This document shows, one piece after another, positions 1 through 64,000 of a stretch of DNA of 64,000 bases; the first letter of the stretch is position 1, and every line of letters starts with the position of its first letter. This stretch comes from Longispora fulva (GTDB taxonomy: Bacteria > Actinomycetota > Actinomycetes > Mycobacteriales > Micromonosporaceae). The notes below the pieces were generated by a model that was not told the origin of the DNA, did not search any database, and was given only the letters and a program-made list of their open reading frames with translations. The DNA lies in NCBI RefSeq assembly GCF_015751905.1, contig NZ_JADOUF010000001.1:4774001-4838000 (forward strand), in the 5' to 3' direction. A program made the translations under genes and the position numbers.

Positions 1-1128
1 CACCAGCGACATCGTGAACGACCAGTACACGAGGTTGACCAGGCCGATCCGCCACCAGGCCTTCTTCTCGCGCGGCGCGTCGAGCACCACGTCCACGAGG
101 ATGATCATGGCCGGCACGATCCAGTACAGGTGGTGGGTCCAGCTGACCGGGCTCACGGCCACGCCGGCCAGTCCGGTGATCGTGATCGCGGCCAGCTCGT
201 CCTTGGCCTGGTGCGCCTTCGCGGCCCGCCACAGACCGTAGCCGCCGACGGCGAGCGCGAGCACGAGCCAGACCAGCTTGCCGGTCGAGCTGACCGGCAC
301 CATGTCGTCGATCCGGGCGACCATGCCGTTGATGGCCTGGTTGCCGGGGTTGTCCGGGAAGCCGACGCGTTCGGTGTCCCACAGCACGCTCGTGTAGAAC
401 CGCCACGAGCTGTGCCAGTCGAACGCCGCCGCCAGCAGGGTGGCCGCGCCCGCCGCGCCGACGGAGACCGCCGCGGCGCGCCACCGGCGGGTGACCAGCA
501 GGTACAGGATGAAGAAGCCCGGCGTCAGCTTGATCGCCGTGGCGATCCCGATCCCGACGCCCGTCCACTTCGAGCCCCGGCCGCCGAGGATCAGCAGGTC
601 ACCGAGGATCAGTGCGACCAGGTACAGGTTGATCTGGCCGAAGCTCATCGTCTCCCGGATCGGCTCCAGGGCGAAGATCAGCGCCGTGGTGACGCAGGTG
701 GCGAACCAGACCGGCCAGCCCCGGCGCTGGGCCACGGGCTTCATGATCCAATACGTGGTGAGCAGGGCCACCAGCAGCGTCGTGACGATCGTGAACCACT
801 TCACGAACCCGTACGGCAGCACGCCCATCGGGCTCATCAGCACGGCGGCGAACGGCGGGTACGTGAACCCGAGCGTCCCGTTGATCACGTCGGGCTGCGA
901 GTAGTCGTAGATGTCGTTCCCGGCCAGCCAGAAGGACACTGCCTTCCGGTAGATCCGCAGATCGAACAGGTGGTGCTGGCCGCCGAACTGGTCGGCGAGC
1001 AGCCAGACGACGCCCGACAGCACGGCCACGAACGCGAGTTGCGTGTAGAACCGGGCGTCGGCCGCCGCGACCTTCCGCTTCGCGGTTGCGACCAGCGCGT
1101 GCAGCCGCTGCTTACGACTCTCGATCAA
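1..1128 (-). CDS. GT87-family (DUF2029) membrane mannosyltransferase-like protein, 3' end cut by window edge
   Basis: I read this on the minus strand as an uninterrupted frame that runs off the left edge, so the C-terminus is missing. It encodes many hydrophobic segments. Early in the protein come FDLRIYRKAVSFWLAGNDIYDY and then TYPPFAAVLMSP, followed by EPIRETMSFGQINLYL and a late SPVSWTHHLYWIVPA. Those blocks are typical of the GT87/DUF2029 family of polyprenol-phosphate-mannose-dependent alpha-mannosyltransferases, which act on the outer face of the actinobacterial membrane on PIM/LM or related glycolipids. The start is uncertain: TTG at 1128 follows GGTGGAG only 2 nt away, and another in-frame TTG lies 12 nt upstream. 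It is divergent from the acetyltransferase at 1198. The family call is firm; the acceptor is unknown. Confidence 0.8.
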   Translation of the reverse strand, partial: MIESRKQRLHALVATAKRKVAAADARFYTQLAFVAVLSGVVWLLADQFGGQHHLFDLRIYRKAVSFWLAGNDIYDYSQPDVINGTLGFTYPPFAAVLMSPMGVLPYGFVKWFTIVTTLLVALLTTYWIMKPVAQRRGWPVWFATCVTTALIFALEPIRETMSFGQINLYLVALILGDLLILGGRGSKWTGVGIGIATAIKLTPGFFILYLLVTRRWRAAAVSVGAAGAATLLAAAFDWHSSWRFYTSVLWDTERVGFPDNPGNQAINGMVARIDDMVPVSSTGKLVWLVLALAVGGYGLWRAAKAHQAKDELAAITITGLAGVAVSPVSWTHHLYWIVPAMIILVDVVLDAPREKKAWWRIGLVNLVYWSFTMSLV

Positions 1129-1197
1129 GACTCCACCCAAGGATCGGTGACACTGCCGGTGTCCAGAGTACGAAACGACCCACGTACGCTTTTCGGC

Positions 1198-1773
1198 ATG
1201 GCGCTCGGATTCGTTCGACCAGCGCGTCCAGGGGACGCCACAGAACTCGCCCGCATCCAGTTGGAGACGTGGCGGGTGGCGTACCGCAAGCTCGTGCCCC
1301 GCGAGATCCTCGCGGCGCTCGACCCAGACACGCTCGCCGCGCACTGGCGCACGGCGGTCCTGGAACCGCCCGGCCCCCGCTTCCGGGTGCTGGTGGCCGT
1401 CGAGCAGGGCGCCGAGGAGCACACCGTGGGCTTCGCGGCGATCGGGCCCGCGGACGCCGACGACAAGGTGCCCGACGCCGGGGCGTTCACGGAGCTGCTG
1501 GTCGAGCCCCGGTGGGGCCGACGCGGACACGGCAGCCGGCTACTGTCCGCCGCCACCGCGCACTGGCGCGACGACGGGTTCAGCACCGCCCTGGCCTGGG
1601 CCTTCGACCAGGCCCCGGCGACCATCAATTTCCTCACCTCAGCGGGATGGGAGCCCGACGGCGCGCGCCGGGCTCTCGACATGGCCGACGTCCTGGTCCC
1701 CCAGGTGCGCCTGCACGTCTCGTTGACCGAAGATGTCAGCCGCCCGGCCTCCGACGAGGCTGCGGGCGGCTGA
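1198..1773 (+). CDS. GNAT-family N-acetyltransferase
   Basis: This 191-aa protein should transfer an acetyl group from acetyl-CoA to an unknown amine. The N-terminus GFVRPARPGDATELARIQLETWRVAY matches the beta1-alpha1 region of GNATs. The acetyl-CoA loop is in RWGRRGHGSRLLSAA (about residues 103-117), and NFLTSAGWEPDG is the usual late beta-strand region. I chose the ATG at 1198 because a -10-like TACGCT (1185-1190) ends 7 nt before it and no Shine-Dalgarno precedes it, which suggests a leaderless transcript. It converges on dapB. Confidence 0.8.
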   Translation: MALGFVRPARPGDATELARIQLETWRVAYRKLVPREILAALDPDTLAAHWRTAVLEPPGPRFRVLVAVEQGAEEHTVGFAAIGPADADDKVPDAGAFTELLVEPRWGRRGHGSRLLSAATAHWRDDGFSTALAWAFDQAPATINFLTSAGWEPDGARRALDMADVLVPQVRLHVSLTEDVSRPASDEAAGG

Positions 1774-1801
1774 CATCCCCGCCTAGATCTCCTGTCCCAA
1801 G

Positions 1802-3900
<2,099 letters not shown>

Positions 3901-4047
3901 GTGTGCTCCTGTCAGAGGGGTAGCTGTTGACGCTGTGAAACCTGCCCGCGGGCCACCGGCACCCGGACGCGCGCCGGAGAACCGGAGCCCCATGGACATC
4001 TGGGGCCGGACACAGGTGCGTGCCCGACCCCAGTCTGTCATCAGCTA

Positions 4048-6372
4048 CTAGTCGCGCCGCTGCCGGCGCTCGCGACGCTCGCCGCCCTCGCGGTCCCCGG
4101 TGCGCGGGGCCCGCTCGCGACGCTCGCCACCCTCGCCCTCGGCGCGCGGGGCGCCGCCGGCACCGGGAACGACGATGACCTCGCCGTCGGCGCCGACCTT
4201 GTCCAGGTAGACCTTGCCGCGGTTGTCGATGTCGGCGATCTGGACCTCGACCTTGTCGCCCACGTTGAGGAAGTCCTCGACGCGCTCGACGCGCTTGCCG
4301 TCGCCCACCTTGGAGATGTGCAGCAGGCCGTCGCGGCCCGGGGTCAGCGAGATGAAGGCGCCGAACGCGGCGGTCTTCACGACGGTGCCCAGGAAGCGGT
4401 CGCCGACCTTCGGCATCGTCGGGTTCGCGATGGCGTTGATCTTCGCGATCGCGGCCTCGGCCGACGGGCCGTTGGTCGCGCCGACGTAGATCGTGCCGTC
4501 GTCCTCGATCGTGATCTCGGCGCCGGTCTCCTCGGTGATCGAGTTGATCATCTGACCCTTCGGGCCGATGACCGCGCCGATCTTGTCGGTCGGGATCTTG
4601 ACGCTGACGACCCGCGGAGCGAACTCCGACAGCTCACCGGTGGTCTCGATCGCGTCCTGCATGACGTCGAGGATCGCGTGCCGCGCGTCGTGCGCCTGCG
4701 ACAGCGCGCCCGCCAGCACGTCCGACGGGATGCCCGTCAGCTTGGTGTCGAGCTGCAGCGCGGTGACGAAGTCCCGGGTACCGGCGACCTTGAAGTCCAT
4801 GTCACCGAACGCGTCCTCGGCGCCGAGGATGTCGGTCAGCGTGACGTAGCGCGTCTTGCCGTCGACCTCGTCGGAGATGAGGCCCATCGCGATACCGCCG
4901 ACCGGGGCCTTCAGCGGCACACCGGAGAACAGCAGGCTCAGGGACGAGGCGCAGACCGAGCCCATCGAGGTGGAGCCGTTGGAGCCGAGGGCCTCGGAGA
5001 CCTGACGGATCGCGTACGGGAACTCCTCGCGGGTCGGCAGCACGGGCAGCAGCGCCCGCTCCGCCAGCGCGCCGTGACCGATCTCGCGGCGCTTCGGCGA
5101 GCCGACCCGGCCGGTCTCACCGGTCGAGTACGGCGGGAAGTTGTAGTTGTGCATGTACCGCTTCGACTTCTCCGGGGAGAGGGTGTCGAGCGACTGCTCC
5201 AGGCGGAGCATGTTCAGCGTGGTGACGCCCAGGATCTGGGTCTCGCCCCGCTCGAACAGCGCCGAGCCGTGCACGCGCGGCAGCACGCCGACCTCGGCGG
5301 ACAGCGGCCGGATGTCGCGCGGCCCACGGCCGTCGATCCGGATCTCGTCGCGCAGGACGCGCTGGCGGACCAGCTTCTTGGTCAGCGAGCGGACGGCCGC
5401 GCTGAGCTCCTTCTCGCGACCCTCGAACTGCGCGTCGAGCTTCTCGTGCGCGACGGCCTTGAGCCGGTCGAGCTCGGTCTCGCGCTCCTGCTTGTCGCCG
5501 ATGGTCAGCGCCTGCGCCATGTCGGCGGAGATCGCGGACTCGACGGCGGCGAACGCGTCGTCCTGGTAGTCCAGGAACTGCGGGAACTCCACCGACGGGC
5601 GCGAGGCCACGGCGGCCAGCTCGGCCTGGGCCCGGCACAGCTCGCGGATGGCCGGCTTGGCGGCCTCGAGGCCGCTGGCGACCACGGTCTCGTCCGGCTT
5701 CGGGGAGCCGTCGGCGATCAGCTTGATCACGTTGGTGGTGGCCTCGGCCTCGACCATCATGATGGCGACGTCGCCGTCCTCGGTGACCCGACCGGCGACG
5801 ATCATGTCGAAGGTCGCCCGCGAGGTCTCCTCGTGGGTCGGGAACGCCACCCACTGGCCCTCGATGTGCGCGACCCGCACCGAGCCGACCGGGCCGGAGA
5901 ACGGCAGACCGGCGAGCTTGGTGGACAGGGACGCGGCGTTCATGGCCACGACGTCGTACGGGTGCTCGGGGTCGAGCGCCAGCACGGTCTCGACGACCTG
6001 GACCTCGTTGCGCAGGCCCTTGACGAAGCTGGGGCGCAGCGGCCGGTCGATCAGGCGGCAGGTGAGGATCGCGTCCTCGCTCGGCCGGCCCTCGCGGCGG
6101 AAGAAGGAACCGGGGATCCGGCCCGCCGCGTACATCCGCTCCTCGACGTCGACCGTCAGCGGGAAGAAGTCGAAGTGCTCCTTCGGCGACTTGCTGGCCG
6201 TGGTGGCCGACAGCACGACGGTGTCGCCGAGCTGGGCCAGGCACGAGCCGGCCTGCCGGGCGAGCCGGCCGGTCGAGAAGGTGATCGAGCGCGTGCCGAA
6301 CGAACCGTTGTCGATCGTGGCGGTCGCGCTGTGGGTTCCGAGGTGAACGACCTCGGGGGTCTTGTCAGTCAA
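4048..6372 (-). CDS. pnp: Polynucleotide phosphorylase
   Basis: PNPase is a 3'-5' phosphorolytic exoribonuclease and RNA polymerase that takes part in mRNA decay. The 774-aa protein has two RNase PH-like domains; the second begins near [17 protein letters not shown] and contains [21 protein letters not shown] domain follows ([16 protein letters not shown]), then S1 ([17 protein letters not shown]). It ends in an Arg/Glu-rich tail of about 40 residues. The start is TTG at 6372, with GGAG 5 nt upstream. It follows rpsO, separated by a strong hairpin that may control rpsO/pnp stoichiometry or processing. Confidence 0.98.
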
Positions 6373-6505
6373 AACTGCTCCTTGATTGGGTTGGTGTGCC
6401 CAGGGGAGCTTCTTCTCGCAGGCCGGTCTTCGATCGAAGCCGCCGGAATCTGGTGTCCGGCAACCACTACCGAGGACCGGTGCGTCGTCCCCATGAGCGG
6501 TGTAA

Positions 6506-6533
6506 GGGGGAGCGGCCCGCTGGCCACTCCCCC
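6506..6533 (-). terminator. rpsO-pnp intergenic hairpin (attenuator or RNase processing site)
   Basis: The arms GGGGGAG-GGCC and GGCC-CTCCCCC pair around a 4-nt loop with one T:G wobble on the minus strand, giving a stem of about 12 bp. It begins about 8 nt after the rpsO stop. No T-tract follows, so partial termination or an RNase III-type cleavage site, as known for the rpsO-pnp junction of other bacteria, fits better than full termination. Confidence 0.7.
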
Positions 6534-6541
6534 CAGGAAAA

Positions 6542-6811
6542 CTATCGGCGCAGACCGAGCTTCTCGATGAGCGCGCGGTAACGCGTGATCTCGGACTTCG
6601 CCAGGTACTTCAGCAGCCGGCGGCGACGGCCGACCAGCAGCAGCAGGCCACGACGCGAGTGGTGGTCGTGCTTGTGCATCTTGAGGTGCTCGGTCAGGTC
6701 CGAGATCCGCTTGGTCAGCATCGCGATCTGCACCTCGGGCGAACCGGTGTCGCCCTCGACGATCGCGTGCTCCTGCATGATCTGGGTCTTGACCGCTGAT
6801 TCGAGCGCCAT
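6542..6811 (-). CDS. rpsO: 30S ribosomal protein S15
   Basis: S15 binds 16S rRNA in the central domain of the small subunit. At 89 aa it has the standard length. The conserved blocks are [31 protein letters not shown] and RRRRLLKYL. The untranslated stretch of about 118 nt to ribF contains the short hairpin ACGCCG/CGGCGT and could be the target of S15 autoregulation, but I see no clear signature. Its place between ribF and pnp is the conserved order. Confidence 0.98.
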
Positions 6812-6929
6812 ACTCTCCCTCTTACGTCTGGGTATTTGCTGGTCCGCACCCGCGGCGTCGTGCAGGCACGCAGGACCACGCCGAGAACCGGCGTACCCGA
6901 CAAGGTTACCAGTCGCCCCCGACCGGTTA

Positions 6930-7859
6930 TCAGACAGTCAGGATCCGACGTGTTTCGTCCACGTCTGCCTGGATTTGGGCGACGAGAGGGTCCAGGGAGT
7001 CGTATTTGATCATCCCGCGGAGTCGGTGCACGAACTCGAGCGAGATCCGCTCCCCGTACAGGTCCCCTTCGAAGTCCAGGACGAACGCCTCGATCCGCCG
7101 GTCCACGCCCGCGAACGTCGGATTCGTCCCGACGCTGATCGCGGCCGGCCGGCGGTGGCCGTGCTCCGTCAGCCAGCCCGCGTAGATCCCGTCGGCCGGG
7201 ACAGCGGCGTGCGGGGTGCTCACCGCGAGGTTCGCCGTGGGAAAGCCCAGCTCACGGCCCCGCTGATCGCCGCGCACCACGATGCCGTCGAGCCGGTGCG
7301 GCCGACCCAGCGCCGCGGCGGCCGACCCGACCTCCCCCGCGTCGATCTGACTGCGGATGTACGTCGAGCTGAACACCGTGCCGTCGTCGTTGACCAGCGG
7401 CGCCGGCTCGACCCCGAACCCGAACGTCTTCCCGAGCGCCTGGAGCAGCGGCACGTCGCCGGAGGCCCGGTGCCCGAACCGGAAGTTCTCCCCCACCACG
7501 ACCAGCGCGGCGTGCAGGTGCTCCACGAGCACGTCGTGCACGAACGTCTCCGGCGACAACCGGCTGAACTCACTGGTGAACGGGATCACACACAGCACGT
7601 CGACGCCCAGCGCCTCGATCAGCTCGGCCTTGCGCTCCGGGCCGGTCAGCACGGCCGGGTGGCTGCCGGGGCGGACCACCTCGCTCGGGTGCGGGTCGAA
7701 CGTGACGACGACGGAGGAGACGCCCAGCTCGGCGGCCCGTTTGACGGTGTGGCCGATGGTGGCCTGGTGGCCACGGTGCACGCCGTCGAAGACCCCGATG
7801 GTGACCACGGACCGACCCCAGCCACCCGGTGCCGAACCCACTCCCCGCCAGCGCTGCAT
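6930..7859 (-). CDS. ribF: Bifunctional riboflavin kinase / FAD synthetase
   Basis: RibF makes FMN and then FAD from riboflavin and ATP. The 309-aa protein has an N-terminal nucleotidyltransferase domain ([11 protein letters not shown] and then [10 protein letters not shown]) and a C-terminal riboflavin kinase domain beginning near [19 protein letters not shown] prefer the ATG at 7859, with AAAGGG 7 nt upstream, over the GTG 6 nt further out. A -10-like TAGGCT at 7885-7890 on this strand may give it its own promoter, which would be needed because the NLR gene now separates it from truB. Confidence 0.96.
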
Positions 7860-7902
7860 CTCCACACCCTTTCGTCAGCCCCGAGCCTAACCGCCCGGCC
7901 CC

Positions 7903-7924
7903 GCCGGGACTGACCGGTCCCGGC
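7903..7924. other. Short inverted repeat between divergent ribF and NLR gene
   Basis: GCCGGGAC (7903-7910) and GTCCCGGC (7917-7924) form a perfect 8-bp inverted repeat around a 6-nt loop. It lies in the roughly 130-bp divergent promoter region shared by ribF and the NACHT gene. It could be an operator or a transcribed hairpin; I cannot tell which. Confidence 0.4.
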
Positions 7925-7989
7925 AGGTGATCAAGGAGTGGATGTCCGAAGTGGGCGATCGAGGGGTCGGACTGGCAAGGTGTATCGAC

Positions 7990-10900
7990 ATGAGCGGTTT
8001 GGCGACGGCCACCCTGGTACTCGGCACGGCGGTGGCGAAGACGGCGTTGAGCGTCTGGTTCCGCGACGCGAAGATCCTGGAGAGCCTCTCGCACGAACTC
8101 GTGGACGAACAGGCCGGGATCCTCCGTGGTCTGCGGGAGCGCCGACAGTTCCGCCGCTTCCGCGAACAGGCGGCCGAGCAGGTGGACGACCGGATCCGCC
8201 GGTTCGTCGAGCACGAGTTCCCCGGGCTGGACGAGTCCGAACGCCTGGCTGCCGTCGCGGCGGTCACGGAGACCTTCGACCGGGCGGCGCCCACCGAGGC
8301 CGACCTGTTCCGCGCCGACCTGGACGCGAGTTCGGTCTACCGGCACCTGCTGCCCGTCCCCGAACCGACCCGCTGGGGCCTCGGCGCGGACGGGACGGCC
8401 TTCTACCGGCTCCTCCTGCGCGAGTGCTGCGGCTACCTGATCGAGGTCGCCCGGACCCTGCCCGGCGGCGGGATGGCCGCGCTGGAGGAGGTGCTACGCA
8501 GGGAGACCCAGATCCTGGCGGACGTGCGCACCGCGCTGGAACGGCTGCCCGCCCGCCTGGGCGTGGAGGACTTCGAGGCCGACCACCGCCAGCAGGTCGC
8601 CCACCGCCTGGACCGGATCGAGTTCTTCGGCGCGACCCTCACCGACGAGAGCCGGCGCTACCCGCTGTCCGTGGCCTACCTGAGCCTCACGGTGTCCGGC
8701 GAGCTGCTGACCTCGGCCGTCCGGGCCCGGTCTGGCCCGGGCGGGAGGGTGCACGGGCCCGGATGGGAGGACACGGCGGCGACCGGTGCCGCCACCGCCC
8801 GGGTGGAGGCCGCCCTCGCGGCGTCCAGCCGGCTGTTCATCCGGGGACAGGCCGGGATCGGCAAGACCACGCTGCTGCACTGGATCGCGGTCCAGAGCGC
8901 CCGGAACTCCTTCCCCGCCCCGATGGCCGCGTGGCGGGACACTGTGCCGTTCTTCGTCCCACTGCGCCGCTACGCCGGCCGGGACCTGCCGGCCCCCGAG
9001 GAGTTCCTGGCCGAGACCGGCAGACACATCGCCGCCGACATGCCACCCGGCTGGGTACAGCAGCAGTTGCGCTCCGGCCGGGCGATCGTTCTGGTCGACG
9101 GCGTGGACGAGGTCGCCGAGCACCGGCGCGCGGCGGCCCGCGACTGGCTGAGCCAACTGGTCGCGGCGTTTCCCCGGGCCCGCTACGTCGTCACGTCGCG
9201 ACCCGCCGCCGTGTCGGAGAACTGGCTCGCCCGCGACGACTTCGACACCGCGGAACTCGAACCGATGACGCCGGAGGACGTGAAGGTCTTCGTGCACCGT
9301 TGGCACGAGGCGATGCGGGACGGCTGCGGCTCCGATGACGACAGGAACACTCTCACCGGGTACGAGTCGGAGCTGCTCACGGCCCTCGCCAGCCGCGCGC
9401 ACCTGCGCCGGCTGAGCGGCTACCCGCTGCTGTGCGCCCTGCTCTGCGCCCTGCACCGCGACCGCCGCGCCCAGCTCCCGGCGAGCCGGATGGAACTCTA
9501 CGACGTCGCCCTCCAGATGCTCCTCGAACGCCGCGACACCGAACGCCACATCACCGGCGACATCACCTTGTCGCGCACCCAGAAGACCCTCCTCCTCCAG
9601 GAACTCGCCTACTGGCTGATCCGCAACGGCTGGTCCGACGCCGGATTCGACGAGGCGGCCGACCGGATCGCCGCCCGACTGGCCGGGATGCCCCAGGTGG
9701 GCGCGACCGCGCCCGAGGTGCTCCGGCACCTGCTGGAGCGCAGCGGGCTGCTCCGCGAGCCGGTCGACGGCCGGGTGGACTTCGTGCACCGCACGTTCCA
9801 GGAGTACCTGGCGGCCCAGGGCGCGGTGGCCGCCGACGACATCGGGGTCCTGATCAGCCACGCGCACCTCGACCAGTGGCGCGAGGTGGTCGTGATGGCC
9901 GCGGGACACGCCTCCACCACCCAACGCGAACGCCTGGTCACCGGCCTGCTGGACCGGGGCAGGGGCAGGTCACGGACGTCGCGGTCCCCGGTGCGCGCCA
10001 CGCTGCTCCTGTTGGCCGTGGCCTGCCTGGAGACGTCGCCGGAACTGCCGCAGGCCGTGCGCGCGCAGATCGACCAGAGTGCGGCGGAGTTGCTCCCACC
10101 GAGGACGATGACCACGGCGCAGACCCTCGCCAAACTGGGCGACGCGGCCCTGGACCTGCTGACCCTGTCGACGCCCGGGACCGCGAAGGAGGTCGCTGCG
10201 ACGATCCGCGCGGCCGGGCTGACCGGGGACCCGGCGGCGGTGGACCTGATCGCCCGCTACCGGGGCCGGCCGGAGAAGGTCGTGGTCAACGAGCTGATCC
10301 GGGCCTGGGACGCCTTCGACCCGGAGATCTACGCGCGCGACGTGCTGTCCGGCTGCCGGCCGGACGGCGACCCACTGCGCCGGCTCGATCTCCGCAACCC
10401 GGCCCTGATCCCTGGCCTGCGGCACATCCCGACCCTGGAACATCTCACGGTCGGGATTCCGAACGGCGAGACCTTCCAGGATCTCAGCTTCGTGTCGGAC
10501 CTCTCCAGGTTGGAGGCCCTGACCATGTTGGGCCTGCGCCTCGAAGACCTGCACACTCTGGAGTCGGCGAACCTGCGGATCCTCAACCTGATCTGGGACT
10601 TGGACGCTCCGGGTGACACCATCGACGCGGGGCCCCTTTCACACCTGTCCCTGAAAGTTCTCTACATCCAGAACCGTCGGCTCACGAACCTCAGATCTCT
10701 GAGCGCCAACGACGCGCTCTCCTCGCTGATGCTCACGGGGGCGGAGCCGCACGACCTGCAGGAGCTGTCCGCCGCCAAGTCATTGGAGTTCCTGTATCTC
10801 TATTCACCACGTGATCTGACCAGTGTGGAACCGCTGACATTCCTGCATGCACCGAGAGCGCTCGGCCTGCGGGACTGCCCGGAGGTGCGCGATCTCAGGA

Positions 10901-11280
10901 AGCTGGGGCGTTGGGCGGACAGTCTGGCCTCCCTGGACCTGGAGGTTCGTCCGGGCACCGACCTCGCACCGCTCGCGGCTCTTCCGCAGCTGACCCATCT
11001 GATGCTCCCCGACATCGGGAGCCACGATTTGACGCCACTCAACCAGTTCTCGGCCTTGGAAGGCCTGGAGTTCTTCGCTGTCGACGGACCCATGGACCTC
11101 AGGCGGATACCTCGATTGCCCTGTCTACGGGTAATCAAACTGTGGTGGCTCGGTGAGGTCGACGTCACTCCTCTGGCCGGTTGGCCGCAGCTCACGATCG
11201 AAGTGCCGCGCCGGGCGGTGGTGCACGGGGAGGAAGCCCTCAGCGGCGGTAGCCAGGTCAGGCGGATGCAGCGCTACTAG
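7990..11280 (+). CDS. NACHT-LRR STAND ATPase (bacterial NLR-like, candidate phage-defence protein)
   Basis: This 1096-aa protein has three parts. Residues 1 to about 270 are helical and resemble the NACHT N-terminal helical region; they begin MSGLATATLVLGTAVAKTAL. About 280-450 is a NACHT NTPase: Walker A GQAGIGKTTLLHW near 286-293, Walker B AIVLVDGVDEV near 365, then ARYVVTSRP as sensor. A helical region follows with FVHRTFQEYLAAQGA. From about 795 to the end are irregular leucine-rich repeats. Bacterial NACHT proteins of this shape are known antiphage proteins; that function here is inference, and no nuclease or other named effector domain is visible. I chose the ATG at 7990 over upstream in-frame starts because the family-like helix begins there. 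Its stop overlaps the truB stop tail to tail. The LRR part uses more AT-ending codons than the rest. Confidence 0.88.
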   Translation: MSGLATATLVLGTAVAKTALSVWFRDAKILESLSHELVDEQAGILRGLRERRQFRRFREQAAEQVDDRIRRFVEHEFPGLDESERLAAVAAVTETFDRAAPTEADLFRADLDASSVYRHLLPVPEPTRWGLGADGTAFYRLLLRECCGYLIEVARTLPGGGMAALEEVLRRETQILADVRTALERLPARLGVEDFEADHRQQVAHRLDRIEFFGATLTDESRRYPLSVAYLSLTVSGELLTSAVRARSGPGGRVHGPGWEDTAATGAATARVEAALAASSRLFIRGQAGIGKTTLLHWIAVQSARNSFPAPMAAWRDTVPFFVPLRRYAGRDLPAPEEFLAETGRHIAADMPPGWVQQQLRSGRAIVLVDGVDEVAEHRRAAARDWLSQLVAAFPRARYVVTSRPAAVSENWLARDDFDTAELEPMTPEDVKVFVHRWHEAMRDGCGSDDDRNTLTGYESELLTALASRAHLRRLSGYPLLCALLCALHRDRRAQLPASRMELYDVALQMLLERRDTERHITGDITLSRTQKTLLLQELAYWLIRNGWSDAGFDEAADRIAARLAGMPQVGATAPEVLRHLLERSGLLREPVDGRVDFVHRTFQEYLAAQGAVAADDIGVLISHAHLDQWREVVVMAAGHASTTQRERLVTGLLDRGRGRSRTSRSPVRATLLLLAVACLETSPELPQAVRAQIDQSAAELLPPRTMTTAQTLAKLGDAALDLLTLSTPGTAKEVAATIRAAGLTGDPAAVDLIARYRGRPEKVVVNELIRAWDAFDPEIYARDVLSGCRPDGDPLRRLDLRNPALIPGLRHIPTLEHLTVGIPNGETFQDLSFVSDLSRLEALTMLGLRLEDLHTLESANLRILNLIWDLDAPGDTIDAGPLSHLSLKVLYIQNRRLTNLRSLSANDALSSLMLTGAEPHDLQELSAAKSLEFLYLYSPRDLTSVEPLTFLHAPRALGLRDCPEVRDLRKLGRWADSLASLDLEVRPGTDLAPLAALPQLTHLMLPDIGSHDLTPLNQFSALEGLEFFAVDGPMDLRRIPRLPCLRVIKLWWLGEVDVTPLAGWPQLTIEVPRRAVVHGEEALSGGSQVRRMQRY

Positions 11281-12155
11281 GCCGGGGCCAGGACCAGTTC
11301 CGGCTTCGCGCGGCCGGCCTTCTCCACCATGACGGCGAGCACGTCACCGCTCGGGCCGTAGACCGCGTACGGGACCTCGATGCCGACCGGGGACAGCGGC
11401 CCGCCGTGGGAGATCACCTTGGCCTCGGCCTCGTCGAGGTCGCGGCGGGGGAACAGCCGCTCGGCGGCCGTGTTCAGGTCCAGGTTCACCGGGTCGTCGA
11501 GTTCCGCCAGCTCGTCGAGGGTGCGCGCCTCGGCCAGCGTGAAGCCGCCGACGGCGGTCCGGCGCAGCGCGGTCAGGTGGCCGCCGACCCCGGTCAGGGC
11601 CCCCAGGTCGCGGGCGATCGCCCGGATGTAGGTGCCGGACGAGCACTCGACGGACACGTCGACGTCCACCAGCCCCGGGGACCGGCGGATCTCGCCCACG
11701 TCGAGGCGGTGGATCGTGATGGGGCGGGCGGGGAGGTCGACGGATTCGCCGGCGCGTACCCGGGAATAGGATCTGACGCCCTTGATCTTGATCGCGCTGA
11801 CCGAGCTGGGCACCTGGTCGATCAGGCCGACCATCGTCGCGAGGCCCGCGCGGACCGCCTCGTCGGACACGTCGTCGGCCGGCACCGCGGTGACCAGCTC
11901 GCCCTCGGCGTCGTCGGTGATCGTGGACTGGCCGAGCCGGATCGTGCCGGTGTAGCCCTTGCGGCTGCCGATCACGTAGGTGAGCAGCTTCGTGCCGCGT
12001 TCCACGCCGAGGACCAGGACCCCGGTGGCCATCGGGTCCAGGGTGCCGCCGTGGCCCACCCGTCGGGTCCGCGCGAGGCGGCGCATGCGCGCCACCACGT
12101 CGTGGGAGGTCATCCCCGCCGGCTTGTCCACGATCACTAGCCCTGTCGTCGCCAC
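11277..12155 (-). CDS. truB: tRNA pseudouridine(55) synthase
   Basis: TruB isomerises U55 in the T-loop of tRNAs. The 292-aa protein contains KPAGMTSHDVV and the catalytic block GGTLDPMATGVLVLG, with the nucleophilic aspartate near residue 40, and later SSGTYIRAIARDLG. I chose the GTG at 12155 because the protein then begins VATTGLVIVDKPAG like its relatives; an open frame reaches 12218. It should lie next to ribF in the ancestral operon but is separated from it by the inserted NLR gene, with which it shares a CTAG at the stop codons. Confidence 0.96.
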   Translation of the reverse strand: MATTGLVIVDKPAGMTSHDVVARMRRLARTRRVGHGGTLDPMATGVLVLGVERGTKLLTYVIGSRKGYTGTIRLGQSTITDDAEGELVTAVPADDVSDEAVRAGLATMVGLIDQVPSSVSAIKIKGVRSYSRVRAGESVDLPARPITIHRLDVGEIRRSPGLVDVDVSVECSSGTYIRAIARDLGALTGVGGHLTALRRTAVGGFTLAEARTLDELAELDDPVNLDLNTAAERLFPRRDLDEAEAKVISHGGPLSPVGIEVPYAVYGPSGDVLAVMVEKAGRAKPELVLAPA

Positions 12156-12250
12156 AGGGGAAGCCTTCCAGACGCGGCCGGGCGGGTCGTGCGGGGGCTC
12201 GGCGCACCTGGCCGCCACCTGAATCGGGCCTATCCGGTCACTCCGTTTCC

Positions 12251-12275
12251 TGGCACCAAGGTGCCATGCACCTTG
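12251..12275. promoter_or_regulatory. Two overlapping palindromes upstream of the secreted-protein trio
   Basis: TGGCACCAAGGTGCCA (12251-12266) is a perfect 16-bp palindrome. It overlaps a second one, CAAGGTGC-CAT-GCACCTTG (12257-12275). The second runs into TTGACG (12273-12278), a consensus-like -35 on the plus strand, although I see no well-spaced -10. The site lies in the 244-bp region between truB and the plus-strand trio. An operator is the likeliest reading; no regulator gene is adjacent. Confidence 0.5.
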
Positions 12276-12399
12276 ACGACAGGCTCACGGTAGTGACTGC
12301 GCCCGGGGTCGCTGGCAGAGTTCATCACATCGGAAGAACGCACCGCATCGGAGCGAAACTTCCAAAAACCAATCATTACGTACACGGGTGGAGTCTGTC

Positions 12400-12600
12400 A
12401 TGTCTCGGATCGTCGCGCTTTTCATCGCTGTCGCCGCTCTCGGCTCGATCGGCGCCGGTGTCACGGCCGCCACCGCCGACGTGACGGCCCAGGTGACGAC
12501 GGTCGCCGACGGCGCCGGATGGGGCGTGGTGAACCCCGGCCCGACGCTGCCGCAGGCTCCCGCCGCCCACACCGACAGCGACGGCGCCGCCTGGGGCTAG
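12400..12600 (+). CDS. Small exported peptide of unknown function
   Basis: This 66-aa protein begins with a signal peptide (MSRIVALFIAVAALGSIGAG, likely cleavage after VTAATA). The mature part of about 40 residues is rich in Gly, Ala and Pro and contains GAGWG near its start and GAAWG at the very end. The ATG has GGTGGAG 6 nt upstream, which decides the start. I do not recognise the family. It is the first gene of a plus-strand set with the lipoprotein and the CHAP/FG-GAP protein, so an extracellular or cell-wall role is likely. Confidence 0.6.
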   Translation: MSRIVALFIAVAALGSIGAGVTAATADVTAQVTTVADGAGWGVVNPGPTLPQAPAAHTDSDGAAWG

Positions 12601-12653
12601 GCCGCGCGCCCCACACCCGCCTCCCCGCCGACCGATCCCGAACAGGACCTGTT

Positions 12654-13202
12654 GTGAAGAGAATCGCCCAGCTGGCCGTCGCCGGCGTCGGAATCGCCCT
12701 CACCCTGACCGCGTGCGCCACGCAGGGCGGCCACGACGTCGCTGGCCCGGTGCCCACCAGCACCTCCACGGCACCCCGGCCCCCGGCCAGCGACGCCGCC
12801 CACCCGACCACGTCGGCCCCCGCCGGGGGCGCCCCCCTCGCCACGTCGGCCCCCACCACATCGGCCCCCGCCGGCGGCGCTCCCCTCGCCACGCCGCCAC
12901 CGGCCGCCGCCGTCGGCTCCGCCGGCTGCCCGGTCACGGCCGAGACGCTGCTGACCGCCCTGAAGTCAGACGACGCCCGATTCATCCAGGCCGGCAGACC
13001 AGCCGCGCTGGAAGGAGTCGTCTGCCACAGCGCCTTCGCCGTCGTCCACTCCGCACCCGACGGAGTCCACCAACCCCCCAAGACGCTCTTCGGCTACAGC
13101 GACGCCGCCGGAGCCTGGAAGCCCCTCGTCGTCAGCGGCGGCATCCACTTCTGCCGCGACTACGTGACCGACGACATCGCACAGCACCTCCCCAACTGCT
13201 GA
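12654..13202 (+). CDS. Lipoprotein of unknown function
   Basis: This 182-aa protein starts at a GTG with AGGA 6 nt upstream. It has a short signal peptide ending in the lipobox LTLTAC (cysteine near residue 20). Next comes a low-complexity linker of about 50 residues (Thr, Ser, Pro, Ala) in which an SAPAGGAPLAT-type unit is repeated. The globular C-terminal region (GCPVTAETLLTALKSDDARF to HFCRDYVTDDIAQHLPNC) has four cysteines that could pair outside the cell. I do not recognise the domain. It sits 26 nt before the CHAP protein and 53 nt after the small peptide. Confidence 0.75.
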   Translation: MKRIAQLAVAGVGIALTLTACATQGGHDVAGPVPTSTSTAPRPPASDAAHPTTSAPAGGAPLATSAPTTSAPAGGAPLATPPPAAAVGSAGCPVTAETLLTALKSDDARFIQAGRPAALEGVVCHSAFAVVHSAPDGVHQPPKTLFGYSDAAGAWKPLVVSGGIHFCRDYVTDDIAQHLPNC

Positions 13203-13228
13203 CCGCCCCTACCCCAAGGACACCCCTC

Positions 13229-14752
13229 GTGAACACCGTCATCCGCCGTGCCCTCGCCGGCCTGGTCACCACCACCGCTCTCACCGCCGGCCTCCTCGGC
13301 GCCATCACCCCCGCCCACGCCGCCACCGGCACCGACGTCGCCACCCTCGCCCGCAACAACGAGAACAAGGGCCCCTGCCAAACCAACAGCATCGGGGGTA
13401 CCGGCTTCCAGGGCCCCAACGAGAGCAGCTGCTCCGGCAACGCCTGGTGCGCGGACTTCGCCGGCTGGGCCTGGGCCAACGCCGGGGACCACTCGATCGA
13501 CGTCACCGGCCTGACCCAGGGCTCCTGGACCTTCTACAACTACGGCCGGCGCCACACGGGCTCCCTGCACACCGACACCGGGTACCGGCCCCAGATCGGC
13601 GACGCCGCCGTCTACAACGTCACCTCCTACGCCGCCAACGGCGACGCCACCTACAGCGACCATGTCGGCCTCGTCACCCTCGTCAACCCCAACGGCTCCA
13701 TCGAGGTCACCAACGGCAACTTCAGCGACAAGGTCATGACCAACGCCATCCCGGCGTCCCAGGTCCCCGTCGGCAGCTACCAGTCCGCCCAGGGCAACAC
13801 GATCAGCGCCTACGTCACCCCGTCCGGACTCAGCACGCCGCCGCCCCCGCCGGTCCCGGAGTCCTTCGGCGGGAAGCTGGTGGACCTCAACGGCGACGGG
13901 AAGCCGGACGTGATCGGCCGTCTCAACGACAACCTGTACGTGTGGCTGAACACCACGACCACCCAGACCACCGTCAGCGGTGCGGTGAACCTCGGCGCGG
14001 GCTGGGCCACCATGAACTCGTTGATGGTGGCCGACTTCAACGGCGACGGGAAGCCGGACGTCCTCGCCCGGCAGAACGACCACCTGTACGTCTGGCTGAA
14101 CACCTCCACGGCCGGCCAGCCCTCCGTGGCCGGTGCCACCGATCTCGGCACGGGCTGGACGAGTGAGAACTCCCTCATGGCGGCGGACTTCAACGGCGAC
14201 GGCAAAGCCGACATCATCGCCCGCCTCGCCGACAACCTCTACGCCTGGACCAGCAACGGCACCGGCCTGAGCACCCCCACCAACCTCGGCAACGGCTGGA
14301 CCGGCGAGAACTCCCTCATGGCCGCCGACTTCAACGGCGACGGCAAAGCCGACATCATCGCCCGCCTCGCCGACAACCTCTACGCCTGGACCAGCAACGG
14401 CACCGGCCTGAGCACCCCCACCAACCTCGGCAACGGCTGGACCGGCGAGAACTCCCTCATGGCCGCCGACTTCAACGGCGACGGCAAAGCCGACATCATC
14501 GCCCGCCTCGCCGACAACCTCTACATCTGGACCAGCAACGGCACCGGCCTGAGCACCCCCACCAACCTCGGCAACGGCTGGACGACGATGAACGCCCTGA
14601 TGACCGGCGACTTCAACAACGACGGCAAGCTCGACGTCCTGGCCCGGCAGAACGACAACCTCTACGTCTGGAAGTCCACGGGCACCAGCCTGGGCGGCGC
14701 CAACAACCTCGGCAACGGCTGGACGACCATCACCTTCGTCACGAAGGCGTAG
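13229..14752 (+). CDS. Secreted CHAP-like amidase with C-terminal FG-GAP/VCBS repeats
   Basis: This 507-aa protein has a signal peptide (cleavage after AHA, residue 31). A CHAP-like cysteine peptidase/amidase domain covers about 50-180, with Cys74 in AWCADFAGW and His144 in SDHVGLV as the probable catalytic pair. From about residue 210 come six to seven FG-GAP repeats, each with a DxNGDGKxD calcium-binding-like loop. CHAP domains usually cut peptidoglycan stem or cross-bridge peptides; the beta-propeller-type repeats may bind carbohydrate or cell wall. The start is GTG with AAGGA upstream. Three of the repeats are almost identical at DNA level, a sign of recent duplication. Confidence 0.85.
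   Translation: MNTVIRRALAGLVTTTALTAGLLGAITPAHAATGTDVATLARNNENKGPCQTNSIGGTGFQGPNESSCSGNAWCADFAGWAWANAGDHSIDVTGLTQGSWTFYNYGRRHTGSLHTDTGYRPQIGDAAVYNVTSYAANGDATYSDHVGLVTLVNPNGSIEVTNGNFSDKVMTNAIPASQVPVGSYQSAQGNTISAYVTPSGLSTPPPPPVPESFGGKLVDLNGDGKPDVIGRLNDNLYVWLNTTTTQTTVSGAVNLGAGWATMNSLMVADFNGDGKPDVLARQNDHLYVWLNTSTAGQPSVAGATDLGTGWTSENSLMAADFNGDGKADIIARLADNLYAWTSNGTGLSTPTNLGNGWTGENSLMAADFNGDGKADIIARLADNLYAWTSNGTGLSTPTNLGNGWTGENSLMAADFNGDGKADIIARLADNLYIWTSNGTGLSTPTNLGNGWTTMNALMTGDFNNDGKLDVLARQNDNLYVWKSTGTSLGGANNLGNGWTTITFVTKA
14177..14599 (+). repeat. Three 141-bp tandem repeats inside the FG-GAP region
   Basis: Units start at 14177, 14318 and 14459, exactly 141 bp (47 codons) apart. They are nearly identical in sequence, with an Ala to Ile change at the YAWTS position of the third. 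A diverged fourth unit starts at 14600. Each unit codes for one FG-GAP motif. Confidence 0.9.
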
Positions 14753-14760
14753 ACCTCGAC

Positions 14761-14794
14761 GGTGGGGCGCGGACCCGGTGGTCCGCGCCCCACC
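14761..14794. terminator. Bidirectional hairpin between CHAP gene and MATE gene
   Basis: GGTGGGGCGCGGACC (14761-14775) and its exact complement (14780-14794) form a perfect 15-bp stem with a CGGT loop. It lies 8 nt after the CHAP gene stop and 30 nt after the stop of the convergent MATE gene. There is no T-tract on either side, as is common for actinobacterial terminators. Confidence 0.8.
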
Positions 14795-14824
14795 GCTCGT
14801 TCCCGTTCGGCGACGTCGACCCGG

Positions 14825-16123
14825 CTAGCGGACCGCGCCCACCACCGCCCACCGCCCCGACACCAACCGCGCGACCAGCGTCACGAGTCGGATCAGAATG
14901 AACAGGGTCAGCCCGGCCCAGATCCCGCCGAGCCCCAGGTCCAGCGCGTAGGTGACCCAGATCGCCGGCAGGAAGCCGCCCAGCGCCGCCGCGATCGTGA
15001 GATTGCGCATGTACGCGACGTCCCCGGCCCCGATCAGCACCCCGTCGAGGGCGAACACCACCCCGGCCACCAGCTCCATGGCCACGAACCACGGCCACGC
15101 GACCATGGTCTGGTCGAGCACCGCCCGGTCGGTGGTGAACAGCCCCGGCAGCCACCACGCGCCCACGGCGATGAACGCCGCGAGCACCACCCCGCAGCCG
15201 GCCCCGATCCGGGTGATCCGGGCTGCCGTCCGCCGGGCCTCCTCGGCGCGGCCGGCGCCCAGGTCGGCCCCCACGAGGGACTGGGCGGCGATGGCCAGCG
15301 CGTCGAGGGCGAAGGCGCAGAACATCCAGAGCTGCAGGGCGATCTGGTGCGCGGCGAGGGCCGCTGCGCCGAACCGGGCGGTCACCGCAGCCGCGGACAG
15401 GAAGCAGACCTGGAAGGCCAGGCCCCGGATGATCAGGTCGCGGCTGAGGGTGAGCTGCGCCAGCAACCGGGCCGGGTGCGGGGCCAGCGGCACGCCCTCG
15501 ACGACCAGGGCCCGGACGAACAGGGCTCCGGAGACGCACTGGGCGATCACGTTGGCCACGGCGGAGCCGGCGAGGCCCATCCCCAGCGGGTACACGAGGA
15601 GGGGGCACAGGACGGCCGAGAGCAGGTTGGCACCGAGCACGAACCGGACGGGCCGGCGGGTGTCCTGCACGCCGCGCATCCAGCCGTTGCCGGCGAGGGC
15701 CAGCAGGATGCCCGGCGCGCCCAGGCTGGCGATCCGCAGCCAGGTGGCCGCCCCGTCGGCGACCTCGCCCGGCCCTGCCATCGCCGTGGCCAACTCCCCC
15801 GCGCCGAACTGGGCGGCGACGACCAGGATCAGGCCGGCAGCCAGGGCCAGCCAGGACGCCTGCACCCCCTCGGCGACGGCCTCGGCGCGCCGGTCGGCCC
15901 CGAACAGCCGGGCGCTGCGGCTCGTGGTGCCGAACGCGAGCACGTTGCCGATCCACGCGGCCACGGCCAGCACCCCGCCGCCGATGGCCAGGGAGGCCAG
16001 CGCCGTCCGGCCGAGGTGGCCGACCACCGCGGTGTCCACGAGCAGGTAGACCGGCTCGGCCGCGAGCACGGCGAGGGCCGGCAGGGCCAGCCCGGCGATC
16101 CGGCGGAGCGAAACGTCTGTCAC
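14825..16123 (-). CDS. MATE-family multidrug/cation efflux transporter (DinF-like)
   Basis: This 432-aa membrane protein has about 12 hydrophobic segments. It starts with the MATE N-terminus (LALPALAVLAAEPVYLLVDTAVVGHLG), and the second half repeats the pattern (AAHQIALQLWMFCAFALDALAIAAQSLVGADLGAG). It should export drugs or metabolites in exchange for Na+ or H+. In M. tuberculosis, as I recall, dinF follows the DHH phosphoesterase gene in this same supra-operon, so this is probably an ancestral member now isolated by insertions on both sides. The start is GTG; the SD is weak. Confidence 0.88.
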   Translation of the reverse strand: MTDVSLRRIAGLALPALAVLAAEPVYLLVDTAVVGHLGRTALASLAIGGGVLAVAAWIGNVLAFGTTSRSARLFGADRRAEAVAEGVQASWLALAAGLILVVAAQFGAGELATAMAGPGEVADGAATWLRIASLGAPGILLALAGNGWMRGVQDTRRPVRFVLGANLLSAVLCPLLVYPLGMGLAGSAVANVIAQCVSGALFVRALVVEGVPLAPHPARLLAQLTLSRDLIIRGLAFQVCFLSAAAVTARFGAAALAAHQIALQLWMFCAFALDALAIAAQSLVGADLGAGRAEEARRTAARITRIGAGCGVVLAAFIAVGAWWLPGLFTTDRAVLDQTMVAWPWFVAMELVAGVVFALDGVLIGAGDVAYMRNLTIAAALGGFLPAIWVTYALDLGLGGIWAGLTLFILIRLVTLVARLVSGRWAVVGAVR

Positions 16124-16143
16124 CCGCCGACCCTAACCACCAG

Positions 16144-16306
16144 GTCCGACATTCCGAGGCGGACCTGGACCGCGAACGGCCGGCGACACCAACGGCCCGA
16201 GTCCGACGTTCCGAGGCGGCCCGGCCGGATCGACGAACCATGATAATAACGGGTGAAGGGTAAACATGAGCCGCTATCGCTGCCGGGACGGGCCGCTGTG
16301 ATAGCG
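16144..16306. promoter_or_regulatory. Repeat-rich intergenic control region upstream of the glycan block
   Basis: GTCCGAC-A/G-TTCCGAGGCGG occurs twice as a direct repeat (16144-16162 and 16201-16219, one mismatch, 57 bp apart). The first copy also lies within an AGGTCCG/CGGACCT inverted repeat. Further on, CGCTATC (16272-16278) and GATAGCG (16300-16306) form a perfect 7-bp inverted repeat spaced by 21 nt. The AT-rich patch near 16240-16265 could hold the promoter. I cannot name a regulator. Confidence 0.45.
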
Positions 16307-16389
16307 TGCTGCATCCTTGCGGTCGAGCGCCACGGAAGAGCAGCTCCTCGGCTGCCTGGACCACTCGCGGCTCCCAGGAGGATCTCTAC

Positions 16390-18351
16390 ATGAAGGGCGC
16401 CGGGCTGGTGTCGCCAGCCGTGACCGGTGGTGTCGGCGCGACACCGCGCTGGTCGGTCCGCCTCCGGTGGGCTCTCGCCGGCATCGCCGGTTCCTGGCTC
16501 CTGGCTCTGGCCGCCCATCTGGTGGGCCTGGACTGGCTGCTCCCTCTGGTGCTGCTCGCCGGCACGACGCTGGTCGTGCGCAGCAGCCGGTTCGTGGCCG
16601 ACCGGGTGGTGGTGGCCGGTTCGTTGCTGTTCGGCGCGACCTGCGCCGCCGGGCTGTTGATCTCGGTGTGGCCCTGGCACATGCACCCGGTTCCGGTCGC
16701 CGGGACGGCGTTGTCGGCGGTCGTGGTCCTCGCGGCGGTGCGGGGCGTGCCGCTGTCGCTGACGCCCCGGTTCCGGCTGGTGGACGTCACCATCCCGATC
16801 TGCGCGATGCTGGCCGCCGGGGTCGCGTGGTATCCGATGCGCGTCGGCCGGTTCACCGCCAGGTTCGCCGAGGCGGCCTCGGGCGGCGACATGGCGGCCC
16901 ACTTCATGATCTTCGACGGGATCCGTGGCGCGGGCGGCTACACCTTCCTGCAGCAGGACGCGGCCTCGGCCAGCGTGCCCCCGTCGTTCCTGAACTACCC
17001 GCAGGGCGGGCACTTCGTCGCGGCGTTGCTCGACGCGTTCGTCCGGCCCGGGGCCCGGCCGGACGGGCTCACCTCCCTCAACGACTTCCTGTGGATCAAC
17101 CTCGGCTCGCTGGTGCTGCTGTGCGCCGTCCTGGCCTGGGCCGTCAACCGGGTCGCCGGGCCGGGTTTCCGGCTGATGCTCGCGCTGCCAACCACCTTGC
17201 TGGCCGCGTCGCTGGTGTGCCTGGGCGACCTGCAGACCGTGGTGCGGTGCGGGTTCTGGGCCGAGCTGGTCTGTCTGAGCCTGCTGGTCGTGCTGTGCGC
17301 GGTGCTGATCCGTCCGCTGCGGTCGACGGGTGAGCAGATCGCCGTGGTCTCCGCGCTGTTCGTCGCGATCGCCTACACCTACTACTTCGTGCTGCCCGTC
17401 GCGGCGGTCGCCGTGCTGGCCTTCCTTTTCCGGTACCGGGGCCGGGTGCGTCGCCGCTGGGTCCTCACCGGCGTGGCGGTCGTGCTGACCGCCGGCCTGT
17501 CCGCGGTGCCCGTGGTGGTGAACGTGCTCGCGGTGCAGCGCGACCTGGGCACCGGCACCGCGCTGACGGCGCTCGGCGCGATCGACCCGATGAACGGCAC
17601 CCTGATGCTCGCGTTGGCAGGCCTCGTGGTCGCCGGGCTGTTCGGCGCCCGGGGCCGGCTCGGGCCGGCCGGCGAGCTGCTGCTCGCCGTCCTCGTCGCG
17701 TCCGCCGGGTACGCCGGGGCGATCGCCGTGTTCCAGTACCGCACGGCCGGCTACGTCTCCTACTACTACGAGAAGGCGCTGCACGTCGTCGCCATCGTGC
17801 TGGTGATCGGCCTGGGCCTGGCCCTGCGCCGGCTGCTGCCGAACCTGGTGACCCCCGGCGGGGTGCGCGGCGTCCGGGCGATCCTGGTGTGCCTGGCGCT
17901 GACGGCGACGTCGATGCAGGTGTTCAACCCGATGCACTCGCCGCTGCCGACCGCGTACGACCGGGGATCCAACCTCGGCCGGCTGCGGCTGAAGGGCAAG
18001 CTCGCCCAGAAGCACGCCGGCGCGATGATCGAGACGGTGCTGCGGGTGCCGGACCCCGACCGCCGGACGACGATCGTGCTGCCGACGTTCGGTGACGAGG
18101 TCTTCGTCTCGGTGTGGATCGCCGTCATCGAGCGCGACTACCCGGGGCTGGCCGAGTGGCGGGACTGGGCGTCGATCGGCCGGCGGCGCACGCCGGACGA
18201 GCTGGTCGCGTTCCTGCGGGCGCATCCGGGGAGGTACCAGGTGGTGACGACGGACGCCGCGCAGCGGGCCGCGATCCTCAAGGCCGGCGACACCCTGGAC
18301 GTCGAGGTGGTGGCGTTCGATCCGAACCCGAAGTACGTGTCCTCGTGGTGA
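16390..18351 (+). CDS. Polytopic membrane protein, GT-C-like, function unknown
   Basis: This 653-aa protein starts at an ATG with a good AGGAGG 8 nt upstream. About 12 transmembrane stretches fill residues 25-560. The soluble loop near 165-230 (RFTARFAEAASGGDMAAHFMIFDGIRGAGGYTF and SVPPSFLNYPQGGHF) resembles the first extracytoplasmic loop of GT-C glycosyltransferases. A soluble C-terminal region of about 100 aa ends the protein. No unambiguous catalytic motif is visible. Its location beside rml genes and GT2 transferases suggests a role in cell-surface polysaccharide or glycolipid assembly. The family assignment is inference. Confidence 0.75.
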   Translation: MKGAGLVSPAVTGGVGATPRWSVRLRWALAGIAGSWLLALAAHLVGLDWLLPLVLLAGTTLVVRSSRFVADRVVVAGSLLFGATCAAGLLISVWPWHMHPVPVAGTALSAVVVLAAVRGVPLSLTPRFRLVDVTIPICAMLAAGVAWYPMRVGRFTARFAEAASGGDMAAHFMIFDGIRGAGGYTFLQQDAASASVPPSFLNYPQGGHFVAALLDAFVRPGARPDGLTSLNDFLWINLGSLVLLCAVLAWAVNRVAGPGFRLMLALPTTLLAASLVCLGDLQTVVRCGFWAELVCLSLLVVLCAVLIRPLRSTGEQIAVVSALFVAIAYTYYFVLPVAAVAVLAFLFRYRGRVRRRWVLTGVAVVLTAGLSAVPVVVNVLAVQRDLGTGTALTALGAIDPMNGTLMLALAGLVVAGLFGARGRLGPAGELLLAVLVASAGYAGAIAVFQYRTAGYVSYYYEKALHVVAIVLVIGLGLALRRLLPNLVTPGGVRGVRAILVCLALTATSMQVFNPMHSPLPTAYDRGSNLGRLRLKGKLAQKHAGAMIETVLRVPDPDRRTTIVLPTFGDEVFVSVWIAVIERDYPGLAEWRDWASIGRRRTPDELVAFLRAHPGRYQVVTTDAAQRAAILKAGDTLDVEVVAFDPNPKYVSSW

Positions 18352-18465
18352 CCCGCGGCTGACGGCACGCCGCGCGACCGTCGCGATCCCGGGCGCGGCC
18401 CGGCAAGGCCCGGGCTGTTGCCGGCCCCGGCCTGAGCCGCCACCCGCCGACGGGAGGCACGAACG

Positions 18466-18495
18466 CCGCCGGCCGCCCCGAAGGACGGCCGGCGG
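18466..18495. terminator. Bidirectional hairpin between membrane protein gene and rmlC
   Basis: CCGCCGGCCG (18466-18475) pairs exactly with CGGCCGGCGG (18486-18495) across a 10-nt loop. It lies in the gap between convergent genes, 20 nt beyond the rmlC stop. There is no T-tract. Confidence 0.7.
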
Positions 18496-18515
18496 ACACG
18501 CTCAGATGACGCGGA

Positions 18516-19118
18516 TCAGACCTTCAGATCGATGTACAACTTCTGGCAGGCCGCGTACTCCGGCAGCAGGCCCTGCTCCGCGGCCTCGGCGAGCGTCGGC
18601 GCGGCCACGTCCTTGTCGGACAGGATGAGCTCGTCGCGCGCGAACGGGAACTCCAGCCCCAGCGCCGGGTCCAGTGGGGACACCTCGCGTTCCCGCTGGG
18701 GCGCGTAGGTCTCCGAGCACAGGTACAGCAGGGTCGCGTCGTCGGTCAGCGCGCAGATCGCGTGCCCGAGCCCCTCGGCCAGGTAGACCTCGCGCCGGTC
18801 GACGTCGTCGAGCCGGACGACCTCGTGCTGGCCGAAGGTGGGCGAGCCGACCCGGATGTCGATCACGAAGTCGAGCACGGCGCCCCGGACGCACGTCACG
18901 TACTTGGCCTGGCCGGGGCCGACGTCCGCGAAGTGCACCCCGCGCACCGTGCCCTTGGAGGACACCGACAGGTTGGCCTGGGCCAGCCGGAGCGGGTGGC
19001 CGTTGGCCTCGGCGAACAGGTCGTGGCGGTACCACTCGAGGAACAGGCCCCGGCTGTCACCGCGCTGGACGGGCAGGATCTCGAAGGCGCCGTCGATGCC
19101 GAGCGGAGTGATCTTCAC
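18516..19118 (-). CDS. rmlC: dTDP-4-dehydrorhamnose 3,5-epimerase
   Basis: RmlC epimerises dTDP-4-keto-6-deoxyglucose at C3 and C5, step three of dTDP-L-rhamnose synthesis. The 200-aa cupin has the family blocks RGDSRGLFLEWY, KGTVRGVHF (catalytic His near 62) and LYLCSETYAPQRE (catalytic Tyr near 138). It starts with GTG 28 nt after the rmlA stop, so rmlA-rmlC form a minus-strand operon divergent from rmlB-rmlD. Confidence 0.95.
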   Translation of the reverse strand: MKITPLGIDGAFEILPVQRGDSRGLFLEWYRHDLFAEANGHPLRLAQANLSVSSKGTVRGVHFADVGPGQAKYVTCVRGAVLDFVIDIRVGSPTFGQHEVVRLDDVDRREVYLAEGLGHAICALTDDATLLYLCSETYAPQREREVSPLDPALGLEFPFARDELILSDKDVAAPTLAEAAEQGLLPEYAACQKLYIDLKV

Positions 19119-19146
19119 TGCGGTGTCACTTTCTTCACGGTGGATG

Positions 19147-20004
19147 TCAGAGCAGGCCTAGCAGGTACTCCCCGTAACCGCTCTTGCGCAGCGGTTCCGC
19201 CAGCACCCGGAGTTCCTTGTCGTCGACGAAGCCCTGGCGCCACGCGATCTCCTCGAGGCAGCCGATCTTGTATCCCTGGCGCTCCTCGACGACGCGGACG
19301 AACTCCGACGCCTGGACGAGGGAGGCGAAGGTGCCGGTGTCGAGCCAGGCCGTGCCCCGCTCCAGAACGCTGACCTGGAGCTGACCGCGGTTGAGGTACT
19401 CCTCGTTGACGGCCGTGATCTCCAGCTCGCCCCGGGCGCTGGGCTTGATGCCCTTGACGATGTCGATGACCTGGTTGTCGTAGAAGTACAGCCCGGGGAT
19501 CGCGTACCGCGACTTGGGCGCGGCTGGCTTCTCCTCGATCGAGAGCACCCGGCCGTCGGGGTCGAACTCGACGACGCCGTACTCCTGCGGGTTGGCCACC
19601 TGGTAGGCGAACACCCGGCCGCCGTCGGGCTCGGTGTTCTGGGCCAGGTGGGTGCCGAGGCCGGTGCCGTAGAAGATGTTGTCCCCGAGGATCAGCGCCA
19701 CCGGCTCGTCGCCGATGAACTCCTCGCCGAGGAGGAACGCCTGCGCGATCCCGTCCGGGCTCGGCTGCGTGGTGTAGGTCAGGTTGATCCCGAACCGCGA
19801 CCCGTCGCCGAGGAGCCGCTGGAACTGCGACTGGTCCTCAGGGGTGGTGATGACGAGAATGTCGCGGATGCCCGCCAACATCAGGGTCGAGAGCGGGTAG
19901 TAGATCATGGGCTTGTCGAAGATCGGCATCAGCTGTTTCGAGACGGCCTGCGTCAGCGGCCACAGCCTCGAACCAGTCCCGCCGGCGAGCACGATTCCAC
20001 GCAT
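19147..20004 (-). CDS. rmlA: Glucose-1-phosphate thymidylyltransferase
   Basis: RmlA makes dTDP-glucose from dTTP and glucose-1-phosphate, the first step towards dTDP-L-rhamnose. The 285-aa protein begins [18 protein letters not shown] with the nucleotide-binding motif at about 8-18. It contains [16 protein letters not shown] and [10 protein letters not shown], all standard for RmlA. A -10-like TAAGCT (20011-20016) ends 6 nt before the ATG on this strand, so the mRNA may be leaderless. It shares a 50-bp divergent promoter region with rmlB. Confidence 0.97.
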
Positions 20005-20054
20005 CGGGGTAGCTTAGCGGAGGGTGACGGGGCTTCGACTAGACTCCCTGCCTT
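20005..20054. promoter_or_regulatory. Divergent rmlA/rmlB promoter region
   Basis: Only 50 bp separate the two start codons. On the plus strand a -10-like TAGACT (20040-20045) ends 9 nt before the rmlB GTG. On the minus strand TAAGCT (20016-20011) ends 6 nt before the rmlA ATG. Neither gene has a Shine-Dalgarno, so both messages may be leaderless. The -35 boxes are not convincing. Confidence 0.55.
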
Positions 20055-21044
20055 GTGAAGGTCCTCATCACCGGCGGTGCCGGTTTCATCGGCTCGCACT
20101 ACGTGCGCAGCCTGTTGTCCGGCGAGTACGACGCCTACGACGGTGCCGACGTCACCGTTTTGGACAAATTAACTTATTCGGGCAATCTGGTCAATCTTGC
20201 GCCAGTGCGCGACCACGCACGGTTCACCTTCGTGCAGGGCGACATCTGCGACGCGGATCTCGTCAACGACCTGGTGCCGGGGCACGACGTGATCGTGCAC
20301 TTCGCCGCGGAGTCCCACGTCGACCGGTCCATCGACGGCGGCGCGCAGTTCGTGCTGACCAACGTGCTCGGCACCCAGGTCCTGCTCGACGCGGCGCACC
20401 GGCACAAGGTCGGCCGGTTCGTGCACGTGTCCACCGACGAGGTGTACGGCTCGATCGACGACGGCTCGTGGCCCGAGACCGACCCGCTGCAGCCCAACTC
20501 GCCGTACTCGGCGGCGAAGGCCGGCTCCGACCTGCTGGTGCGCGCCTACCACCGCACCCACGGCCTCGACACGGTCATCACGCGGTGCTCGAACAACTAC
20601 GGGCACTACCAGTTCCCGGAGAAGGTCATCCCGCTGTTCGTCACGAACCTGCTCGACGGCGGCCGGGTGCCGCTGTACGGCGACGGCGCGAACGTCCGCG
20701 ACTGGCTGCACGTCGACGACCACTGCCGGGGCATCCAGCTCGTCGCCCAGGCCGGCCGGGCCGGCGAGGTCTACAACATCGGCGGCGGGGTCGAGCTCAC
20801 GAACAAGGAGCTGACCGGCCTGCTGCTCGACGCGTGCGGCGCCGACTGGAACAGCGTGGACCACGTCACGGACCGGCTCGGTCACGACCGCCGGTACTCC
20901 GTGGACATCACCAAGATCTCCACCGAGCTGGGGTACGCGCCCCGGGTCGACTTCGCCGAGGGCCTCGCGGCCACGGTCGCCTGGTACCGGGACAACCGAG
21001 CCTGGTGGGAGCCGCTGAAGGACCGGGCGGCCCTGGCGCGATGA
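20055..21044 (+). CDS. rmlB: dTDP-glucose 4,6-dehydratase
   Basis: RmlB converts dTDP-glucose to dTDP-4-keto-6-deoxyglucose with bound NAD+. The 329-aa extended SDR protein has GGAGFIGSHY (7-16) for NAD binding. The active-site segments are VSTDEVYGS and NSPYSAAKAGSD (YxxxK), then TRCSNNYGHYQFPEKVIP, the RmlB signature. The GTG start lies just behind a -10 box. The stop overlaps the rmlD start (ATGA). Confidence 0.97.
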   Translation: MKVLITGGAGFIGSHYVRSLLSGEYDAYDGADVTVLDKLTYSGNLVNLAPVRDHARFTFVQGDICDADLVNDLVPGHDVIVHFAAESHVDRSIDGGAQFVLTNVLGTQVLLDAAHRHKVGRFVHVSTDEVYGSIDDGSWPETDPLQPNSPYSAAKAGSDLLVRAYHRTHGLDTVITRCSNNYGHYQFPEKVIPLFVTNLLDGGRVPLYGDGANVRDWLHVDDHCRGIQLVAQAGRAGEVYNIGGGVELTNKELTGLLLDACGADWNSVDHVTDRLGHDRRYSVDITKISTELGYAPRVDFAEGLAATVAWYRDNRAWWEPLKDRAALAR

Positions 21045-21898
21045 CCCGCTGGCTCGTCACCGGCGCCGGTGGCATGCTCGGACAGGACCTCCTCGTCGCG
21101 CTGGGTGACGAGGACGTCACCGGAGTCACCCGCGCCGAGCTGGACGTGACCGACCCCGCGTCGGTGGCCGCGGCCGTCGACGGGTTCGACGTGGTGGTCA
21201 ACGCCGCCGCCTGGACGAACGTCGACGGAGCCGAGACGGCGGAGGAGGCGGCCACGGCCGTCAACGGCCACGCCGTGGCCACCCTCGCCGGGGCCTGTGC
21301 CGCCAGCGGTGCCCGGCTGCTGCAGGTCTCCACCGACTACGTGCTGTCCGGGACCGGCGTCGAGCCGCACCCGGAGAACGCGCCCACCGCGCCGGTCAAC
21401 GCCTACGGGCGCGGCAAGCTCGTCGGCGAGCTGGCCGTCCGCCGCCTGCTCCCCGACGCCGGCTACGTCGTGCGCACGGCCTGGCTCTACGGCGCCCACG
21501 GGCCCAACTTCGTCGCGACCATGCTCCGGCTGGCCGGCGAGCGGGAGACCCTCGAGGTCGTCGCCGACCAGTTCGGGCAGCCGACCTGGTCCGCGGCGCT
21601 GGCCGGTCAGCTGCGCGACCTGGGCCGGGCCGCGGTCGCCGGCCGGGCCCCCGGTGGCATCTACCACGGAACGTCAGCTGGTCGTACGAGCTGGTATGGT
21701 TTGGCCCGCGCGACCTTCGAAGAGGCCGGCCTTGATCCCGAGCGTGTCAAGCCGACCACCAGTGACCGGTTCGTTCGCCCGGCGGTCCGGCCGGCGAACA
21801 GCACACTCAGCCACCTGGCCTGGGGAAACACGCCGGTCGCACCCCTGGGCCCGTGGCGGGAGATGCTCGCCAAAGCGTTCATCGAGGGACTGTCATGA
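21041..21898 (+). CDS. rmlD: dTDP-4-dehydrorhamnose reductase
   Basis: RmlD performs the last step, NAD(P)H reduction to dTDP-L-rhamnose. The 285-aa SDR has GAGGMLGQDLL (8-18). NAAAWTNVDGAE and STDYVLSGTG follow, with the catalytic YGRGKLVGE (YxxxK) and VRTAWLYG. The ATG overlaps the rmlB stop by 4 nt, and its own stop overlaps the next ATG in the same way, so rmlB-rmlD-DUF2304-GT2 are one translationally coupled unit. Confidence 0.96.
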   Translation: MTRWLVTGAGGMLGQDLLVALGDEDVTGVTRAELDVTDPASVAAAVDGFDVVVNAAAWTNVDGAETAEEAATAVNGHAVATLAGACAASGARLLQVSTDYVLSGTGVEPHPENAPTAPVNAYGRGKLVGELAVRRLLPDAGYVVRTAWLYGAHGPNFVATMLRLAGERETLEVVADQFGQPTWSAALAGQLRDLGRAAVAGRAPGGIYHGTSAGRTSWYGLARATFEEAGLDPERVKPTTSDRFVRPAVRPANSTLSHLAWGNTPVAPLGPWREMLAKAFIEGLS

Positions 21899-22242
21899 AT
21901 CTCACCATCGTCACGGCCCTCACCGGCCTGACCGTGCTCATCGTGATCGTCGAGTTGCTGCGCCGCCGGCAGCTCCGCGAGAAGTACGGCATCCTGTGGA
22001 TCGGCGTCGGCCTGGTGATGCTGCCGCTGTCGGTGTTCCCCCAGGCGCTCAACGGCCTCAGCTCGCTGATCGGCATCGCCTCCGGCGTGAGCATGGCCCT
22101 CTTCTTCGCCGTGGTCTTCCTGCTCCTGACCTGCATCCACCTCTCGTGGGAGGTCAGCAGGCTGGAGGAGGAGACCCGTATCCTCGCTGAGGACATCGCC
22201 CTCATCCACGCGAAGCTGGAGAGCAATGAGAACGCCCAGTAA
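21895..22242 (+). CDS. DUF2304 small membrane protein
   Basis: This 115-aa protein has three hydrophobic segments. After the first comes a basic RRRQLREKYGILWIGVGLVMLPLS block, and the C-terminal helix is charged (SRLEEETRILAEDIALIHAKLE). DUF2304 proteins typically precede a GT2 glycosyltransferase, as here, and may help anchor it or handle a polyprenol-linked sugar; that role is inference. The ATG overlaps the rmlD stop and the 3' end overlaps the GT2 gene by 17 nt. Confidence 0.85.
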   Translation: MNLTIVTALTGLTVLIVIVELLRRRQLREKYGILWIGVGLVMLPLSVFPQALNGLSSLIGIASGVSMALFFAVVFLLLTCIHLSWEVSRLEEETRILAEDIALIHAKLESNENAQ

Positions 22243-22930
22243 CCGCGTCCTGATCATCATGCCGGCCTGGAACGAGGCCGAGGCGATCAGTGCGGTGATC
22301 AAGGAGATCCACGCGGAGCTGCCCGGCGTGGACGTTCTCGTGGTCGACGACGGGTCCGGGGACAACACGGCCGCCGTGGCCGGCGCGGCCGGGGCCTCCG
22401 TGCTCCGGCTGCCGTACAACCTCGGCGTCGGCGGGGCCATGCGGCTCGGCTACCGCTACGCGCGCGACAACGGCTACGACATCACGATCCAGGTCGACGC
22501 GGACGGGCAGCACGACCCCCGGTTCGTGCCGGAGCTGATCGCCGGGCTCGAGCACGCCGACCTGATCATCGGGGCCCGGTTCGCCGGGGTGGGCGCCTAC
22601 CAGGCCCGCGGGCCGCGGCGCTGGGCGATGGGCATGCTCGGGATGGTCATCTCGCGGCTGGCCCGCACGAAGCTGACGGACACCACGTCGGGGCTGCGCT
22701 GCTCCAACCGGAAGATGATCGAGTACTTCGCCGACTGGTACCCGGTGGAGTACCTCGGCGACACCATCGAGACCCTGGTCCGGGCGATCCGCGACGGGCA
22801 CACCGTCCGGCAGGTCCCGGTGGAGATGCGCCCGCGTCAGGGTGGCGTCCCCAGCCACTCCCCGCTCAAGGCGACGGTCTACCTGGGCCGGGCGTTCGTC
22901 ATCCTGCTCCTCGCGCTGATCCGACGGTGA
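22226..22930 (+). CDS. GT2-family glycosyltransferase (dolichyl-phosphate-mannose-synthase-like)
   Basis: This 234-aa GT-A protein resembles polyprenyl-phosphate sugar synthases. MPAWNEAEAI lies at the N-terminus, VVDDGSGDNT near 41-50, and the DxD-type metal site is in QVDADGQHDP. The later GARF and TDTTSGLRCSNRKMI blocks are also typical of the DPM1 group. It probably charges a polyprenyl phosphate with a sugar at the inner membrane face. It is embedded in the rml operon, overlapping DUF2304 by 17 nt and ending 1 nt before the flippase-like gene. Confidence 0.9.
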   Translation: MRTPSNRVLIIMPAWNEAEAISAVIKEIHAELPGVDVLVVDDGSGDNTAAVAGAAGASVLRLPYNLGVGGAMRLGYRYARDNGYDITIQVDADGQHDPRFVPELIAGLEHADLIIGARFAGVGAYQARGPRRWAMGMLGMVISRLARTKLTDTTSGLRCSNRKMIEYFADWYPVEYLGDTIETLVRAIRDGHTVRQVPVEMRPRQGGVPSHSPLKATVYLGRAFVILLLALIRR

Positions 22931-22931
22931 C

Positions 22932-24215
22932 ATGCTGCATCGCCTGACCCGGGCGCTCCCGGCCGGCACCATCGCGGTCGGCGGCGGACTCGCCGTCCTG
23001 GGAGTCGCGTCCTACGTCCACATCGCCGCCGCCGGTCACCGGCTCAGCACCCTCGACATGTCGAAGGTGTCGGTGGTGTGGTCGATCGTCATCTCGCTCG
23101 GCTTCGGCCTGTTCCTGCCGGTCGAGCAGGAGACCGGCCGGATCGTCGCGGCGCGGGCGGCCCGCAACGACGGCGCGGTCCCGGTGGCCCGGCGCGCGGC
23201 CGGGGTGTCCGGGGCGGTGCTGGTCGTGCTGCTAATGAGCCTCGCGATCGGCGCGCGCCCGCTGGCCGACGCGCTGTTCGACGGCGACCGGAGCATGGTC
23301 GCCGCCCTCGCCGGTGCGCTGGTCGGGGCGGCCCTGTCCTACGCCACCCGCGGCATCCTCGCCGGCCGGGGCCTGTTCGCCGCCTACGGGGTGCAGCTCG
23401 GCGTCGACGGTGGCCTGCGGATCGCGCTCAGCCTCGGGCTGGTCCTCGCCGGGGTGCGCACCCCGCTCGCCTACGCCATGGTCCTGACCGTCGCGCCGGT
23501 CGTGGCGGTCCTCGTGACGCTGCGGCCGACACTGCGCGCCCTGACCCCTGGCACCCCGCAGAGCCTGCGCGGCTACGTCGCCGGGCTCGGCCTGCTGACC
23601 GTGTCGGCGCTGGCGGCCCAGACGGTCGTGAATATCGGGGTCGTCAGCGTCAAGATCATCGCACCCGGCGAGGTCGCGCTGGTCGCGGCCCTGCTGTCGG
23701 CGCTGATCCTCGCCCGGATCCCGATCTTCGTGTTCGCCGCCCTCCAGGCCTCGCTGCTGCCGGGGCTGTCGGGCCTGCTGGCCCGGGGCGACATCGCCGG
23801 GTACCACAAGCTCCTGCTCCGCGCGATCGGCGTCGTCACCCTGCTGGGCGTGGGCGGCGGCATCCCGGCCGTCCTGCTCGGCCCCTGGGCCATCCGGGTG
23901 TTCTTCAACGCGCCGGACGTGCTGCACTCGGTGGACTTCGCGATCCTGGCGGCCGGCACGCTGGTGTACATGCTCGCGATGGTCCTGGCGCAGGGTGCGA
24001 TCAGCCTGCACCGCCACCGCGACCAGGCGCTCGTGTGGATTCTCGGTCTCGCGGTGCTCGCCGCCGTGACGTTCGGCCCCGGTGACGTCCGGCTGCGGGT
24101 CGAGTTCGCCTACGTCGCCGGCTCGGCGGTCACGGCCGCGGTCCTGGCCGTGCTGCTCTGGCGGGTCCGTCCGGCCACGGACCGCGTCAGCCCCGTCAAG
24201 GAGACCGCGTCATGA
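22932..24215 (+). CDS. Polysaccharide flippase-like membrane protein (MATE/Wzx superfamily)
   Basis: This 427-aa protein has about 12 to 14 transmembrane segments in the two-bundle arrangement of Wzx/MurJ-type lipid flippases, with short charged loops such as PVEQETGRIVAARAARND. No signature assigns a substrate. Between two GT2 genes and rml genes, translocation of a rhamnose-containing lipid-linked saccharide is the obvious hypothesis. It follows the upstream GT2 gene by 1 nt, and its stop overlaps the next ATG (ATGA). Confidence 0.78.
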   Translation: MLHRLTRALPAGTIAVGGGLAVLGVASYVHIAAAGHRLSTLDMSKVSVVWSIVISLGFGLFLPVEQETGRIVAARAARNDGAVPVARRAAGVSGAVLVVLLMSLAIGARPLADALFDGDRSMVAALAGALVGAALSYATRGILAGRGLFAAYGVQLGVDGGLRIALSLGLVLAGVRTPLAYAMVLTVAPVVAVLVTLRPTLRALTPGTPQSLRGYVAGLGLLTVSALAAQTVVNIGVVSVKIIAPGEVALVAALLSALILARIPIFVFAALQASLLPGLSGLLARGDIAGYHKLLLRAIGVVTLLGVGGGIPAVLLGPWAIRVFFNAPDVLHSVDFAILAAGTLVYMLAMVLAQGAISLHRHRDQALVWILGLAVLAAVTFGPGDVRLRVEFAYVAGSAVTAAVLAVLLWRVRPATDRVSPVKETAS

Positions 24216-25237
24216 AGCCCAGCGTCGCCGCCGTCGTGATCGCCTACGGTGCGGAGCCGTACCTGGAGGAGTGCGTCCGGGCCGTCCTGGACTCCGCCGG
24301 GGTCGACGTGTCGGTGCTCCTGGTCGACAACGGCTGCACGTCCGACCAGTTCGACGAGGTGAAGGCGATGGCGGGCGTCCGGGTCGTCACTCCGGACGGC
24401 AACTCCGGGTTCGCCGGCGGCTGCGACGCCGGGGCGGCGGAGGCCGACGGGGACTTCCTGGTCTTCGTGAACTCCGACGCCGTGGTCGCCCCCGACGCGC
24501 TGGCCCGGCTGGTCGCGGTCGCCGCCGAGCCGACCGTGGGCCTGGCGATGGGCTCGATCCGGCTTGCGGACCAGCCGGAGCTGATGAACACCGTCGGCAA
24601 CCCCATGCACTACACCGGCATGGTGTGGGCCGGCGGCTTCTCCGAGCCCGCCACCGCGCACGCCGAGCGCCGGGCAGTCCCGATCGTCAGCGGCTGCGTC
24701 TTCGCGATCCGCACCCCCCTGTGGCGGGACCTCGGCGGGTTCGCCCCCGAGTACTTCATGTACCACGAGGACACCGAGCTGTCGATCCGCGTGCACCACC
24801 GGGGCCTGAGCATCGAGTTCGTGCCCGACGCCGTCGTGCGGCACTACTACGAGTTCTCCCGCAACGAGCGCAAGATGTACTACGTGGAGCGCAACCGGCT
24901 CCTCACCCTCTTCACCACCTACGAGGGCCGCACGCTGCTCGTCCTCGCCCCGATGCTCGCCGTCACCGAGCTGGCCATGGTCGCGTCCTCGCTGGCCGGC
25001 GGCTGGCACCGCAAGAAGTTCTCCGGCTGGGCGTGGCTGTGGCGCAACCGGGCGTGGGTGGCCCGGCGTCGCCGCCAGCTCCAGTCCGAGCGGCTCGTCC
25101 CGGACGGGGTGTTCGCCCGCCACCTGACGGCCAGGATCGACGCGGCGAACATCAGCGCGCCCCCTGGCGTGGGCGTGTTCAACGCCGTCTCCGCCGGGTA
25201 CTGGGCGGCTGCCCGGCGCCTGCTGCGGACCCGCTGA
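24212..25237 (+). CDS. GT2-family glycosyltransferase (rhamnosyltransferase-like)
   Basis: This 341-aa transferase has VVIAYGAEPYLEECVRAVL at the N-terminus, VLLVDNGCTSD near 35-45, NSGFAGGCDAG, and FVNSDAVV as the DxD equivalent. It continues with SGCVFAIRTPLWRDLGGF and FMYHEDTELSIRVHHRG, the ED and acceptor-side motifs of WbbL-like rhamnosyltransferases. The C-terminal 100 residues are basic and may touch the membrane. Because the operon makes dTDP-L-rhamnose, this is the likeliest user of it; the acceptor is unknown. Confidence 0.88.
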   Translation: MKPSVAAVVIAYGAEPYLEECVRAVLDSAGVDVSVLLVDNGCTSDQFDEVKAMAGVRVVTPDGNSGFAGGCDAGAAEADGDFLVFVNSDAVVAPDALARLVAVAAEPTVGLAMGSIRLADQPELMNTVGNPMHYTGMVWAGGFSEPATAHAERRAVPIVSGCVFAIRTPLWRDLGGFAPEYFMYHEDTELSIRVHHRGLSIEFVPDAVVRHYYEFSRNERKMYYVERNRLLTLFTTYEGRTLLVLAPMLAVTELAMVASSLAGGWHRKKFSGWAWLWRNRAWVARRRRQLQSERLVPDGVFARHLTARIDAANISAPPGVGVFNAVSAGYWAAARRLLRTR

Positions 25238-25370
25238 GCCAGGACGACGCCGAGGCCGGAAACCGCCTCCAGCCCCGTGCCTGAGGCCACGCAACGCTTC
25301 CAGGCCTGCTGAGGGCGGAGCGCCGGTGGCGTACCCGGCGCCGCCGCCACGTACCCGTCGCATCGAGAAA

Positions 25371-25402
25371 GCGGGGCGGACCCGTCACCGGATCCGCCCC
25401 GC
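25371..25402. terminator. Bidirectional terminator between GT2 gene and surface protein gene
   Basis: GCGGGGCGGA (25371-25380) and TCCGCCCCGC (25393-25402) form a 10-bp stem, extended inside by CCG/CGG with a TCAC loop after one mismatch. GAAA precedes it and GTTTC follows, giving short T-runs on both strands. It separates two convergent genes. Confidence 0.8.
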
Positions 25403-25413
25403 CGTTTCCCAGA

Positions 25414-26334
25414 TCAGTGCCGGACGTCGAACTGCCGCCCCTCCGGGGCCGCGTCGATGGCGACGCCGGCCGGCCGGCGCACGGCCATCTGGCCGGGAGC
25501 CGCGACGCCCGAGGCGACGAGGCGCCACGGCACGTCCACGATGAAACCGACCACGTCGATGATGATGGCGGTGTTGGTGTGCGCGTACACCTTGACGGTG
25601 TCCGTCCACAGCGGAGCGTTGTTGGAGTCCACGACGCTGATCAGCTGGCTCTGGACGAAGTTCGACAGGATGTTGCCGCCGGAGAAGTTCAGCGACGAGG
25701 CGTTCGGCCGGTCACCCTTGCTGCCCCAGACCGAGACGAAACCGCCGACGCCGCCGGCGACCACGGTGACGTTCATCTGGACGCCGATACCCCACTGGAC
25801 GAGGCTGCCCATGTTGATCCGGATGACCTTGCCGCCGGCGACCTGACCGGTCTGCGGGTTGACGTAGGCCTGGCCCTCGACGATCGAACCCCGCAGGCCC
25901 GCGTCGCGGGTGTCGAGGATCCGGGTCGGCGCGGTCGGGATGACCATCGACGCGAAGTAGGAGGAGTAGACGACCTCCGAGAGGGTCGAGCCCTCGCGGG
26001 TCGGCACGCTCTGGAGCAGGAAGCCGTTCTCGGTCGAGCCGAGGGCGCCGAGCGGCGAACCGTTCGGAACCGGCACCCCGCTGGGCGCCAGCACGAGCGG
26101 CGCGCCGGCCGAGTTGGCGAGCTTCAGCGCGCCGGCCGAGGTGGAAGCGGTGAGGGTGGTGACCACGTCGGCGGTGTTCTCCTGGCCGGCGACCACGGCC
26201 TGGCCGGTGGCGGCCTCGGCGGGCGAACCGGCAGTCAGGGCGACTCCGGCTCCGGCCACGCCAGCGAGTGCGGCTGCGCCTCCGCGAAGCAGCCGACGGC
26301 GTTCGACGGTGGTGGCCTCTTTGTTGTCCTGCAC
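25414..26334 (-). CDS. Tat-exported surface protein with actinobacterial beta-rich domain
   Basis: This 306-aa protein begins with a twin-arginine signal (ERRRLLRGGAAALAG followed by a hydrophobic stretch, cleavage near AEA). The mature part contains PTRILDTRDAGLRG and VQMNVTVVAGGVGGFVSVW. It also has RPNASSLNFSGGNILSNFV and VYAHTNTAIIIDVVGFI. These are hallmarks of a beta-rich domain common in secreted actinobacterial proteins of unknown function. I chose the GTG at 26334 because GAGGA lies 5 nt upstream. It is the only non-enzymatic protein in the glycan block and may be an acceptor or a structural surface component. Confidence 0.75.
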   Translation of the reverse strand: MQDNKEATTVERRRLLRGGAAALAGVAGAGVALTAGSPAEAATGQAVVAGQENTADVVTTLTASTSAGALKLANSAGAPLVLAPSGVPVPNGSPLGALGSTENGFLLQSVPTREGSTLSEVVYSSYFASMVIPTAPTRILDTRDAGLRGSIVEGQAYVNPQTGQVAGGKVIRINMGSLVQWGIGVQMNVTVVAGGVGGFVSVWGSKGDRPNASSLNFSGGNILSNFVQSQLISVVDSNNAPLWTDTVKVYAHTNTAIIIDVVGFIVDVPWRLVASGVAAPGQMAVRRPAGVAIDAAPEGRQFDVRH

Positions 26335-26436
26335 GGGGGTCCTCTCACTGAAGGGGTGTACCGGCGAACCGGTGATCAAGCGAGTTGATTATGTCCCGGA
26401 TCGGGACCGTGTGTTGTCCCCCGTACGGGTGATCAA

Positions 26437-28077
26437 TCAGGCGGAGCGGACGTTCTGCAGCTCGCCGAACCGGGGCGATTCCGGGGCGGACACGATCGGG
26501 TCCGCGGGCTTCTCCGGGGCCGTCAGATCAGCGGGGACGTCGGCGACGTCGATGACCTCGGTGGCGTCCGCGGGGGCTGGCCGGGCCACGGTCCGGGCCG
26601 ACGCCCACAGGACGAGCCCACCGAGCAGCAGCAGGCCGGCGGACATCGCCAGGAGCGGGGTCAACGACCCGAGCACGGGGTGCCAGGGCCCCCAGAACGG
26701 GTCGAGCGCGTGCAGGGTGGGCGTCCGGGGGATACCGCGCTGCCAGCGCACCATCGTGTACCACAGCAGCACGAGGTGGATCGGCAACATCGCCACCACG
26801 CACAGCTTCGTGAACGAGTGCGACTGACGGGCGGTCAGGAGCCGCTGCTCGACGATGAACGCGCCGAGCAGGGGAAGGAACACGATCGCCGGGAGCATGT
26901 AGCGGCCCTGCGTGATGTACCCGACGATGTTGATGTTGATCGCCTGCAGGATCGTCGGGATCAGGGCCCCGCCGATGGCGATCACGAGGATCCGCCACCG
27001 GTCGGCCCGGGTCCCGACCACGAGGGCGAAGACCACCAGGCTCGCGGCGATCGTGAGCCAGATCCAGTAGAACGGCGGCGGGATCGCCGTGTCCAGCCAG
27101 CCGCCGTAGCCGACCATCTCCTGGAGGAGCTGGCCCCACTGGGCGAACACCTTGATCACGGCCTGGCCGCCGCTGAGGTGTTCCTTCGGCGGGGGTGACG
27201 TCAGGTCGCCGGTGTTCATCAGCACGATCCACGCGGCGGCGAGCGCGACCGAGACGACGGTGATCACGCTCAGGACCCGGATCGGACGCCCGTGGTTCGC
27301 CAGAAGTTCCTTGGCGCGCCGTCTGGTCACCGGGAGCAGCATGGCGAGCAGGCCCGTGCCGAGGAACAGCGGACCCATCGACCGCAGGCTGGCCAGGAGG
27401 ACGATGCTGATCCCCACCAGCCAGTACAGCTGGCGGGTGTCGCCGCGCCGGGGGCCCATCAGCAGCGGGATGCCCGCCGCGGCCAGGGCGATCCCGGCGG
27501 AGATCTCCAGGCCGTTGGGGTTCACCGCACCGGCGATCTGGGCCAGCATCGGCGTGCTGACGGCCACCAGGCCGCCGAGCATCAGGCCGAAGCGCGACCA
27601 CCGGGTCAGGATCATGAAGGCCCAGGAGAGCAGGGCCGCGGACAGCGCGGCGCTCATCAACCGGGCGACGAGGATGCCGGCCCACCCGTCCCAGATCCGC
27701 AGCGGCCAGCCGACCGCCGCGTAGTACAACGGGTGGTAGCGGCCGGCCAGGGTGGGCGTGTCGACCAGGGGGCCGGAGCTGGGCTGCGGGGCGCACTCCG
27801 CCGACTTGAGGGGCTTGGAGGTCCAGCAGATGCCGGAGGCGTTCAGGCCGGCGGGGACGTTCTGGATCGTGCCGCTCTGGCCCTTCACCCGGACGGGTTC
27901 GGGCGCGATCTGACCACCGGCGACGCCGGCCGCCCGGATCATGTGCTGCATCTCGTCCGGCGTGCCGTCGTAGGGTGCCGCCACGGACCAGGCGCCGAAC
28001 ACCAGGAAGAAGGCGAGGAACGACAGCACCCACAGCGCACGGGGGCGCGCCGTGCGGGACGGCGAAATGGTACTCAC
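26437..28077 (-). CDS. DUF2142-family polytopic membrane protein
   Basis: This roughly 546-aa protein has about 10 transmembrane segments. The first external loop contains YDGTPDEMQHMIRAAGVAGGQ, and a later loop has GRYHPLYYAAVGWP, both typical of DUF2142. It ends with ISQGR-like ITQGRYMLPAIVF and an acidic, Pro/Ala-rich tail of about 60 residues. DUF2142 proteins look like GT-C transferases and are often found in polysaccharide clusters; activity is unproven. The start is uncertain: I give the GTG at 28077, while the frame stays open to 28128. Confidence 0.78.
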   Translation of the reverse strand: MSTISPSRTARPRALWVLSFLAFFLVFGAWSVAAPYDGTPDEMQHMIRAAGVAGGQIAPEPVRVKGQSGTIQNVPAGLNASGICWTSKPLKSAECAPQPSSGPLVDTPTLAGRYHPLYYAAVGWPLRIWDGWAGILVARLMSAALSAALLSWAFMILTRWSRFGLMLGGLVAVSTPMLAQIAGAVNPNGLEISAGIALAAAGIPLLMGPRRGDTRQLYWLVGISIVLLASLRSMGPLFLGTGLLAMLLPVTRRRAKELLANHGRPIRVLSVITVVSVALAAAWIVLMNTGDLTSPPPKEHLSGGQAVIKVFAQWGQLLQEMVGYGGWLDTAIPPPFYWIWLTIAASLVVFALVVGTRADRWRILVIAIGGALIPTILQAININIVGYITQGRYMLPAIVFLPLLGAFIVEQRLLTARQSHSFTKLCVVAMLPIHLVLLWYTMVRWQRGIPRTPTLHALDPFWGPWHPVLGSLTPLLAMSAGLLLLGGLVLWASARTVARPAPADATEVIDVADVPADLTAPEKPADPIVSAPESPRFGELQNVRSA

Positions 28078-28702
28078 GGAGCGTCTCGGCCCTATCGTGT
28101 CGACGATCTGGATAACCGCCGAGCACACCTACGACAGGTCGCCAGCGAGCGGATCTCGTGAATTGTATCCACTCGTCGTCCCGTGCACGTGCCGCCCCGA
28201 CGCGCCCGCAGGTTGCAGGGAAACGTTGTGGGCTGGGCCACAGCCACGTTCCGGGCGGTCGGGGCGTGCCGGGTGGGCGGGCCGACCACGGCGGCCGACC
28301 CGGGTCCACGTCTACTGACGGACGTCCATGGAGGTCTGCAGCGCCTGGCGGGCGGCCTCGCGGGCTTCGGTGTCCTGCGGGCGGGGAGTGTGCTTACGAG
28401 TCATCGTTCTCATCCTTACCTGATCGACCGATCGGGCCAGCGCGAAAACCCCGGGCGGGGGGCCGGCCCTACGAATTCAGGCCCCGCCTCGGCGGCTAAG
28501 AATGAGTACTACTCGGCGCATGCTGCCCAAACTATCGTTCAATCCCAAGGATTGCACGGCTTTCCCATAGACCGGGAAGATCAAGAGCCGAACCACCATC
28601 GGATCACGCCGCGTCACCGACCCTGGATCCAGCGGGCCGAGAGGCTCGACCCAGACACAAGCGCGCCGGCCCGGGGGGCACGGCGCGACGATCGGGGAAA
28701 CG
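28078..28702. other. Intergenic stretch of about 625 bp with one tiny ORF
   Basis: Between the DUF2142 gene and the DHH gene I see only the 30-codon ORF at 28312-28404. The part from about 28495 to 28610 is clearly less GC-rich than the surroundings. Several longer open frames here have no ribosome site, and I do not support them. Confidence 0.6.
28312..28404 (-). CDS. Candidate 30-aa small protein
   Basis: The minus strand reads ATG to TAG over 30 residues: MTRKHTPRPQDTEAREAARQ and then ALQTSMDVRQ. AAGGA lies 8 nt upstream. Almost all third codon positions are G or C, as in real genes of this window. The protein is charged, Arg/Ala/Gln-rich and predicted helical in its second half, with no signal peptide. 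It sits alone in the gap after the DHH gene on the same strand. I do not recognise it. Confidence 0.5.
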   Translation of the reverse strand: MTRKHTPRPQDTEAREAARQALQTSMDVRQ

Positions 28703-29728
28703 CTAGAGCTGCGCGCGGACCTGCGCGAACACGGATTCGGCCGTGCCGGTGCCCGTGAAACCCGCGGCGTAGCGGTGCCCGCCGCCGCCCAGCGCCACCG
28801 ACACCCGGGCCACGTCGACGTCGCCCTTGCTGCGCAGCGACACGGCCCACTCGCCGGTGGCCAGCTCCTTGAGCACGCACGCCACGTCGGCCTCGCCCGC
28901 GGTGCGCACGATGTCGATCAGGCTCTCCAGCGCGTCGTACGCCTGGCCATGCTCGGCCAGATCAGCCTGCGTCGCGTACGTCCAGACCAGGCCGCCCGGC
29001 ACCGTCGGGTCCAGCCGGGCCCGGCCGAGGGCCGCACCGAACAGCCCGAGCGCCCCGAAGGGCCGGGTGTCGAACAGTCGCCGGGAGATCACGTCGGGCC
29101 GGATGCCGGTGTCGAGCAACCGCGCGGCCAGGCCGTGCACCTCGGGCGTCGTCGCCTGGTACTTGAACGAGCCGGTGTCCGTTGCCACCCCGACATACAG
29201 GCACTCGGCGATCTCCGCGTCGAGCGGCACCCCGAGCCGGCGCAGCAACTCGTCGGCGAGCACCGCTGTGGCCGCGGCCCCGGCGTCGACGAGGTGCACC
29301 GTACCGAAGAAGGTGTTGGAGGCGTGGTGGTCGAGGACGACGACGTCGTCGGCGACGGGGAAGAACCGGGCGGCCAGCTCGCCGAGGCGCTCGGCGTTGC
29401 CGGCGTCGAACGTGACGACCAGGTCCGGGGACGGGTCGACATCGGGGGCCGGGGTGAGCAGCTCGCGGCCGGGCATGCCGTCGAACAGCGGCGGCAGGGT
29501 GAACGGCCCGGGGAACGACGCCTGGCAGGGCCGGCCGAGCCGGGCGAGCCCCAGCGCGACGGCGAGCATGCTGCCCAGCGCGTCACCGTCGGGGTTGACG
29601 TGACAGATCAGGAGGGGACGCTCGGCCCTGGCCAGCGCGTCGAGGGCCCGGGCCCACTCGGACTCCGAGGGACCGGTGTCCGCCGGACCCAGGGGCCCGG
29701 CGGCTCGACGCACCGTGGGGGTCGTCAC
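28703..29728 (-). CDS. nrnA: DHH/DHHA1 phosphoesterase (NrnA-like oligoribonuclease / pAp phosphatase)
   Basis: NrnA-type enzymes degrade very short RNAs and dephosphorylate pAp; some actinobacterial relatives hydrolyse c-di-AMP. The 341-aa protein has HVNPDGDALGSMLA (near 43-56), TFDAGN, and the DHH motif in VVLDHHASNTFFG. A DHHA1 domain follows, with VALGGGGHRYAAGF near the C-terminus. The GTG start overlaps the rbfA stop by 4 nt (GTGA). It is in its conserved place after rbfA. Confidence 0.92.
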   Translation of the reverse strand: MTTPTVRRAAGPLGPADTGPSESEWARALDALARAERPLLICHVNPDGDALGSMLAVALGLARLGRPCQASFPGPFTLPPLFDGMPGRELLTPAPDVDPSPDLVVTFDAGNAERLGELAARFFPVADDVVVLDHHASNTFFGTVHLVDAGAAATAVLADELLRRLGVPLDAEIAECLYVGVATDTGSFKYQATTPEVHGLAARLLDTGIRPDVISRRLFDTRPFGALGLFGAALGRARLDPTVPGGLVWTYATQADLAEHGQAYDALESLIDIVRTAGEADVACVLKELATGEWAVSLRSKGDVDVARVSVALGGGGHRYAAGFTGTGTAESVFAQVRAQL

Positions 29729-30150
29729 GACTCTTCTTCGGCCTTGTACGGGTTGGTGTCCCCCGCGTACTGCGCCCCGGCGGCCAGCCGGTGCACCTCC
29801 GCGTCGGCGGCGTTCGCGGCGGCGAGCAGGTCGTCGATGTTGGCCACGTGCTCCTGCACCTGGTCGGCGACGAACGTCAGGCTCGGCGAGTGCCGCAGCC
29901 CGAGCCGCTTGCCGACCGTGCTGCGCAGCACGCCCTTGGCGCTCTCCAGCGCGGCGGCGGACGCCGACTGCTCGACCGCGTCGCCGAAGACCGTGTAGTA
30001 GACGGTCGCCTCGCGCAGGTCGTTCGTGATCCGGGCGTCGGTCACCGTGATCATGCCGAGTCGAGGGTCCTTGATCTGCGTCTTCAGACTGGACGCGACC
30101 AGCTCACGCACCCGACCGGCCAGTCGTCGTACCCGGGCCGAGTCAGACAT
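29725..30150 (-). CDS. rbfA: Ribosome-binding factor A
   Basis: RbfA is a KH-like factor needed for late 30S maturation and cold adaptation. The 141-aa protein contains RVRRLAGRVRELVASSLKTQIKDPRLGMITVTDARITNDLREATVYYTVFG-type blocks and LRHSPSLTFVADQVQEH. I chose the ATG at 30150 because GGAGG lies 7 nt upstream and the protein then starts like other RbfA. It precedes the DHH gene with a GTGA overlap. Confidence 0.96.
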   Translation of the reverse strand: MSDSARVRRLAGRVRELVASSLKTQIKDPRLGMITVTDARITNDLREATVYYTVFGDAVEQSASAAALESAKGVLRSTVGKRLGLRHSPSLTFVADQVQEHVANIDDLLAAANAADAEVHRLAAGAQYAGDTNPYKAEEES

Positions 30151-30255
30151 CTTCCTACCTCCGGCTTGTGCCACACCAACTGACGACAGTACTCGGTTTC
30201 GGCGGAGGTGCACACATCGTGACCTCCGCCGCACAGCTAAACGGACATTCTCCTA

Positions 30256-30549
30256 CTAATCCTCGTCACCGTGTAGTCGACGACGCACGGACAGTAGCTG
30301 CACCTCGGGCATCATGCCGAACTGCCGCTCGCAGCGGTCCAGCACCTCGGTGACGTGCGATATCTCGGCGGCCACGACGGCCACCCCGATCTCGGCCCTG
30401 CCGGTCAGGTCCAGTGCCCCGACCTCGGCCACGGCGACCTCGAACTTCCTCAGAGCGGCGATCAGCGGGCGGACGTAGCCCCGCTTCTCCTTCAGGCTGC
30501 GGGAATCCCCCGGCAGCAGCAGATCGAACAACGCGGTACCTGTGAACAC
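30256..30549 (-). CDS. DUF503 family protein (YlxP-like)
   Basis: This 97-aa protein has the DUF503 pattern LFDLLLPGDSRSLKEKRGYVRPLIAALRKFEVAVAEV. DUF503/YlxP proteins sit between infB and rbfA in many Gram-positive genomes and are probably ribosome-assembly accessories; the molecular role is not settled. The GTG start lies 10 nt after the methyltransferase stop. Confidence 0.88.
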   Translation of the reverse strand: MFTGTALFDLLLPGDSRSLKEKRGYVRPLIAALRKFEVAVAEVGALDLTGRAEIGVAVVAAEISHVTEVLDRCERQFGMMPEVQLLSVRRRLHGDED

Positions 30550-30559
30550 CCGAACGAGG

Positions 30560-31543
30560 CTACTTGCAGGCCACGAGAATGTCGCGCGTGATTGCCTGGT
30601 CCACCCGGTGAGTGAATCCGGGCATGTCCAACACCATCAGGCCGGCGTCCTCGAGCACCTGGGCGATGTCGTCCTTGTCCGCGGTGAACGTGTTGAACGC
30701 GATCCCGAACGCGCCACCGGGCTTGAGGATCTCCACCCAGCCGGGCACGGCCTCTTCGAGCAGCTCGATCGGCTTGCGCGACAGTCCCTTGTGGTGGGCG
30801 CCGTGCGTCACGCCGTACGGCGCGTCGGTGACGACCAGGTCGGCGGTGCGCACCTTGATCACCTCGCGGGCCTTGAGGGCGTCGATGTTGTACATCACCA
30901 GGCTCTGCTGCCCGGCGATCGTGACCTCGAGCTTGCGGGCCAGCAGCTTCTTCTCCCGGCGGACCGGGTTCACCTCGGCGCGGTGCTTGAGCCGCTTGCG
31001 CTTGAGCCAGGTCTTCAGGAACGCCGCGTACGCCTCGAAGTCCTTCTGGTCCAGGTCGCAGCCCAGCGCGTCGTAGCCGTACATCAGCGCCTGGTTGAGC
31101 GTCGTGCCGCGCCCGGCCATCGGGTCGAAGACGACCGGCCGGTCGGCGAGCAGGTCCTTGCCCGAGGCGAGCATCGTGACGTTCAGCAGCAGCTTCGTGA
31201 ACTGCTCGTTCGTCTTCCCCGCGTACTTCTGGATCGTGATCAGGTCGTCGTCGAACGTGTCGAGCCGGTTCAGCAGCACCGGGCGCAACAGGTCGCCCTC
31301 GACCCGGAACAGCGCGAACATGGCCGACAGGTTCGACAGGTACGCCACGTCCCGGTCGGTCAGGTCCTCCGCCTCGAAGGTCACGTACGGCACCCCGCCG
31401 AACGTGGACTCCTCCAGCTCACCGAGCCGACCCTTGAGCGCGGTCCGGCCGAAGACGGCCAACTCGGCGAGGGCCAGGCGGGGGGCCGTGTCGGCGTACA
31501 CCCGGTTGGAGGACGGGGCGATCAGCAGCGCGTAGCGGGACAT
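30560..31543 (-). CDS. TRM11/UPF0020-like SAM-dependent RNA methyltransferase
   Basis: This 327-aa Rossmann methyltransferase has the SAM loop VFDPMAGRGTTLNQAL (about 140-155) and the catalytic motif IV VVTDAPYG, a variant of the (N/D)PPY found in N2-guanine tRNA methyltransferases of the TRM11 type. The N-terminal 130 residues (RYALLIAPSSNRVYADTAP) could be a THUMP-like or other RNA-binding part. The ATG at 31543 has GAGAG 4 nt upstream. It starts only 14 bp after the T-tract of the infB terminator. The substrate is inferred. Confidence 0.8.
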   Translation of the reverse strand: MSRYALLIAPSSNRVYADTAPRLALAELAVFGRTALKGRLGELEESTFGGVPYVTFEAEDLTDRDVAYLSNLSAMFALFRVEGDLLRPVLLNRLDTFDDDLITIQKYAGKTNEQFTKLLLNVTMLASGKDLLADRPVVFDPMAGRGTTLNQALMYGYDALGCDLDQKDFEAYAAFLKTWLKRKRLKHRAEVNPVRREKKLLARKLEVTIAGQQSLVMYNIDALKAREVIKVRTADLVVTDAPYGVTHGAHHKGLSRKPIELLEEAVPGWVEILKPGGAFGIAFNTFTADKDDIAQVLEDAGLMVLDMPGFTHRVDQAITRDILVACK

Positions 31544-31556
31544 ACCACTCTCTCGT

Positions 31557-31593
31557 AAAAAGGGCGGAGGCCCGGGGTTGCCCCCGGGCCTCC
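31557..31593 (-). terminator. Intrinsic terminator after infB
   Basis: On the minus strand a perfect 12-bp stem (GGAGGCCCGGGG with its complement, 31566-31593, 4-nt loop) is followed 4 nt later by TTTTT (31561-31557). This is the classic rho-independent form, rare in such GC-rich DNA. It lies 9 nt after the infB stop and 14 nt before the methyltransferase ATG, so it may act as an attenuator for the downstream genes. Confidence 0.9.
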
Positions 31594-31602
31594 ATCGTGA
31601 AC

Positions 31603-34581
31603 TTACGCGCGCGGCTTCTCGCGCATCTCCCACGTCTCGATGATGTCCTCGGCCTTGATGTCGTTGAAGGAACCGAGCGTGATACCACACTCGAAGCCCT
31701 CACGAACCTCGGTCGCGTCATCCTTGAACCGCCGGAGCGACGAGATCGACAGGTTGTCGGCGACAACCGCGCCGTCCCGGATGAGCCGGGCCTTCGTGTT
31801 CCGCCGGATGATGCCGGAGCGCACGATGCAACCAGCGATCGTACCGATCTTCGAGGACTTGAAGACCTCGCGGACCTCGGCGGTACCGAGGTCGGCCTGC
31901 TCGTAGACCGGCTTGAGCATGCCCTTGAGCGCAGCCTCGATCTCCTCGAGAACCTGGTAGATCACCGTGTAGTACCGGATCTCGACGCCCTCGCGGTCCG
32001 CCAGCTCCTTCGACTGCGACGTCGCGCGGACGTTGAAGCCGATGATCGTGGCGTTCTCGCCGGACGAGGCACTCGCCAGGTTGACGTCGTTCTCGGTGAT
32101 CGCACCGACACCGCGGTGGATGACCTTGAGCTGGACCTCCTCGGGGATGTCCAACTTGAAGAGCGCGTCTTCCAGGGCCTCGACCGAACCGGACACGTCA
32201 CCCTTGAGGATGAGCGACAGCGTGGTCTTCTCGCCCTCCTTGAGCTGCTCCATGAGCGACTCGAGGGTGGCGCGGCCACGGTTGTTCGCCATCTGGGCGG
32301 CGCGACGGCGTGCGGCGCGCTGCTCGGCGATCTGCCGGACCGTACGGTCCTCGTCGGCCGCCAGGAACGTGTCCCCGGCGCCCGGCACGGCGGTCAGACC
32401 CAGGACCTGGACCGGCGTCGCCGGCCCCGCCTCGGTGAGCGGGGTGCCGGTGTCGTCGAGCATGGCCCGGACGCGACCGTAGGCGTTACCCGCCACGATC
32501 GAGTCACCGACCCGCAGGGTGCCCTTCTGGACCAGGACGGTGGCCACGGGGCCACGACCCTTGTCCAGGTGGGCCTCGATGGACACACCCTGGGCGTGGC
32601 CGTCGATCGGCGCGGTCAGCTCCAGCGAGGCGTCCGCGGTGAGCAGGATCGCCTCGAGCAGCTTGTCGATGCCGATGCCCGGCTTCGCCGCGACGTCCAC
32701 GAACATCGTGTCGCCGCCGTACTCCTCAGCCACCAGGCCGTACTCGGTGAGCTGCTGGCGCACCTTGTCCGGGTTGGCGCCTTCCTTGTCGATCTTGTTG
32801 ACCGCGACCACGACGGGGGCCTCGGCGGCCTTCGCGTGGTTGAGGGCCTCGATCGTCTGGGGCATGACGCCGTCGTCGGCCGCGACCACCAGCACCACGA
32901 TGTCCGTGACGTTGGCGCCACGGGCACGCATGGCGGTGAACGCCTCGTGACCCGGGGTGTCGATGAAGGTGACCGCGCGGTCCACGCCCTCGTGGTCGAC
33001 GCGCACCTGGTACGCGCCGATGTGCTGGGTGATGCCACCCGACTCGCCGGCCACCACGTTCGACTTGCGGATCGCGTCGAGCAGCTTCGTCTTACCGTGG
33101 TCGACGTGACCCATGACCGTGACGATCGGGGCACGCACGACCAGCCGGTCGGCGTCCACCTCCGCGTCGAGGTCGATGTTGAACTGCGCGAGCAGCTCGC
33201 GGTCCTCGTCCTCCGGGCTGACGATAGAGATCGTGTAGCCCAGGTGCTCGCCGAGCAGCATGATCGTGTCGTCGGAGCACGACTGCGTCGCCGTGACCAT
33301 CTCACCCAGGTTGAACATCTCCTGGACGAGCGAGCCCGGGTTCGCGTTGATCCGGTCGGCGAAGTCCGAGAGCGACGCGCCACGCGGCAGACGAATCTCT
33401 TCGCCACGACCGCGGGGAGCGCCGGAGCTCATCGTCGGGGCCGACAGGTTGTCGAACTCCTGACGCCTCTGCTTCTTCGACTTCCGTCCACGCGCGGGCT
33501 TGCCACCGGGACGACCGAACGCACCGGCCGTGCCGCCACCGCGACCACGGCCGCCGCCACCGGGACGACCACCGCCGCCACTGGGAGCGCCACCGGGGGC
33601 GCCGCCACCGGGACGGAAACCGCCACCGGGAGCACCGCCACCGCCGCCGGGACGGAAACCGCCACCGCCGGCACCGCCACCGGGACCGCTGCGGAAGCCG
33701 CCACCGGCGCCGCCGGGACCGCCACCGGGACGACCGGCACCGGCACCCGGACCACCGGGACGACCGGCACCCGCACCGGGACCACCGGGACGACCGGGGG
33801 CACCACCGGGTCGGGGACCCGGACGGTTCGGCATGGACGCCGGGCTGGGCCGCGGCGGCATGCTGGCCGGGCTCGGCCGCGGGATGCCGGAGGCCGGCGA
33901 GGCCGGCCGGGGCGCGCCACCGGCGGCCGGAGCCGGACGGGGAGCGGGCTGGTTACCGCCGGGGGTGATCCCGAACGGGTTGTTGCTGGCGCTGCCGGAC
34001 CTCGGACCGGGGCGCGGCCCCGGACGCGGGGCGCCGCCGGTCGGACCCACGGGACCGGTCGGACGGGCGGGGGCCACGGGGGCACCGCCCGGCTTCGGCT
34101 GCGGGGCGGCCTTGGCCTCGGCACGCTGCTTGGCGGCGGCGGCCTGGGCGGCCTCCTGGTCCTTCTTCAGCTGGGTGGCCCGGGCCTCGGCTGCAGCGAC
34201 CTCGATGTCGTGGGCGCTGGCCAACTTGGGGGACGGCGCGACCGGGGGCTGCGGCTTCGGGCCGGGAACGGCCTTCCGCGGCGGGCCGGGCACACCGGGC
34301 CTGGGGGCCATCGGCTTGGCGTCCGTCGGCTTCGGGCCAACGGAAGCCGGGCTGCTCACCGGGGCCGCCGGAGCGGACGGGGTGGCAGCCGGAGCGGCCG
34401 GAGCCGCGGACGGGGCACCAGACGCCGCCATGGCGTCACGGAGTCGCCGGGCGACCGGCGCCTCAACGGTGCTGGATGCTGACTTGACGAACTCGCCCAT
34501 GTCCTTCAACTTGGCGAGCACGGTCTTACTCTCGACCCCGAGCTCTTTGGCGAGCTCGTGTACGCGGGCCTTTCCTGCCAC
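31603..34581 (-). CDS. infB: Translation initiation factor IF-2
   Basis: IF-2 is the GTPase that brings fMet-tRNA to the 30S and joins the subunits. The 992-aa protein has IF2_N ([26 protein letters not shown]). Then comes an unusually Gly/Pro/Arg-rich linker from about 50 to 380, with long GGG and FRPGGG runs. The G domain follows, with [16 protein letters not shown] (G1), DTPGHEAF (G3) and NKIDKEGA (G4). Beta-barrel domains and IF2-C with the fMet-tRNA site end the protein. AGAGGAG precedes the GTG start. The DNA of the linker is repetitive, so length errors are possible there. Confidence 0.98.
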
Positions 34582-34678
34582 TGCACTCCTCTAGGTTCCG
34601 AGGTCGTGCGGGCAAAGACCCGCAGCAACCTCACTCGTGCATCGGAAGCTGGCTCATTGCAGCTGCTTCATCGGATGC

Positions 34679-35011
34679 TCATGCTGGTCGACCTGCCTTG
34701 TTACGGGATCCGTGCGGCGTCGGGACGACACCGCCATCGGCAACTCCAAGAAACTCCAGCAGCGGACCGGTGTCCAGGACACCGGTCGCCCGCAGCGCCC
34801 GACCGAAGGCCCTGCGCCGCTCTGCCAGCGTGAGACAGGCCGGAACGGGATGCAGACTCGCACCTCGGCCCGGCAGCCTGCGGCGGGGATCAGGGGTGAC
34901 TGCGCACCCCACAACGACCACTCGCAGTAACTCGGAGGCTGGCGCGCGCACCCGACAACCGACACACAGCCTGATGGGCTGGGTTCGAGACGGATTTGCG
35001 CGACGTACCAC
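34679..35011 (-). CDS. ylxR: YlxR family RNA-binding protein
   Basis: This protein of about 110 aa carries the YlxR signature near its start, RLCVGCRVRAPASELLRVV, and later RRRLPGRGASLHPVPACLTLAERRRAFGRALR. YlxR proteins between nusA and infB bind RNA and have been linked to RNase P or transcription control. I place the start at the GTG at 35011, 8 nt after the nusA stop; the Shine-Dalgarno is poor, so the exact start is uncertain. The C-terminal 30 residues look disordered. Confidence 0.88.
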   Translation of the reverse strand: MVRRANPSRTQPIRLCVGCRVRAPASELLRVVVVGCAVTPDPRRRLPGRGASLHPVPACLTLAERRRAFGRALRATGVLDTGPLLEFLGVADGGVVPTPHGSRNKAGRPA

Positions 35012-35019
35012 GAGGAAGT

Positions 35020-36048
35020 CTACCCCGTCGCTCCCCGACGCGCCCCGCCAGCCTCGTTTCCGTGATCGCCCTGACCCTCCGCGTCGGAACGGATGTCGAT
35101 CCGCCACCCGGTCAGACGGGCAGCAAGTCGGGCGTTCTGGCCTTCCTTGCCGATCGCGAGGGAGAGTTGGAAGTCCGGGACGACGACCCGGGCCGCGCGG
35201 GCCACCGGGTCGACCACCTCGACCGACAGCGCGCGGGCCGGGGACAGGGCGTTGCCGACGTACTGCGCCGGGTCCTCCGCCCAGTCGATGATGTCGATCT
35301 TCTCGCCGTGCAGCTCGCTCATGACGGCGCGGACCCGGGTGCCCATCGGGCCGATGCAGGAGCCCTTGGCGTTGACGCCCTGCACCGCCGAGTGCACTGC
35401 GATCTTGGTCCGGTGGCCGGCCTCGCGGGCCACGGACATGATCTCCACGGTGCGGTCGGCGATCTCGGGCACCTCGAGGGAGAACAGCTTCTTCACCAGG
35501 TTCGGGTGCGAACGCGACACCGTGATCTGCGGGCCGCGGAAGCCCTTGGCCACGTGCACGACCAGGCACTTGATCCGCATGCCGTGCTCGTAGAGCTCGC
35601 CGGGGACCTGCTCGGACTGCGGCAGGACGGCCTCGACCTTGCCCAGGTCGATGGCGACGATGCCCTTCTCGGCCCGGCTGCCGTCGGCCTGCACGACACC
35701 GGTGACGATGTCGCCCTCCTTGCCGACGTACTCGCCGAAGTTCACCTCGTCGGTGGCCTCGCGCAGCCGCTGCAGGATGACCTGCTTGGCGGTCATGGCC
35801 GCGATCCGGCCGAAGTCGTGCGGAGTGTCGTCCCACTCGCGGACGATCGTGCCGTCCGGGCCGCGCTCGGTGGCCATCACGGAGGCGACGCCGGTGCGCC
35901 GGTCGATGTCGACCCGGGCGTTGGGGACGGCTCCCTCGGTGTGCCGGTAGGCGGTGAGCAGGGCCGACTCGATCGCGTGCAGGATCGTCTCGAACGGGAT
36001 CTCCCGCTCACGCTCCAGTTCGCGGAGGGCGGCGAGGTCGATGTTCAT
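35020..36048 (-). CDS. nusA: Transcription termination/antitermination factor NusA
   Basis: NusA binds RNA polymerase and nascent RNA and modulates pausing and termination. The 342-aa protein has the N-terminal RNAP-binding domain ([26 protein letters not shown]). An S1 domain begins near [12 protein letters not shown]. Two KH domains follow ([17 protein letters not shown] and [26 protein letters not shown]). It lacks the acidic repeats of E. coli NusA, as expected for Gram-positives. The ATG overlaps the rimP stop by 4 nt. Confidence 0.98.
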
Positions 36049-36590
36049 TTCTGATCCTCTTCCACGTCTTCAGTGTCGTCTTCGTCGTCAAAGTCATCGT
36101 CTTCGTCGATGTCGTCCTCGTCGGGGAACGCCTCGTTCACCCGGGTGAACTCCACCTGGATCCTGCCGGGCCCCAGCTCGGCCACCGTGAGCTGCTTCTC
36201 CGTGCCGTCGACGTCGAGGGTGACGACCTCGTCGGCCACGGACATGACCCGGCCGGTGCCGGCGCTCGCGGTCTTCACGAGCCGACCCACGGACCGCTTC
36301 CAGTGCCGGGCCGTCGTCAGCTGCCGGTCCACGCCGGGCGAGGACACCTCTAACGTGTACGGCTCGGAGCCCAGCTCGGCCTCGTGCGCGTCGAGCCCGT
36401 CCGAGATGAGCCGGGACAGCTCGGCGACGGTGTCGAGATTCACGCCGTTGTCGCCGTCCACGGTGATCCGGACCAGCAGCCGGCGACCCACCCGGGTCAC
36501 GGCGAGGTCCTCCAGGTCGTAGCCGGCGCCGGTCACGGCGGGGGCGACGATCTCGGTCATCCGGGTTTTCAGCGCGGTCAGACTCGCCAT
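36045..36590 (-). CDS. rimP: Ribosome maturation factor RimP
   Basis: RimP assists 30S subunit assembly. The 181-aa protein has the RimP N-domain ([25 protein letters not shown] and [17 protein letters not shown]) and an SH3-like C-domain. It ends with a strongly acidic tail of about 30 residues (repeats of Asp and Glu). It is the first gene of the nusA-infB operon and overlaps nusA by ATGA. Confidence 0.97.
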
Positions 36591-36734
36591 CGCCCGAACA
36601 CCTCCAGTTATAAGTCAACACCACCGGCGGGCCACGAGGCTCCAACCGGGGGTATGAGCGTAACCCGCCGCCCCGGGGGTCCACGCGGCGCGCTCGCCCG
36701 GCGCGCCGCCGCCCGGCCGGCTACCCTCGTCCGG

Positions 36735-37193
36735 GTGCGCATGGAACCCATCTCCCGCCGTCAGGCGCTCGGCACGCTCGTCGGCCTCGCCGCCGCCGTC
36801 GGGCTCGCCGGCTGCGGCCTGTTCGACAAGAAGGCCGGCCCGCCCCCGCCGAACCCCCTGGCCGAGCACTTGGCCGCGACGGTCCGGCTCGCCGAGGTGT
36901 ACGAGGCGGCGTTCGGCGCGGCCCCCGACCTGGCCGGTAAGTACGGGGCCCTCCGGGACAACCACTGGGCGCACGCCGAGGCCCTGGCCGCGGCGATCCG
37001 CAAGCCGGCCCCGAGCCGGACCCCGTCGGCCACCGCGGCCCCCGACGCCCTCGGCCGGGCCGGGCTGCTCGAGGAGGAGAAGAAGGCCGCCACCGCGGCC
37101 CACGAGGCCGCGCTGACCATCCCCGGCGCGTACGCTGCGCTGCTCGGTTCCATCGCGGCCTGCCGCGCGACCCATGTCGAGGTGCTGTCGTGA
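36735..37193 (+). CDS. Putative lipoprotein, ferritin-like (DUF4439-type) partner
   Basis: This 152-aa protein has an RR-containing signal and lipobox (SRRQALGTLVGLAAAVGLAGC, cysteine near residue 26), so it is probably exported and lipidated. The mature part is helical and Ala-rich (LAEHLAATVRLAEVYEAAF and YGALRDNHWAHAEALAAAI), in the style of ferritin-like bundles. TACCCT ends 7 nt before the GTG at 36735, so a leaderless start is likely. It is coupled by GTGA to the next ferritin-like gene. Actinobacteria commonly carry such a pair upstream of rimP. Confidence 0.72.
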   Translation: MRMEPISRRQALGTLVGLAAAVGLAGCGLFDKKAGPPPPNPLAEHLAATVRLAEVYEAAFGAAPDLAGKYGALRDNHWAHAEALAAAIRKPAPSRTPSATAAPDALGRAGLLEEEKKAATAAHEAALTIPGAYAALLGSIAACRATHVEVLS

Positions 37194-37615
37194 ACGCCGC
37201 CACCCAGTTGACCGCGGCGCTGGCCGCCGAACACGCCGCCGTGTACGGCTACGGCGTGCTCGGCAGCCGGCTGGACGGCGCAGCCCTGGACACCGCCCGG
37301 GCGGCCGAGACCGCGCACCGCGAGCGCCGGGACGCGGTGATCGCGAAGCTGACCGGCGCCGGGGCCACCCCGCCGCCGGCCGAGCCGGTGTACGCGCCGC
37401 CGTTCCCCGTCACCGACCGGGTCAGCGCGCTCAAACTCGCCCTCGTGATCGAGGAGCGGGCCGCCCAGGCGTGGCGGGCGGCGCTGCCGGTGACCGACGG
37501 CGAGGACCGCCGGCTGGCCCTGGACGCGCTCGTGGACACGGCGCAGCGCGCGGCCCGGTGGCGGCGGGCGTCGGGTACCTCCCCGTCCGTCGTTCCGTTC
37601 CCGGGTCGGCAGTAG
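37190..37615 (+). CDS. DUF4439 ferritin-like protein
   Basis: This 141-aa protein is a predicted four-helix bundle: LTAALAAEHAAVYGYGVLGS at the N-terminus, ETAHRERRDAVIAKL, and LALVIEERAAQAWRAAL. The E-H, H-x-x-x-R and E-E positions resemble the metal-site residues of ferritin-like proteins, so Fe or Mn binding is possible. It has no signal peptide, unlike its partner. The GTG start overlaps the partner's stop (GTGA). The biochemical function is unknown. Confidence 0.78.
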   Translation: MNAATQLTAALAAEHAAVYGYGVLGSRLDGAALDTARAAETAHRERRDAVIAKLTGAGATPPPAEPVYAPPFPVTDRVSALKLALVIEERAAQAWRAALPVTDGEDRRLALDALVDTAQRAARWRRASGTSPSVVPFPGRQ

Positions 37616-37643
37616 GGCTCCTGAGCTGGCACGGCACGGAAAC

Positions 37644-37679
37644 TTGCCGATTGCCATACCCGGTATGCATACTCGGTAA
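37644..37679 (+). promoter_or_regulatory. padR promoter with operator-like repeats
   Basis: TTGCCG (37644-37649) and CATACT (37668-37673) with an 18-nt spacer make a plausible promoter whose start would fall at or just before the ATG at 37682. ATACCCGGTAT (37656-37666) is a near palindrome. It is followed by ATACTCGGTAA (37669-37679), a direct repeat with two mismatches. The repeats cover the -10, as expected for autorepression by the PadR protein. Confidence 0.65.
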
Positions 37680-37681
37680 CT

Positions 37682-38257
37682 ATGAGTGTCAAGCACGGGA
37701 TTCTCGCCGCCCTGGAACACGGGCCGCGCTACGGGTACCAGTTGCGGGTGGCCTTCGAGGAGTCCACCGGCGCGACCTGGCCCCTCAACATCGGGCAGGT
37801 CTACACCACCCTCAACCGGCTCGAGCGCGACGGCCTGGTCCGTCCGCTGCCGGAGTCCGAGGGCGGCCAGCGGCCGTTCGAGATCACCGACGCCGGGCAC
37901 GCGGAGCTGGCGACGTGGTTCGCGACCCCGGTCGCCCGGGCCGACCGGCCGCGCGACGAGCTGGCGATCAAGCTGTCCCTGGCGCTGACCACGCCGGGGG
38001 TGGACGTGACGTCGGTGGTGCAGACCCAGCGGACGGCGACGATGCGGGCGCTGCAGGAGTACACCCGGTTGAAGTCGCGGGCCGAACCGCCGCGCGACCT
38101 GCCCTGGCTGCTGGTGCTCGACGCCCTGATCTTCCAGGCGGAGGCGGAGTCGCGCTGGCTGGACCACTGCGAGTCGAGCCTGCTGCGCTACCCGGTCGCC
38201 CCGCCCACCGTGCCGGCCGTCCAGGCCGAGCACCTCGACGAGAGGAGCCTCGCGTGA
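37682..38257 (+). CDS. PadR-family transcriptional regulator
   Basis: This 191-aa protein has the PadR winged helix: ILAALEHGPRYGYQLRVAFEE, NIGQVYTTLNRLERDGLV, and FEITDAGHAELATWF. A helical C-terminal dimerisation domain (Vir/PadR2-like) follows. It probably represses its own operon, which codes for an ABC exporter, and releases on binding a toxic ligand, as known for LmrR-type regulators; the ligand is unknown. The GTGA overlap couples it to the ATPase gene. Confidence 0.9.
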   Translation: MSVKHGILAALEHGPRYGYQLRVAFEESTGATWPLNIGQVYTTLNRLERDGLVRPLPESEGGQRPFEITDAGHAELATWFATPVARADRPRDELAIKLSLALTTPGVDVTSVVQTQRTATMRALQEYTRLKSRAEPPRDLPWLLVLDALIFQAEAESRWLDHCESSLLRYPVAPPTVPAVQAEHLDERSLA

Positions 38258-38973
38258 CCGCCGTCCTGGAGCTCCGCGACACCCACCGCACCCACGGCTC
38301 GGGCGAGGCCGCCGTGCACGCGCTGCGCGGGGTGAGTCTGACCGTCCGGGCCGGCGAGCTGGTCGCCGTGATGGGCCCGTCCGGCTCCGGCAAGTCCACC
38401 CTGCTGCACCTGGCCGGCGGGCTCGACCGGCCCAGCAGGGGCGAGGTGCTGGTTGAAGGCCAGTCCCTCGGCGCGCAGACGAAGCGGGGGCTGGCGAAGC
38501 TGCGCCGGCAGAGCATCGGATACGTGTTCCAGGACCTCAACCTCCTGCCCAGCCTCACGGCCGTCGAGAACGTCGCCCTCCCCCTCGAACTCGACGGGGT
38601 CAGTGCCCGCGCCGCCCGGCGCACCGCCCTGGCGGCGCTCGGCGAGCTGGACCTGGCCGACCTCGCGCCGCGCTTCCCCGACGACATGTCCGGCGGCCAG
38701 CAGCAGCGGGTCGCGATCGCCCGGGCCCTGGTCGGCGACCGCCGCCTGGTGCTCGCCGACGAGCCGACCGGCGCGCTGGACTCCCAGACCGGCGAGACCG
38801 TGCTGCGGGTACTGCGCGGCCGGTGCGACGCCGGCGCCGCCGGGGTGCTCGTCACCCACGAGGCCCGGCACGCCGCCTGGGCCGACCGGGTGGTGTTCCT
38901 CCGCGACGGCCTGATGGTCGACGCGTCCGGCCCGCTGGCGCAGGTCGACTCGTTACTGGAGGCCGGGGCGTGA
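38254..38973 (+). CDS. ABC transporter ATP-binding protein (MacB/LolD-like)
   Basis: This 239-aa ATPase has Walker A GPSGSGKST (about 43-51), the Q-loop FQDLNLLPSL, the signature MSGGQQQRVAIARAL, Walker B LVLADEPTGALD, and the switch His in VLVTHEARHA. The DEPTGALD form and the FtsX-type partner place it in the MacB/LolD group, which moves lipids, peptides or antibiotics without a classical import path. The GTG start overlaps the padR stop and the stop overlaps the permease start. Confidence 0.93.
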   Translation: MTAVLELRDTHRTHGSGEAAVHALRGVSLTVRAGELVAVMGPSGSGKSTLLHLAGGLDRPSRGEVLVEGQSLGAQTKRGLAKLRRQSIGYVFQDLNLLPSLTAVENVALPLELDGVSARAARRTALAALGELDLADLAPRFPDDMSGGQQQRVAIARALVGDRRLVLADEPTGALDSQTGETVLRVLRGRCDAGAAGVLVTHEARHAAWADRVVFLRDGLMVDASGPLAQVDSLLEAGA

Positions 38974-41732
38974 GCGCGGTGCGTACGACCCTGCGGATGT
39001 CCTGGCGACAGGTCCGGCGGGCCAAGGGGCGCTCCGTACTGATCGTCACGATGCTGATGCTGCCGGTGCTGGCCCTGTCCTTCACCGCCGCCACGTTCGA
39101 CATGTTCCGGCTCACCCCACAGGAGCAGGCCGTCCGCGCCCTGGGCGCCGCCGACGCCGCCGTGACGAGGCCGCAGTCCTCGGCCCTGTTTCAGGAGCCG
39201 ACCAAGGCTGCCTGGAGCACCCCGGACCTGTCGCGGCACGACGCGCCCCCGGAGCCAGCCGGTCGGGATCAGATCGCGACCTTCCTGCCCGCCGGCAGCC
39301 GGCTCCTGCTCGACCGCACGGGCACCACGGCGGTGTTCGCCACCCGCGGTGCGGGTATCGCCAAGCTCGAGACCCGCGCCCTCGACTACACGGACCCACT
39401 CGCCGCAGGCCTCCTCCGCCAGCTGAGCGGCTCCGCGCCGAAGCGCGCCGGTCAGGTCGCCCTGAGCCGCGTCGCCGCCGACCGGCTCGGGGTGGCCGTC
39501 GGGGACGTGGTCCGGCTCGGCGACGGTTCGGCCTCCTACACCGTGGTGGGGCTGGTGGAGCGGCCCGACGGGATCCATGACCAGTTCGTCGTGGCACTGC
39601 CCGGGACGCTGCCCGACAGCGATCCGGCGACGCCGGCCGTGGGCGACCGCTATCTCGCCGACCTGCCGGCCGCCATGCCGTGGACCCAGGTCCGCGACCT
39701 CAACAAGTCGGGGGTCGTCGCGGTGTCCCGGGCGGTACTCCTCGACCCGCCGCCACGCTCCGAGGTGCCCTACTACGCCAACTGGGGGCCGCAGTCCGGT
39801 CTGCCGGTCAGCGAGACGAGCCTCGCGTACGGCACCCTCGTCGTCGTGTTGTCGCTGCTGGAGGTCGTGCTGCTCGCCGGGCCGGCGTTCGCGGTCGGGG
39901 CCCGGCGCAGGCAGCGGGAACTGGCCCTGGTCGGCGCGGCCGGCGGCACCCCCGCCCAGATCCGCCGGATCGTGCTCGCCGACGGGCTCGTCCTGGGCCT
40001 GGTCGCGGCCGTGGCCGGGGTGGCCGTCGGGCTCGCCGCCGCCTGGTTCGGCAGGCCCCTCGTCGAGCAGTACCTCGTCGAGCAGCGGGCCGGCGCGTTC
40101 CGGGTTCTGCCGCTCGGCCAGCTGGCGGCCGTCGGGCTCGCCGTCGGCACCGGGGTGATCGGCGCGCTGGTGCCGGCGTTCACGGCGGCCCGCGTCGACC
40201 TGGTCCAGGCGTTGTCGGGCCGGCGGGGGGTGACCCGGTCCAAGCGCCGCTGGGTCGCTCTCGGCCTGGCCCTGGTGGCCGGCGGGATCGTCGCCGTCAG
40301 CTACGCCACCCTGCAGCGGATGATCCCGGTCCTGATCGCCGGCCTGGTCGCGTTCGAACTCGGCGCGGTGCTGTGCACGCCGGCCCTGGTCGGGGCGGTG
40401 TCCAAGCTCGGCAGGTTCCTGCCGTTGGCCCCCAGGATCGCGCTGCGCGACGCCGCCCGCAACCGGGCCTCGGCGGCACCGGCGATCGCCGCCGTGATGG
40501 CCGCCGTGGCCGGATGCGTGGCCCTGGGCGGGTACCTCGCCGGGGACCAGGCCAGGCAGGCGGCCGACTACCGGCCGTCGTACCCGGTCGGAACCGTCGC
40601 CGCGCCCTTCCACAGCGCCGAAGGGGACACCGCCGCCGCCGGCCGGGTCGCCGCGGCGCTGCGCCGGACCCTGGCGATCGGCGCCACCCACGACGTGGCG
40701 GCCCCGGTCTGCCCGGCGAACGCCGCCGACAAGGCGGGTTCCTGCGACGTGACGGTCGAGATGCCGGTCGCGCAGCGGTGCCCGTACGACTGGCGGCTCC
40801 TGGGGCGCGACGCCACCGCAGCCGAGCGGAAGGCGGCCCTGGCCGACCGGCGGTGCGACCACCTCGACCAGGAGAGCTCGAACATGGTGCCGAACCTCGT
40901 CGACGACGGGGCCGCCGTGGGCACCGTGACCGGGGTGTCCGGCCCGGCGCTCGACCGCGCGGTCGCGGACCTGCGCGCGGGGAAGGTGCTGGTCACCGAC
41001 GCCCGGCTGATCACGGACGGCACGGTGACGGTGCTGCGCTCCGTGTACACCGACACCCCCGACGGCAGCCGCCCCGTACCGGTCGAGACTCGAACCCGGC
41101 TCCCGGCCGTGCTGCTGCCGGGAGCGGTCGGCGGCACCCGGGCGGTCCTGCCACCGCAGGTGCTCGGCGGCCTGGGGCTGCTCGCCCAGCCGATCGGCCT
41201 GGTCGGCACGGTCACCCGGATGCCCGACACCGGGGACGAGGACCGGGCCCGGGCCGCCCTTCGGTCCGCCTCGGAGGGGGCGTACATGGAGGTGGAGCGG
41301 GGCACGCCGGCGTACGACACCGAGAAGACCCAGATGCTGATCGTGCTGATGCTGGCGGCGTGCCTGGTGACGCTGGGCGCGGCGTGGATCGCGACCGGGC
41401 TGGCGGCGGCCGACGGCCGGGCGGACCTGTCCACGCTGGGCGCGGTGGGGGCCAGCCCCGGGTTCCGGCGCCGGTTGTCGCTGTCGCAGGCGGGGGTGAT
41501 CGCGATCCTCGGCGGGCTGCTGGGCTCGCTCGTCGGCCTCGGGATGATGTACGCGGTGCTGTTCTCCGTCAACGAGTCCCACCGCGGCGGCTGGCCGGCG
41601 AGCAGTCCGCTGCCGCTGGACGCGCCGTGGCCGCTGCTCGGCCTGGTGGTGCTGGCGGTGCCGGTGCTGGCCATGACGGGCGCCGGGCTGCTCACCCGGT
41701 CGCGGCTGCCGATCGAACGCCGGATCACATGA
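38970..41732 (+). CDS. FtsX-family ABC transporter permease
   Basis: This 920-aa membrane protein has one N-terminal TM, a large external domain (about 45-290), then an FtsX block with TMs near 300-410 (ALVGAAGGTPAQIRRIVLADG). Further TMs, a second external domain and a C-terminal FtsX block (TLGAVGASPGFRRRLSLSQAG) follow. This duplicated layout is typical of single-chain MacB-like exporters in actinomycetes. The substrate is unknown; drug or peptide export under PadR control is the likely role. It starts by GTGA overlap with the ATPase. Confidence 0.9.
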   Translation: MSAVRTTLRMSWRQVRRAKGRSVLIVTMLMLPVLALSFTAATFDMFRLTPQEQAVRALGAADAAVTRPQSSALFQEPTKAAWSTPDLSRHDAPPEPAGRDQIATFLPAGSRLLLDRTGTTAVFATRGAGIAKLETRALDYTDPLAAGLLRQLSGSAPKRAGQVALSRVAADRLGVAVGDVVRLGDGSASYTVVGLVERPDGIHDQFVVALPGTLPDSDPATPAVGDRYLADLPAAMPWTQVRDLNKSGVVAVSRAVLLDPPPRSEVPYYANWGPQSGLPVSETSLAYGTLVVVLSLLEVVLLAGPAFAVGARRRQRELALVGAAGGTPAQIRRIVLADGLVLGLVAAVAGVAVGLAAAWFGRPLVEQYLVEQRAGAFRVLPLGQLAAVGLAVGTGVIGALVPAFTAARVDLVQALSGRRGVTRSKRRWVALGLALVAGGIVAVSYATLQRMIPVLIAGLVAFELGAVLCTPALVGAVSKLGRFLPLAPRIALRDAARNRASAAPAIAAVMAAVAGCVALGGYLAGDQARQAADYRPSYPVGTVAAPFHSAEGDTAAAGRVAAALRRTLAIGATHDVAAPVCPANAADKAGSCDVTVEMPVAQRCPYDWRLLGRDATAAERKAALADRRCDHLDQESSNMVPNLVDDGAAVGTVTGVSGPALDRAVADLRAGKVLVTDARLITDGTVTVLRSVYTDTPDGSRPVPVETRTRLPAVLLPGAVGGTRAVLPPQVLGGLGLLAQPIGLVGTVTRMPDTGDEDRARAALRSASEGAYMEVERGTPAYDTEKTQMLIVLMLAACLVTLGAAWIATGLAAADGRADLSTLGAVGASPGFRRRLSLSQAGVIAILGGLLGSLVGLGMMYAVLFSVNESHRGGWPASSPLPLDAPWPLLGLVVLAVPVLAMTGAGLLTRSRLPIERRIT

Positions 41733-41783
41733 GAATGATTCACCTCTAGCGGAGTGGCGTGCCACGCTGACACACTGTCGGGC

Positions 41784-42254
41784 GTGGCACGCTACTCCGC
41801 GCTCGTGAAGCGCCTCGGGCACCAGCGCTGGTTCGCCTGGATGGGCCGGCAGCTCGTCCCGGTCGACACCGTGATCACCAAGTGGAGCAAGGGCCGGCTG
41901 ATGATCCTCGGCAAGCCCGACCTGCCCTCGTTGCTGATCACCACGACCGGCCAGAGGTCCGGCCAACCCCGGACCAACCCGCTGCTGTACGCGCCGGACG
42001 GCGACGGCTACGTGGTCGTCGGCTCCAACTGGGGCCAGGAGAAGCACCCGGCCTGGAGCGGCAACCTCCTCGCCCACCCCGAGGCGACGGTCGAGATCCG
42101 GGGCGCGCGGTCCACGGTGACCGCGACGATGGCGACCGGCGCGGAGTACGAGCGGCTGTGGGGGCTGGTCACGAAGGTGTGGCCCGCGTACGACAGCTAT
42201 GCCGAGCGGGCCGGGCGCAAAATCCGCATTTTCCGTTTAGTACCCAAAAAATAG
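41784..42254 (+). CDS. Deazaflavin (F420)-dependent nitroreductase-family protein
   Basis: This 156-aa protein belongs to the DDN-type split-barrel family. LLITTTGQRSGQPRTNPLLYAPDGDGYVVVGSNWGQEKHPAWSGNLLAHP contains the family's TxGxxSGxxRxxPL and NWG/HPxWxxNL motifs, which contact F420 in known members. The physiological substrate is unknown (quinone or nitro compounds in relatives). I chose the GTG at 41784, which lies 7 nt after a -10-like CACACT (41771-41776). The dodecin gene follows 44 nt later. Confidence 0.85.
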   Translation: MARYSALVKRLGHQRWFAWMGRQLVPVDTVITKWSKGRLMILGKPDLPSLLITTTGQRSGQPRTNPLLYAPDGDGYVVVGSNWGQEKHPAWSGNLLAHPEATVEIRGARSTVTATMATGAEYERLWGLVTKVWPAYDSYAERAGRKIRIFRLVPKK

Positions 42255-42298
42255 GTTAGCGTTGCCGGCATCCCATACTTCTGCAGTTGGAGGTCGGC

Positions 42299-42511
42299 AT
42301 GCCCCAGGGGACCGTCGCTCGCGTCACCGAGGTCAGCGCGACCTCGCCGACGAGTTTCGAGGACGCCATCAAGACCGGCATCACCCGGGCCAACGAGACG
42401 CTCCGCAACGTGACGGGCGCGTGGGTCAAGGAGATGAAGATCGGCCTCGACGGCAAGGGGAACGTGACCAGCTACCAGGTGCACATGCTGATCACGTTCG
42501 TGCTGGACTGA
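42299..42511 (+). CDS. Dodecin
   Basis: Dodecins are small dodecameric proteins that store flavin or CoA. The 70-aa sequence has the family pattern VARVTEVSATSPTSFEDAIK then RANETLRNVTGAWVKEMKI, and a final beta strand VTSYQVHMLITFVLD. The ATG has GGAGG 5 nt upstream. It converges on gntR with only 2 bp between the stops. With the deazaflavin-type reductase just upstream, flavin buffering is a reasonable guess. Confidence 0.9.
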   Translation: MPQGTVARVTEVSATSPTSFEDAIKTGITRANETLRNVTGAWVKEMKIGLDGKGNVTSYQVHMLITFVLD

Positions 42512-42513
42512 CG

Positions 42514-43260
42514 TCAGGTCGCGAAGCTCTCGTACGCGATCGTCACCTTGTCGCCGGGCAGGATGGACAGCAGCAGACGCACCGGGCGGTTACTGGGCGT
42601 GAAGCTGACCCTCAGATGCTCGGCGATCGGCGTGCCCGGCCCGAGTTTGAGCCGGTTGGCCTCCTCGCGGTTGGGCATCCGGGTGATGATCTCGTCGCGG
42701 TTGCGGGTGAAGCCCGCGCCCCGGCTGGCCAGGATCGCGTACACCCCGGGCTGCACGTCGTACGGCAGCATGATCGGGCTGTCGCGGACCAGGGACTCCG
42801 GATAGTAGGAGTCGGCGAGCGTGCTCAGCACACCGTCCACATAGCGCTCGCGGAGCCGGCCGACCACCTCCTCGCCCGGCTTGAGCTGCAACGCCGCCGC
42901 GATCCGCGCGTTGGGCACCCCGACGACGATCCGGATCTTCTCTTCCGGGGTACGCCCCTGCTCGCGCACACAGTGGCTCCACGCGTCGGCCGGCAGCACA
43001 CTCGTCTGCACGTTGCGCTCCGGGCGCGAGGCGTGCCAGATCACCGGCTGGTGCTCGCGGACGAAGTAGCCGCTGCCCTGCCGTGAGATCACCAGTCCAT
43101 CATGGACCAGTTGCCCGAGGGCCTTGCGCACCGTGTTCCGACTGACGCCGTGTCGCTGCACCAGCTCGTGTTCGCTGGGTAACTGGGTGCCCGGCGGCAG
43201 GGCACCAGCCACTATCTCGGCGCGGAGGGTGTCCGCGAGTGTGGCGTACAGCGACGGCAT
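42514..43260 (-). CDS. GntR-family regulator with UTRA domain (HutC type)
   Basis: This 248-aa protein has an N-terminal GntR winged helix (LADTLRAEIVAGALPPGTQLPSEHELVQRHGVSRNTVRKAL, LVHDGLVISRQGSGYFV). A UTRA ligand-binding domain follows (IAAALQLKPGEEVVGRLRERYVDGV to TIAYESFAT). HutC-type regulators sense small metabolites and bind short palindromes. Two matching sites lie upstream of this gene and at the start of the divergent small gene, so autoregulation and control of that gene are likely. The effector is unknown. Confidence 0.9.
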   Translation of the reverse strand: MPSLYATLADTLRAEIVAGALPPGTQLPSEHELVQRHGVSRNTVRKALGQLVHDGLVISRQGSGYFVREHQPVIWHASRPERNVQTSVLPADAWSHCVREQGRTPEEKIRIVVGVPNARIAAALQLKPGEEVVGRLRERYVDGVLSTLADSYYPESLVRDSPIMLPYDVQPGVYAILASRGAGFTRNRDEIITRMPNREEANRLKLGPGTPIAEHLRVSFTPSNRPVRLLLSILPGDKVTIAYESFAT

Positions 43261-43283
43261 CTGGCGCCTCCGAAACGATCACT

Positions 43284-43297
43284 ACTTGTACCGACAA
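43284..43297. promoter_or_regulatory. Candidate GntR operator 1
   Basis: ACTTGTACCGACAA, whose core TTGT-ACCG-ACAA is palindromic, lies 23 nt upstream of gntR. It recurs with two G-to-A changes at 43350-43363. HutC-type GntR proteins recognise sites of this size. Confidence 0.6.
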
Positions 43298-43311
43298 AAT
43301 TACGCTCTGTC

Positions 43312-43340
43312 TTGACGTACAGGGACGGTCACCGTACGCT
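43312..43340 (+). promoter_or_regulatory. Strong-looking promoter for the small gene at 43460
   Basis: TTGACG (43312-43317) and TACGCT (43335-43340) are separated by 17 nt, close to the actinobacterial housekeeping sigma consensus. The expected start is near 43347, just before operator 2, leaving a leader of about 110 nt ahead of the small gene. Confidence 0.7.
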
Positions 43341-43349
43341 CAGGCTCGA

Positions 43350-43363
43350 ACTTATACCAACAA
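43350..43363. promoter_or_regulatory. Candidate GntR operator 2
   Basis: ACTTATACCAACAA is the second copy of the 14-mer, 66 bp from the first and immediately downstream of the predicted transcription start of the plus-strand promoter. A bound repressor would block that promoter. Confidence 0.6.
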
Positions 43364-43459
43364 GCCATCCGCGTCGTTCAGGTTTCACACTGTGCGAATT
43401 TTGACCTGACGGCGCATTATCAGACAATTGTGCTCAACCGAACGCGAAGGTCCGAGCCG

Positions 43460-43705
43460 ATGATGCCCACGCCTGGCGACGTCGTACGCCTCACGAAGTC
43501 CGCGAGCCCCCAGTTCGGCAAGCCCCTGATCCTCCGGGTCACCAAGACCGAAGGCCGCAGGTCCAGCGTCTACGGCTGGGCCTGGATCGAGGGGTACGTG
43601 CTGGACAACAGCGGCAACGCGATCACCAAACGGTCGGTGTTCGTCAACTTGCAGGGCATCGCTCCGCAGACGTCGCGGCACCCGCTCCGGCACGCCCGCG
43701 TCTGA
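43460..43705 (+). CDS. Small conserved-looking hypothetical protein
   Basis: This 81-aa protein is predicted to be a beta-rich, cytosolic small fold: PGDVVRLTKSASPQFGKPLI, then YGWAWIEGYVLDNSGNAI and KRSVFVNLQGI. I seem to recall similar short proteins next to GntR regulators in Micromonosporaceae, but I cannot name a function. I chose the ATG at 43460 (a second ATG follows directly), with AAGG upstream; a GTG at 43430 is possible. It is divergent from gntR, with two operator-like repeats between them. Confidence 0.65.
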   Translation: MMPTPGDVVRLTKSASPQFGKPLILRVTKTEGRRSSVYGWAWIEGYVLDNSGNAITKRSVFVNLQGIAPQTSRHPLRHARV

Positions 43706-43855
43706 GCCCGGCCCGCCCGGCTCCCGCTCTCAGCGCGCCCGCGTCTCGCCCTTCTCCGTGGCTGGCCCCGGCATTCGCGAGTCCGACCTGCCCGGACCAT
43801 GGACAGGGCTCCCGTTTGGGCCCCCGACGACCCGCCCGTGGCGCAGAATGGCCGT

Positions 43856-44563
43856 ATGTCCAGTGCGGATGTCGCGCCGAACCCCCGGTGGGAACTCGCC
43901 GAGGAACTCGCCGACGCCGTCCGCCGCCGGTGGGCCGCCGACGTGCAGGCGATCGGCGTGCATGGCTCCCTCGCGCACGGCGACGACACCCTGGGCAGCG
44001 ACATCGACCTCGTCGTGGTCACCTACGGCGACGGGCGCGGCCCGCACCCTGGCAGCCGGCGGATCGACGGGATCATCGTCGACCTGGGCGTGATCAGCGC
44101 CGACGCCTACCTGCGGCACGCGCGCACGCTGTCGACGACGTGGCCCCTGGCCGCCGACCAGTACCTGACCACGACTCCGCTGCACGATCCCGGCGGGTGG
44201 TTCGACACCCTGCGCGACACCCACCTCGCCCGGCTCGCCGAGGCCAGCGGGCGGGAGTTCTCCGCGCTCGCCCGGGCCGCCTGGTACGAGGCCATGTCCC
44301 TACACGCGCGGTCCTCGCGGCTGGCCCAGCGGTACGACACCGACGGGGCCGTTCTGCTGATCGCCCAGGCCCGGATCGCGGCCGCCACCGTGGAGGGGCT
44401 GCTGACCAGGACATACTTCCGGGGCGCCGCCGAGGCCGTGACCCGGACCGGGCTCGGCGAGATGACGGGCACCGAGGTCGGCGCGAAGTTGCAGGCACAA
44501 GCTGAGGCGTTGGCGGAGCGCGGCCGGCCGGTGGATGGGGACATAGCGGACCTGTTGAGTTGA
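43856..44563 (+). CDS. Nucleotidyltransferase, aminoglycoside nucleotidyltransferase-like
   Basis: This 235-aa protein has the polymerase-beta-fold signature HGSLAHGDDTLGSDIDLVVVT (GSxxxG then DxD near 37-55), with a third carboxylate likely in DGIIVDLGV. The C-terminal half is helical, as in kanamycin nucleotidyltransferases (LARAAWYEAMSLHARSSRLAQRYD). It may adenylylate a small molecule; drug resistance is possible but unproven. CAGAAT (43844-43849) ends 6 nt before the ATG, suggesting a leaderless mRNA. An upstream in-frame ATG at 43799 is less likely. Confidence 0.8.
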   Translation: MSSADVAPNPRWELAEELADAVRRRWAADVQAIGVHGSLAHGDDTLGSDIDLVVVTYGDGRGPHPGSRRIDGIIVDLGVISADAYLRHARTLSTTWPLAADQYLTTTPLHDPGGWFDTLRDTHLARLAEASGREFSALARAAWYEAMSLHARSSRLAQRYDTDGAVLLIAQARIAAATVEGLLTRTYFRGAAEAVTRTGLGEMTGTEVGAKLQAQAEALAERGRPVDGDIADLLS

Positions 44564-44724
44564 CCCGTGACCTGTGCCGGACCCGATCGTTAGAGGTTCC
44601 CGACAAGTACCGGGGCGCAGTGGCCGGCCGGGTGCAGATGGCGAGCCACCCTGGGCGGTGCCGATGCGCACAGGGTGAGTCCTCCCCGTAACCGTCACAG
44701 CTATTGATCTTCGCTTTTCGCCTG

Positions 44725-45498
44725 CTACGCGAACAAGGAGCCGATCAGATACGTCGCTCCGGCGGCCAGGGCTCCCATCGTCAACTGGCGCAGGCCGCTC
44801 GCCCACCACACCCGGCGCGTCCACCGCGACACGATCGCGCCCGCCACGAACAGGCCGGCCCCGCCCGCCGCCAGGGCCGGCCACAACTGGTCGACCCCGA
44901 GCAGATACGGCAGCAACGGAACCAGCGCGCCGATCGAGAAACACACGAAGGACGACACCGCCGCGATCCACGGACTCGGCACCTCCTGCGGATCGACGCC
45001 CAGCTCCTCCTGGGCATGCACCCGCAGCGCCTCGTCCGGGTTCTTCGCCAGCTCCGTCGCCACCTCGCGCGCCAGGTCGGGCCGCAGCCCCCGGGCGATC
45101 CACGCCTGCGCGAGCTCCTCGGCCTCGCCGGCCGGGTTGAACGCCAGCTCGCGGCGCTCCTTGTCGACCTCGAAGGCGACCTGCTCGTTCTGCGTCCGGA
45201 CGCTGGTGTACTCCCCCAGCGCCATCGAGATCGCCCCCGCGACCAGGCCCGCCAGACCCGTCAGCACGATCGTCCTCGGGTCCAGCCGGCCGCCGCCGAC
45301 GCCGGCGATCAGGCCGATGTTGGTGACCAGGCCGTCCATCGCCCCGAACGTGGCCGGCCGCAACCAGCCGCCGGAGACGTCGGCGTGCGAGTGGTCGATG
45401 ACCGGGGCGTTCGCCCGGGTGCCCCGGTCCCCGGCGCCGCGCGTCACCGGGTCCCCGACGGTGCTGCCCTCGGCGGCCCGGTCCCCGGTGCTCGTCAC
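44725..45498 (-). CDS. VIT1/CCC1-family iron/manganese transporter
   Basis: This 257-aa membrane protein has [22 protein letters not shown] in TM1 and [22 protein letters not shown] in TM2, both VIT1 signatures. A charged cytosolic helical segment (about 115-175) that could bind metal follows, then three more TMs. It probably moves Fe2+ or Mn2+ in exchange for H+. The GTG overlaps the map stop (GTGA). Confidence 0.9.
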
Positions 45499-46349
45499 GC
45501 GACGGTCAGGATCTCGGCGCCGGCCTCGGTCACGACCAGGGTGTGCTCGAACTGGGCCGTCCACTTCCGGTCCTTGGTGACCACGGTCCACTCGTCGGCC
45601 CAGATGTCGTAGTCGTGCGTGCCCAGCGTGATCATCGGCTCGATCGTGAACGTCATGCCCACCTCGATCACCGTGTCCAGGCGCGGGTTGTCGTAGTGCG
45701 GCACGTACAGCCCGGTGTGGAAGGTCTGGCCGATGCCGTGGCCGGTGAAGTCGCGGACCACGCCGTAGCCGAACCGCTTCGCGTAGGACTCGATCACCCG
45801 GCCGACCACGTTCAGCGACCGGCCCGGCTTCACGGCCTTGATGCCGCGCATCGTCGCCTCGTGGGTCCGCTCCACCAGCAGCCGGACCTCCTCGGCCGGC
45901 TCGCCGGCGAAGAATGTCGCGTTCGTGTCGCCGTGCACCCCGTTGATGTACGCCGTCACGTCGATGTTGACGATGTCGCCGTCCTCGACCACGGTCGAGT
46001 CGGGGATGCCGTGGCAGATCACCTCGTTCAGCGAGGTGCAGCACGACTTCGGGAAGCCCTTGTACCCCAACGTCGACGGGTACGCCCCGTGGTCGCAGAG
46101 GAACTCGTGCACGATCCGGTCGATCTCGTCGGTCGTCACCCCCGGCTTGACCGCCTGGCCACCGACCTCCAGCGCCTGGGCCGCCAGCTTGCCGGCGATC
46201 CGCATCCGCTCGATGATCTCGGGGGTCTGGACGTCCGAGCCGATCTTCGTCGGAGTCTTCTTCCCGACGTACTCGGGACGAACGATGCCCGACGGGACGG
46301 CCCGCCAGGGCGACTGGACACCGGGGACAAGGGGAGCGCGGACGGTCAT
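45495..46349 (-). CDS. map: Methionine aminopeptidase, type I
   Basis: Map removes the N-terminal methionine from new proteins. The 284-aa enzyme has an N-terminal extension of about 40 aa ([20 protein letters not shown]), as in mycobacterial MapB with an SH3-like linker. The catalytic part contains [40 protein letters not shown] and TIEPM, which supply the two-metal ligands. A -10-like TAGGCT on this strand (46361-46356) ends 6 nt before the ATG, so the message may be leaderless. It is coupled to the VIT1 gene. Confidence 0.97.
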
Positions 46350-46358
46350 GCGTCGAGC

Positions 46359-47201
46359 CTATCCGGTAGGCGGGAGCACCCGGACGGGGAACGGCCCCTC
46401 CGCCTGGTACCCCTGGTAGAACCAGGACGGCCTCTCCCCCGCCCTGATCAGTCGCACGCACTCCCGCAGCAGGACCGCATTGCGGCAATCCTGTCGATAT
46501 CCATCCAGACGGGTCTCGACGGAGGGTGAGGCGAACCACGCCGGCAGGACGGTGCGGTCCACGTCATACCACCAAAAGAAGACCTGGCCGTCGTCCTCCC
46601 AAACCAGGTCCTCCGCGTACCGCATCGCGAGGAACAGCACCGCGCCGTCCGCCTCAGGGCCCGTCCATGCATCCAGGAAGTCCAGCAAGCGCCGGACGTC
46701 ACCGGTCGCGTGCGCGATGCCCTCGAAAAGGTCGTTCGCGTCGGGGAACCTGTCCAGCAGCCGGACCCGCAGGATCGCGCCGAAACAGCGTTCCACGACA
46801 GCCTGCCGCTCGACCGGCCAGGACCGGAACCGCGCGCCGCCAGCGAAATGCGACAATTCGAAGTCGAACATGGCACCCGCGTCCGGTGGCGTGCCGGCCA
46901 GGCGGCGCAGGAGTCGTGGCATCAGCCGTTGCCAGGTGACCGGGGCCTCCTCGGCGTCCCAGTGACTCGGCACCTCCAAGGCGAAGCGGCCGAGCAGTTC
47001 CTCGGACACCAGTGTCGGGTCACCGCCCAACAGACGGAGTTCCTCGTCGGACCAACACATCCCGCAGCCGGACACCGCGTCGAGCGTCGGGGTGTCGGCG
47101 AACAGGCGGTCGGCTTCGGCCAGGGAGACGCGGAGGGCATCCGACTCGGGGTGGCCGGTCGGCCCGGACATGCCGGGGTTCGGATGCCGAGGAAGGTCCA
47201 T
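46359..47201 (-). CDS. Hypothetical protein of about 280 aa
   Basis: I do not recognise this family. The protein has no signal peptide or TM. It is rich in Trp, Phe and acidic residues and contains an early GCGMCWSDEELRLLGG with two nearby cysteines. Other blocks are MFDFELSHFAGGARFRSWP and ATGDVRRLLDFLDAWTG, and the end is PSWFYQGYQ. TATCCT (47213-47208) ends 6 nt before the ATG at 47201, which decides the start over an upstream ATG at 47252. It is divergent from purU. Confidence 0.7.
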   Translation of the reverse strand: MDLPRHPNPGMSGPTGHPESDALRVSLAEADRLFADTPTLDAVSGCGMCWSDEELRLLGGDPTLVSEELLGRFALEVPSHWDAEEAPVTWQRLMPRLLRRLAGTPPDAGAMFDFELSHFAGGARFRSWPVERQAVVERCFGAILRVRLLDRFPDANDLFEGIAHATGDVRRLLDFLDAWTGPEADGAVLFLAMRYAEDLVWEDDGQVFFWWYDVDRTVLPAWFASPSVETRLDGYRQDCRNAVLLRECVRLIRAGERPSWFYQGYQAEGPFPVRVLPPTG

Positions 47202-47300
47202 CCCGGCAGGATAGGCGGCCGAACCGCGCGGCGCCGACTCGTTTGTCGCCACCCGACGGCTGGGTGCGTCCCATCAGGTGATCCGCACTAACCTGGTGCG

Positions 47301-48146
47301 ATGGGTGACTTCGTCCTAAGGCTCGACTGCCCCGACCAGCTCGGGATCGTGCACGCCGTCTCCGCCTACCTGCACGAGGTGGGCGGCAACATCGTCGACA
47401 GCCGCCAGTTCGCCGAACCGAGCACCGGCCGGTTCCTGATGCGGGTGCGGACCCACGCGCCCGGCCTGACCGTCGAGGAACTGCGGACCGGGTTCGGGCC
47501 CGTGGCCGAGAAGTACGACATGACGTGGCGGTTCGACGATCTCGCCGTCCGGCCCCGGATCCTGGTGATGGTGTCGAAGTACGCGCACTGCCTCAGCGAC
47601 CTGTTCTACCGGGTCGAGAACGGCGACCTGCGCGCCGACATCGTGGGCGTCGTCAGCAACCACCCCGACCTCGAGGGGCTCTCCGCCTTCCACGGCGCCA
47701 AGTTCCACCACATCCCGATCAGCGCCGCGACCCGCGCGTCCGCCGAGGCGCAGCTCCTCGCGCTCGTGGAGTCCGAGCGGGTCGATCTGGTGGTGCTCGC
47801 CCGGTACATGCAGATCCTGTCCGACGGGCTGTGCACCGCGCTGTCCGGCCGGGCGATCAACATCCACCACTCGTTCCTGCCCAGTTTCAAGGGCGCCCGC
47901 CCCTACCACCAGGCCTACGACCGGGGCGTGAAGATCGTCGGGGCGACCGCGCACTACGTGACCGGCGACCTGGACGAGGGGCCGATCATCGAGCAGGAGG
48001 TCGCCCGGGTGGACCACACCAACACGCCGGAGGACCTGATCGCCATCGGCCGGGACCTGGAGCGGACCACGCTGGCCCGTGCGGTGCGCTGGCACGTCGA
48101 ACACCGCATCCTCCTGAACGCGCACCGCACGGTCATCTTCAAATAA
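47301..48146 (+). CDS. purU: Formyltetrahydrofolate deformylase
   Basis: PurU hydrolyses 10-formyl-THF to formate and THF, balancing one-carbon pools. The 281-aa protein has an N-terminal ACT domain (LDCPDQLGIVHAVSAYLHEVGGNIVDS). A formyltransferase-like catalytic domain follows, with VSNHPDL, LARYMQILS, INIHHSFLPSFKGARPYHQA and GATAHYVTGDLDEGPII, including the catalytic Asn/His/Asp. TAACCT (47289-47294) ends 6 nt before the ATG, so a leaderless mRNA is likely. Confidence 0.97.
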   Translation: MGDFVLRLDCPDQLGIVHAVSAYLHEVGGNIVDSRQFAEPSTGRFLMRVRTHAPGLTVEELRTGFGPVAEKYDMTWRFDDLAVRPRILVMVSKYAHCLSDLFYRVENGDLRADIVGVVSNHPDLEGLSAFHGAKFHHIPISAATRASAEAQLLALVESERVDLVVLARYMQILSDGLCTALSGRAINIHHSFLPSFKGARPYHQAYDRGVKIVGATAHYVTGDLDEGPIIEQEVARVDHTNTPEDLIAIGRDLERTTLARAVRWHVEHRILLNAHRTVIFK

Positions 48147-48468
48147 CACTTCTTGGGTACGGAGGAGCCTGCCCGGCGCGCGTCGGCACCCGGCGAGGGG
48201 TGAGCTGGCGCGGCCCTGGGCCGGCGCTCCGGTGGTGGTGTGGCCATCGCGTCCTCGCCCGCCCATCACTTGCTGTGGGGTAGTCCGTGACGGGTTCGGT
48301 TGGAGAGAGAAGAGCCTTTGACTCTCTCCAACCGAACCCGCCACGGACCGTTCCTGCCGTGGTCACGGGTCGTCGATACCGCAAGCGTCGGCCTCCCCCG
48401 ACAGCGACCACCTCGACGGTCAACGACGCGGCGGCGGCCCGGAGCCGGAGCAAGCAGGGTGCCGGGTG
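48147..48468. other. Intergenic region of 322 bp between convergent purU and recQ
   Basis: The stretch holds the large palindrome at 48283-48348 and otherwise GC-rich sequence without a supported gene. No promoter or coding signal is convincing. Confidence 0.6.
48283..48348. repeat. 26-bp near-perfect inverted repeat
   Basis: The arms are 48283-48308 and 48323-48348, complementary at 25 of 26 positions (A against C at 48290), with a 14-nt loop. The core arms contain GGTTCGGTTGGAGAGA. It lies 136 bp past purU and 120 bp past the recQ stop. It could be a long bidirectional terminator or a copy of a mobile palindromic element. It is far longer than the other intergenic stems here. Confidence 0.75.
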
Positions 48469-50826
48469 TCAGCCGGACAGTGCCAGGGTCAGTGGGAGGA
48501 CCGCCGGGGCGCCGGCCTGGCGGAGGGCGCGGGAGGCGACCGTCAGGGTCCAGCCCGAGTCGACGTAGTCGTCCACCAGCAGCACCGGGCCGTCGAAGCT
48601 CATCGGCGGCACCTCGAACGCCTCCCAGACCGCGCCGAGCCGGTGTGCGCTGTTCGCGTCGGCGTAGGCCCCCGGCGGGCCGCCACCGACTCGGGTCAGG
48701 TCGCCCAGGTCGGTGAGTCTGCCGACGGTCGCCAGCCGGCGGGCCAGGGTGGAGACGAGCTGCGGGCGGGTCCGGGACGGGATCGCGACCACGGACGTCG
48801 GGCGCTGCGACCAGCCCCAGGACTTCAGGACGTCGATCACGGCCGCGAACACGTCGTCGGGCACCGGGCCGTCCACGCGGGTCAGCTCGCGGAGTCGTGG
48901 GCCCCAGCCGAGGTCGGACAGCCGGCCCACGGCGCGGCCGGACGCCGCCAGTTCCCCCGCGGGGATCTTGCCCTTGGCCGCGGCGCCGGTCGGCCACAGT
49001 TTGCGGGGCTCCAGTTCGACCCCGGGCTTGCCGAGGAACGCGCGGGCCCGGTCGCGGGAGGCCGCGGTGATGTCGAGCGGGTACCACGCACCGGCGCAAC
49101 CATCGCATCGACCGCACGGCCGCGCGCCGGGGTCGTCGAGTTGCCGGCGGAGGAACTCCATCCGACACGCCCCACCGGCTCCGGACCGGCGCTCGTCGGA
49201 CACGGGGAGGGCGGTGTAGTCGCGCATCGCCTGTTGTTCGGACTCGCGGGCGGCGGTCACCCGGGCGTAGCGCTCAGCGTCGTAGCTCCATGGCTCGCCC
49301 GTGCCGACCCAGCCGCCCTTGACCCGGCGGACCGCGCCGTCGACGTCGAGCACCTTGAGGAGCAGCTCCAGTCTGGTCCGGCGCAGCTCCGTGCGGGCTT
49401 CGAGGGCCTGGGTGGACAGCGGACTGCCGCCGAGGGCTGCGAGCACGGCGGCCACCTGGTCGGCGGCGGGGAAGGCTACCGAGGCGAAGTACCGCCAGAT
49501 GGCCTCGTCCTCGCGGCCCGGCAACAGGAGCACGTCGGCGTGCTCCACGGCGCGGCCGGCCCGGCCGACCTGCTGGTAGTAGGAGATCGGGGAACTCGGC
49601 GCGCCCAGGTGCACGACGAACCCGAGGTCGGGCTTGTCGTATCCCATGCCCAGGGCGGACGTGGCGACGAGGGCCTTGACCTTGTTGCGGAGCAGCGCCT
49701 CCTCGGCGGCCAGCCGCTCGGCCTGGTCGGTCTTGCCCGAGTACGCCGCGACCTCGTAGCCGCAGGAGCGCAGGTAGGCCGAGACCTCCTCGGTGGCGGC
49801 GACGGTCAGCGTGTACACGATGCCGGAGCCGGGCAGGTCGGCCAGGTGTTCGCCGAGCCAGGCGAGCCGTTCGGCGGCGTCGGTCAGCCGGAGCACGCCG
49901 AGGCGCAGGGACTCGCGGTCCAGCGGGCCGCGCAGCACGAGCGTGCCCAGCGGCTCTCCGACCGGGGGTCGCTGCGGATCGGGCAGCGCCACGGCATCCG
50001 ACACCTGCGCCGATCGAGCCGAGGCGGGTAACGCCTGCGCCGATCCTGCCGAAGCGGGCGGCGACGGCTCGGGCCAGTTCTCCTCGGCCTCGTCCCACAG
50101 GTCGGGTTGCTGGCTGGCCCAGGATTCCTCCCACTCGTCCGCCGGGGCGGCACCCGGCGCTGGACGTGACGCGCTCCGCGACGGGGCTGCGCCCGGCACC
50201 GGACCGGAAGCTCCCGGGGGTGGGGCGTGTTCCGCGAGTTGCTCGGCCACGTCGGCCGTTACCCGTTCGTTGGCAGTGGCCGTGGTCGCCAGGACCGGCA
50301 CGCCGGGCCGCAGGCCGGCGAGGAACGTGCGGATCCGCCGGTAGTCGGGGCGGAAGTCGTGGCCCCAGTCGGAGACGCAGTGCGCCTCGTCGATGACGAG
50401 CATGCCGCAGGAGCCGGCGAGGACCGGCAGCACCCGGTCGCGGAAGTCGGGGTTGTTCAGCCGCTCGGGGCTGACCAGCAGCACGTCGACCGTCCCGGCG
50501 AGGATGTCGGCCTCGATGGCCGACCAGTCGTCGAGGTTCGCCGAGTTGATCGTGGCGGCGCGGATGCCGGCCGAGGCCGCCGCGTCGACCTGGTTGCGCA
50601 TCAGGGCGAGCAGCGGGGAGACGATCACGGTCGGGCCCGCGCCCTGCTCGCGGAGCAGCGCGGTGGCCACGAAGTAGACGGCGGACTTGCCGAAGCCGGT
50701 GCGCTGGACGAGGAGCACCCGGCGGCGGTCGGCGACCAGGGCCTCGATGGCGGTCCACTGGTCGTCGCGGAGGACGGCCTTCGGGCCGGCCAGGCGGCGC
50801 AGCAGCTCCTCGGCGCGGGCCCTCAT
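48469..50826 (-). CDS. RecQ-family DNA helicase fused to a phosphoribosyltransferase-like domain
   Basis: This 785-aa protein has helicase motif I (VLLVQRTGFGKSAVYF), Ia (VIVSPLLALMRNQVD), II (LVIDEAHCVSDWGHDFRPDY), III (VLATTATAN) and VI (QVGRAGRAVEHADV). It also has a zinc-binding region (CRMEFLRRQL..CGRCDGC). Unusually, a disordered Ala/Pro/Glu/Trp-rich insert of about 90 residues splits motifs III and IV. The C-terminal region has VVAIPSRTRPQL and the PRPP loop VLLVDDYVDSGWTLTVA, typical of PRTase-fold proteins. The helicase probably acts in recombination or repair; the PRTase-like part may bind nucleotides. It overlaps the upstream split-barrel gene by ATGA. Confidence 0.92.
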   Translation of the reverse strand: MRARAEELLRRLAGPKAVLRDDQWTAIEALVADRRRVLLVQRTGFGKSAVYFVATALLREQGAGPTVIVSPLLALMRNQVDAAASAGIRAATINSANLDDWSAIEADILAGTVDVLLVSPERLNNPDFRDRVLPVLAGSCGMLVIDEAHCVSDWGHDFRPDYRRIRTFLAGLRPGVPVLATTATANERVTADVAEQLAEHAPPPGASGPVPGAAPSRSASRPAPGAAPADEWEESWASQQPDLWDEAEENWPEPSPPASAGSAQALPASARSAQVSDAVALPDPQRPPVGEPLGTLVLRGPLDRESLRLGVLRLTDAAERLAWLGEHLADLPGSGIVYTLTVAATEEVSAYLRSCGYEVAAYSGKTDQAERLAAEEALLRNKVKALVATSALGMGYDKPDLGFVVHLGAPSSPISYYQQVGRAGRAVEHADVLLLPGREDEAIWRYFASVAFPAADQVAAVLAALGGSPLSTQALEARTELRRTRLELLLKVLDVDGAVRRVKGGWVGTGEPWSYDAERYARVTAARESEQQAMRDYTALPVSDERRSGAGGACRMEFLRRQLDDPGARPCGRCDGCAGAWYPLDITAASRDRARAFLGKPGVELEPRKLWPTGAAAKGKIPAGELAASGRAVGRLSDLGWGPRLRELTRVDGPVPDDVFAAVIDVLKSWGWSQRPTSVVAIPSRTRPQLVSTLARRLATVGRLTDLGDLTRVGGGPPGAYADANSAHRLGAVWEAFEVPPMSFDGPVLLVDDYVDSGWTLTVASRALRQAGAPAVLPLTLALSG

Positions 50827-51533
50827 CCGGACACCGGGGACGTCGAACCGTCGAGCCTGACCGGACCGGGCACGAGGGGGTCGGCCGGATCCACCGGGCG
50901 AAGGCCCTCCCGGCCAGCGGACGCTGGCTCCCGACCGCCCTCGGACACAGCCCGGCCAGGCGCGCGGAGGCCGGGGTCGGCGACCGGATACGCCGGGAGG
51001 CCGTCGATGCTGACGGCGTTGCGCTCGGTGCGGTACTCCACCAGCTTCTCGGGCGTGCGCTTGTCCGCCCAGCTGTCCAGCAGGTCGCGGTCGCCGACGA
51101 AGTCCATCAGCGGGACCCCGTAGCCGCAGGAGGAGCTGACCCGCTCGACGTCGACCTCGACGATGGCGCGCAGCCCGTGGTCCTCGGCCCGGCCGAAGTG
51201 CCCGCGCAGGGCGGCGAACGCCGGGTCGCCGGGGTAGTGCAGGGCCCCTCGCCCGTACAACCGGAGGATCTTGGGTCTGCCCTCGAACGCGCAGAACATG
51301 ATCGTGATCCGGCCGTTCTGCCGCAGGTGGGCGATGCTCTCGGCGCCGCTGCCGGTGTAGTCGAGGTAGGCGACCCGGTGCCCGTCGAGCACCGCGAAGC
51401 AGCCGGCCATGCCCTTCGGCGACACGTTGACGTGCCCGTCGGGGCCGGTCGGCGCGGTGGCGGTGAAAAAGAGCTGCTGGGCCGCGATGAACTCCCGCAG
51501 CCCAGCGTCGATGCTCTCGTACGTCTTCCCCAT
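50823..51533 (-). CDS. Pyridoxamine 5'-phosphate oxidase-family (FMN split-barrel) protein
   Basis: This 236-aa protein contains FFTATAPTGPDGHVNVSPKGMAG, AYLDYTGSGAESIAHLRQNGRITIMFCAF and LYGRGALHYPGDP, the usual split-barrel pattern for FMN- or heme-binding oxidoreductases. The last 60 residues are low-complexity and may be disordered. TAGATT (51545-51540) ends 6 nt before the ATG on this strand, suggesting a leaderless message. It is coupled to recQ by ATGA. Confidence 0.85.
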   Translation of the reverse strand: MGKTYESIDAGLREFIAAQQLFFTATAPTGPDGHVNVSPKGMAGCFAVLDGHRVAYLDYTGSGAESIAHLRQNGRITIMFCAFEGRPKILRLYGRGALHYPGDPAFAALRGHFGRAEDHGLRAIVEVDVERVSSSCGYGVPLMDFVGDRDLLDSWADKRTPEKLVEYRTERNAVSIDGLPAYPVADPGLRAPGRAVSEGGREPASAGREGLRPVDPADPLVPGPVRLDGSTSPVSG

Positions 51534-51571
51534 GGGCCCAATCTAGCCCCAGGGGCCGACAGTCCCCGTGA

Positions 51572-52123
51572 TCAGCTCACCGCCGCCGGTTCCTGAGCCG
51601 GTGCGGCCGCGGCGGGCGGTGCCGGTACCGGCGACGCCTCCTTGGTCGCGGCGGCCTCGGCGGCTGCGGTCTGCTGGAGCCGTTCGTAGAGCATGCCCGC
51701 CTGGTGGCCGAGTGCGCCGATGATGGCCGGCACGATCGGCAGCAACCAGTTGTACGCGAAGCCGGTCCGCGGGATGTTGACGATCAACACCGCGGCGGCC
51801 GCCGCACCGAACCCTTCGACGAGCGCCCGCCAGGCGGCCCGCCCCGTGTCGACCATCGCCGCCCGTCGGGCTGCCGCCACGTCCGGGAACGTGTGCAGCG
51901 CCCGGGCGTCGCGGCGCCCGAAGTTGAATCCGGCCACGGCGAGCGTCGCGGACGCGCCGAGCACGGCTCCCCACAGTGGCCCGTCGGTGAACAGGCGCGC
52001 GACGGCGAACACCGCGGCACCCGCACCGAGGGCGATGCCGGCTCTGACCCAGTCCTTCTTATCCCCGGGATACCAGTAGTACTTCGTGGTGTTCTCGGAG
52101 ATCTGTTTGACGATCCTCCCCAT
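51572..52123 (-). CDS. Small membrane protein of unknown function
   Basis: This 183-aa protein has a polar N-terminus (MGRIVKQISENTTKYYWYPGDKKDW) and three to four hydrophobic helices at about 28-60 and 100-145. Its C-terminus is Ala/Pro-rich and probably disordered. GAGGTG lies 8 nt upstream of the ATG. I see no catalytic motif. It stands between the PNPOx-like gene and the GNAT. Confidence 0.7.
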   Translation of the reverse strand: MGRIVKQISENTTKYYWYPGDKKDWVRAGIALGAGAAVFAVARLFTDGPLWGAVLGASATLAVAGFNFGRRDARALHTFPDVAAARRAAMVDTGRAAWRALVEGFGAAAAAVLIVNIPRTGFAYNWLLPIVPAIIGALGHQAGMLYERLQQTAAAEAAATKEASPVPAPPAAAAPAQEPAAVS

Positions 52124-52248
52124 GGCAGCGTCACCTCATTACTCGTTAGGAGTGCTGTCGTTACATACAGTAGTGGCATGAGTGAGGGAAATCACGAGTT
52201 GTGGCCGATCGGCTGATTCATTCATGTTGCAGGGAACGCATGTTCGCT

Positions 52249-53070
52249 TCAGAACAAGATCGTCGCGAACGTGCCCACCTGCCGGAATCCACACTTAGCG
52301 TAAACACGCCGGGCGGTGGAGTTGAAGTCGTTCACGTACAGGCTCACAGTCGGGGCGAGCCGGCGCAGGCCGTCCTCGACGACCGCCGCGAGACACGCCG
52401 AGCCGATGCCGCGACCGCGGTGCTCCGGGGCGACCCACACGCCCTGCAACTGTGCGGTGTGGCGGGTGACGACCGCCAACTCGGCCTTGAACAGGACCTG
52501 TCCGCCCTCGATCCAGGCGTAGGCGCGGCGGGCCCGGATCAGGCTCGCGACCCTTTTCTGGTACTCCGCCTCGATCGGCGGCACGCCCAGCTCCTCGGTG
52601 TACATCGCCACCGATGCCGGGTACAGCAGCGACAGCTCGCGCCGCCGGACCAGTCGCACCCGGGGCTCCGGGACCACGGCCGCCGGGCCGCCGGTCACCA
52701 GCAGTGGCTGGTCCGGCCGGGTCAGCCGCGCCGGCCCCCAGCCCGGGCCGAGCCGCCGCCACAGGTCGAGCACCGCCTCCGCCGGGCCGGCGATCGAGCC
52801 GACGCCCCGCCGGTCGGCCGCGAGCACCTCCGCGAAGTGGGTCGACACGCCGATCGGGATCACGTTCGCGCCACGCCAGCAGACGGCCTCCAGGTGACTG
52901 CGGGGGCCGTGGCCGAGGAGTTGGCCGCCGGTGCGCCAGGCGGAGACCCCGTACGCCTCGATCCGCTCGGCGAGCTGCGCCGAGGCGATCGGTGACCTGG
53001 CCAGGAGGCTCAGCACGTCCGCACGGTCGCTCTCGCCGAGCAGTCGCACGGGCATCGTGGACGTCAACAC
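52249..53070 (-). CDS. GNAT acetyltransferase with N-terminal DUF4081-like domain
   Basis: This 273-aa protein has an N-terminal region (MPVRLLGESDRADVLSLLARSPIASAQLAERIEAYG) matching actinobacterial DUF4081. A GNAT domain follows, with acetyl-CoA motif GVWVAPEHRGRGIGSACLAAVVEDGL and SLYVNDFNSTARRVYAKCGFRQVG. I chose the GTG at 53070, 7 nt after a -10-like CACGCT; a GTG at 53094 is the alternative. In M. tuberculosis, as I recall, a GNAT gene adjoins ispG. Here the MFS gene has come between them. Confidence 0.85.
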   Translation of the reverse strand: MLTSTMPVRLLGESDRADVLSLLARSPIASAQLAERIEAYGVSAWRTGGQLLGHGPRSHLEAVCWRGANVIPIGVSTHFAEVLAADRRGVGSIAGPAEAVLDLWRRLGPGWGPARLTRPDQPLLVTGGPAAVVPEPRVRLVRRRELSLLYPASVAMYTEELGVPPIEAEYQKRVASLIRARRAYAWIEGGQVLFKAELAVVTRHTAQLQGVWVAPEHRGRGIGSACLAAVVEDGLRRLAPTVSLYVNDFNSTARRVYAKCGFRQVGTFATILF

Positions 53071-53105
53071 GCCAGCAAGCGTGCCATGGATCACAACTCC
53101 TTTTC

Positions 53106-53127
53106 AAACCGTACGTTCGTACTGTTT
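53106..53127. promoter_or_regulatory. 22-bp TetR-operator-like palindrome before the MFS gene
   Basis: The arms AAAC-C-GTACG and CGTAC-T-GTTT flank a TT centre; all positions are symmetric except one pair and the centre. It lies 9 bp before the chosen GTG of the MFS gene and overlaps a -10-like TACTGT. Its size and form are those of TetR-family sites. No TetR gene is in the window. Confidence 0.6.
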
Positions 53128-53136
53128 GATCGGGCC

Positions 53137-54369
53137 GTGCTCAACCGACTGCTGCCGCCCCCGGGGACCGCCCGGATCCTCACCCTCGCCACCCTGGTCA
53201 ACACGCTCGGGAACGGCGCGTACCTCACCTGCAGCGTCCTGTTCCTCACCCGCTCCGTCGGGCTCACCCCGGTGCAGCTCGGCGTCGGCCTCGGCGTCGC
53301 GGCCGTCCTCGGCACCCTGCTCAGCGCCCCGCTCGGCTATGTCGCCGACCGGGTCGGCCCCAAAGGTATGCAGATCGGCGCGCTCCTGGTCCTCGCCGTC
53401 GTGTACTCCGGCATGGTCCTCGTCAACGGCTTCTGGTCCTTCGTGGTGCTGGCCTGCGTCATCGCGGTCGGCGAGGCCGCGGGGAAGGGCTCGTCCGGGG
53501 CCATGATCGCCGGGGCGGTGCCGCCGGCGCAGCGGATCGAACTGCGCGCCTTCGTCCGCTCGGTCAACAACGGCGGGATCGCGCTTGGCGCCCTGCTCGG
53601 CGGGATTCCGCTGCTGCTGGACACCCGGGCGGCGTACGTCGCGATGCTGCTCGGCAACGCCGGCACCTTCCTGGTCGCCGCGCTCATCCTGTCCCGGGCC
53701 GACCGGGTGCCCGTGCTGCCGGTCCCCGCCGACGGGCCTCGGCTCGTCGCGCTGCGCGACCGGCCGTTCCTGGTGTTCACGGTGATCGACGGGGTGATGG
53801 CCAGCACGTACAACGAGATCCTCAGCATCGGGCTGCCGCTGTGGCTCGCGACCCAGCGGCACGCGCCACTGTGGCTGGTCACCGCGGCACTGTTGGTCAA
53901 CACCCTCGGCTGCGTGACCCTGCAGGTCTGGGCCAGCCGGGGCGTGGACGGCATCCGGGACGCCGGGCGGATCGGCCGGCGCGGGGCGCTCGTCGTCGGG
54001 GCGTCCTGCGTGCTGTACGGCCTGACCGCCGGTCTGCCGGTCTGGGCGGTGTGCGCGCTGGTCCTGGTCGCGGGGGCGGTGCACGTGCTCGGGGAGCTGT
54101 GGCTGTCCACGGCCACGTTCAGCGTCGTCTTCGGGTTGGCGCCGGACTGGGCGCAGGGGCAGTACCAGGGGACGTACACGATGGGGCGGCAGATCGGGAA
54201 CATGGTGACGCCGCCGGCGCTGGCGTTGCTGGTGACCGCCGGCGGGACGGCGGGGTGGGTCGCGATGGGGGCGGCGTTCGCGGTGGCCGGGGTGGTGTAT
54301 CCGGCGGTGGTCCGGTGGGGGCGGCGGACCCGGCCCGGGGTGACGGCCGAGGACCTGGCCACGGTCTGA
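53137..54369 (+). CDS. MFS transporter
   Basis: This 410-aa membrane protein has about 12 TMs. The motif-A-like loop between TM2 and TM3 reads GYVADRVGPKGMQIGALL. The central loop (SRADRVPVLPVPADGPRLVALRDRPFL) splits two six-helix halves. It is probably a small-molecule or drug exporter; the substrate is unknown. The frame is open from ATG 53086, but the operator-like palindrome at 53106-53127 argues for the GTG at 53137. Confidence 0.85.
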   Translation: MLNRLLPPPGTARILTLATLVNTLGNGAYLTCSVLFLTRSVGLTPVQLGVGLGVAAVLGTLLSAPLGYVADRVGPKGMQIGALLVLAVVYSGMVLVNGFWSFVVLACVIAVGEAAGKGSSGAMIAGAVPPAQRIELRAFVRSVNNGGIALGALLGGIPLLLDTRAAYVAMLLGNAGTFLVAALILSRADRVPVLPVPADGPRLVALRDRPFLVFTVIDGVMASTYNEILSIGLPLWLATQRHAPLWLVTAALLVNTLGCVTLQVWASRGVDGIRDAGRIGRRGALVVGASCVLYGLTAGLPVWAVCALVLVAGAVHVLGELWLSTATFSVVFGLAPDWAQGQYQGTYTMGRQIGNMVTPPALALLVTAGGTAGWVAMGAAFAVAGVVYPAVVRWGRRTRPGVTAEDLATV

Positions 54370-54504
54370 GGCGCGAGGCGGGGACACGGTGGGTTCGCGC
54401 ACCTGGGCGAGGCGCGCGCCGGCGCGTGGTCGGGACACCCCGGGCGAGCGCACCTGAGCGGGGCGGTGCCGACGCGCGCCGGGTCGGTCCCCGCCGTAAC
54501 CATG

Positions 54505-54539
54505 AAAAATGCCCGTCCCACCCGAGGCGGGACGGGCAT
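54505..54539 (-). terminator. Intrinsic terminator after ispG
   Basis: ATGCCCGTCCC (54509-54519) pairs with GGGACGGGCAT (54529-54539), and on the minus strand TTTTT follows immediately (54509-54505). It lies 11 nt after the ispG stop and ends the dxr-rip-ispG operon. Confidence 0.88.
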
Positions 54540-54550
54540 GCGGCGTGCCT

Positions 54551-55717
<1,167 letters not shown>

Positions 55718-55728
55718 TGTTCTTCCAC

Positions 55729-56982
55729 TTACTTCAGGGTGATCGGGTTGAAGATGTCAGCGCCCACCGTCAACAGGGTGAACGCGCCGAAGACGATGAT
55801 GACCACGTAGGTGACCGGCATCAGCTTGGCGTAGTCGACGCGGCCCGGGTCGGGGCGGCCGCGCCGGGCGGCGAACCAGGAGCGGGCCCGTTCGAACCAG
55901 GCGACGGCGATGTGGCCCCCGTCGAGCGGGAGCAGCGGTAGCAGATTAAAGATGCCCACAAATATGTTCAACGACGCAAGCAGCCAAAGGAACACGGACC
56001 ACAGGCCCCGGTCCGCGAGCTCGCCGCCGATCCGGCTCGCGCCGACGACGCTGATCGGGGTCTCCGGGTCGCGCTCGGAGCCGGTGACCGCGTCCCACAG
56101 CTTCGGCAGCTTCTCCGGGAACTTCTTCAACGCCGTGAACGTGTTGCCCAGCGTGTCCATGTAGAAGCTGCCGGCGGCGCCGATCCCGTCGACCGGGCCG
56201 TACGTCATCGTGGTGGGCACCCCGGGGTCCAGGTAACCGCCGACGCCGAGGGCGGAGACCGTCTCGGTCTTGCCCTTCTCGGTGAGCGACGTCCGCTGGG
56301 CCGAGATCAGGTCGACGGTGACCGTGTGCTCCGCGCCGTCGGTGGTGACCGTGAGCGTCGCCGGGCCGGGCGGGGTGGCCCGGATCGCCTTGACCAGGTC
56401 GAGGTAGGTGGTCACGGCGGTGCCGTTCACCTTGGTGATCGTGTCGCCGTCGCGCAGGCCGGCGTTCTTCGCCGGGGAGGCCGGGTCGGTCCCGGGGTTG
56501 CAGTCGCGCTGTTCGTTGGCGACGACGACGCACTTCGCGACATTGATCCGGGGGTGCTTCGCCACGTCGTCGAGCGCCTTCGCGAACGCCGGGTTCGGCA
56601 GGCCCACGAACATCGCGGCGATCCACATGATCACGAAGGCGAGGATGAAGTGCACGGCGGAACCGGCCGACAGGACGATCGTGCGCTGCCACACCGGCTT
56701 GCGCCACATGACCCGCTTCTTGTCCTCCTCGCTCAGCTCCTCCTCTTCCTCCTCCTGCGGCGTCATCCCGACAATCTTGACGAAACCGCCCAGTGGGATG
56801 GCCTTGAGCCCGTACTCGGTCTCACCGCGACGGAAGGAGAACAGGGTCGGGCCGAAGCCGGCGAAGTACCGGGTGACCTTCATACCGAACCGCTTGGCCG
56901 TCCACATATGTCCTGCTTCGTGCAGACATACTGAGACGAAAATGCCGAGGGCAAACAAGATGACCCCGAGCGCCTGCGCCAT
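55729..56982 (-). CDS. RIP site-2 protease (RseP/Rip1-like)
   Basis: This 417-aa intramembrane zinc protease probably cleaves anti-sigma factors or membrane regulators. The first TM carries HEAGH (zinc site, about 21-25), followed by [36 protein letters not shown] domain (about 170-260) includes [15 protein letters not shown]. The C-terminal TM has [12 protein letters not shown] with the third ligand aspartate. An acidic [11 protein letters not shown] loop sits near 75. I chose the ATG at 56982, with AGAGGG upstream. The dxr-rip-ispG order is the actinobacterial one. Confidence 0.95.
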
Positions 56983-56993
56983 GAAATCCCTCT

Positions 56994-58184
56994 CTAGTAC
57001 GTCCCGGCCAGCTCGCGTGCGCGGGCGCGAGCCCACGCCTCCGCGGCGAGCACCTCTTCGACGGTACCTGGCTCAGCGTAGTCGGGCGCGTCGTCGAGCA
57101 CCCGATCGATGGTGTCCACGATCCCGAGGAACGGCAGCCGGCCGGCCCGGAACGCCTCGACGCACTCCTCGTTGGCCGCGTTGAAGATCGCGGGGCGGCA
57201 GCGGCCCTCGGTGCCGGCGGCCTTCGCGAGCGCCACGGCGGGGAACACCGCGTCGTCCAGTGGCGCGAATTCCCACGTGTGCGCGGCAGTCCAGTCGACG
57301 CCGCGCGCCGCCCCCGGCACCCGGTCCGGCCAGCCGAGCGCCAGCGCGATCGGCAGCCGCATGTCGGGCGGGCTGGCCTGCGCGATCGTTGATCCGTCGA
57401 CGAATTCGACCATCGAGTGGATCACCGACTGCGGGTGCACCATGACCGCGATGTCGGCGTACGGGGTGCCGTACAGCTCGTGCGCCTCGATCACTTCCAG
57501 GGCCTTGTTCACCAGCGTGGCCGAGTTGATCGTGATCACCGGACCCATGTCCCAGGTCGGGTGGGCCATCGCCTCCTCCAGGGTCACGCCCCGCAGCGAC
57601 TCCCGGGACCTGCCCCGGAACGGGCCGCCGCTCGCCGTGACGATCAGGCGACGAACCTCACGCTCCGTACCCGACCTCAGGCACTGGGTCAGGGCGGAGT
57701 GCTCGCTGTCCACCGGTACAATTTGACCGGGTTTAGCGAATTTTTTCACCAGTGCCCCACCTGCGACCAGGGACTCCTTGTTGGCCAACGCCAGGGTCCG
57801 ACCGGCCTTGAGCGCCGCGAGGGTCGGCTTGAGCCCGATGGAACCGGTGACGGCGTTCAGGACCACATCACACGGGTACTCCGCGAGATCCGCCATCGAC
57901 TCCGGCCCCGCGAGGATCTTCGGGATCCGGAAGTCCCCGGTGGCGTAGCCGCGCTTCTGGGCCTCCGCGTAGAAGGCCAACTGGAGGTCCTGCACGGCCG
58001 TCGAGTTGGCCACCGCGACGATCTCCACCCCGAGGCTGAGCGCCTGCTCCGCCAGGAGGGCGACGTTGCCGCCACCGGCGCCCAGGCCCACCACCCGGAA
58101 CCTGTCGGGGTGCTGTCGCACGACGTCAATGGCCTGGGTGCCCACCGAGCCGGTGGAACCGAGAAGTACGAGGGTGCGCGTCAC
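56994..58184 (-). CDS. dxr: 1-deoxy-D-xylulose 5-phosphate reductoisomerase
   Basis: Dxr converts DXP to MEP with NADPH and is the fosmidomycin target. The 396-aa protein has [18 protein letters not shown] (NADPH), [23 protein letters not shown] (metal and substrate residues) and ASGGPFRG. It continues with [32 protein letters not shown], all typical. I chose the GTG at 58184: a -10-like GACAAT (58196-58191) ends 6 nt upstream, so the mRNA may be leaderless. Confidence 0.97.
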
Positions 58185-58283
58185 CGGGCCATTGTCCCCG
58201 ACCGGTTCCGGGGGGATCGTGGCGGTGCCGTGCGGATTCGGCGCGCGGCCGTGTTCCGGCCGCCGTCGGGGCCCGGCTGGTCC

Positions 58284-58327
58284 GGCGGCGGCGGTGCGCG
58301 GCGCTCCCAACCAGCACCGGCACCGCC
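58284..58327. terminator. Possible hairpin downstream of the RimJ/L-like GNAT gene
   Basis: GGCGGCGGTG (58284-58293) and CACCGCCGCC (58318-58327) are exact complements with a 24-nt loop, 13 nt past the GNAT stop on the minus strand. The loop is long, so this is a weaker candidate than the other stems. Confidence 0.4.
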
Positions 58328-58339
58328 GCCACCCACCCG

Positions 58340-58852
58340 TCAGGACCGGGCGATCCGGAACGCCGCGAGTTCGATCCCGTACCACCGGTCCGTCAGACCC
58401 TGCGGTGTCATCCCCAGCCGCTCGCACACCCGCACCGAGGCGGTGTTCGGCGGGTGCACCACCGCGAAGATCTCGTCCAAGCCCTCCGCGAACCCCTTCT
58501 CGACCGCGCCCCGGGCGGCCTCCGTCGCGTACCCGTGGCCCCACGAGTCCGGGTGGAAGTGCCAGCCCACCTCGACCTCGCCGTCCCCGTCCGGCAACGG
58601 CACGAGCAGCACCGTGCCCGCCACCACCCCGTCGGGCCGCTGCACCGCCCAGATCCCGAACCGGGGATCCGTCGAGCGCTCCCGCCAGCGGGCCATGGTC
58701 CGCAGCGCCTGCTCAGGCTCGGTCATCACCTGAGGCGTGGCACCGAGGTACTGGACGACCTCCATCCGTCCGTACATGTCGAAGAGCCGGTCCGCGTCGG
58801 ACTCCTCCCACGGCCGGACGATCAGCCGCTCGGTACTGAATACAATGTTCAT
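58340..58852 (-). CDS. RimJ/RimL-type GNAT acetyltransferase
   Basis: This 170-aa protein has [21 protein letters not shown] at the N-terminus and [28 protein letters not shown] as the acetyl-CoA motif. It also has [18 protein letters not shown], the pattern of the RimJ/RimL group that acetylates protein N-termini or small amines. CAAGCT (58864-58859) ends 6 nt before the ATG, so the transcript may be leaderless. The substrate is unknown. Confidence 0.88.
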
Positions 58853-59123
58853 TCCGCCAGCTTGCCACCGGACGGCCGTCCGCGTCCGTCGGCCGGTCGG
58901 ACGACGGTCGCCCCGCCGCCGGCCGGTGCGGCACCCGCCCCGGCGTCCGGGCGGGCACCGTCGCGACCAGGGCCACGGGCACGCCCCCGATGATCAGGAG
59001 CAGCCGCACAGTCATGCTCGTCTCCTCCAGTGTGGACGCCCAGAACGCTACCGAGACCGACCGTGCCGGGCGTCCGGCACAGGGTTGACGTTTCCGCCGG
59101 CCCTACAACTTTCGCGGTACGCG

Positions 59124-60191
59124 CTACCCGTCCTTGTCCAGTTCACGGTCGATGTCCCCGGAGCTCTGCCGGTGCTCGTCGGTGAGCCAGTCCTGGTAAC
59201 GCTGCTCGACGCTCACCGCCCCGCCGGCCCCCTTGGTGGCCGCGGGCATCCAGGTGTCGTCACTGCGGACGTACTCGTCCCGCACGGAACCGGCGCTGCG
59301 CTGGGCGCCCTTCGGCGCGTACCCCTCACGCACCCCGGCCATCTTCATCGGCTCGAGCTTCTTGAACATGTTCTCCAACCGGCCGAGGACCGGCACCACC
59401 CGGTCCAGGAACACCACTCCCCTGCTCAGCATCACCCCGCCCTCGACCTCGGTGGCGACGACGGCGACGTTGACCGAGGCTCCGGCGGTCTCCGGCGCGG
59501 CGTCCATCGCGATCATCCACGTGATGATCAACCACTCCACCCAGGTCGCCAGCAGCTGGATCAGGACGGCCTGCGCGATGTCCATCACCGTCTTCGCCAG
59601 GATCAGGCAGACCTCGATCAGCTTGATGTCCGTGGCGACGGCGCGCATGCCGTTCGCGAAGGCGTCCAACCGCTCCCTGGACCGCTCCGCCGTCAGCCCC
59701 CGCCAGCCGAACATATGGTCCTCGCCGCACTTGCGGACCTCCTCGGCGAGCGGAACCAGCGCCCTGCCGACCCGCTCCCAGCGGCTGATCTCGGTGGCCA
59801 TCCGCTCGCCGTTGCCCGTGACCAACCCCACGAGATCCTCGAACGGCTGCACCACGTCGACCAGGAACCCCAGACCCGCTGCGAGCAGCGCGTTCATCGG
59901 GTCGAAGACCACGTCGAACAGGTTGTGCCCCAGGCCGCCGATCAGCGTGATCAGCTCACCCAGCTCGGTGCTGTCCTTCTCGTCGAACGTGGCCAGCAGC
60001 TTCCCGATCGACGTCGCGTCCGAGAACAGCGGGATGTCCGACTTCGGATCGAAGCGGAGGAACTCGTACCGGCTGGTCTCCGGCGCCGGGAAGTACTGGA
60101 CATCGCCCAGCGTCACCGACCACGGCTCGTCGGTCTCGTCATTGGTCACGTCGCTGTCGTCGTTGACGTCGGGCTCGGCCGGCGAGGTCAC
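59124..60191 (-). CDS. Type VII secretion locus protein with hydrophobic helices, function unknown
   Basis: This 355-aa protein begins with an acidic 30-residue tail-like segment (PAEPDVNDDSDVTNDETDEP). A helical region follows with WRGLTAERSRERLDAFANGM and a hydrophobic stretch near 200-240 (ILAKTVMDIAQAVLIQLLATW). The C-terminus is polar and charged. Such proteins accompany WXG100-like genes in actinomycete ESX loci and may be substrates or partners. The GTG start overlaps the stop of the upstream WXG-like gene (GTGA). I do not recognise a specific family. Confidence 0.7.
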   Translation of the reverse strand: MTSPAEPDVNDDSDVTNDETDEPWSVTLGDVQYFPAPETSRYEFLRFDPKSDIPLFSDATSIGKLLATFDEKDSTELGELITLIGGLGHNLFDVVFDPMNALLAAGLGFLVDVVQPFEDLVGLVTGNGERMATEISRWERVGRALVPLAEEVRKCGEDHMFGWRGLTAERSRERLDAFANGMRAVATDIKLIEVCLILAKTVMDIAQAVLIQLLATWVEWLIITWMIAMDAAPETAGASVNVAVVATEVEGGVMLSRGVVFLDRVVPVLGRLENMFKKLEPMKMAGVREGYAPKGAQRSAGSVRDEYVRSDDTWMPAATKGAGGAVSVEQRYQDWLTDEHRQSSGDIDRELDKDG

Positions 60192-60529
60192 TTCCCGTCC
60201 TCCCCCAGCAGCCTGTGGATGCCCCGGAGCGCCTCCGCGATCCCCCGATCCGTGTCCTGGTACGCCTTGCCCGCCGCATCGATCGCCTCCACCCGGCCGG
60301 CGATCCCCTCGGCCATCATCTCCAGCTGGCGGTAGAGGTCCCGGCCGCAGCCGCCCCAGTACGCCGCGGCCATCTGCGCGCCCAGGGCACCCCAGATGAA
60401 CCACTCCGGATCGGCCTGCTCGGCGACCCTGAGCAGCTCCGCCGTCCGGTAGCGCACCTGCGCAAGGCGCTGGCGGCACTCCTCCAACGCGACCGGATCC
60501 ACCCAGAATCCCTTGTGGTCGTCACCCAT
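60188..60529 (-). CDS. WXG100/EspC-like small protein
   Basis: This 113-aa helical protein contains ADPEWFIWGALGAQMAAAYW and ends with GRVEAIDAAGKAYQDTDRGI, resembling the helix-turn-helix WxG-type and YxxxD/E pattern of T7SS substrates. Its ATG follows the previous stop without a gap (TAGATG), so translation is probably coupled. It is the likeliest secreted substrate or partner of the 355-aa protein downstream. Confidence 0.75.
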   Translation of the reverse strand: MGDDHKGFWVDPVALEECRQRLAQVRYRTAELLRVAEQADPEWFIWGALGAQMAAAYWGGCGRDLYRQLEMMAEGIAGRVEAIDAAGKAYQDTDRGIAEALRGIHRLLGEDGK

Positions 60530-61471
60530 CTAGCCGCGCCCCCGTCCCGGACCGTCCAGCCGGGCACCGGCCAGCTGAGTCCTCCCCGAAGCGTTCAGCT
60601 GGGGGCCGTCCCGTCCTGAATCGTCCGCCCGGGTGCCGGTCAATCCCGGAGTCTCCACCCGGTTGCCGGTCGGTACTGGAATGTCCAGGCGGGTGCCGGT
60701 CAGCTCGGCCGTCAGCTCGGCGGCCCGCGCGGCCGACCGGGCGATCGCCCCATGGATCAGGGACACCAGCAGCATGCCCAGCGCCTCCGCGCCGTACTCC
60801 GCGAGCAGGCCGTCCGCCATAGACACCTGCTCGACAGTCACACCCCGGACCAGGATCCGGATCCGGCCGTCGGAGTTCTCCGCGAGCGTGCGGTCCTCCC
60901 CGAGGGAAGTCCGCAGCCGGGTACTCCTCGCGGCCCGATCGGCGACCAACTCCCGGAACCGCTCCAGCTCCGGAATGGGGTGCCCGGCATGAGCGTGGAC
61001 GGCCTCGCGCCGTGGACCGGGGCCGGCCCCGCCACCCGGCTCGGTACCGGCACCACCACTGGGCCGCGAACCGGCATGCCCGTGGACCCCATCTCCCGCG
61101 CCCACCCCGCCTTCACGCCCCGGCACTTCGGCAACTCGCGCTCCGGAGTGGTTCTGCGCACGTTCGCCCTGTTCATCCTGAGCTGCAGGAGTCGACAAGT
61201 CGCCGCGAAGCAGGCCGGCATGGTCACCCAGTCGGTCGGCGAGGCGCTCGTCGACCCGGGCCGCAGCGGCGCGCAGGGTCTCCAGCACCAGCCGGGCCAG
61301 ACTCACTCCGTCGAGCCGCGCGGCGGACTCCCCGAACGTGATCTCGCGCGGCACCCCGCCGGCCCCCACGGTCACGGTCACCTCACGGTTCACCGAGGTG
61401 ACGCCTACTGCGCAGGACGCCGTGAACCGGGCGAGCTCCCGCACCTCGGTGATCCATTCGTCTGTCCTCAC
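60530..61471 (-). CDS. YbaB/EbfC-like protein of a type VII secretion locus
   Basis: This 313-aa protein has a YbaB-like N-terminal part (VNREVTVTVGAGGVPREITF then VSLARLVLETLRAAAARVDE). A Gly/His-rich middle follows (about 95-165), then a second structured part (RIRILVRGVTVEQVSMADGLLAEYGAEALGMLLVSLIHGAIAR). Its C-terminal tail is made of decaying 10-residue units around TGTR. YbaB-like genes are common next to WXG genes in actinomycetes; a DNA- or partner-binding role is inferred. The start is GTG. Confidence 0.72.
   Translation of the reverse strand: MRTDEWITEVRELARFTASCAVGVTSVNREVTVTVGAGGVPREITFGESAARLDGVSLARLVLETLRAAAARVDERLADRLGDHAGLLRGDLSTPAAQDEQGERAQNHSGARVAEVPGREGGVGAGDGVHGHAGSRPSGGAGTEPGGGAGPGPRREAVHAHAGHPIPELERFRELVADRAARSTRLRTSLGEDRTLAENSDGRIRILVRGVTVEQVSMADGLLAEYGAEALGMLLVSLIHGAIARSAARAAELTAELTGTRLDIPVPTGNRVETPGLTGTRADDSGRDGPQLNASGRTQLAGARLDGPGRGRG
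60623..60703. repeat. 30-bp minisatellite in the YbaB-like gene
   Basis: Copies near GTCC-CCCGGGTGCCGGTCA start at 60623, 60653 and 60683, exactly 30 bp apart, and a further copy lies at 60554. They encode the TGTR-type units of the C-terminal tail. Confidence 0.75.
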
Positions 61472-61480
61472 AGCACACTC

Positions 61481-61620
61481 CAGTCTCTGTTCCCGGTGGG
61501 TATGGGGTCAGCTCTGCTGTTTCCGATGGGCACGGGGTCAGTCCTGCTGTTCGCAGTGGGTATGGGGTCGGCGCCGTTCGCGGTGGGTTGGAGGTCAGTG
61601 TTGGCGGTTGGCACGGGTCA
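61481..61620. repeat. 30-bp minisatellite in the gap and at the stop of the PPE-like gene
   Basis: Three 30-bp units (61481-61510, 61511-61540, 61541-61570) share a CTGTT-N-GGG-TATGGGGTCA-like core. Two shorter decayed units run to 61620, where the last one includes the stop codon of the 405-aa gene. The 146-bp gap otherwise holds no gene. Confidence 0.8.
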
Positions 61621-62835
61621 GTCCTGCGGGCGGATGAACCGCACCATCTCGACTCCTGCCGGCCAGTCGGACGCCGGCTCCTCCACCTTGCCGAGGACCG
61701 CCGGGGCGATCTCCTCGTCGCCGAACCAGATCGTCCGGTCCTCACGCAGCCAGGTGGAATACGAGGACTTGTCCTCGGCGGAGTTCGCGGCGGGGGTACC
61801 GATCGCGCCCATTCCGCCGAATCCGGTGGAGCCGGCCAGGCGTGCGGAGTTGCCGGCCGCGAGGGTGCGCGGGAGGTCCACGGGGCGGCCCAGGGTGCCG
61901 CCGCCGGGGACGGAGCCTGGGGCGAGGCCGGTCGAGCCGGAACCGCCGCCCAGGCCGAGGGCGGACGGGTCCGCACTGAACCCGGTACCGCCGGAGCCGA
62001 AGGGGCCGGCTGTGCCGGCGAGGCCGGTGGCGGAGGGGTGTTCGGAGTCCGAGGCCGGGGGGCGGAAGTCGCCAGCGTCCTCCCAGCCTTTGTTCCAGGC
62101 ATCCCGCGGGTCGCCGGGGGTGTGAGCAGACCCAAAGGCTCCAGGTTGATGCTCAGCAAAACCCTTCGATGGGTACGCACCACCAGCACCGAGGTCGGGT
62201 CCACCAGAGACACCAGAGACACCTTCTCCAACTGTCAGCTCGGGTTCTCCAGCATTTCTCCGAACATCCGAGCCGACATGCACAGCATCCGGCATACGTT
62301 GCCGCACACCCTCATACTCCCCAGACACCTTGTCGTACGTCTTGAGCGCCGGCCCTTCGATGTCGTGCAAGGCCTGCTCCAGCATGTCCTGGCTGCTGCC
62401 GATGAACTTGAGCACAGGATTCTTGAGCAGCTCATTGGACAGCGTGATCTCACAAAATTTGGGCCCCAGGCTGTACTTCCCATTGCGAGCGGCCATCAAC
62501 TCACCGAACATCCCATGCGGCACCGGCATCGCATTCTGCGCCTCGGCAAGCTTGGTGGCAGCCTCCTGTAAGGAGGGCACGACCCCCGTGCCTGAATTCA
62601 CCTTGTCGATCGCATCGCCGATCTTTTTCGCGATGCCCATCATGTGTGTCTTGTAGGACTCGTATGCCGGCCCGGTCCAGACCTGGGCCAGGTCGGCGAC
62701 ATCCCGTTCCAGCGTGGACTTGATATCGCCGGCCCGCTTCAACACCTCCTCCCACCCCAGCGCTGCGCTCTTCACGTCGCCGGGCCGGCCCTGGATCACG
62801 ACCTGTTGCACCGCGGTGCTCCAGTCAACCTTCAC
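61618..62835 (-). CDS. PPE/WXG-like type VII secretion substrate-type protein
   Basis: This 405-aa protein has a helical N-terminal domain with a W-x-G turn (DVADLAQVWTGPAYESYKTHMMGIAKKIGDAIDKV, near 45-80). A long Gly/Ser/Pro-rich region follows from about 205 to 340 and a short ordered end (STWLREDRTIWFGDEEIAPAVLG). A two-helix domain followed by a disordered Gly-rich body is typical of PPE-like or LXG-like exported proteins. It overlaps the upstream 212-aa gene by ATGA. The exact family is uncertain. Confidence 0.75.
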   Translation of the reverse strand: MKVDWSTAVQQVVIQGRPGDVKSAALGWEEVLKRAGDIKSTLERDVADLAQVWTGPAYESYKTHMMGIAKKIGDAIDKVNSGTGVVPSLQEAATKLAEAQNAMPVPHGMFGELMAARNGKYSLGPKFCEITLSNELLKNPVLKFIGSSQDMLEQALHDIEGPALKTYDKVSGEYEGVRQRMPDAVHVGSDVRRNAGEPELTVGEGVSGVSGGPDLGAGGAYPSKGFAEHQPGAFGSAHTPGDPRDAWNKGWEDAGDFRPPASDSEHPSATGLAGTAGPFGSGGTGFSADPSALGLGGGSGSTGLAPGSVPGGGTLGRPVDLPRTLAAGNSARLAGSTGFGGMGAIGTPAANSAEDKSSYSTWLREDRTIWFGDEEIAPAVLGKVEEPASDWPAGVEMVRFIRPQD

Positions 62836-63470
62836 CGGCCCTCCATCGGGTGCTGGGTGGTCGCCTGCTCGGCGAGGATCTTCTGCATCTGCTCAGCAGT
62901 CATCCGGTTGCGGTCCTCGACGGACACGTAGTTGCTCATCACCTCTCCCAACGCGTCATACGCGTCATACAGGTCCTCCGCAACTGTCGCGAGCATGCCC
63001 TCGAACCCGGTGTAGAGACCGTCGTGCCGCCCCTTGAGTTCGGCAGCCTTAGGAAAACCACCGAGACTGGTACCAGTGGTCGTCGGCCCGTCGATCAGCT
63101 TTCTGATATCCGCCATACCAGTCTGGAGCTTCCTGGCCACGTCCCCCATGTCCTGCAACCACCGTTGCGCGTCGCCCAGCGAGGCCAGGTCGTATGAAGT
63201 CTTGAGACCCTGTCCTTCCGAGAACGTCAACCCGTCAGGCACGTGGGCTGTCCGCATCCCGTTGTCATCCGCCGAGATATGGACAGACGCGCCCGGCGCC
63301 GCCAGCCACCAGGCGTCGAAGTCACCGTCGATCCGGTTGCCCTGCACCCGTGTGGTGATCACGCTGCCATCGACCAGGGTGATCTCCCACGTGTCGGGGC
63401 CGATCTGGCGCGAGCTGCTCACAAGCGGCGCGATCTGCGGATTGGTGAACGTCAGTTCCTGCTCACCCAT
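62832..63470 (-). CDS. Type VII secretion locus protein of unknown family (PE-like partner)
   Basis: This 212-aa protein has a beta-rich N-terminal half (PQIAPLVSSSRQIGPDTWEITLVDGSVI). Its helical C-terminal half (DLASLGDAQRWLQDMGDVAR and LYDAYDALGEVMSNYVSVEDRNRM) looks like a WXG/PE-type hairpin. It lies between the mycosin gene and the PPE-like gene and overlaps the latter by 4 nt, so the two are likely co-expressed and may pair. Confidence 0.65.
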   Translation of the reverse strand: MGEQELTFTNPQIAPLVSSSRQIGPDTWEITLVDGSVITTRVQGNRIDGDFDAWWLAAPGASVHISADDNGMRTAHVPDGLTFSEGQGLKTSYDLASLGDAQRWLQDMGDVARKLQTGMADIRKLIDGPTTTGTSLGGFPKAAELKGRHDGLYTGFEGMLATVAEDLYDAYDALGEVMSNYVSVEDRNRMTAEQMQKILAEQATTQHPMEGR

Positions 63471-63508
63471 AGGTGAACCCTCCCCATGAAGTTGGATGAC
63501 GTGCTTTG

Positions 63509-64000
63509 TCAGCGCCCGGGCGGATACCCGGGTACGCGTTGGACCGCCCGCCGACGCCGCCGGTTGCTCGCCAGCACCAGCCAGGTGATGCCACCAGCCA
63601 GCACCGCCACGACCACCAGGAGCGGACCCATGATCTTCCAGTCGATGTGCGCCGAAACGAGAGGCTGGCCTGTCGGACCGGCGGACCCCGGACCGGTCGA
63701 ACTACCTTGCTGTGCACCAAGAAGCGGGTTGTCCTTGACCTCAGGCACATCCGCCGTCAGCGCAGCGACCGGATCAATCACTCCGAACCCATAGAGGTCG
63801 TCCCGCCCCGGCTTGCCTGCATCCTTGGCCGTGCGGATAATCCGGTTGATTACGTTAGCCGCGCTGAGTTGCTTAAACTGAGACCGAATGAGCGCAGCTT
63901 CACCAGAAACGAGGGCCGCAGCGTTGCTGCTCCCGTCACCGACGAGATATCCATTCTTCGAACGGTTTGCAGGAGCTGAGGTAATCACTTGGACCCCCGG
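63509..64000 (-). CDS. Mycosin-like subtilase (MycP), 3' part; gene continues beyond the window
   Basis: Only the C-terminal 163 or so residues are present. The subtilase serine motif appears as GDGSSNAAALVSGEAALIRS, in place of the usual GTSxAAPxVSG. RTAKDAGKPGRDDLYGFGVIDPVAAL, typical of S8 ends, follows. A Gly/Ser/Pro linker, one C-terminal TM (IMGPLLVVVAVLAGGITWLVLA) and a basic cytosolic tail complete it. Membrane-anchored mycosins stabilise or process for ESX machines. The gene is upstream of the PE/PPE-like genes by 38 bp. Confidence 0.88.
   Translation of the reverse strand, partial: PGVQVITSAPANRSKNGYLVGDGSSNAAALVSGEAALIRSQFKQLSAANVINRIIRTAKDAGKPGRDDLYGFGVIDPVAALTADVPEVKDNPLLGAQQGSSTGPGSAGPTGQPLVSAHIDWKIMGPLLVVVAVLAGGITWLVLASNRRRRRAVQRVPGYPPGR

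Follow-up and report, generated by a model that had tools for sequence, protein, structure and literature searches.

Why does a gene for a protein built like an immune receptor lie between truB and ribF, and what does it do there? The gene in question occupies positions 7990..11280 (forward strand) of the window, the whole stretch of 64,000 nucleotides of Longispora fulva DNA that was analyzed. It encodes an NNH1-NACHT-LRR protein of 1096 aa, as judged from the open reading frame, Pfam and PDB sequence searches, and an alignment of 59 sequences. An earlier note on this DNA had singled it out as a candidate for an uncharacterized defense system. The answer favored here, with moderate confidence, is an accessory receptor encoded by a single gene, a STAND protein of the bacterial NLR type that most likely acts against phages or other invaders.

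Location of the gene

Both truB (11277..12218) and ribF (6930..7865) are encoded on the reverse strand and were assigned by ortholog matches in relatives. Their products are single orthologs matched over nearly full length in most relatives, and TruB_N, FAD_syn, and Flavokinase each match 1 of the 53 window ORFs in a tally that carries no ORF names. The NACHT gene is convergent with truB, lies at the 3' end of this conserved gene, and is divergent from ribF. The stop codons of truB (reverse strand) and the NACHT gene (forward strand) have CTAG at 11277..11280 in common. The 124-bp divergent region (7866..7989) presumably contains the promoters of both ribF and the NACHT gene; a simple scan of it finds no sigma-70-like match. 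As the NACHT gene starts 124 bp from the start of ribF on the opposite strand, ribF probably needs a promoter of its own. An alternative in-frame GTG at 7927 would yield a protein 21 aa longer; the start at 7990 is preferred because the nearest relative, G001, has a stop codon 8 residues upstream of the equivalent Met. No tRNA is found in positions 1 to 30000 of the window, and the repeats listed around the gene, all matches of 71 to 86%, include none recognizable as flanking direct repeats.

The truB-ribF junction in other genomes

The two flanking genes were searched for in 121 genomes, and each was found in 119. In the family (73 genomes, both genes found in 71), 46 of 71 junctions are closed, with truB and ribF 9 to 370 bp apart. 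This bears out the claim that a 1096-aa gene on the opposite strand has been inserted between the two. A further 18 junctions hold an insert of 907 to 3978 bp, and in the remaining 7 the genes are widely separated, differ in relative orientation, or lie on separate contigs. NACHT-LRR genes account for 4 of the 18 inserts (G000, G001, G057, and, in pieces, G032). The gene is thus not fixed in the family, being present at 4 of 71 junctions, and fixation in all relatives is excluded at this level. The other 14 inserts, named by eye and from similarity groups with one example per kind checked in Pfam, encode hybrid histidine kinases (6), amidases (4), a transporter with an ArsR-type regulator (2), or a protein without a Pfam match (2); the one example checked of the membrane-protein kind has no Pfam match. 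A NUDIX ORF in G001 has a match at an E value of 1.8e-15. Of 48 genomes from the same order but outside the family, 23 have a closed junction, 23 have 477 to 10424 bp between truB and ribF, and in 2 the genes are unlinked. Since the junction accepts many unrelated genes, it is not a dedicated defense slot.

A NACHT-LRR gene is found at truB-ribF in both genomes examined of the window's own genus and in all six genomes of a second genus, Phytohabitans, including P. suffuscus and P. flavus. Two of the Phytohabitans junction copies are broken: only pieces remain in G032, and G392 has an in-frame TAG. A second P. suffuscus NACHT-LRR copy is split between frames. Among the best 80 of at least 534 relatives, truB and ribF lie beside the gene only at L162, L164, and L167, all from this second genus.

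A tree of 60 genomes based on TruB and RibF, which gives no support values for the forks separating the two genera, does not place the genus of the window and Phytohabitans as sisters; in the lineages that separate them, the junction is closed or holds a different insert. The junction copies fall into two groups in the NACHT tree, and copies located elsewhere branch between these groups. A single ancestral insertion was rejected: in a test on 30 of the 91 rows, with bootstrap values of 88 to 96 at the key forks, the best tree that unites the 7 junction rows in one clade, a grouping picked once a first tree was known, scores 86.8 log units lower (p-AU of 4e-5). A similar picture would arise if the junction copy were old and had later been transferred to other places. 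The simplest reading of these trees is that the gene probably arrived twice at one site, in one orientation.

Domain architecture of the protein

A Pfam search identifies residues 9 to 184 (8014..8541) as NACHT N-terminal helical domain 1 (NNH1; Pfam ID PF22733; E value of 2.2e-41), with a score of 142.4 bits versus the Pfam cut-off of 27. The helical N terminus of the earlier description is thus a recognized domain; no enzyme family in Pfam matches this part. Family members share a conserved N-terminal helix, with Glu at position 5 in 80% of sequences (Ala in the window protein), G12 in 90%, A19 in 85%, and W23 in 94%. In the window protein, this helix is the most hydrophobic 19-residue stretch. 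A membrane-inserting first helix was considered and rejected: among 89 relatives, only 11 have their most hydrophobic 15-residue segment in this helix, and 23 match a simple motif pattern. A pore-forming role of NNH1 finds no clear support in these comparisons.

Residues 281 to 441 (8830..9312) form the NACHT NTPase (Pfam ID PF05729; E value of 6.2e-25), whose score of 88.4 bits versus a cut-off of 26.7 excludes a non-NACHT ATPase. The Walker A motif GQAGIGKT (residues 286 to 293; 8845..8868) and the Walker B stretch ending in DGVDE (residues 366 to 374; 9085..9111) are intact, as had been proposed. In the 59-sequence alignment, which includes the window protein, G286, A288, G289, G291, and K292 of the former and D370, G371, D373, and E374 of the latter are invariant. 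Both NNH1 and NACHT are found in all 11 family members scanned, the window protein among them. Residues 442 to 660 (9313..9969), which contain DFVHRTFQEYLAA, presumably represent the helical/winged-helix part of the NACHT module; the borders and domain name are our assignment, and F598, H600, and F603 are invariant.

The C-terminal part (residues 801 to 1090; 10390..11259) consists of about 11 leucine-rich repeats of about 22 residues, with the count and borders set by eye and the PDB sequence matches falling within residues 796 to 1066. These matches, down to an E value of 6.9e-15, confirm the proposed LRR. The best of them pairs residues 870 to 1027 with a chain deposited as "Rab family protein," which we take to be the LRR of a Roco protein, and another pairs residues 815 to 1066 with internalin A (E value of 3.7e-10). 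The family profile matches internalin at 1e-44 over profile positions 779 to 1021, as well as the same "Rab family protein" chain and protein phosphatase 1 regulatory subunit 7, presumably Sds22 (5.9e-16). Plant LRR proteins such as Roq1 match the profile too, at a lower level (2.6e-14). No Pfam LRR model matches the window protein at an E value of 1 or better; LRR_4 is found in 4 of the 11 family members scanned. Judged by sequence, the C-terminal region is a real LRR, closest to internalins and the like.

Relationship to known defense systems

In a PADLOC scan of the 53 window ORFs (E value of 1e-5), 24 of the 25 families listed correspond to one RecQ-type helicase (48472-50826); the remaining one is mad2 (8.6e-9), for which the matching ORF was not traced. 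The NACHT gene thus has no recognized defense neighborhood in the window. Together with the kinases, transporters, and amidases found at the junction in relatives, this leaves the suggestion that the place marks a defense locus without support. The gene itself has no significant match to PADLOC models (best E value of 0.01). NCBIfam models of the antiphage NACHT proteins EruA and HyoA give 26.2 bits (cut-off of 1000) and 10.8 bits (cut-off of 1200), respectively. AVAST (Avs) proteins combine a STAND NTPase with a C-terminal sensor, as does the window protein, but the likeness in sequence is confined to a short P-loop match to Avs2 (E values of 0.071 and 0.16), and the score of 9.8 bits with the Avs model, versus a cut-off of 1000, places the protein outside this family.

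NLRs of animals and plants have the same order of parts: a helical N terminus, a STAND NTPase, and an LRR. Plant NLRs have a fast-evolving LRR, and animal NLRs use another LRR type. The NACHT-LRR order pointed out by the earlier note is borne out, but the N terminus of the window protein is NNH1, and the best PDB matches of its LRR are internalins and the "Rab family" presumed Roco protein. Plant receptors contain NB-ARC, not NACHT (PMC12169576). The common order may be convergent.

The antiphage bNACHT proteins are alike in having NACHT in the middle, a presumed C-terminal sensor, and a presumed N-terminal effector. In the available text of PMC12169576, the tested bNACHT02 and bNACHT12 (SNaCT) and bNACHT25 and bNACHT32 (NCH1, with a nuclease N terminus) are not described as NNH1-NACHT-LRR proteins. 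The same text applies the term "bona fide bacterial NLRs" to LRR-bearing NACHT proteins of bacteria, so that the idea of a new kind is not supported. On its sequence, the window protein joins the known NNH1-NACHT and bacterial NLR (NACHT plus LRR) proteins and is not a new type. The literature searched, with the main primary bNACHT paper (Kibby et al. 2023) outside it, does not describe the NNH1-NACHT-LRR family, its truB-ribF and conservon addresses, or the LRR divergence; no claim to a first report is made.

Distribution of the family and the link to conservons

At least 534 relatives are confirmed in genome contigs, and 74 of the best 80 come from Actinomycetota, many of them filamentous. 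Matches at an E value of 1e-90 are found in 52 of 354 family genomes, the window's own included. In that genome, the window gene is the sole NNH1 match (none is found in 14 control genomes), and there are 8 NACHT matches above the cut-off. Relatives are present in 18 of 72,556 plasmid records (E value of 1e-20) and in none of 50,697 phage records (1e-10); a viral contig scan returns one relative, with 29% identity.

In a Streptomyces sample, the gene directly follows cvnD of a conservon, on the same strand, at 12 of 20 loci (62 to 165 bp away in 11 cases and about 0.5 kb in one); the domains of one such conservon were checked. At a 13th locus (L209), the gene starts inside cvnD at the contig edge. 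A separate draw of 14 loci, from 12 genomes holding the gene and with the genus inferred, has 6 at a conservon. This adjacency speaks for a different reading, in which the protein is a STAND regulator of development or stress signaling, with an LRR that would sense an internal partner or competitor signal and an NNH1-NACHT scaffold that would alter expression or morphology. Conservons are regulatory systems, some of which have accessory genes after cvnD (PMC8510531 and PMC13343842). Adjacency is nevertheless no proof of coregulation, and term searches of the text of these two papers return no mention of NACHT or LRR. The Streptomyces form (E value of 1e-150) is present in just 12 of 189 genomes of the genus (genus inferred); the gene is thus patchy even where a favored address exists, and the conservon does not include it as a constant component. 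Median identity in the C-terminal region of this form is 34% (66 pairs), beside CvnD proteins that, at the 12 loci, match the L195 CvnD with 97 to 100% identity in the part aligned. No conservon is seen beside the window gene. We regard the regulatory reading as rather unlikely.

Evolution of the LRR and of the NNH1-NACHT chassis

The receptor favored here would be expected to combine a fast-evolving sensor with a patchy family, and both are found: the patchiness lies in the 52 of 354 genomes above, and the sensor outruns the chassis in relatives. In four groups of relatives (12, 5, 4, and 4 sequences), the NNH1-NACHT chassis has a median identity of 63 to 86% and the C-terminal region one of 30 to 49%. 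Median dN/dS of the C-terminal region is 0.73, 0.54, 0.77, and 0.58, versus 0.19 to 0.36 for the other domains, and exceeds that of every other domain in each group. In Streptomyces (12 loci), Nocardiopsis (5), and Amycolatopsis/Saccharothrix (4), C-terminal median identity is 29.5 to 33.7%, versus 63 to 83% for the other domains; common neighbors are seen in all three groups, fewer of them for L189 (Nocardiopsis).

The four intact Phytohabitans orthologs share 47 to 80% identity in the LRR and 81 to 91% in NACHT. In five Phytohabitans pairs, dN/dS (Nei-Gojobori) is 0.39 to 0.88 in the LRR, 0.16 to 0.25 in NACHT, and 0.10 to 0.40 in the other domains overall; in the G057/G389 pair, NNH1 (0.34) comes near the LRR (0.39). 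The LRR excess holds in two close, nearly gap-free pairs and is therefore not only a matter of misalignment: the ratios of nonsynonymous to synonymous changes are 65/52 in the LRR versus 74/138 elsewhere (P = 0.0004) in one pair and 54/47 versus 109/152 (P = 0.046) in the other. Synonymous divergence, too, is greater in the LRR of the Streptomyces group (dS of 1.04 versus 0.62 to 0.72), which hints at domain exchange or saturation beside point change. The window protein and G001 share only 30% identity in the LRR and 50 to 72% elsewhere; the dN/dS contrast is weak in this pair (0.55 in the LRR, 0.49 in NNH1, and 0.30 to 0.46 in the other domains), with dS of up to 1.7. All pairwise values seen are below 1 and hence do not demonstrate positive selection; the high LRR values can reflect relaxed constraint.

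The speed of LRR change among genus-level orthologs would also suit a receptor in the manner of the fungal NACHT incompatibility proteins, one for self/non-self or competitor recognition that senses proteins from related strains or competing bacteria and not phage. The concentration of relatives in Actinomycetota, many of them filamentous, points the same way, and yet we hold this reading to be improbable. A passenger gene, tolerated downstream of truB without present benefit and decaying, would explain the 2 broken copies among 6 Phytohabitans junctions (the pieces in G032 and the stop in G392) and a junction open to unrelated genes, but is hardly likely given that the window gene is intact, its NTPase motifs are invariant, and chassis dN/dS of 0.10 to 0.40 in the five Phytohabitans pairs and 0.30 to 0.49 between the window and G001 indicates purifying selection.

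Proposed function and implications

Four features thus suggest an immune-type receptor: the architecture, the patchiness, the presence of decayed copies, and a sensor that changes faster than the chassis. The case for phage defense in particular is made by analogy with the tested bNACHT proteins (PMC12169576). Arguing against it are the lack of recognized defense neighbors, the long stay at one address, the Streptomyces link to conservons, and dN/dS below 1. Once at truB-ribF, the gene has been kept for long, in 2 of 2 and 6 of 6 genomes of the two genera, which counts against the defense reading.

If the protein is such a receptor, its LRR (residues ~801 to 1090) would bind a variable ligand, whereupon the NACHT module would exchange its nucleotide and oligomerize. 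The NNH1 domains gathered in the oligomer would then execute or recruit a response, probably growth arrest or death. The tested bNACHT proteins act in the manner proposed here, according to PMC12169576.

More speculatively, the family might play in bacteria the part that resistance genes play in plants. Its members would be receptors encoded by one gene each and kept at set addresses beside conserved genes (truB, reached independently in two genera, and cvnD in Streptomyces), with a preserved NNH1-NACHT chassis and an LRR that changes within a genus under selection by varied invaders, and NNH1 would be a death effector of a type not yet described. Bacterial NLRs of the LRR type are named in print (PMC12169576), and the literature searched describes no mechanism for them. 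Within single genera, the family has orthologs whose chassis is conserved and whose LRRs diverge, and sensor swaps among them could ask what a bacterial LRR recognizes and what NNH1 does.

Genes at the truB-ribF junction

A hybrid histidine kinase lies in the space between truB and ribF in six genomes of the family (loci L102, L106, L107, L111, L112, and L116), an assignment for which one example of the six was checked for its domains. These kinase genes are convergent with truB, as is the NACHT-LRR gene of the window. In four of the six genomes (G007, G030, G047, and G106) the ORF calls include a stand-alone receiver gene next to the kinase; in G031 and G056 they include none there.

In G001, the sister genome from the genus of the window, the NACHT-LRR gene is immediately preceded by a gene for a NUDIX protein (positions 4207 to 4701 of locus L100, minus strand), which lies on the same strand as it does. 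There is no NUDIX gene at the equivalent place beside the window NACHT-LRR gene.

Other window ORFs

The RecQ-type helicase (785 aa; window positions 48472 to 50826, minus strand) contains two stretches matched by RecQ-type models, separated by approximately 95 unmatched residues (about 198 to 294). The PADLOC model mad2 was matched by a single one of the 53 window ORFs (8.6e-9). A long ORF called near truB (12713 to 14752, plus strand) carries several near-identical repeat units in its C-terminal half, which by eye are FG-GAP repeats; FG-GAP_3 is matched by 1 of the 53 ORFs, in a tally that does not name the ORF.

NACHT-LRR genes at Streptomyces conservons

The cvnD gene of a conservon is followed by a NACHT-LRR gene on the same strand in the Streptomyces locus L195 (4880 to 13003) and in 11 further Streptomyces loci. 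Behind the NACHT-LRR gene, these conservon loci contain a carboxyl-transferase-like gene, so named by eye. The C-terminal region of their NACHT-LRR proteins is far more variable than the adjoining CvnD.
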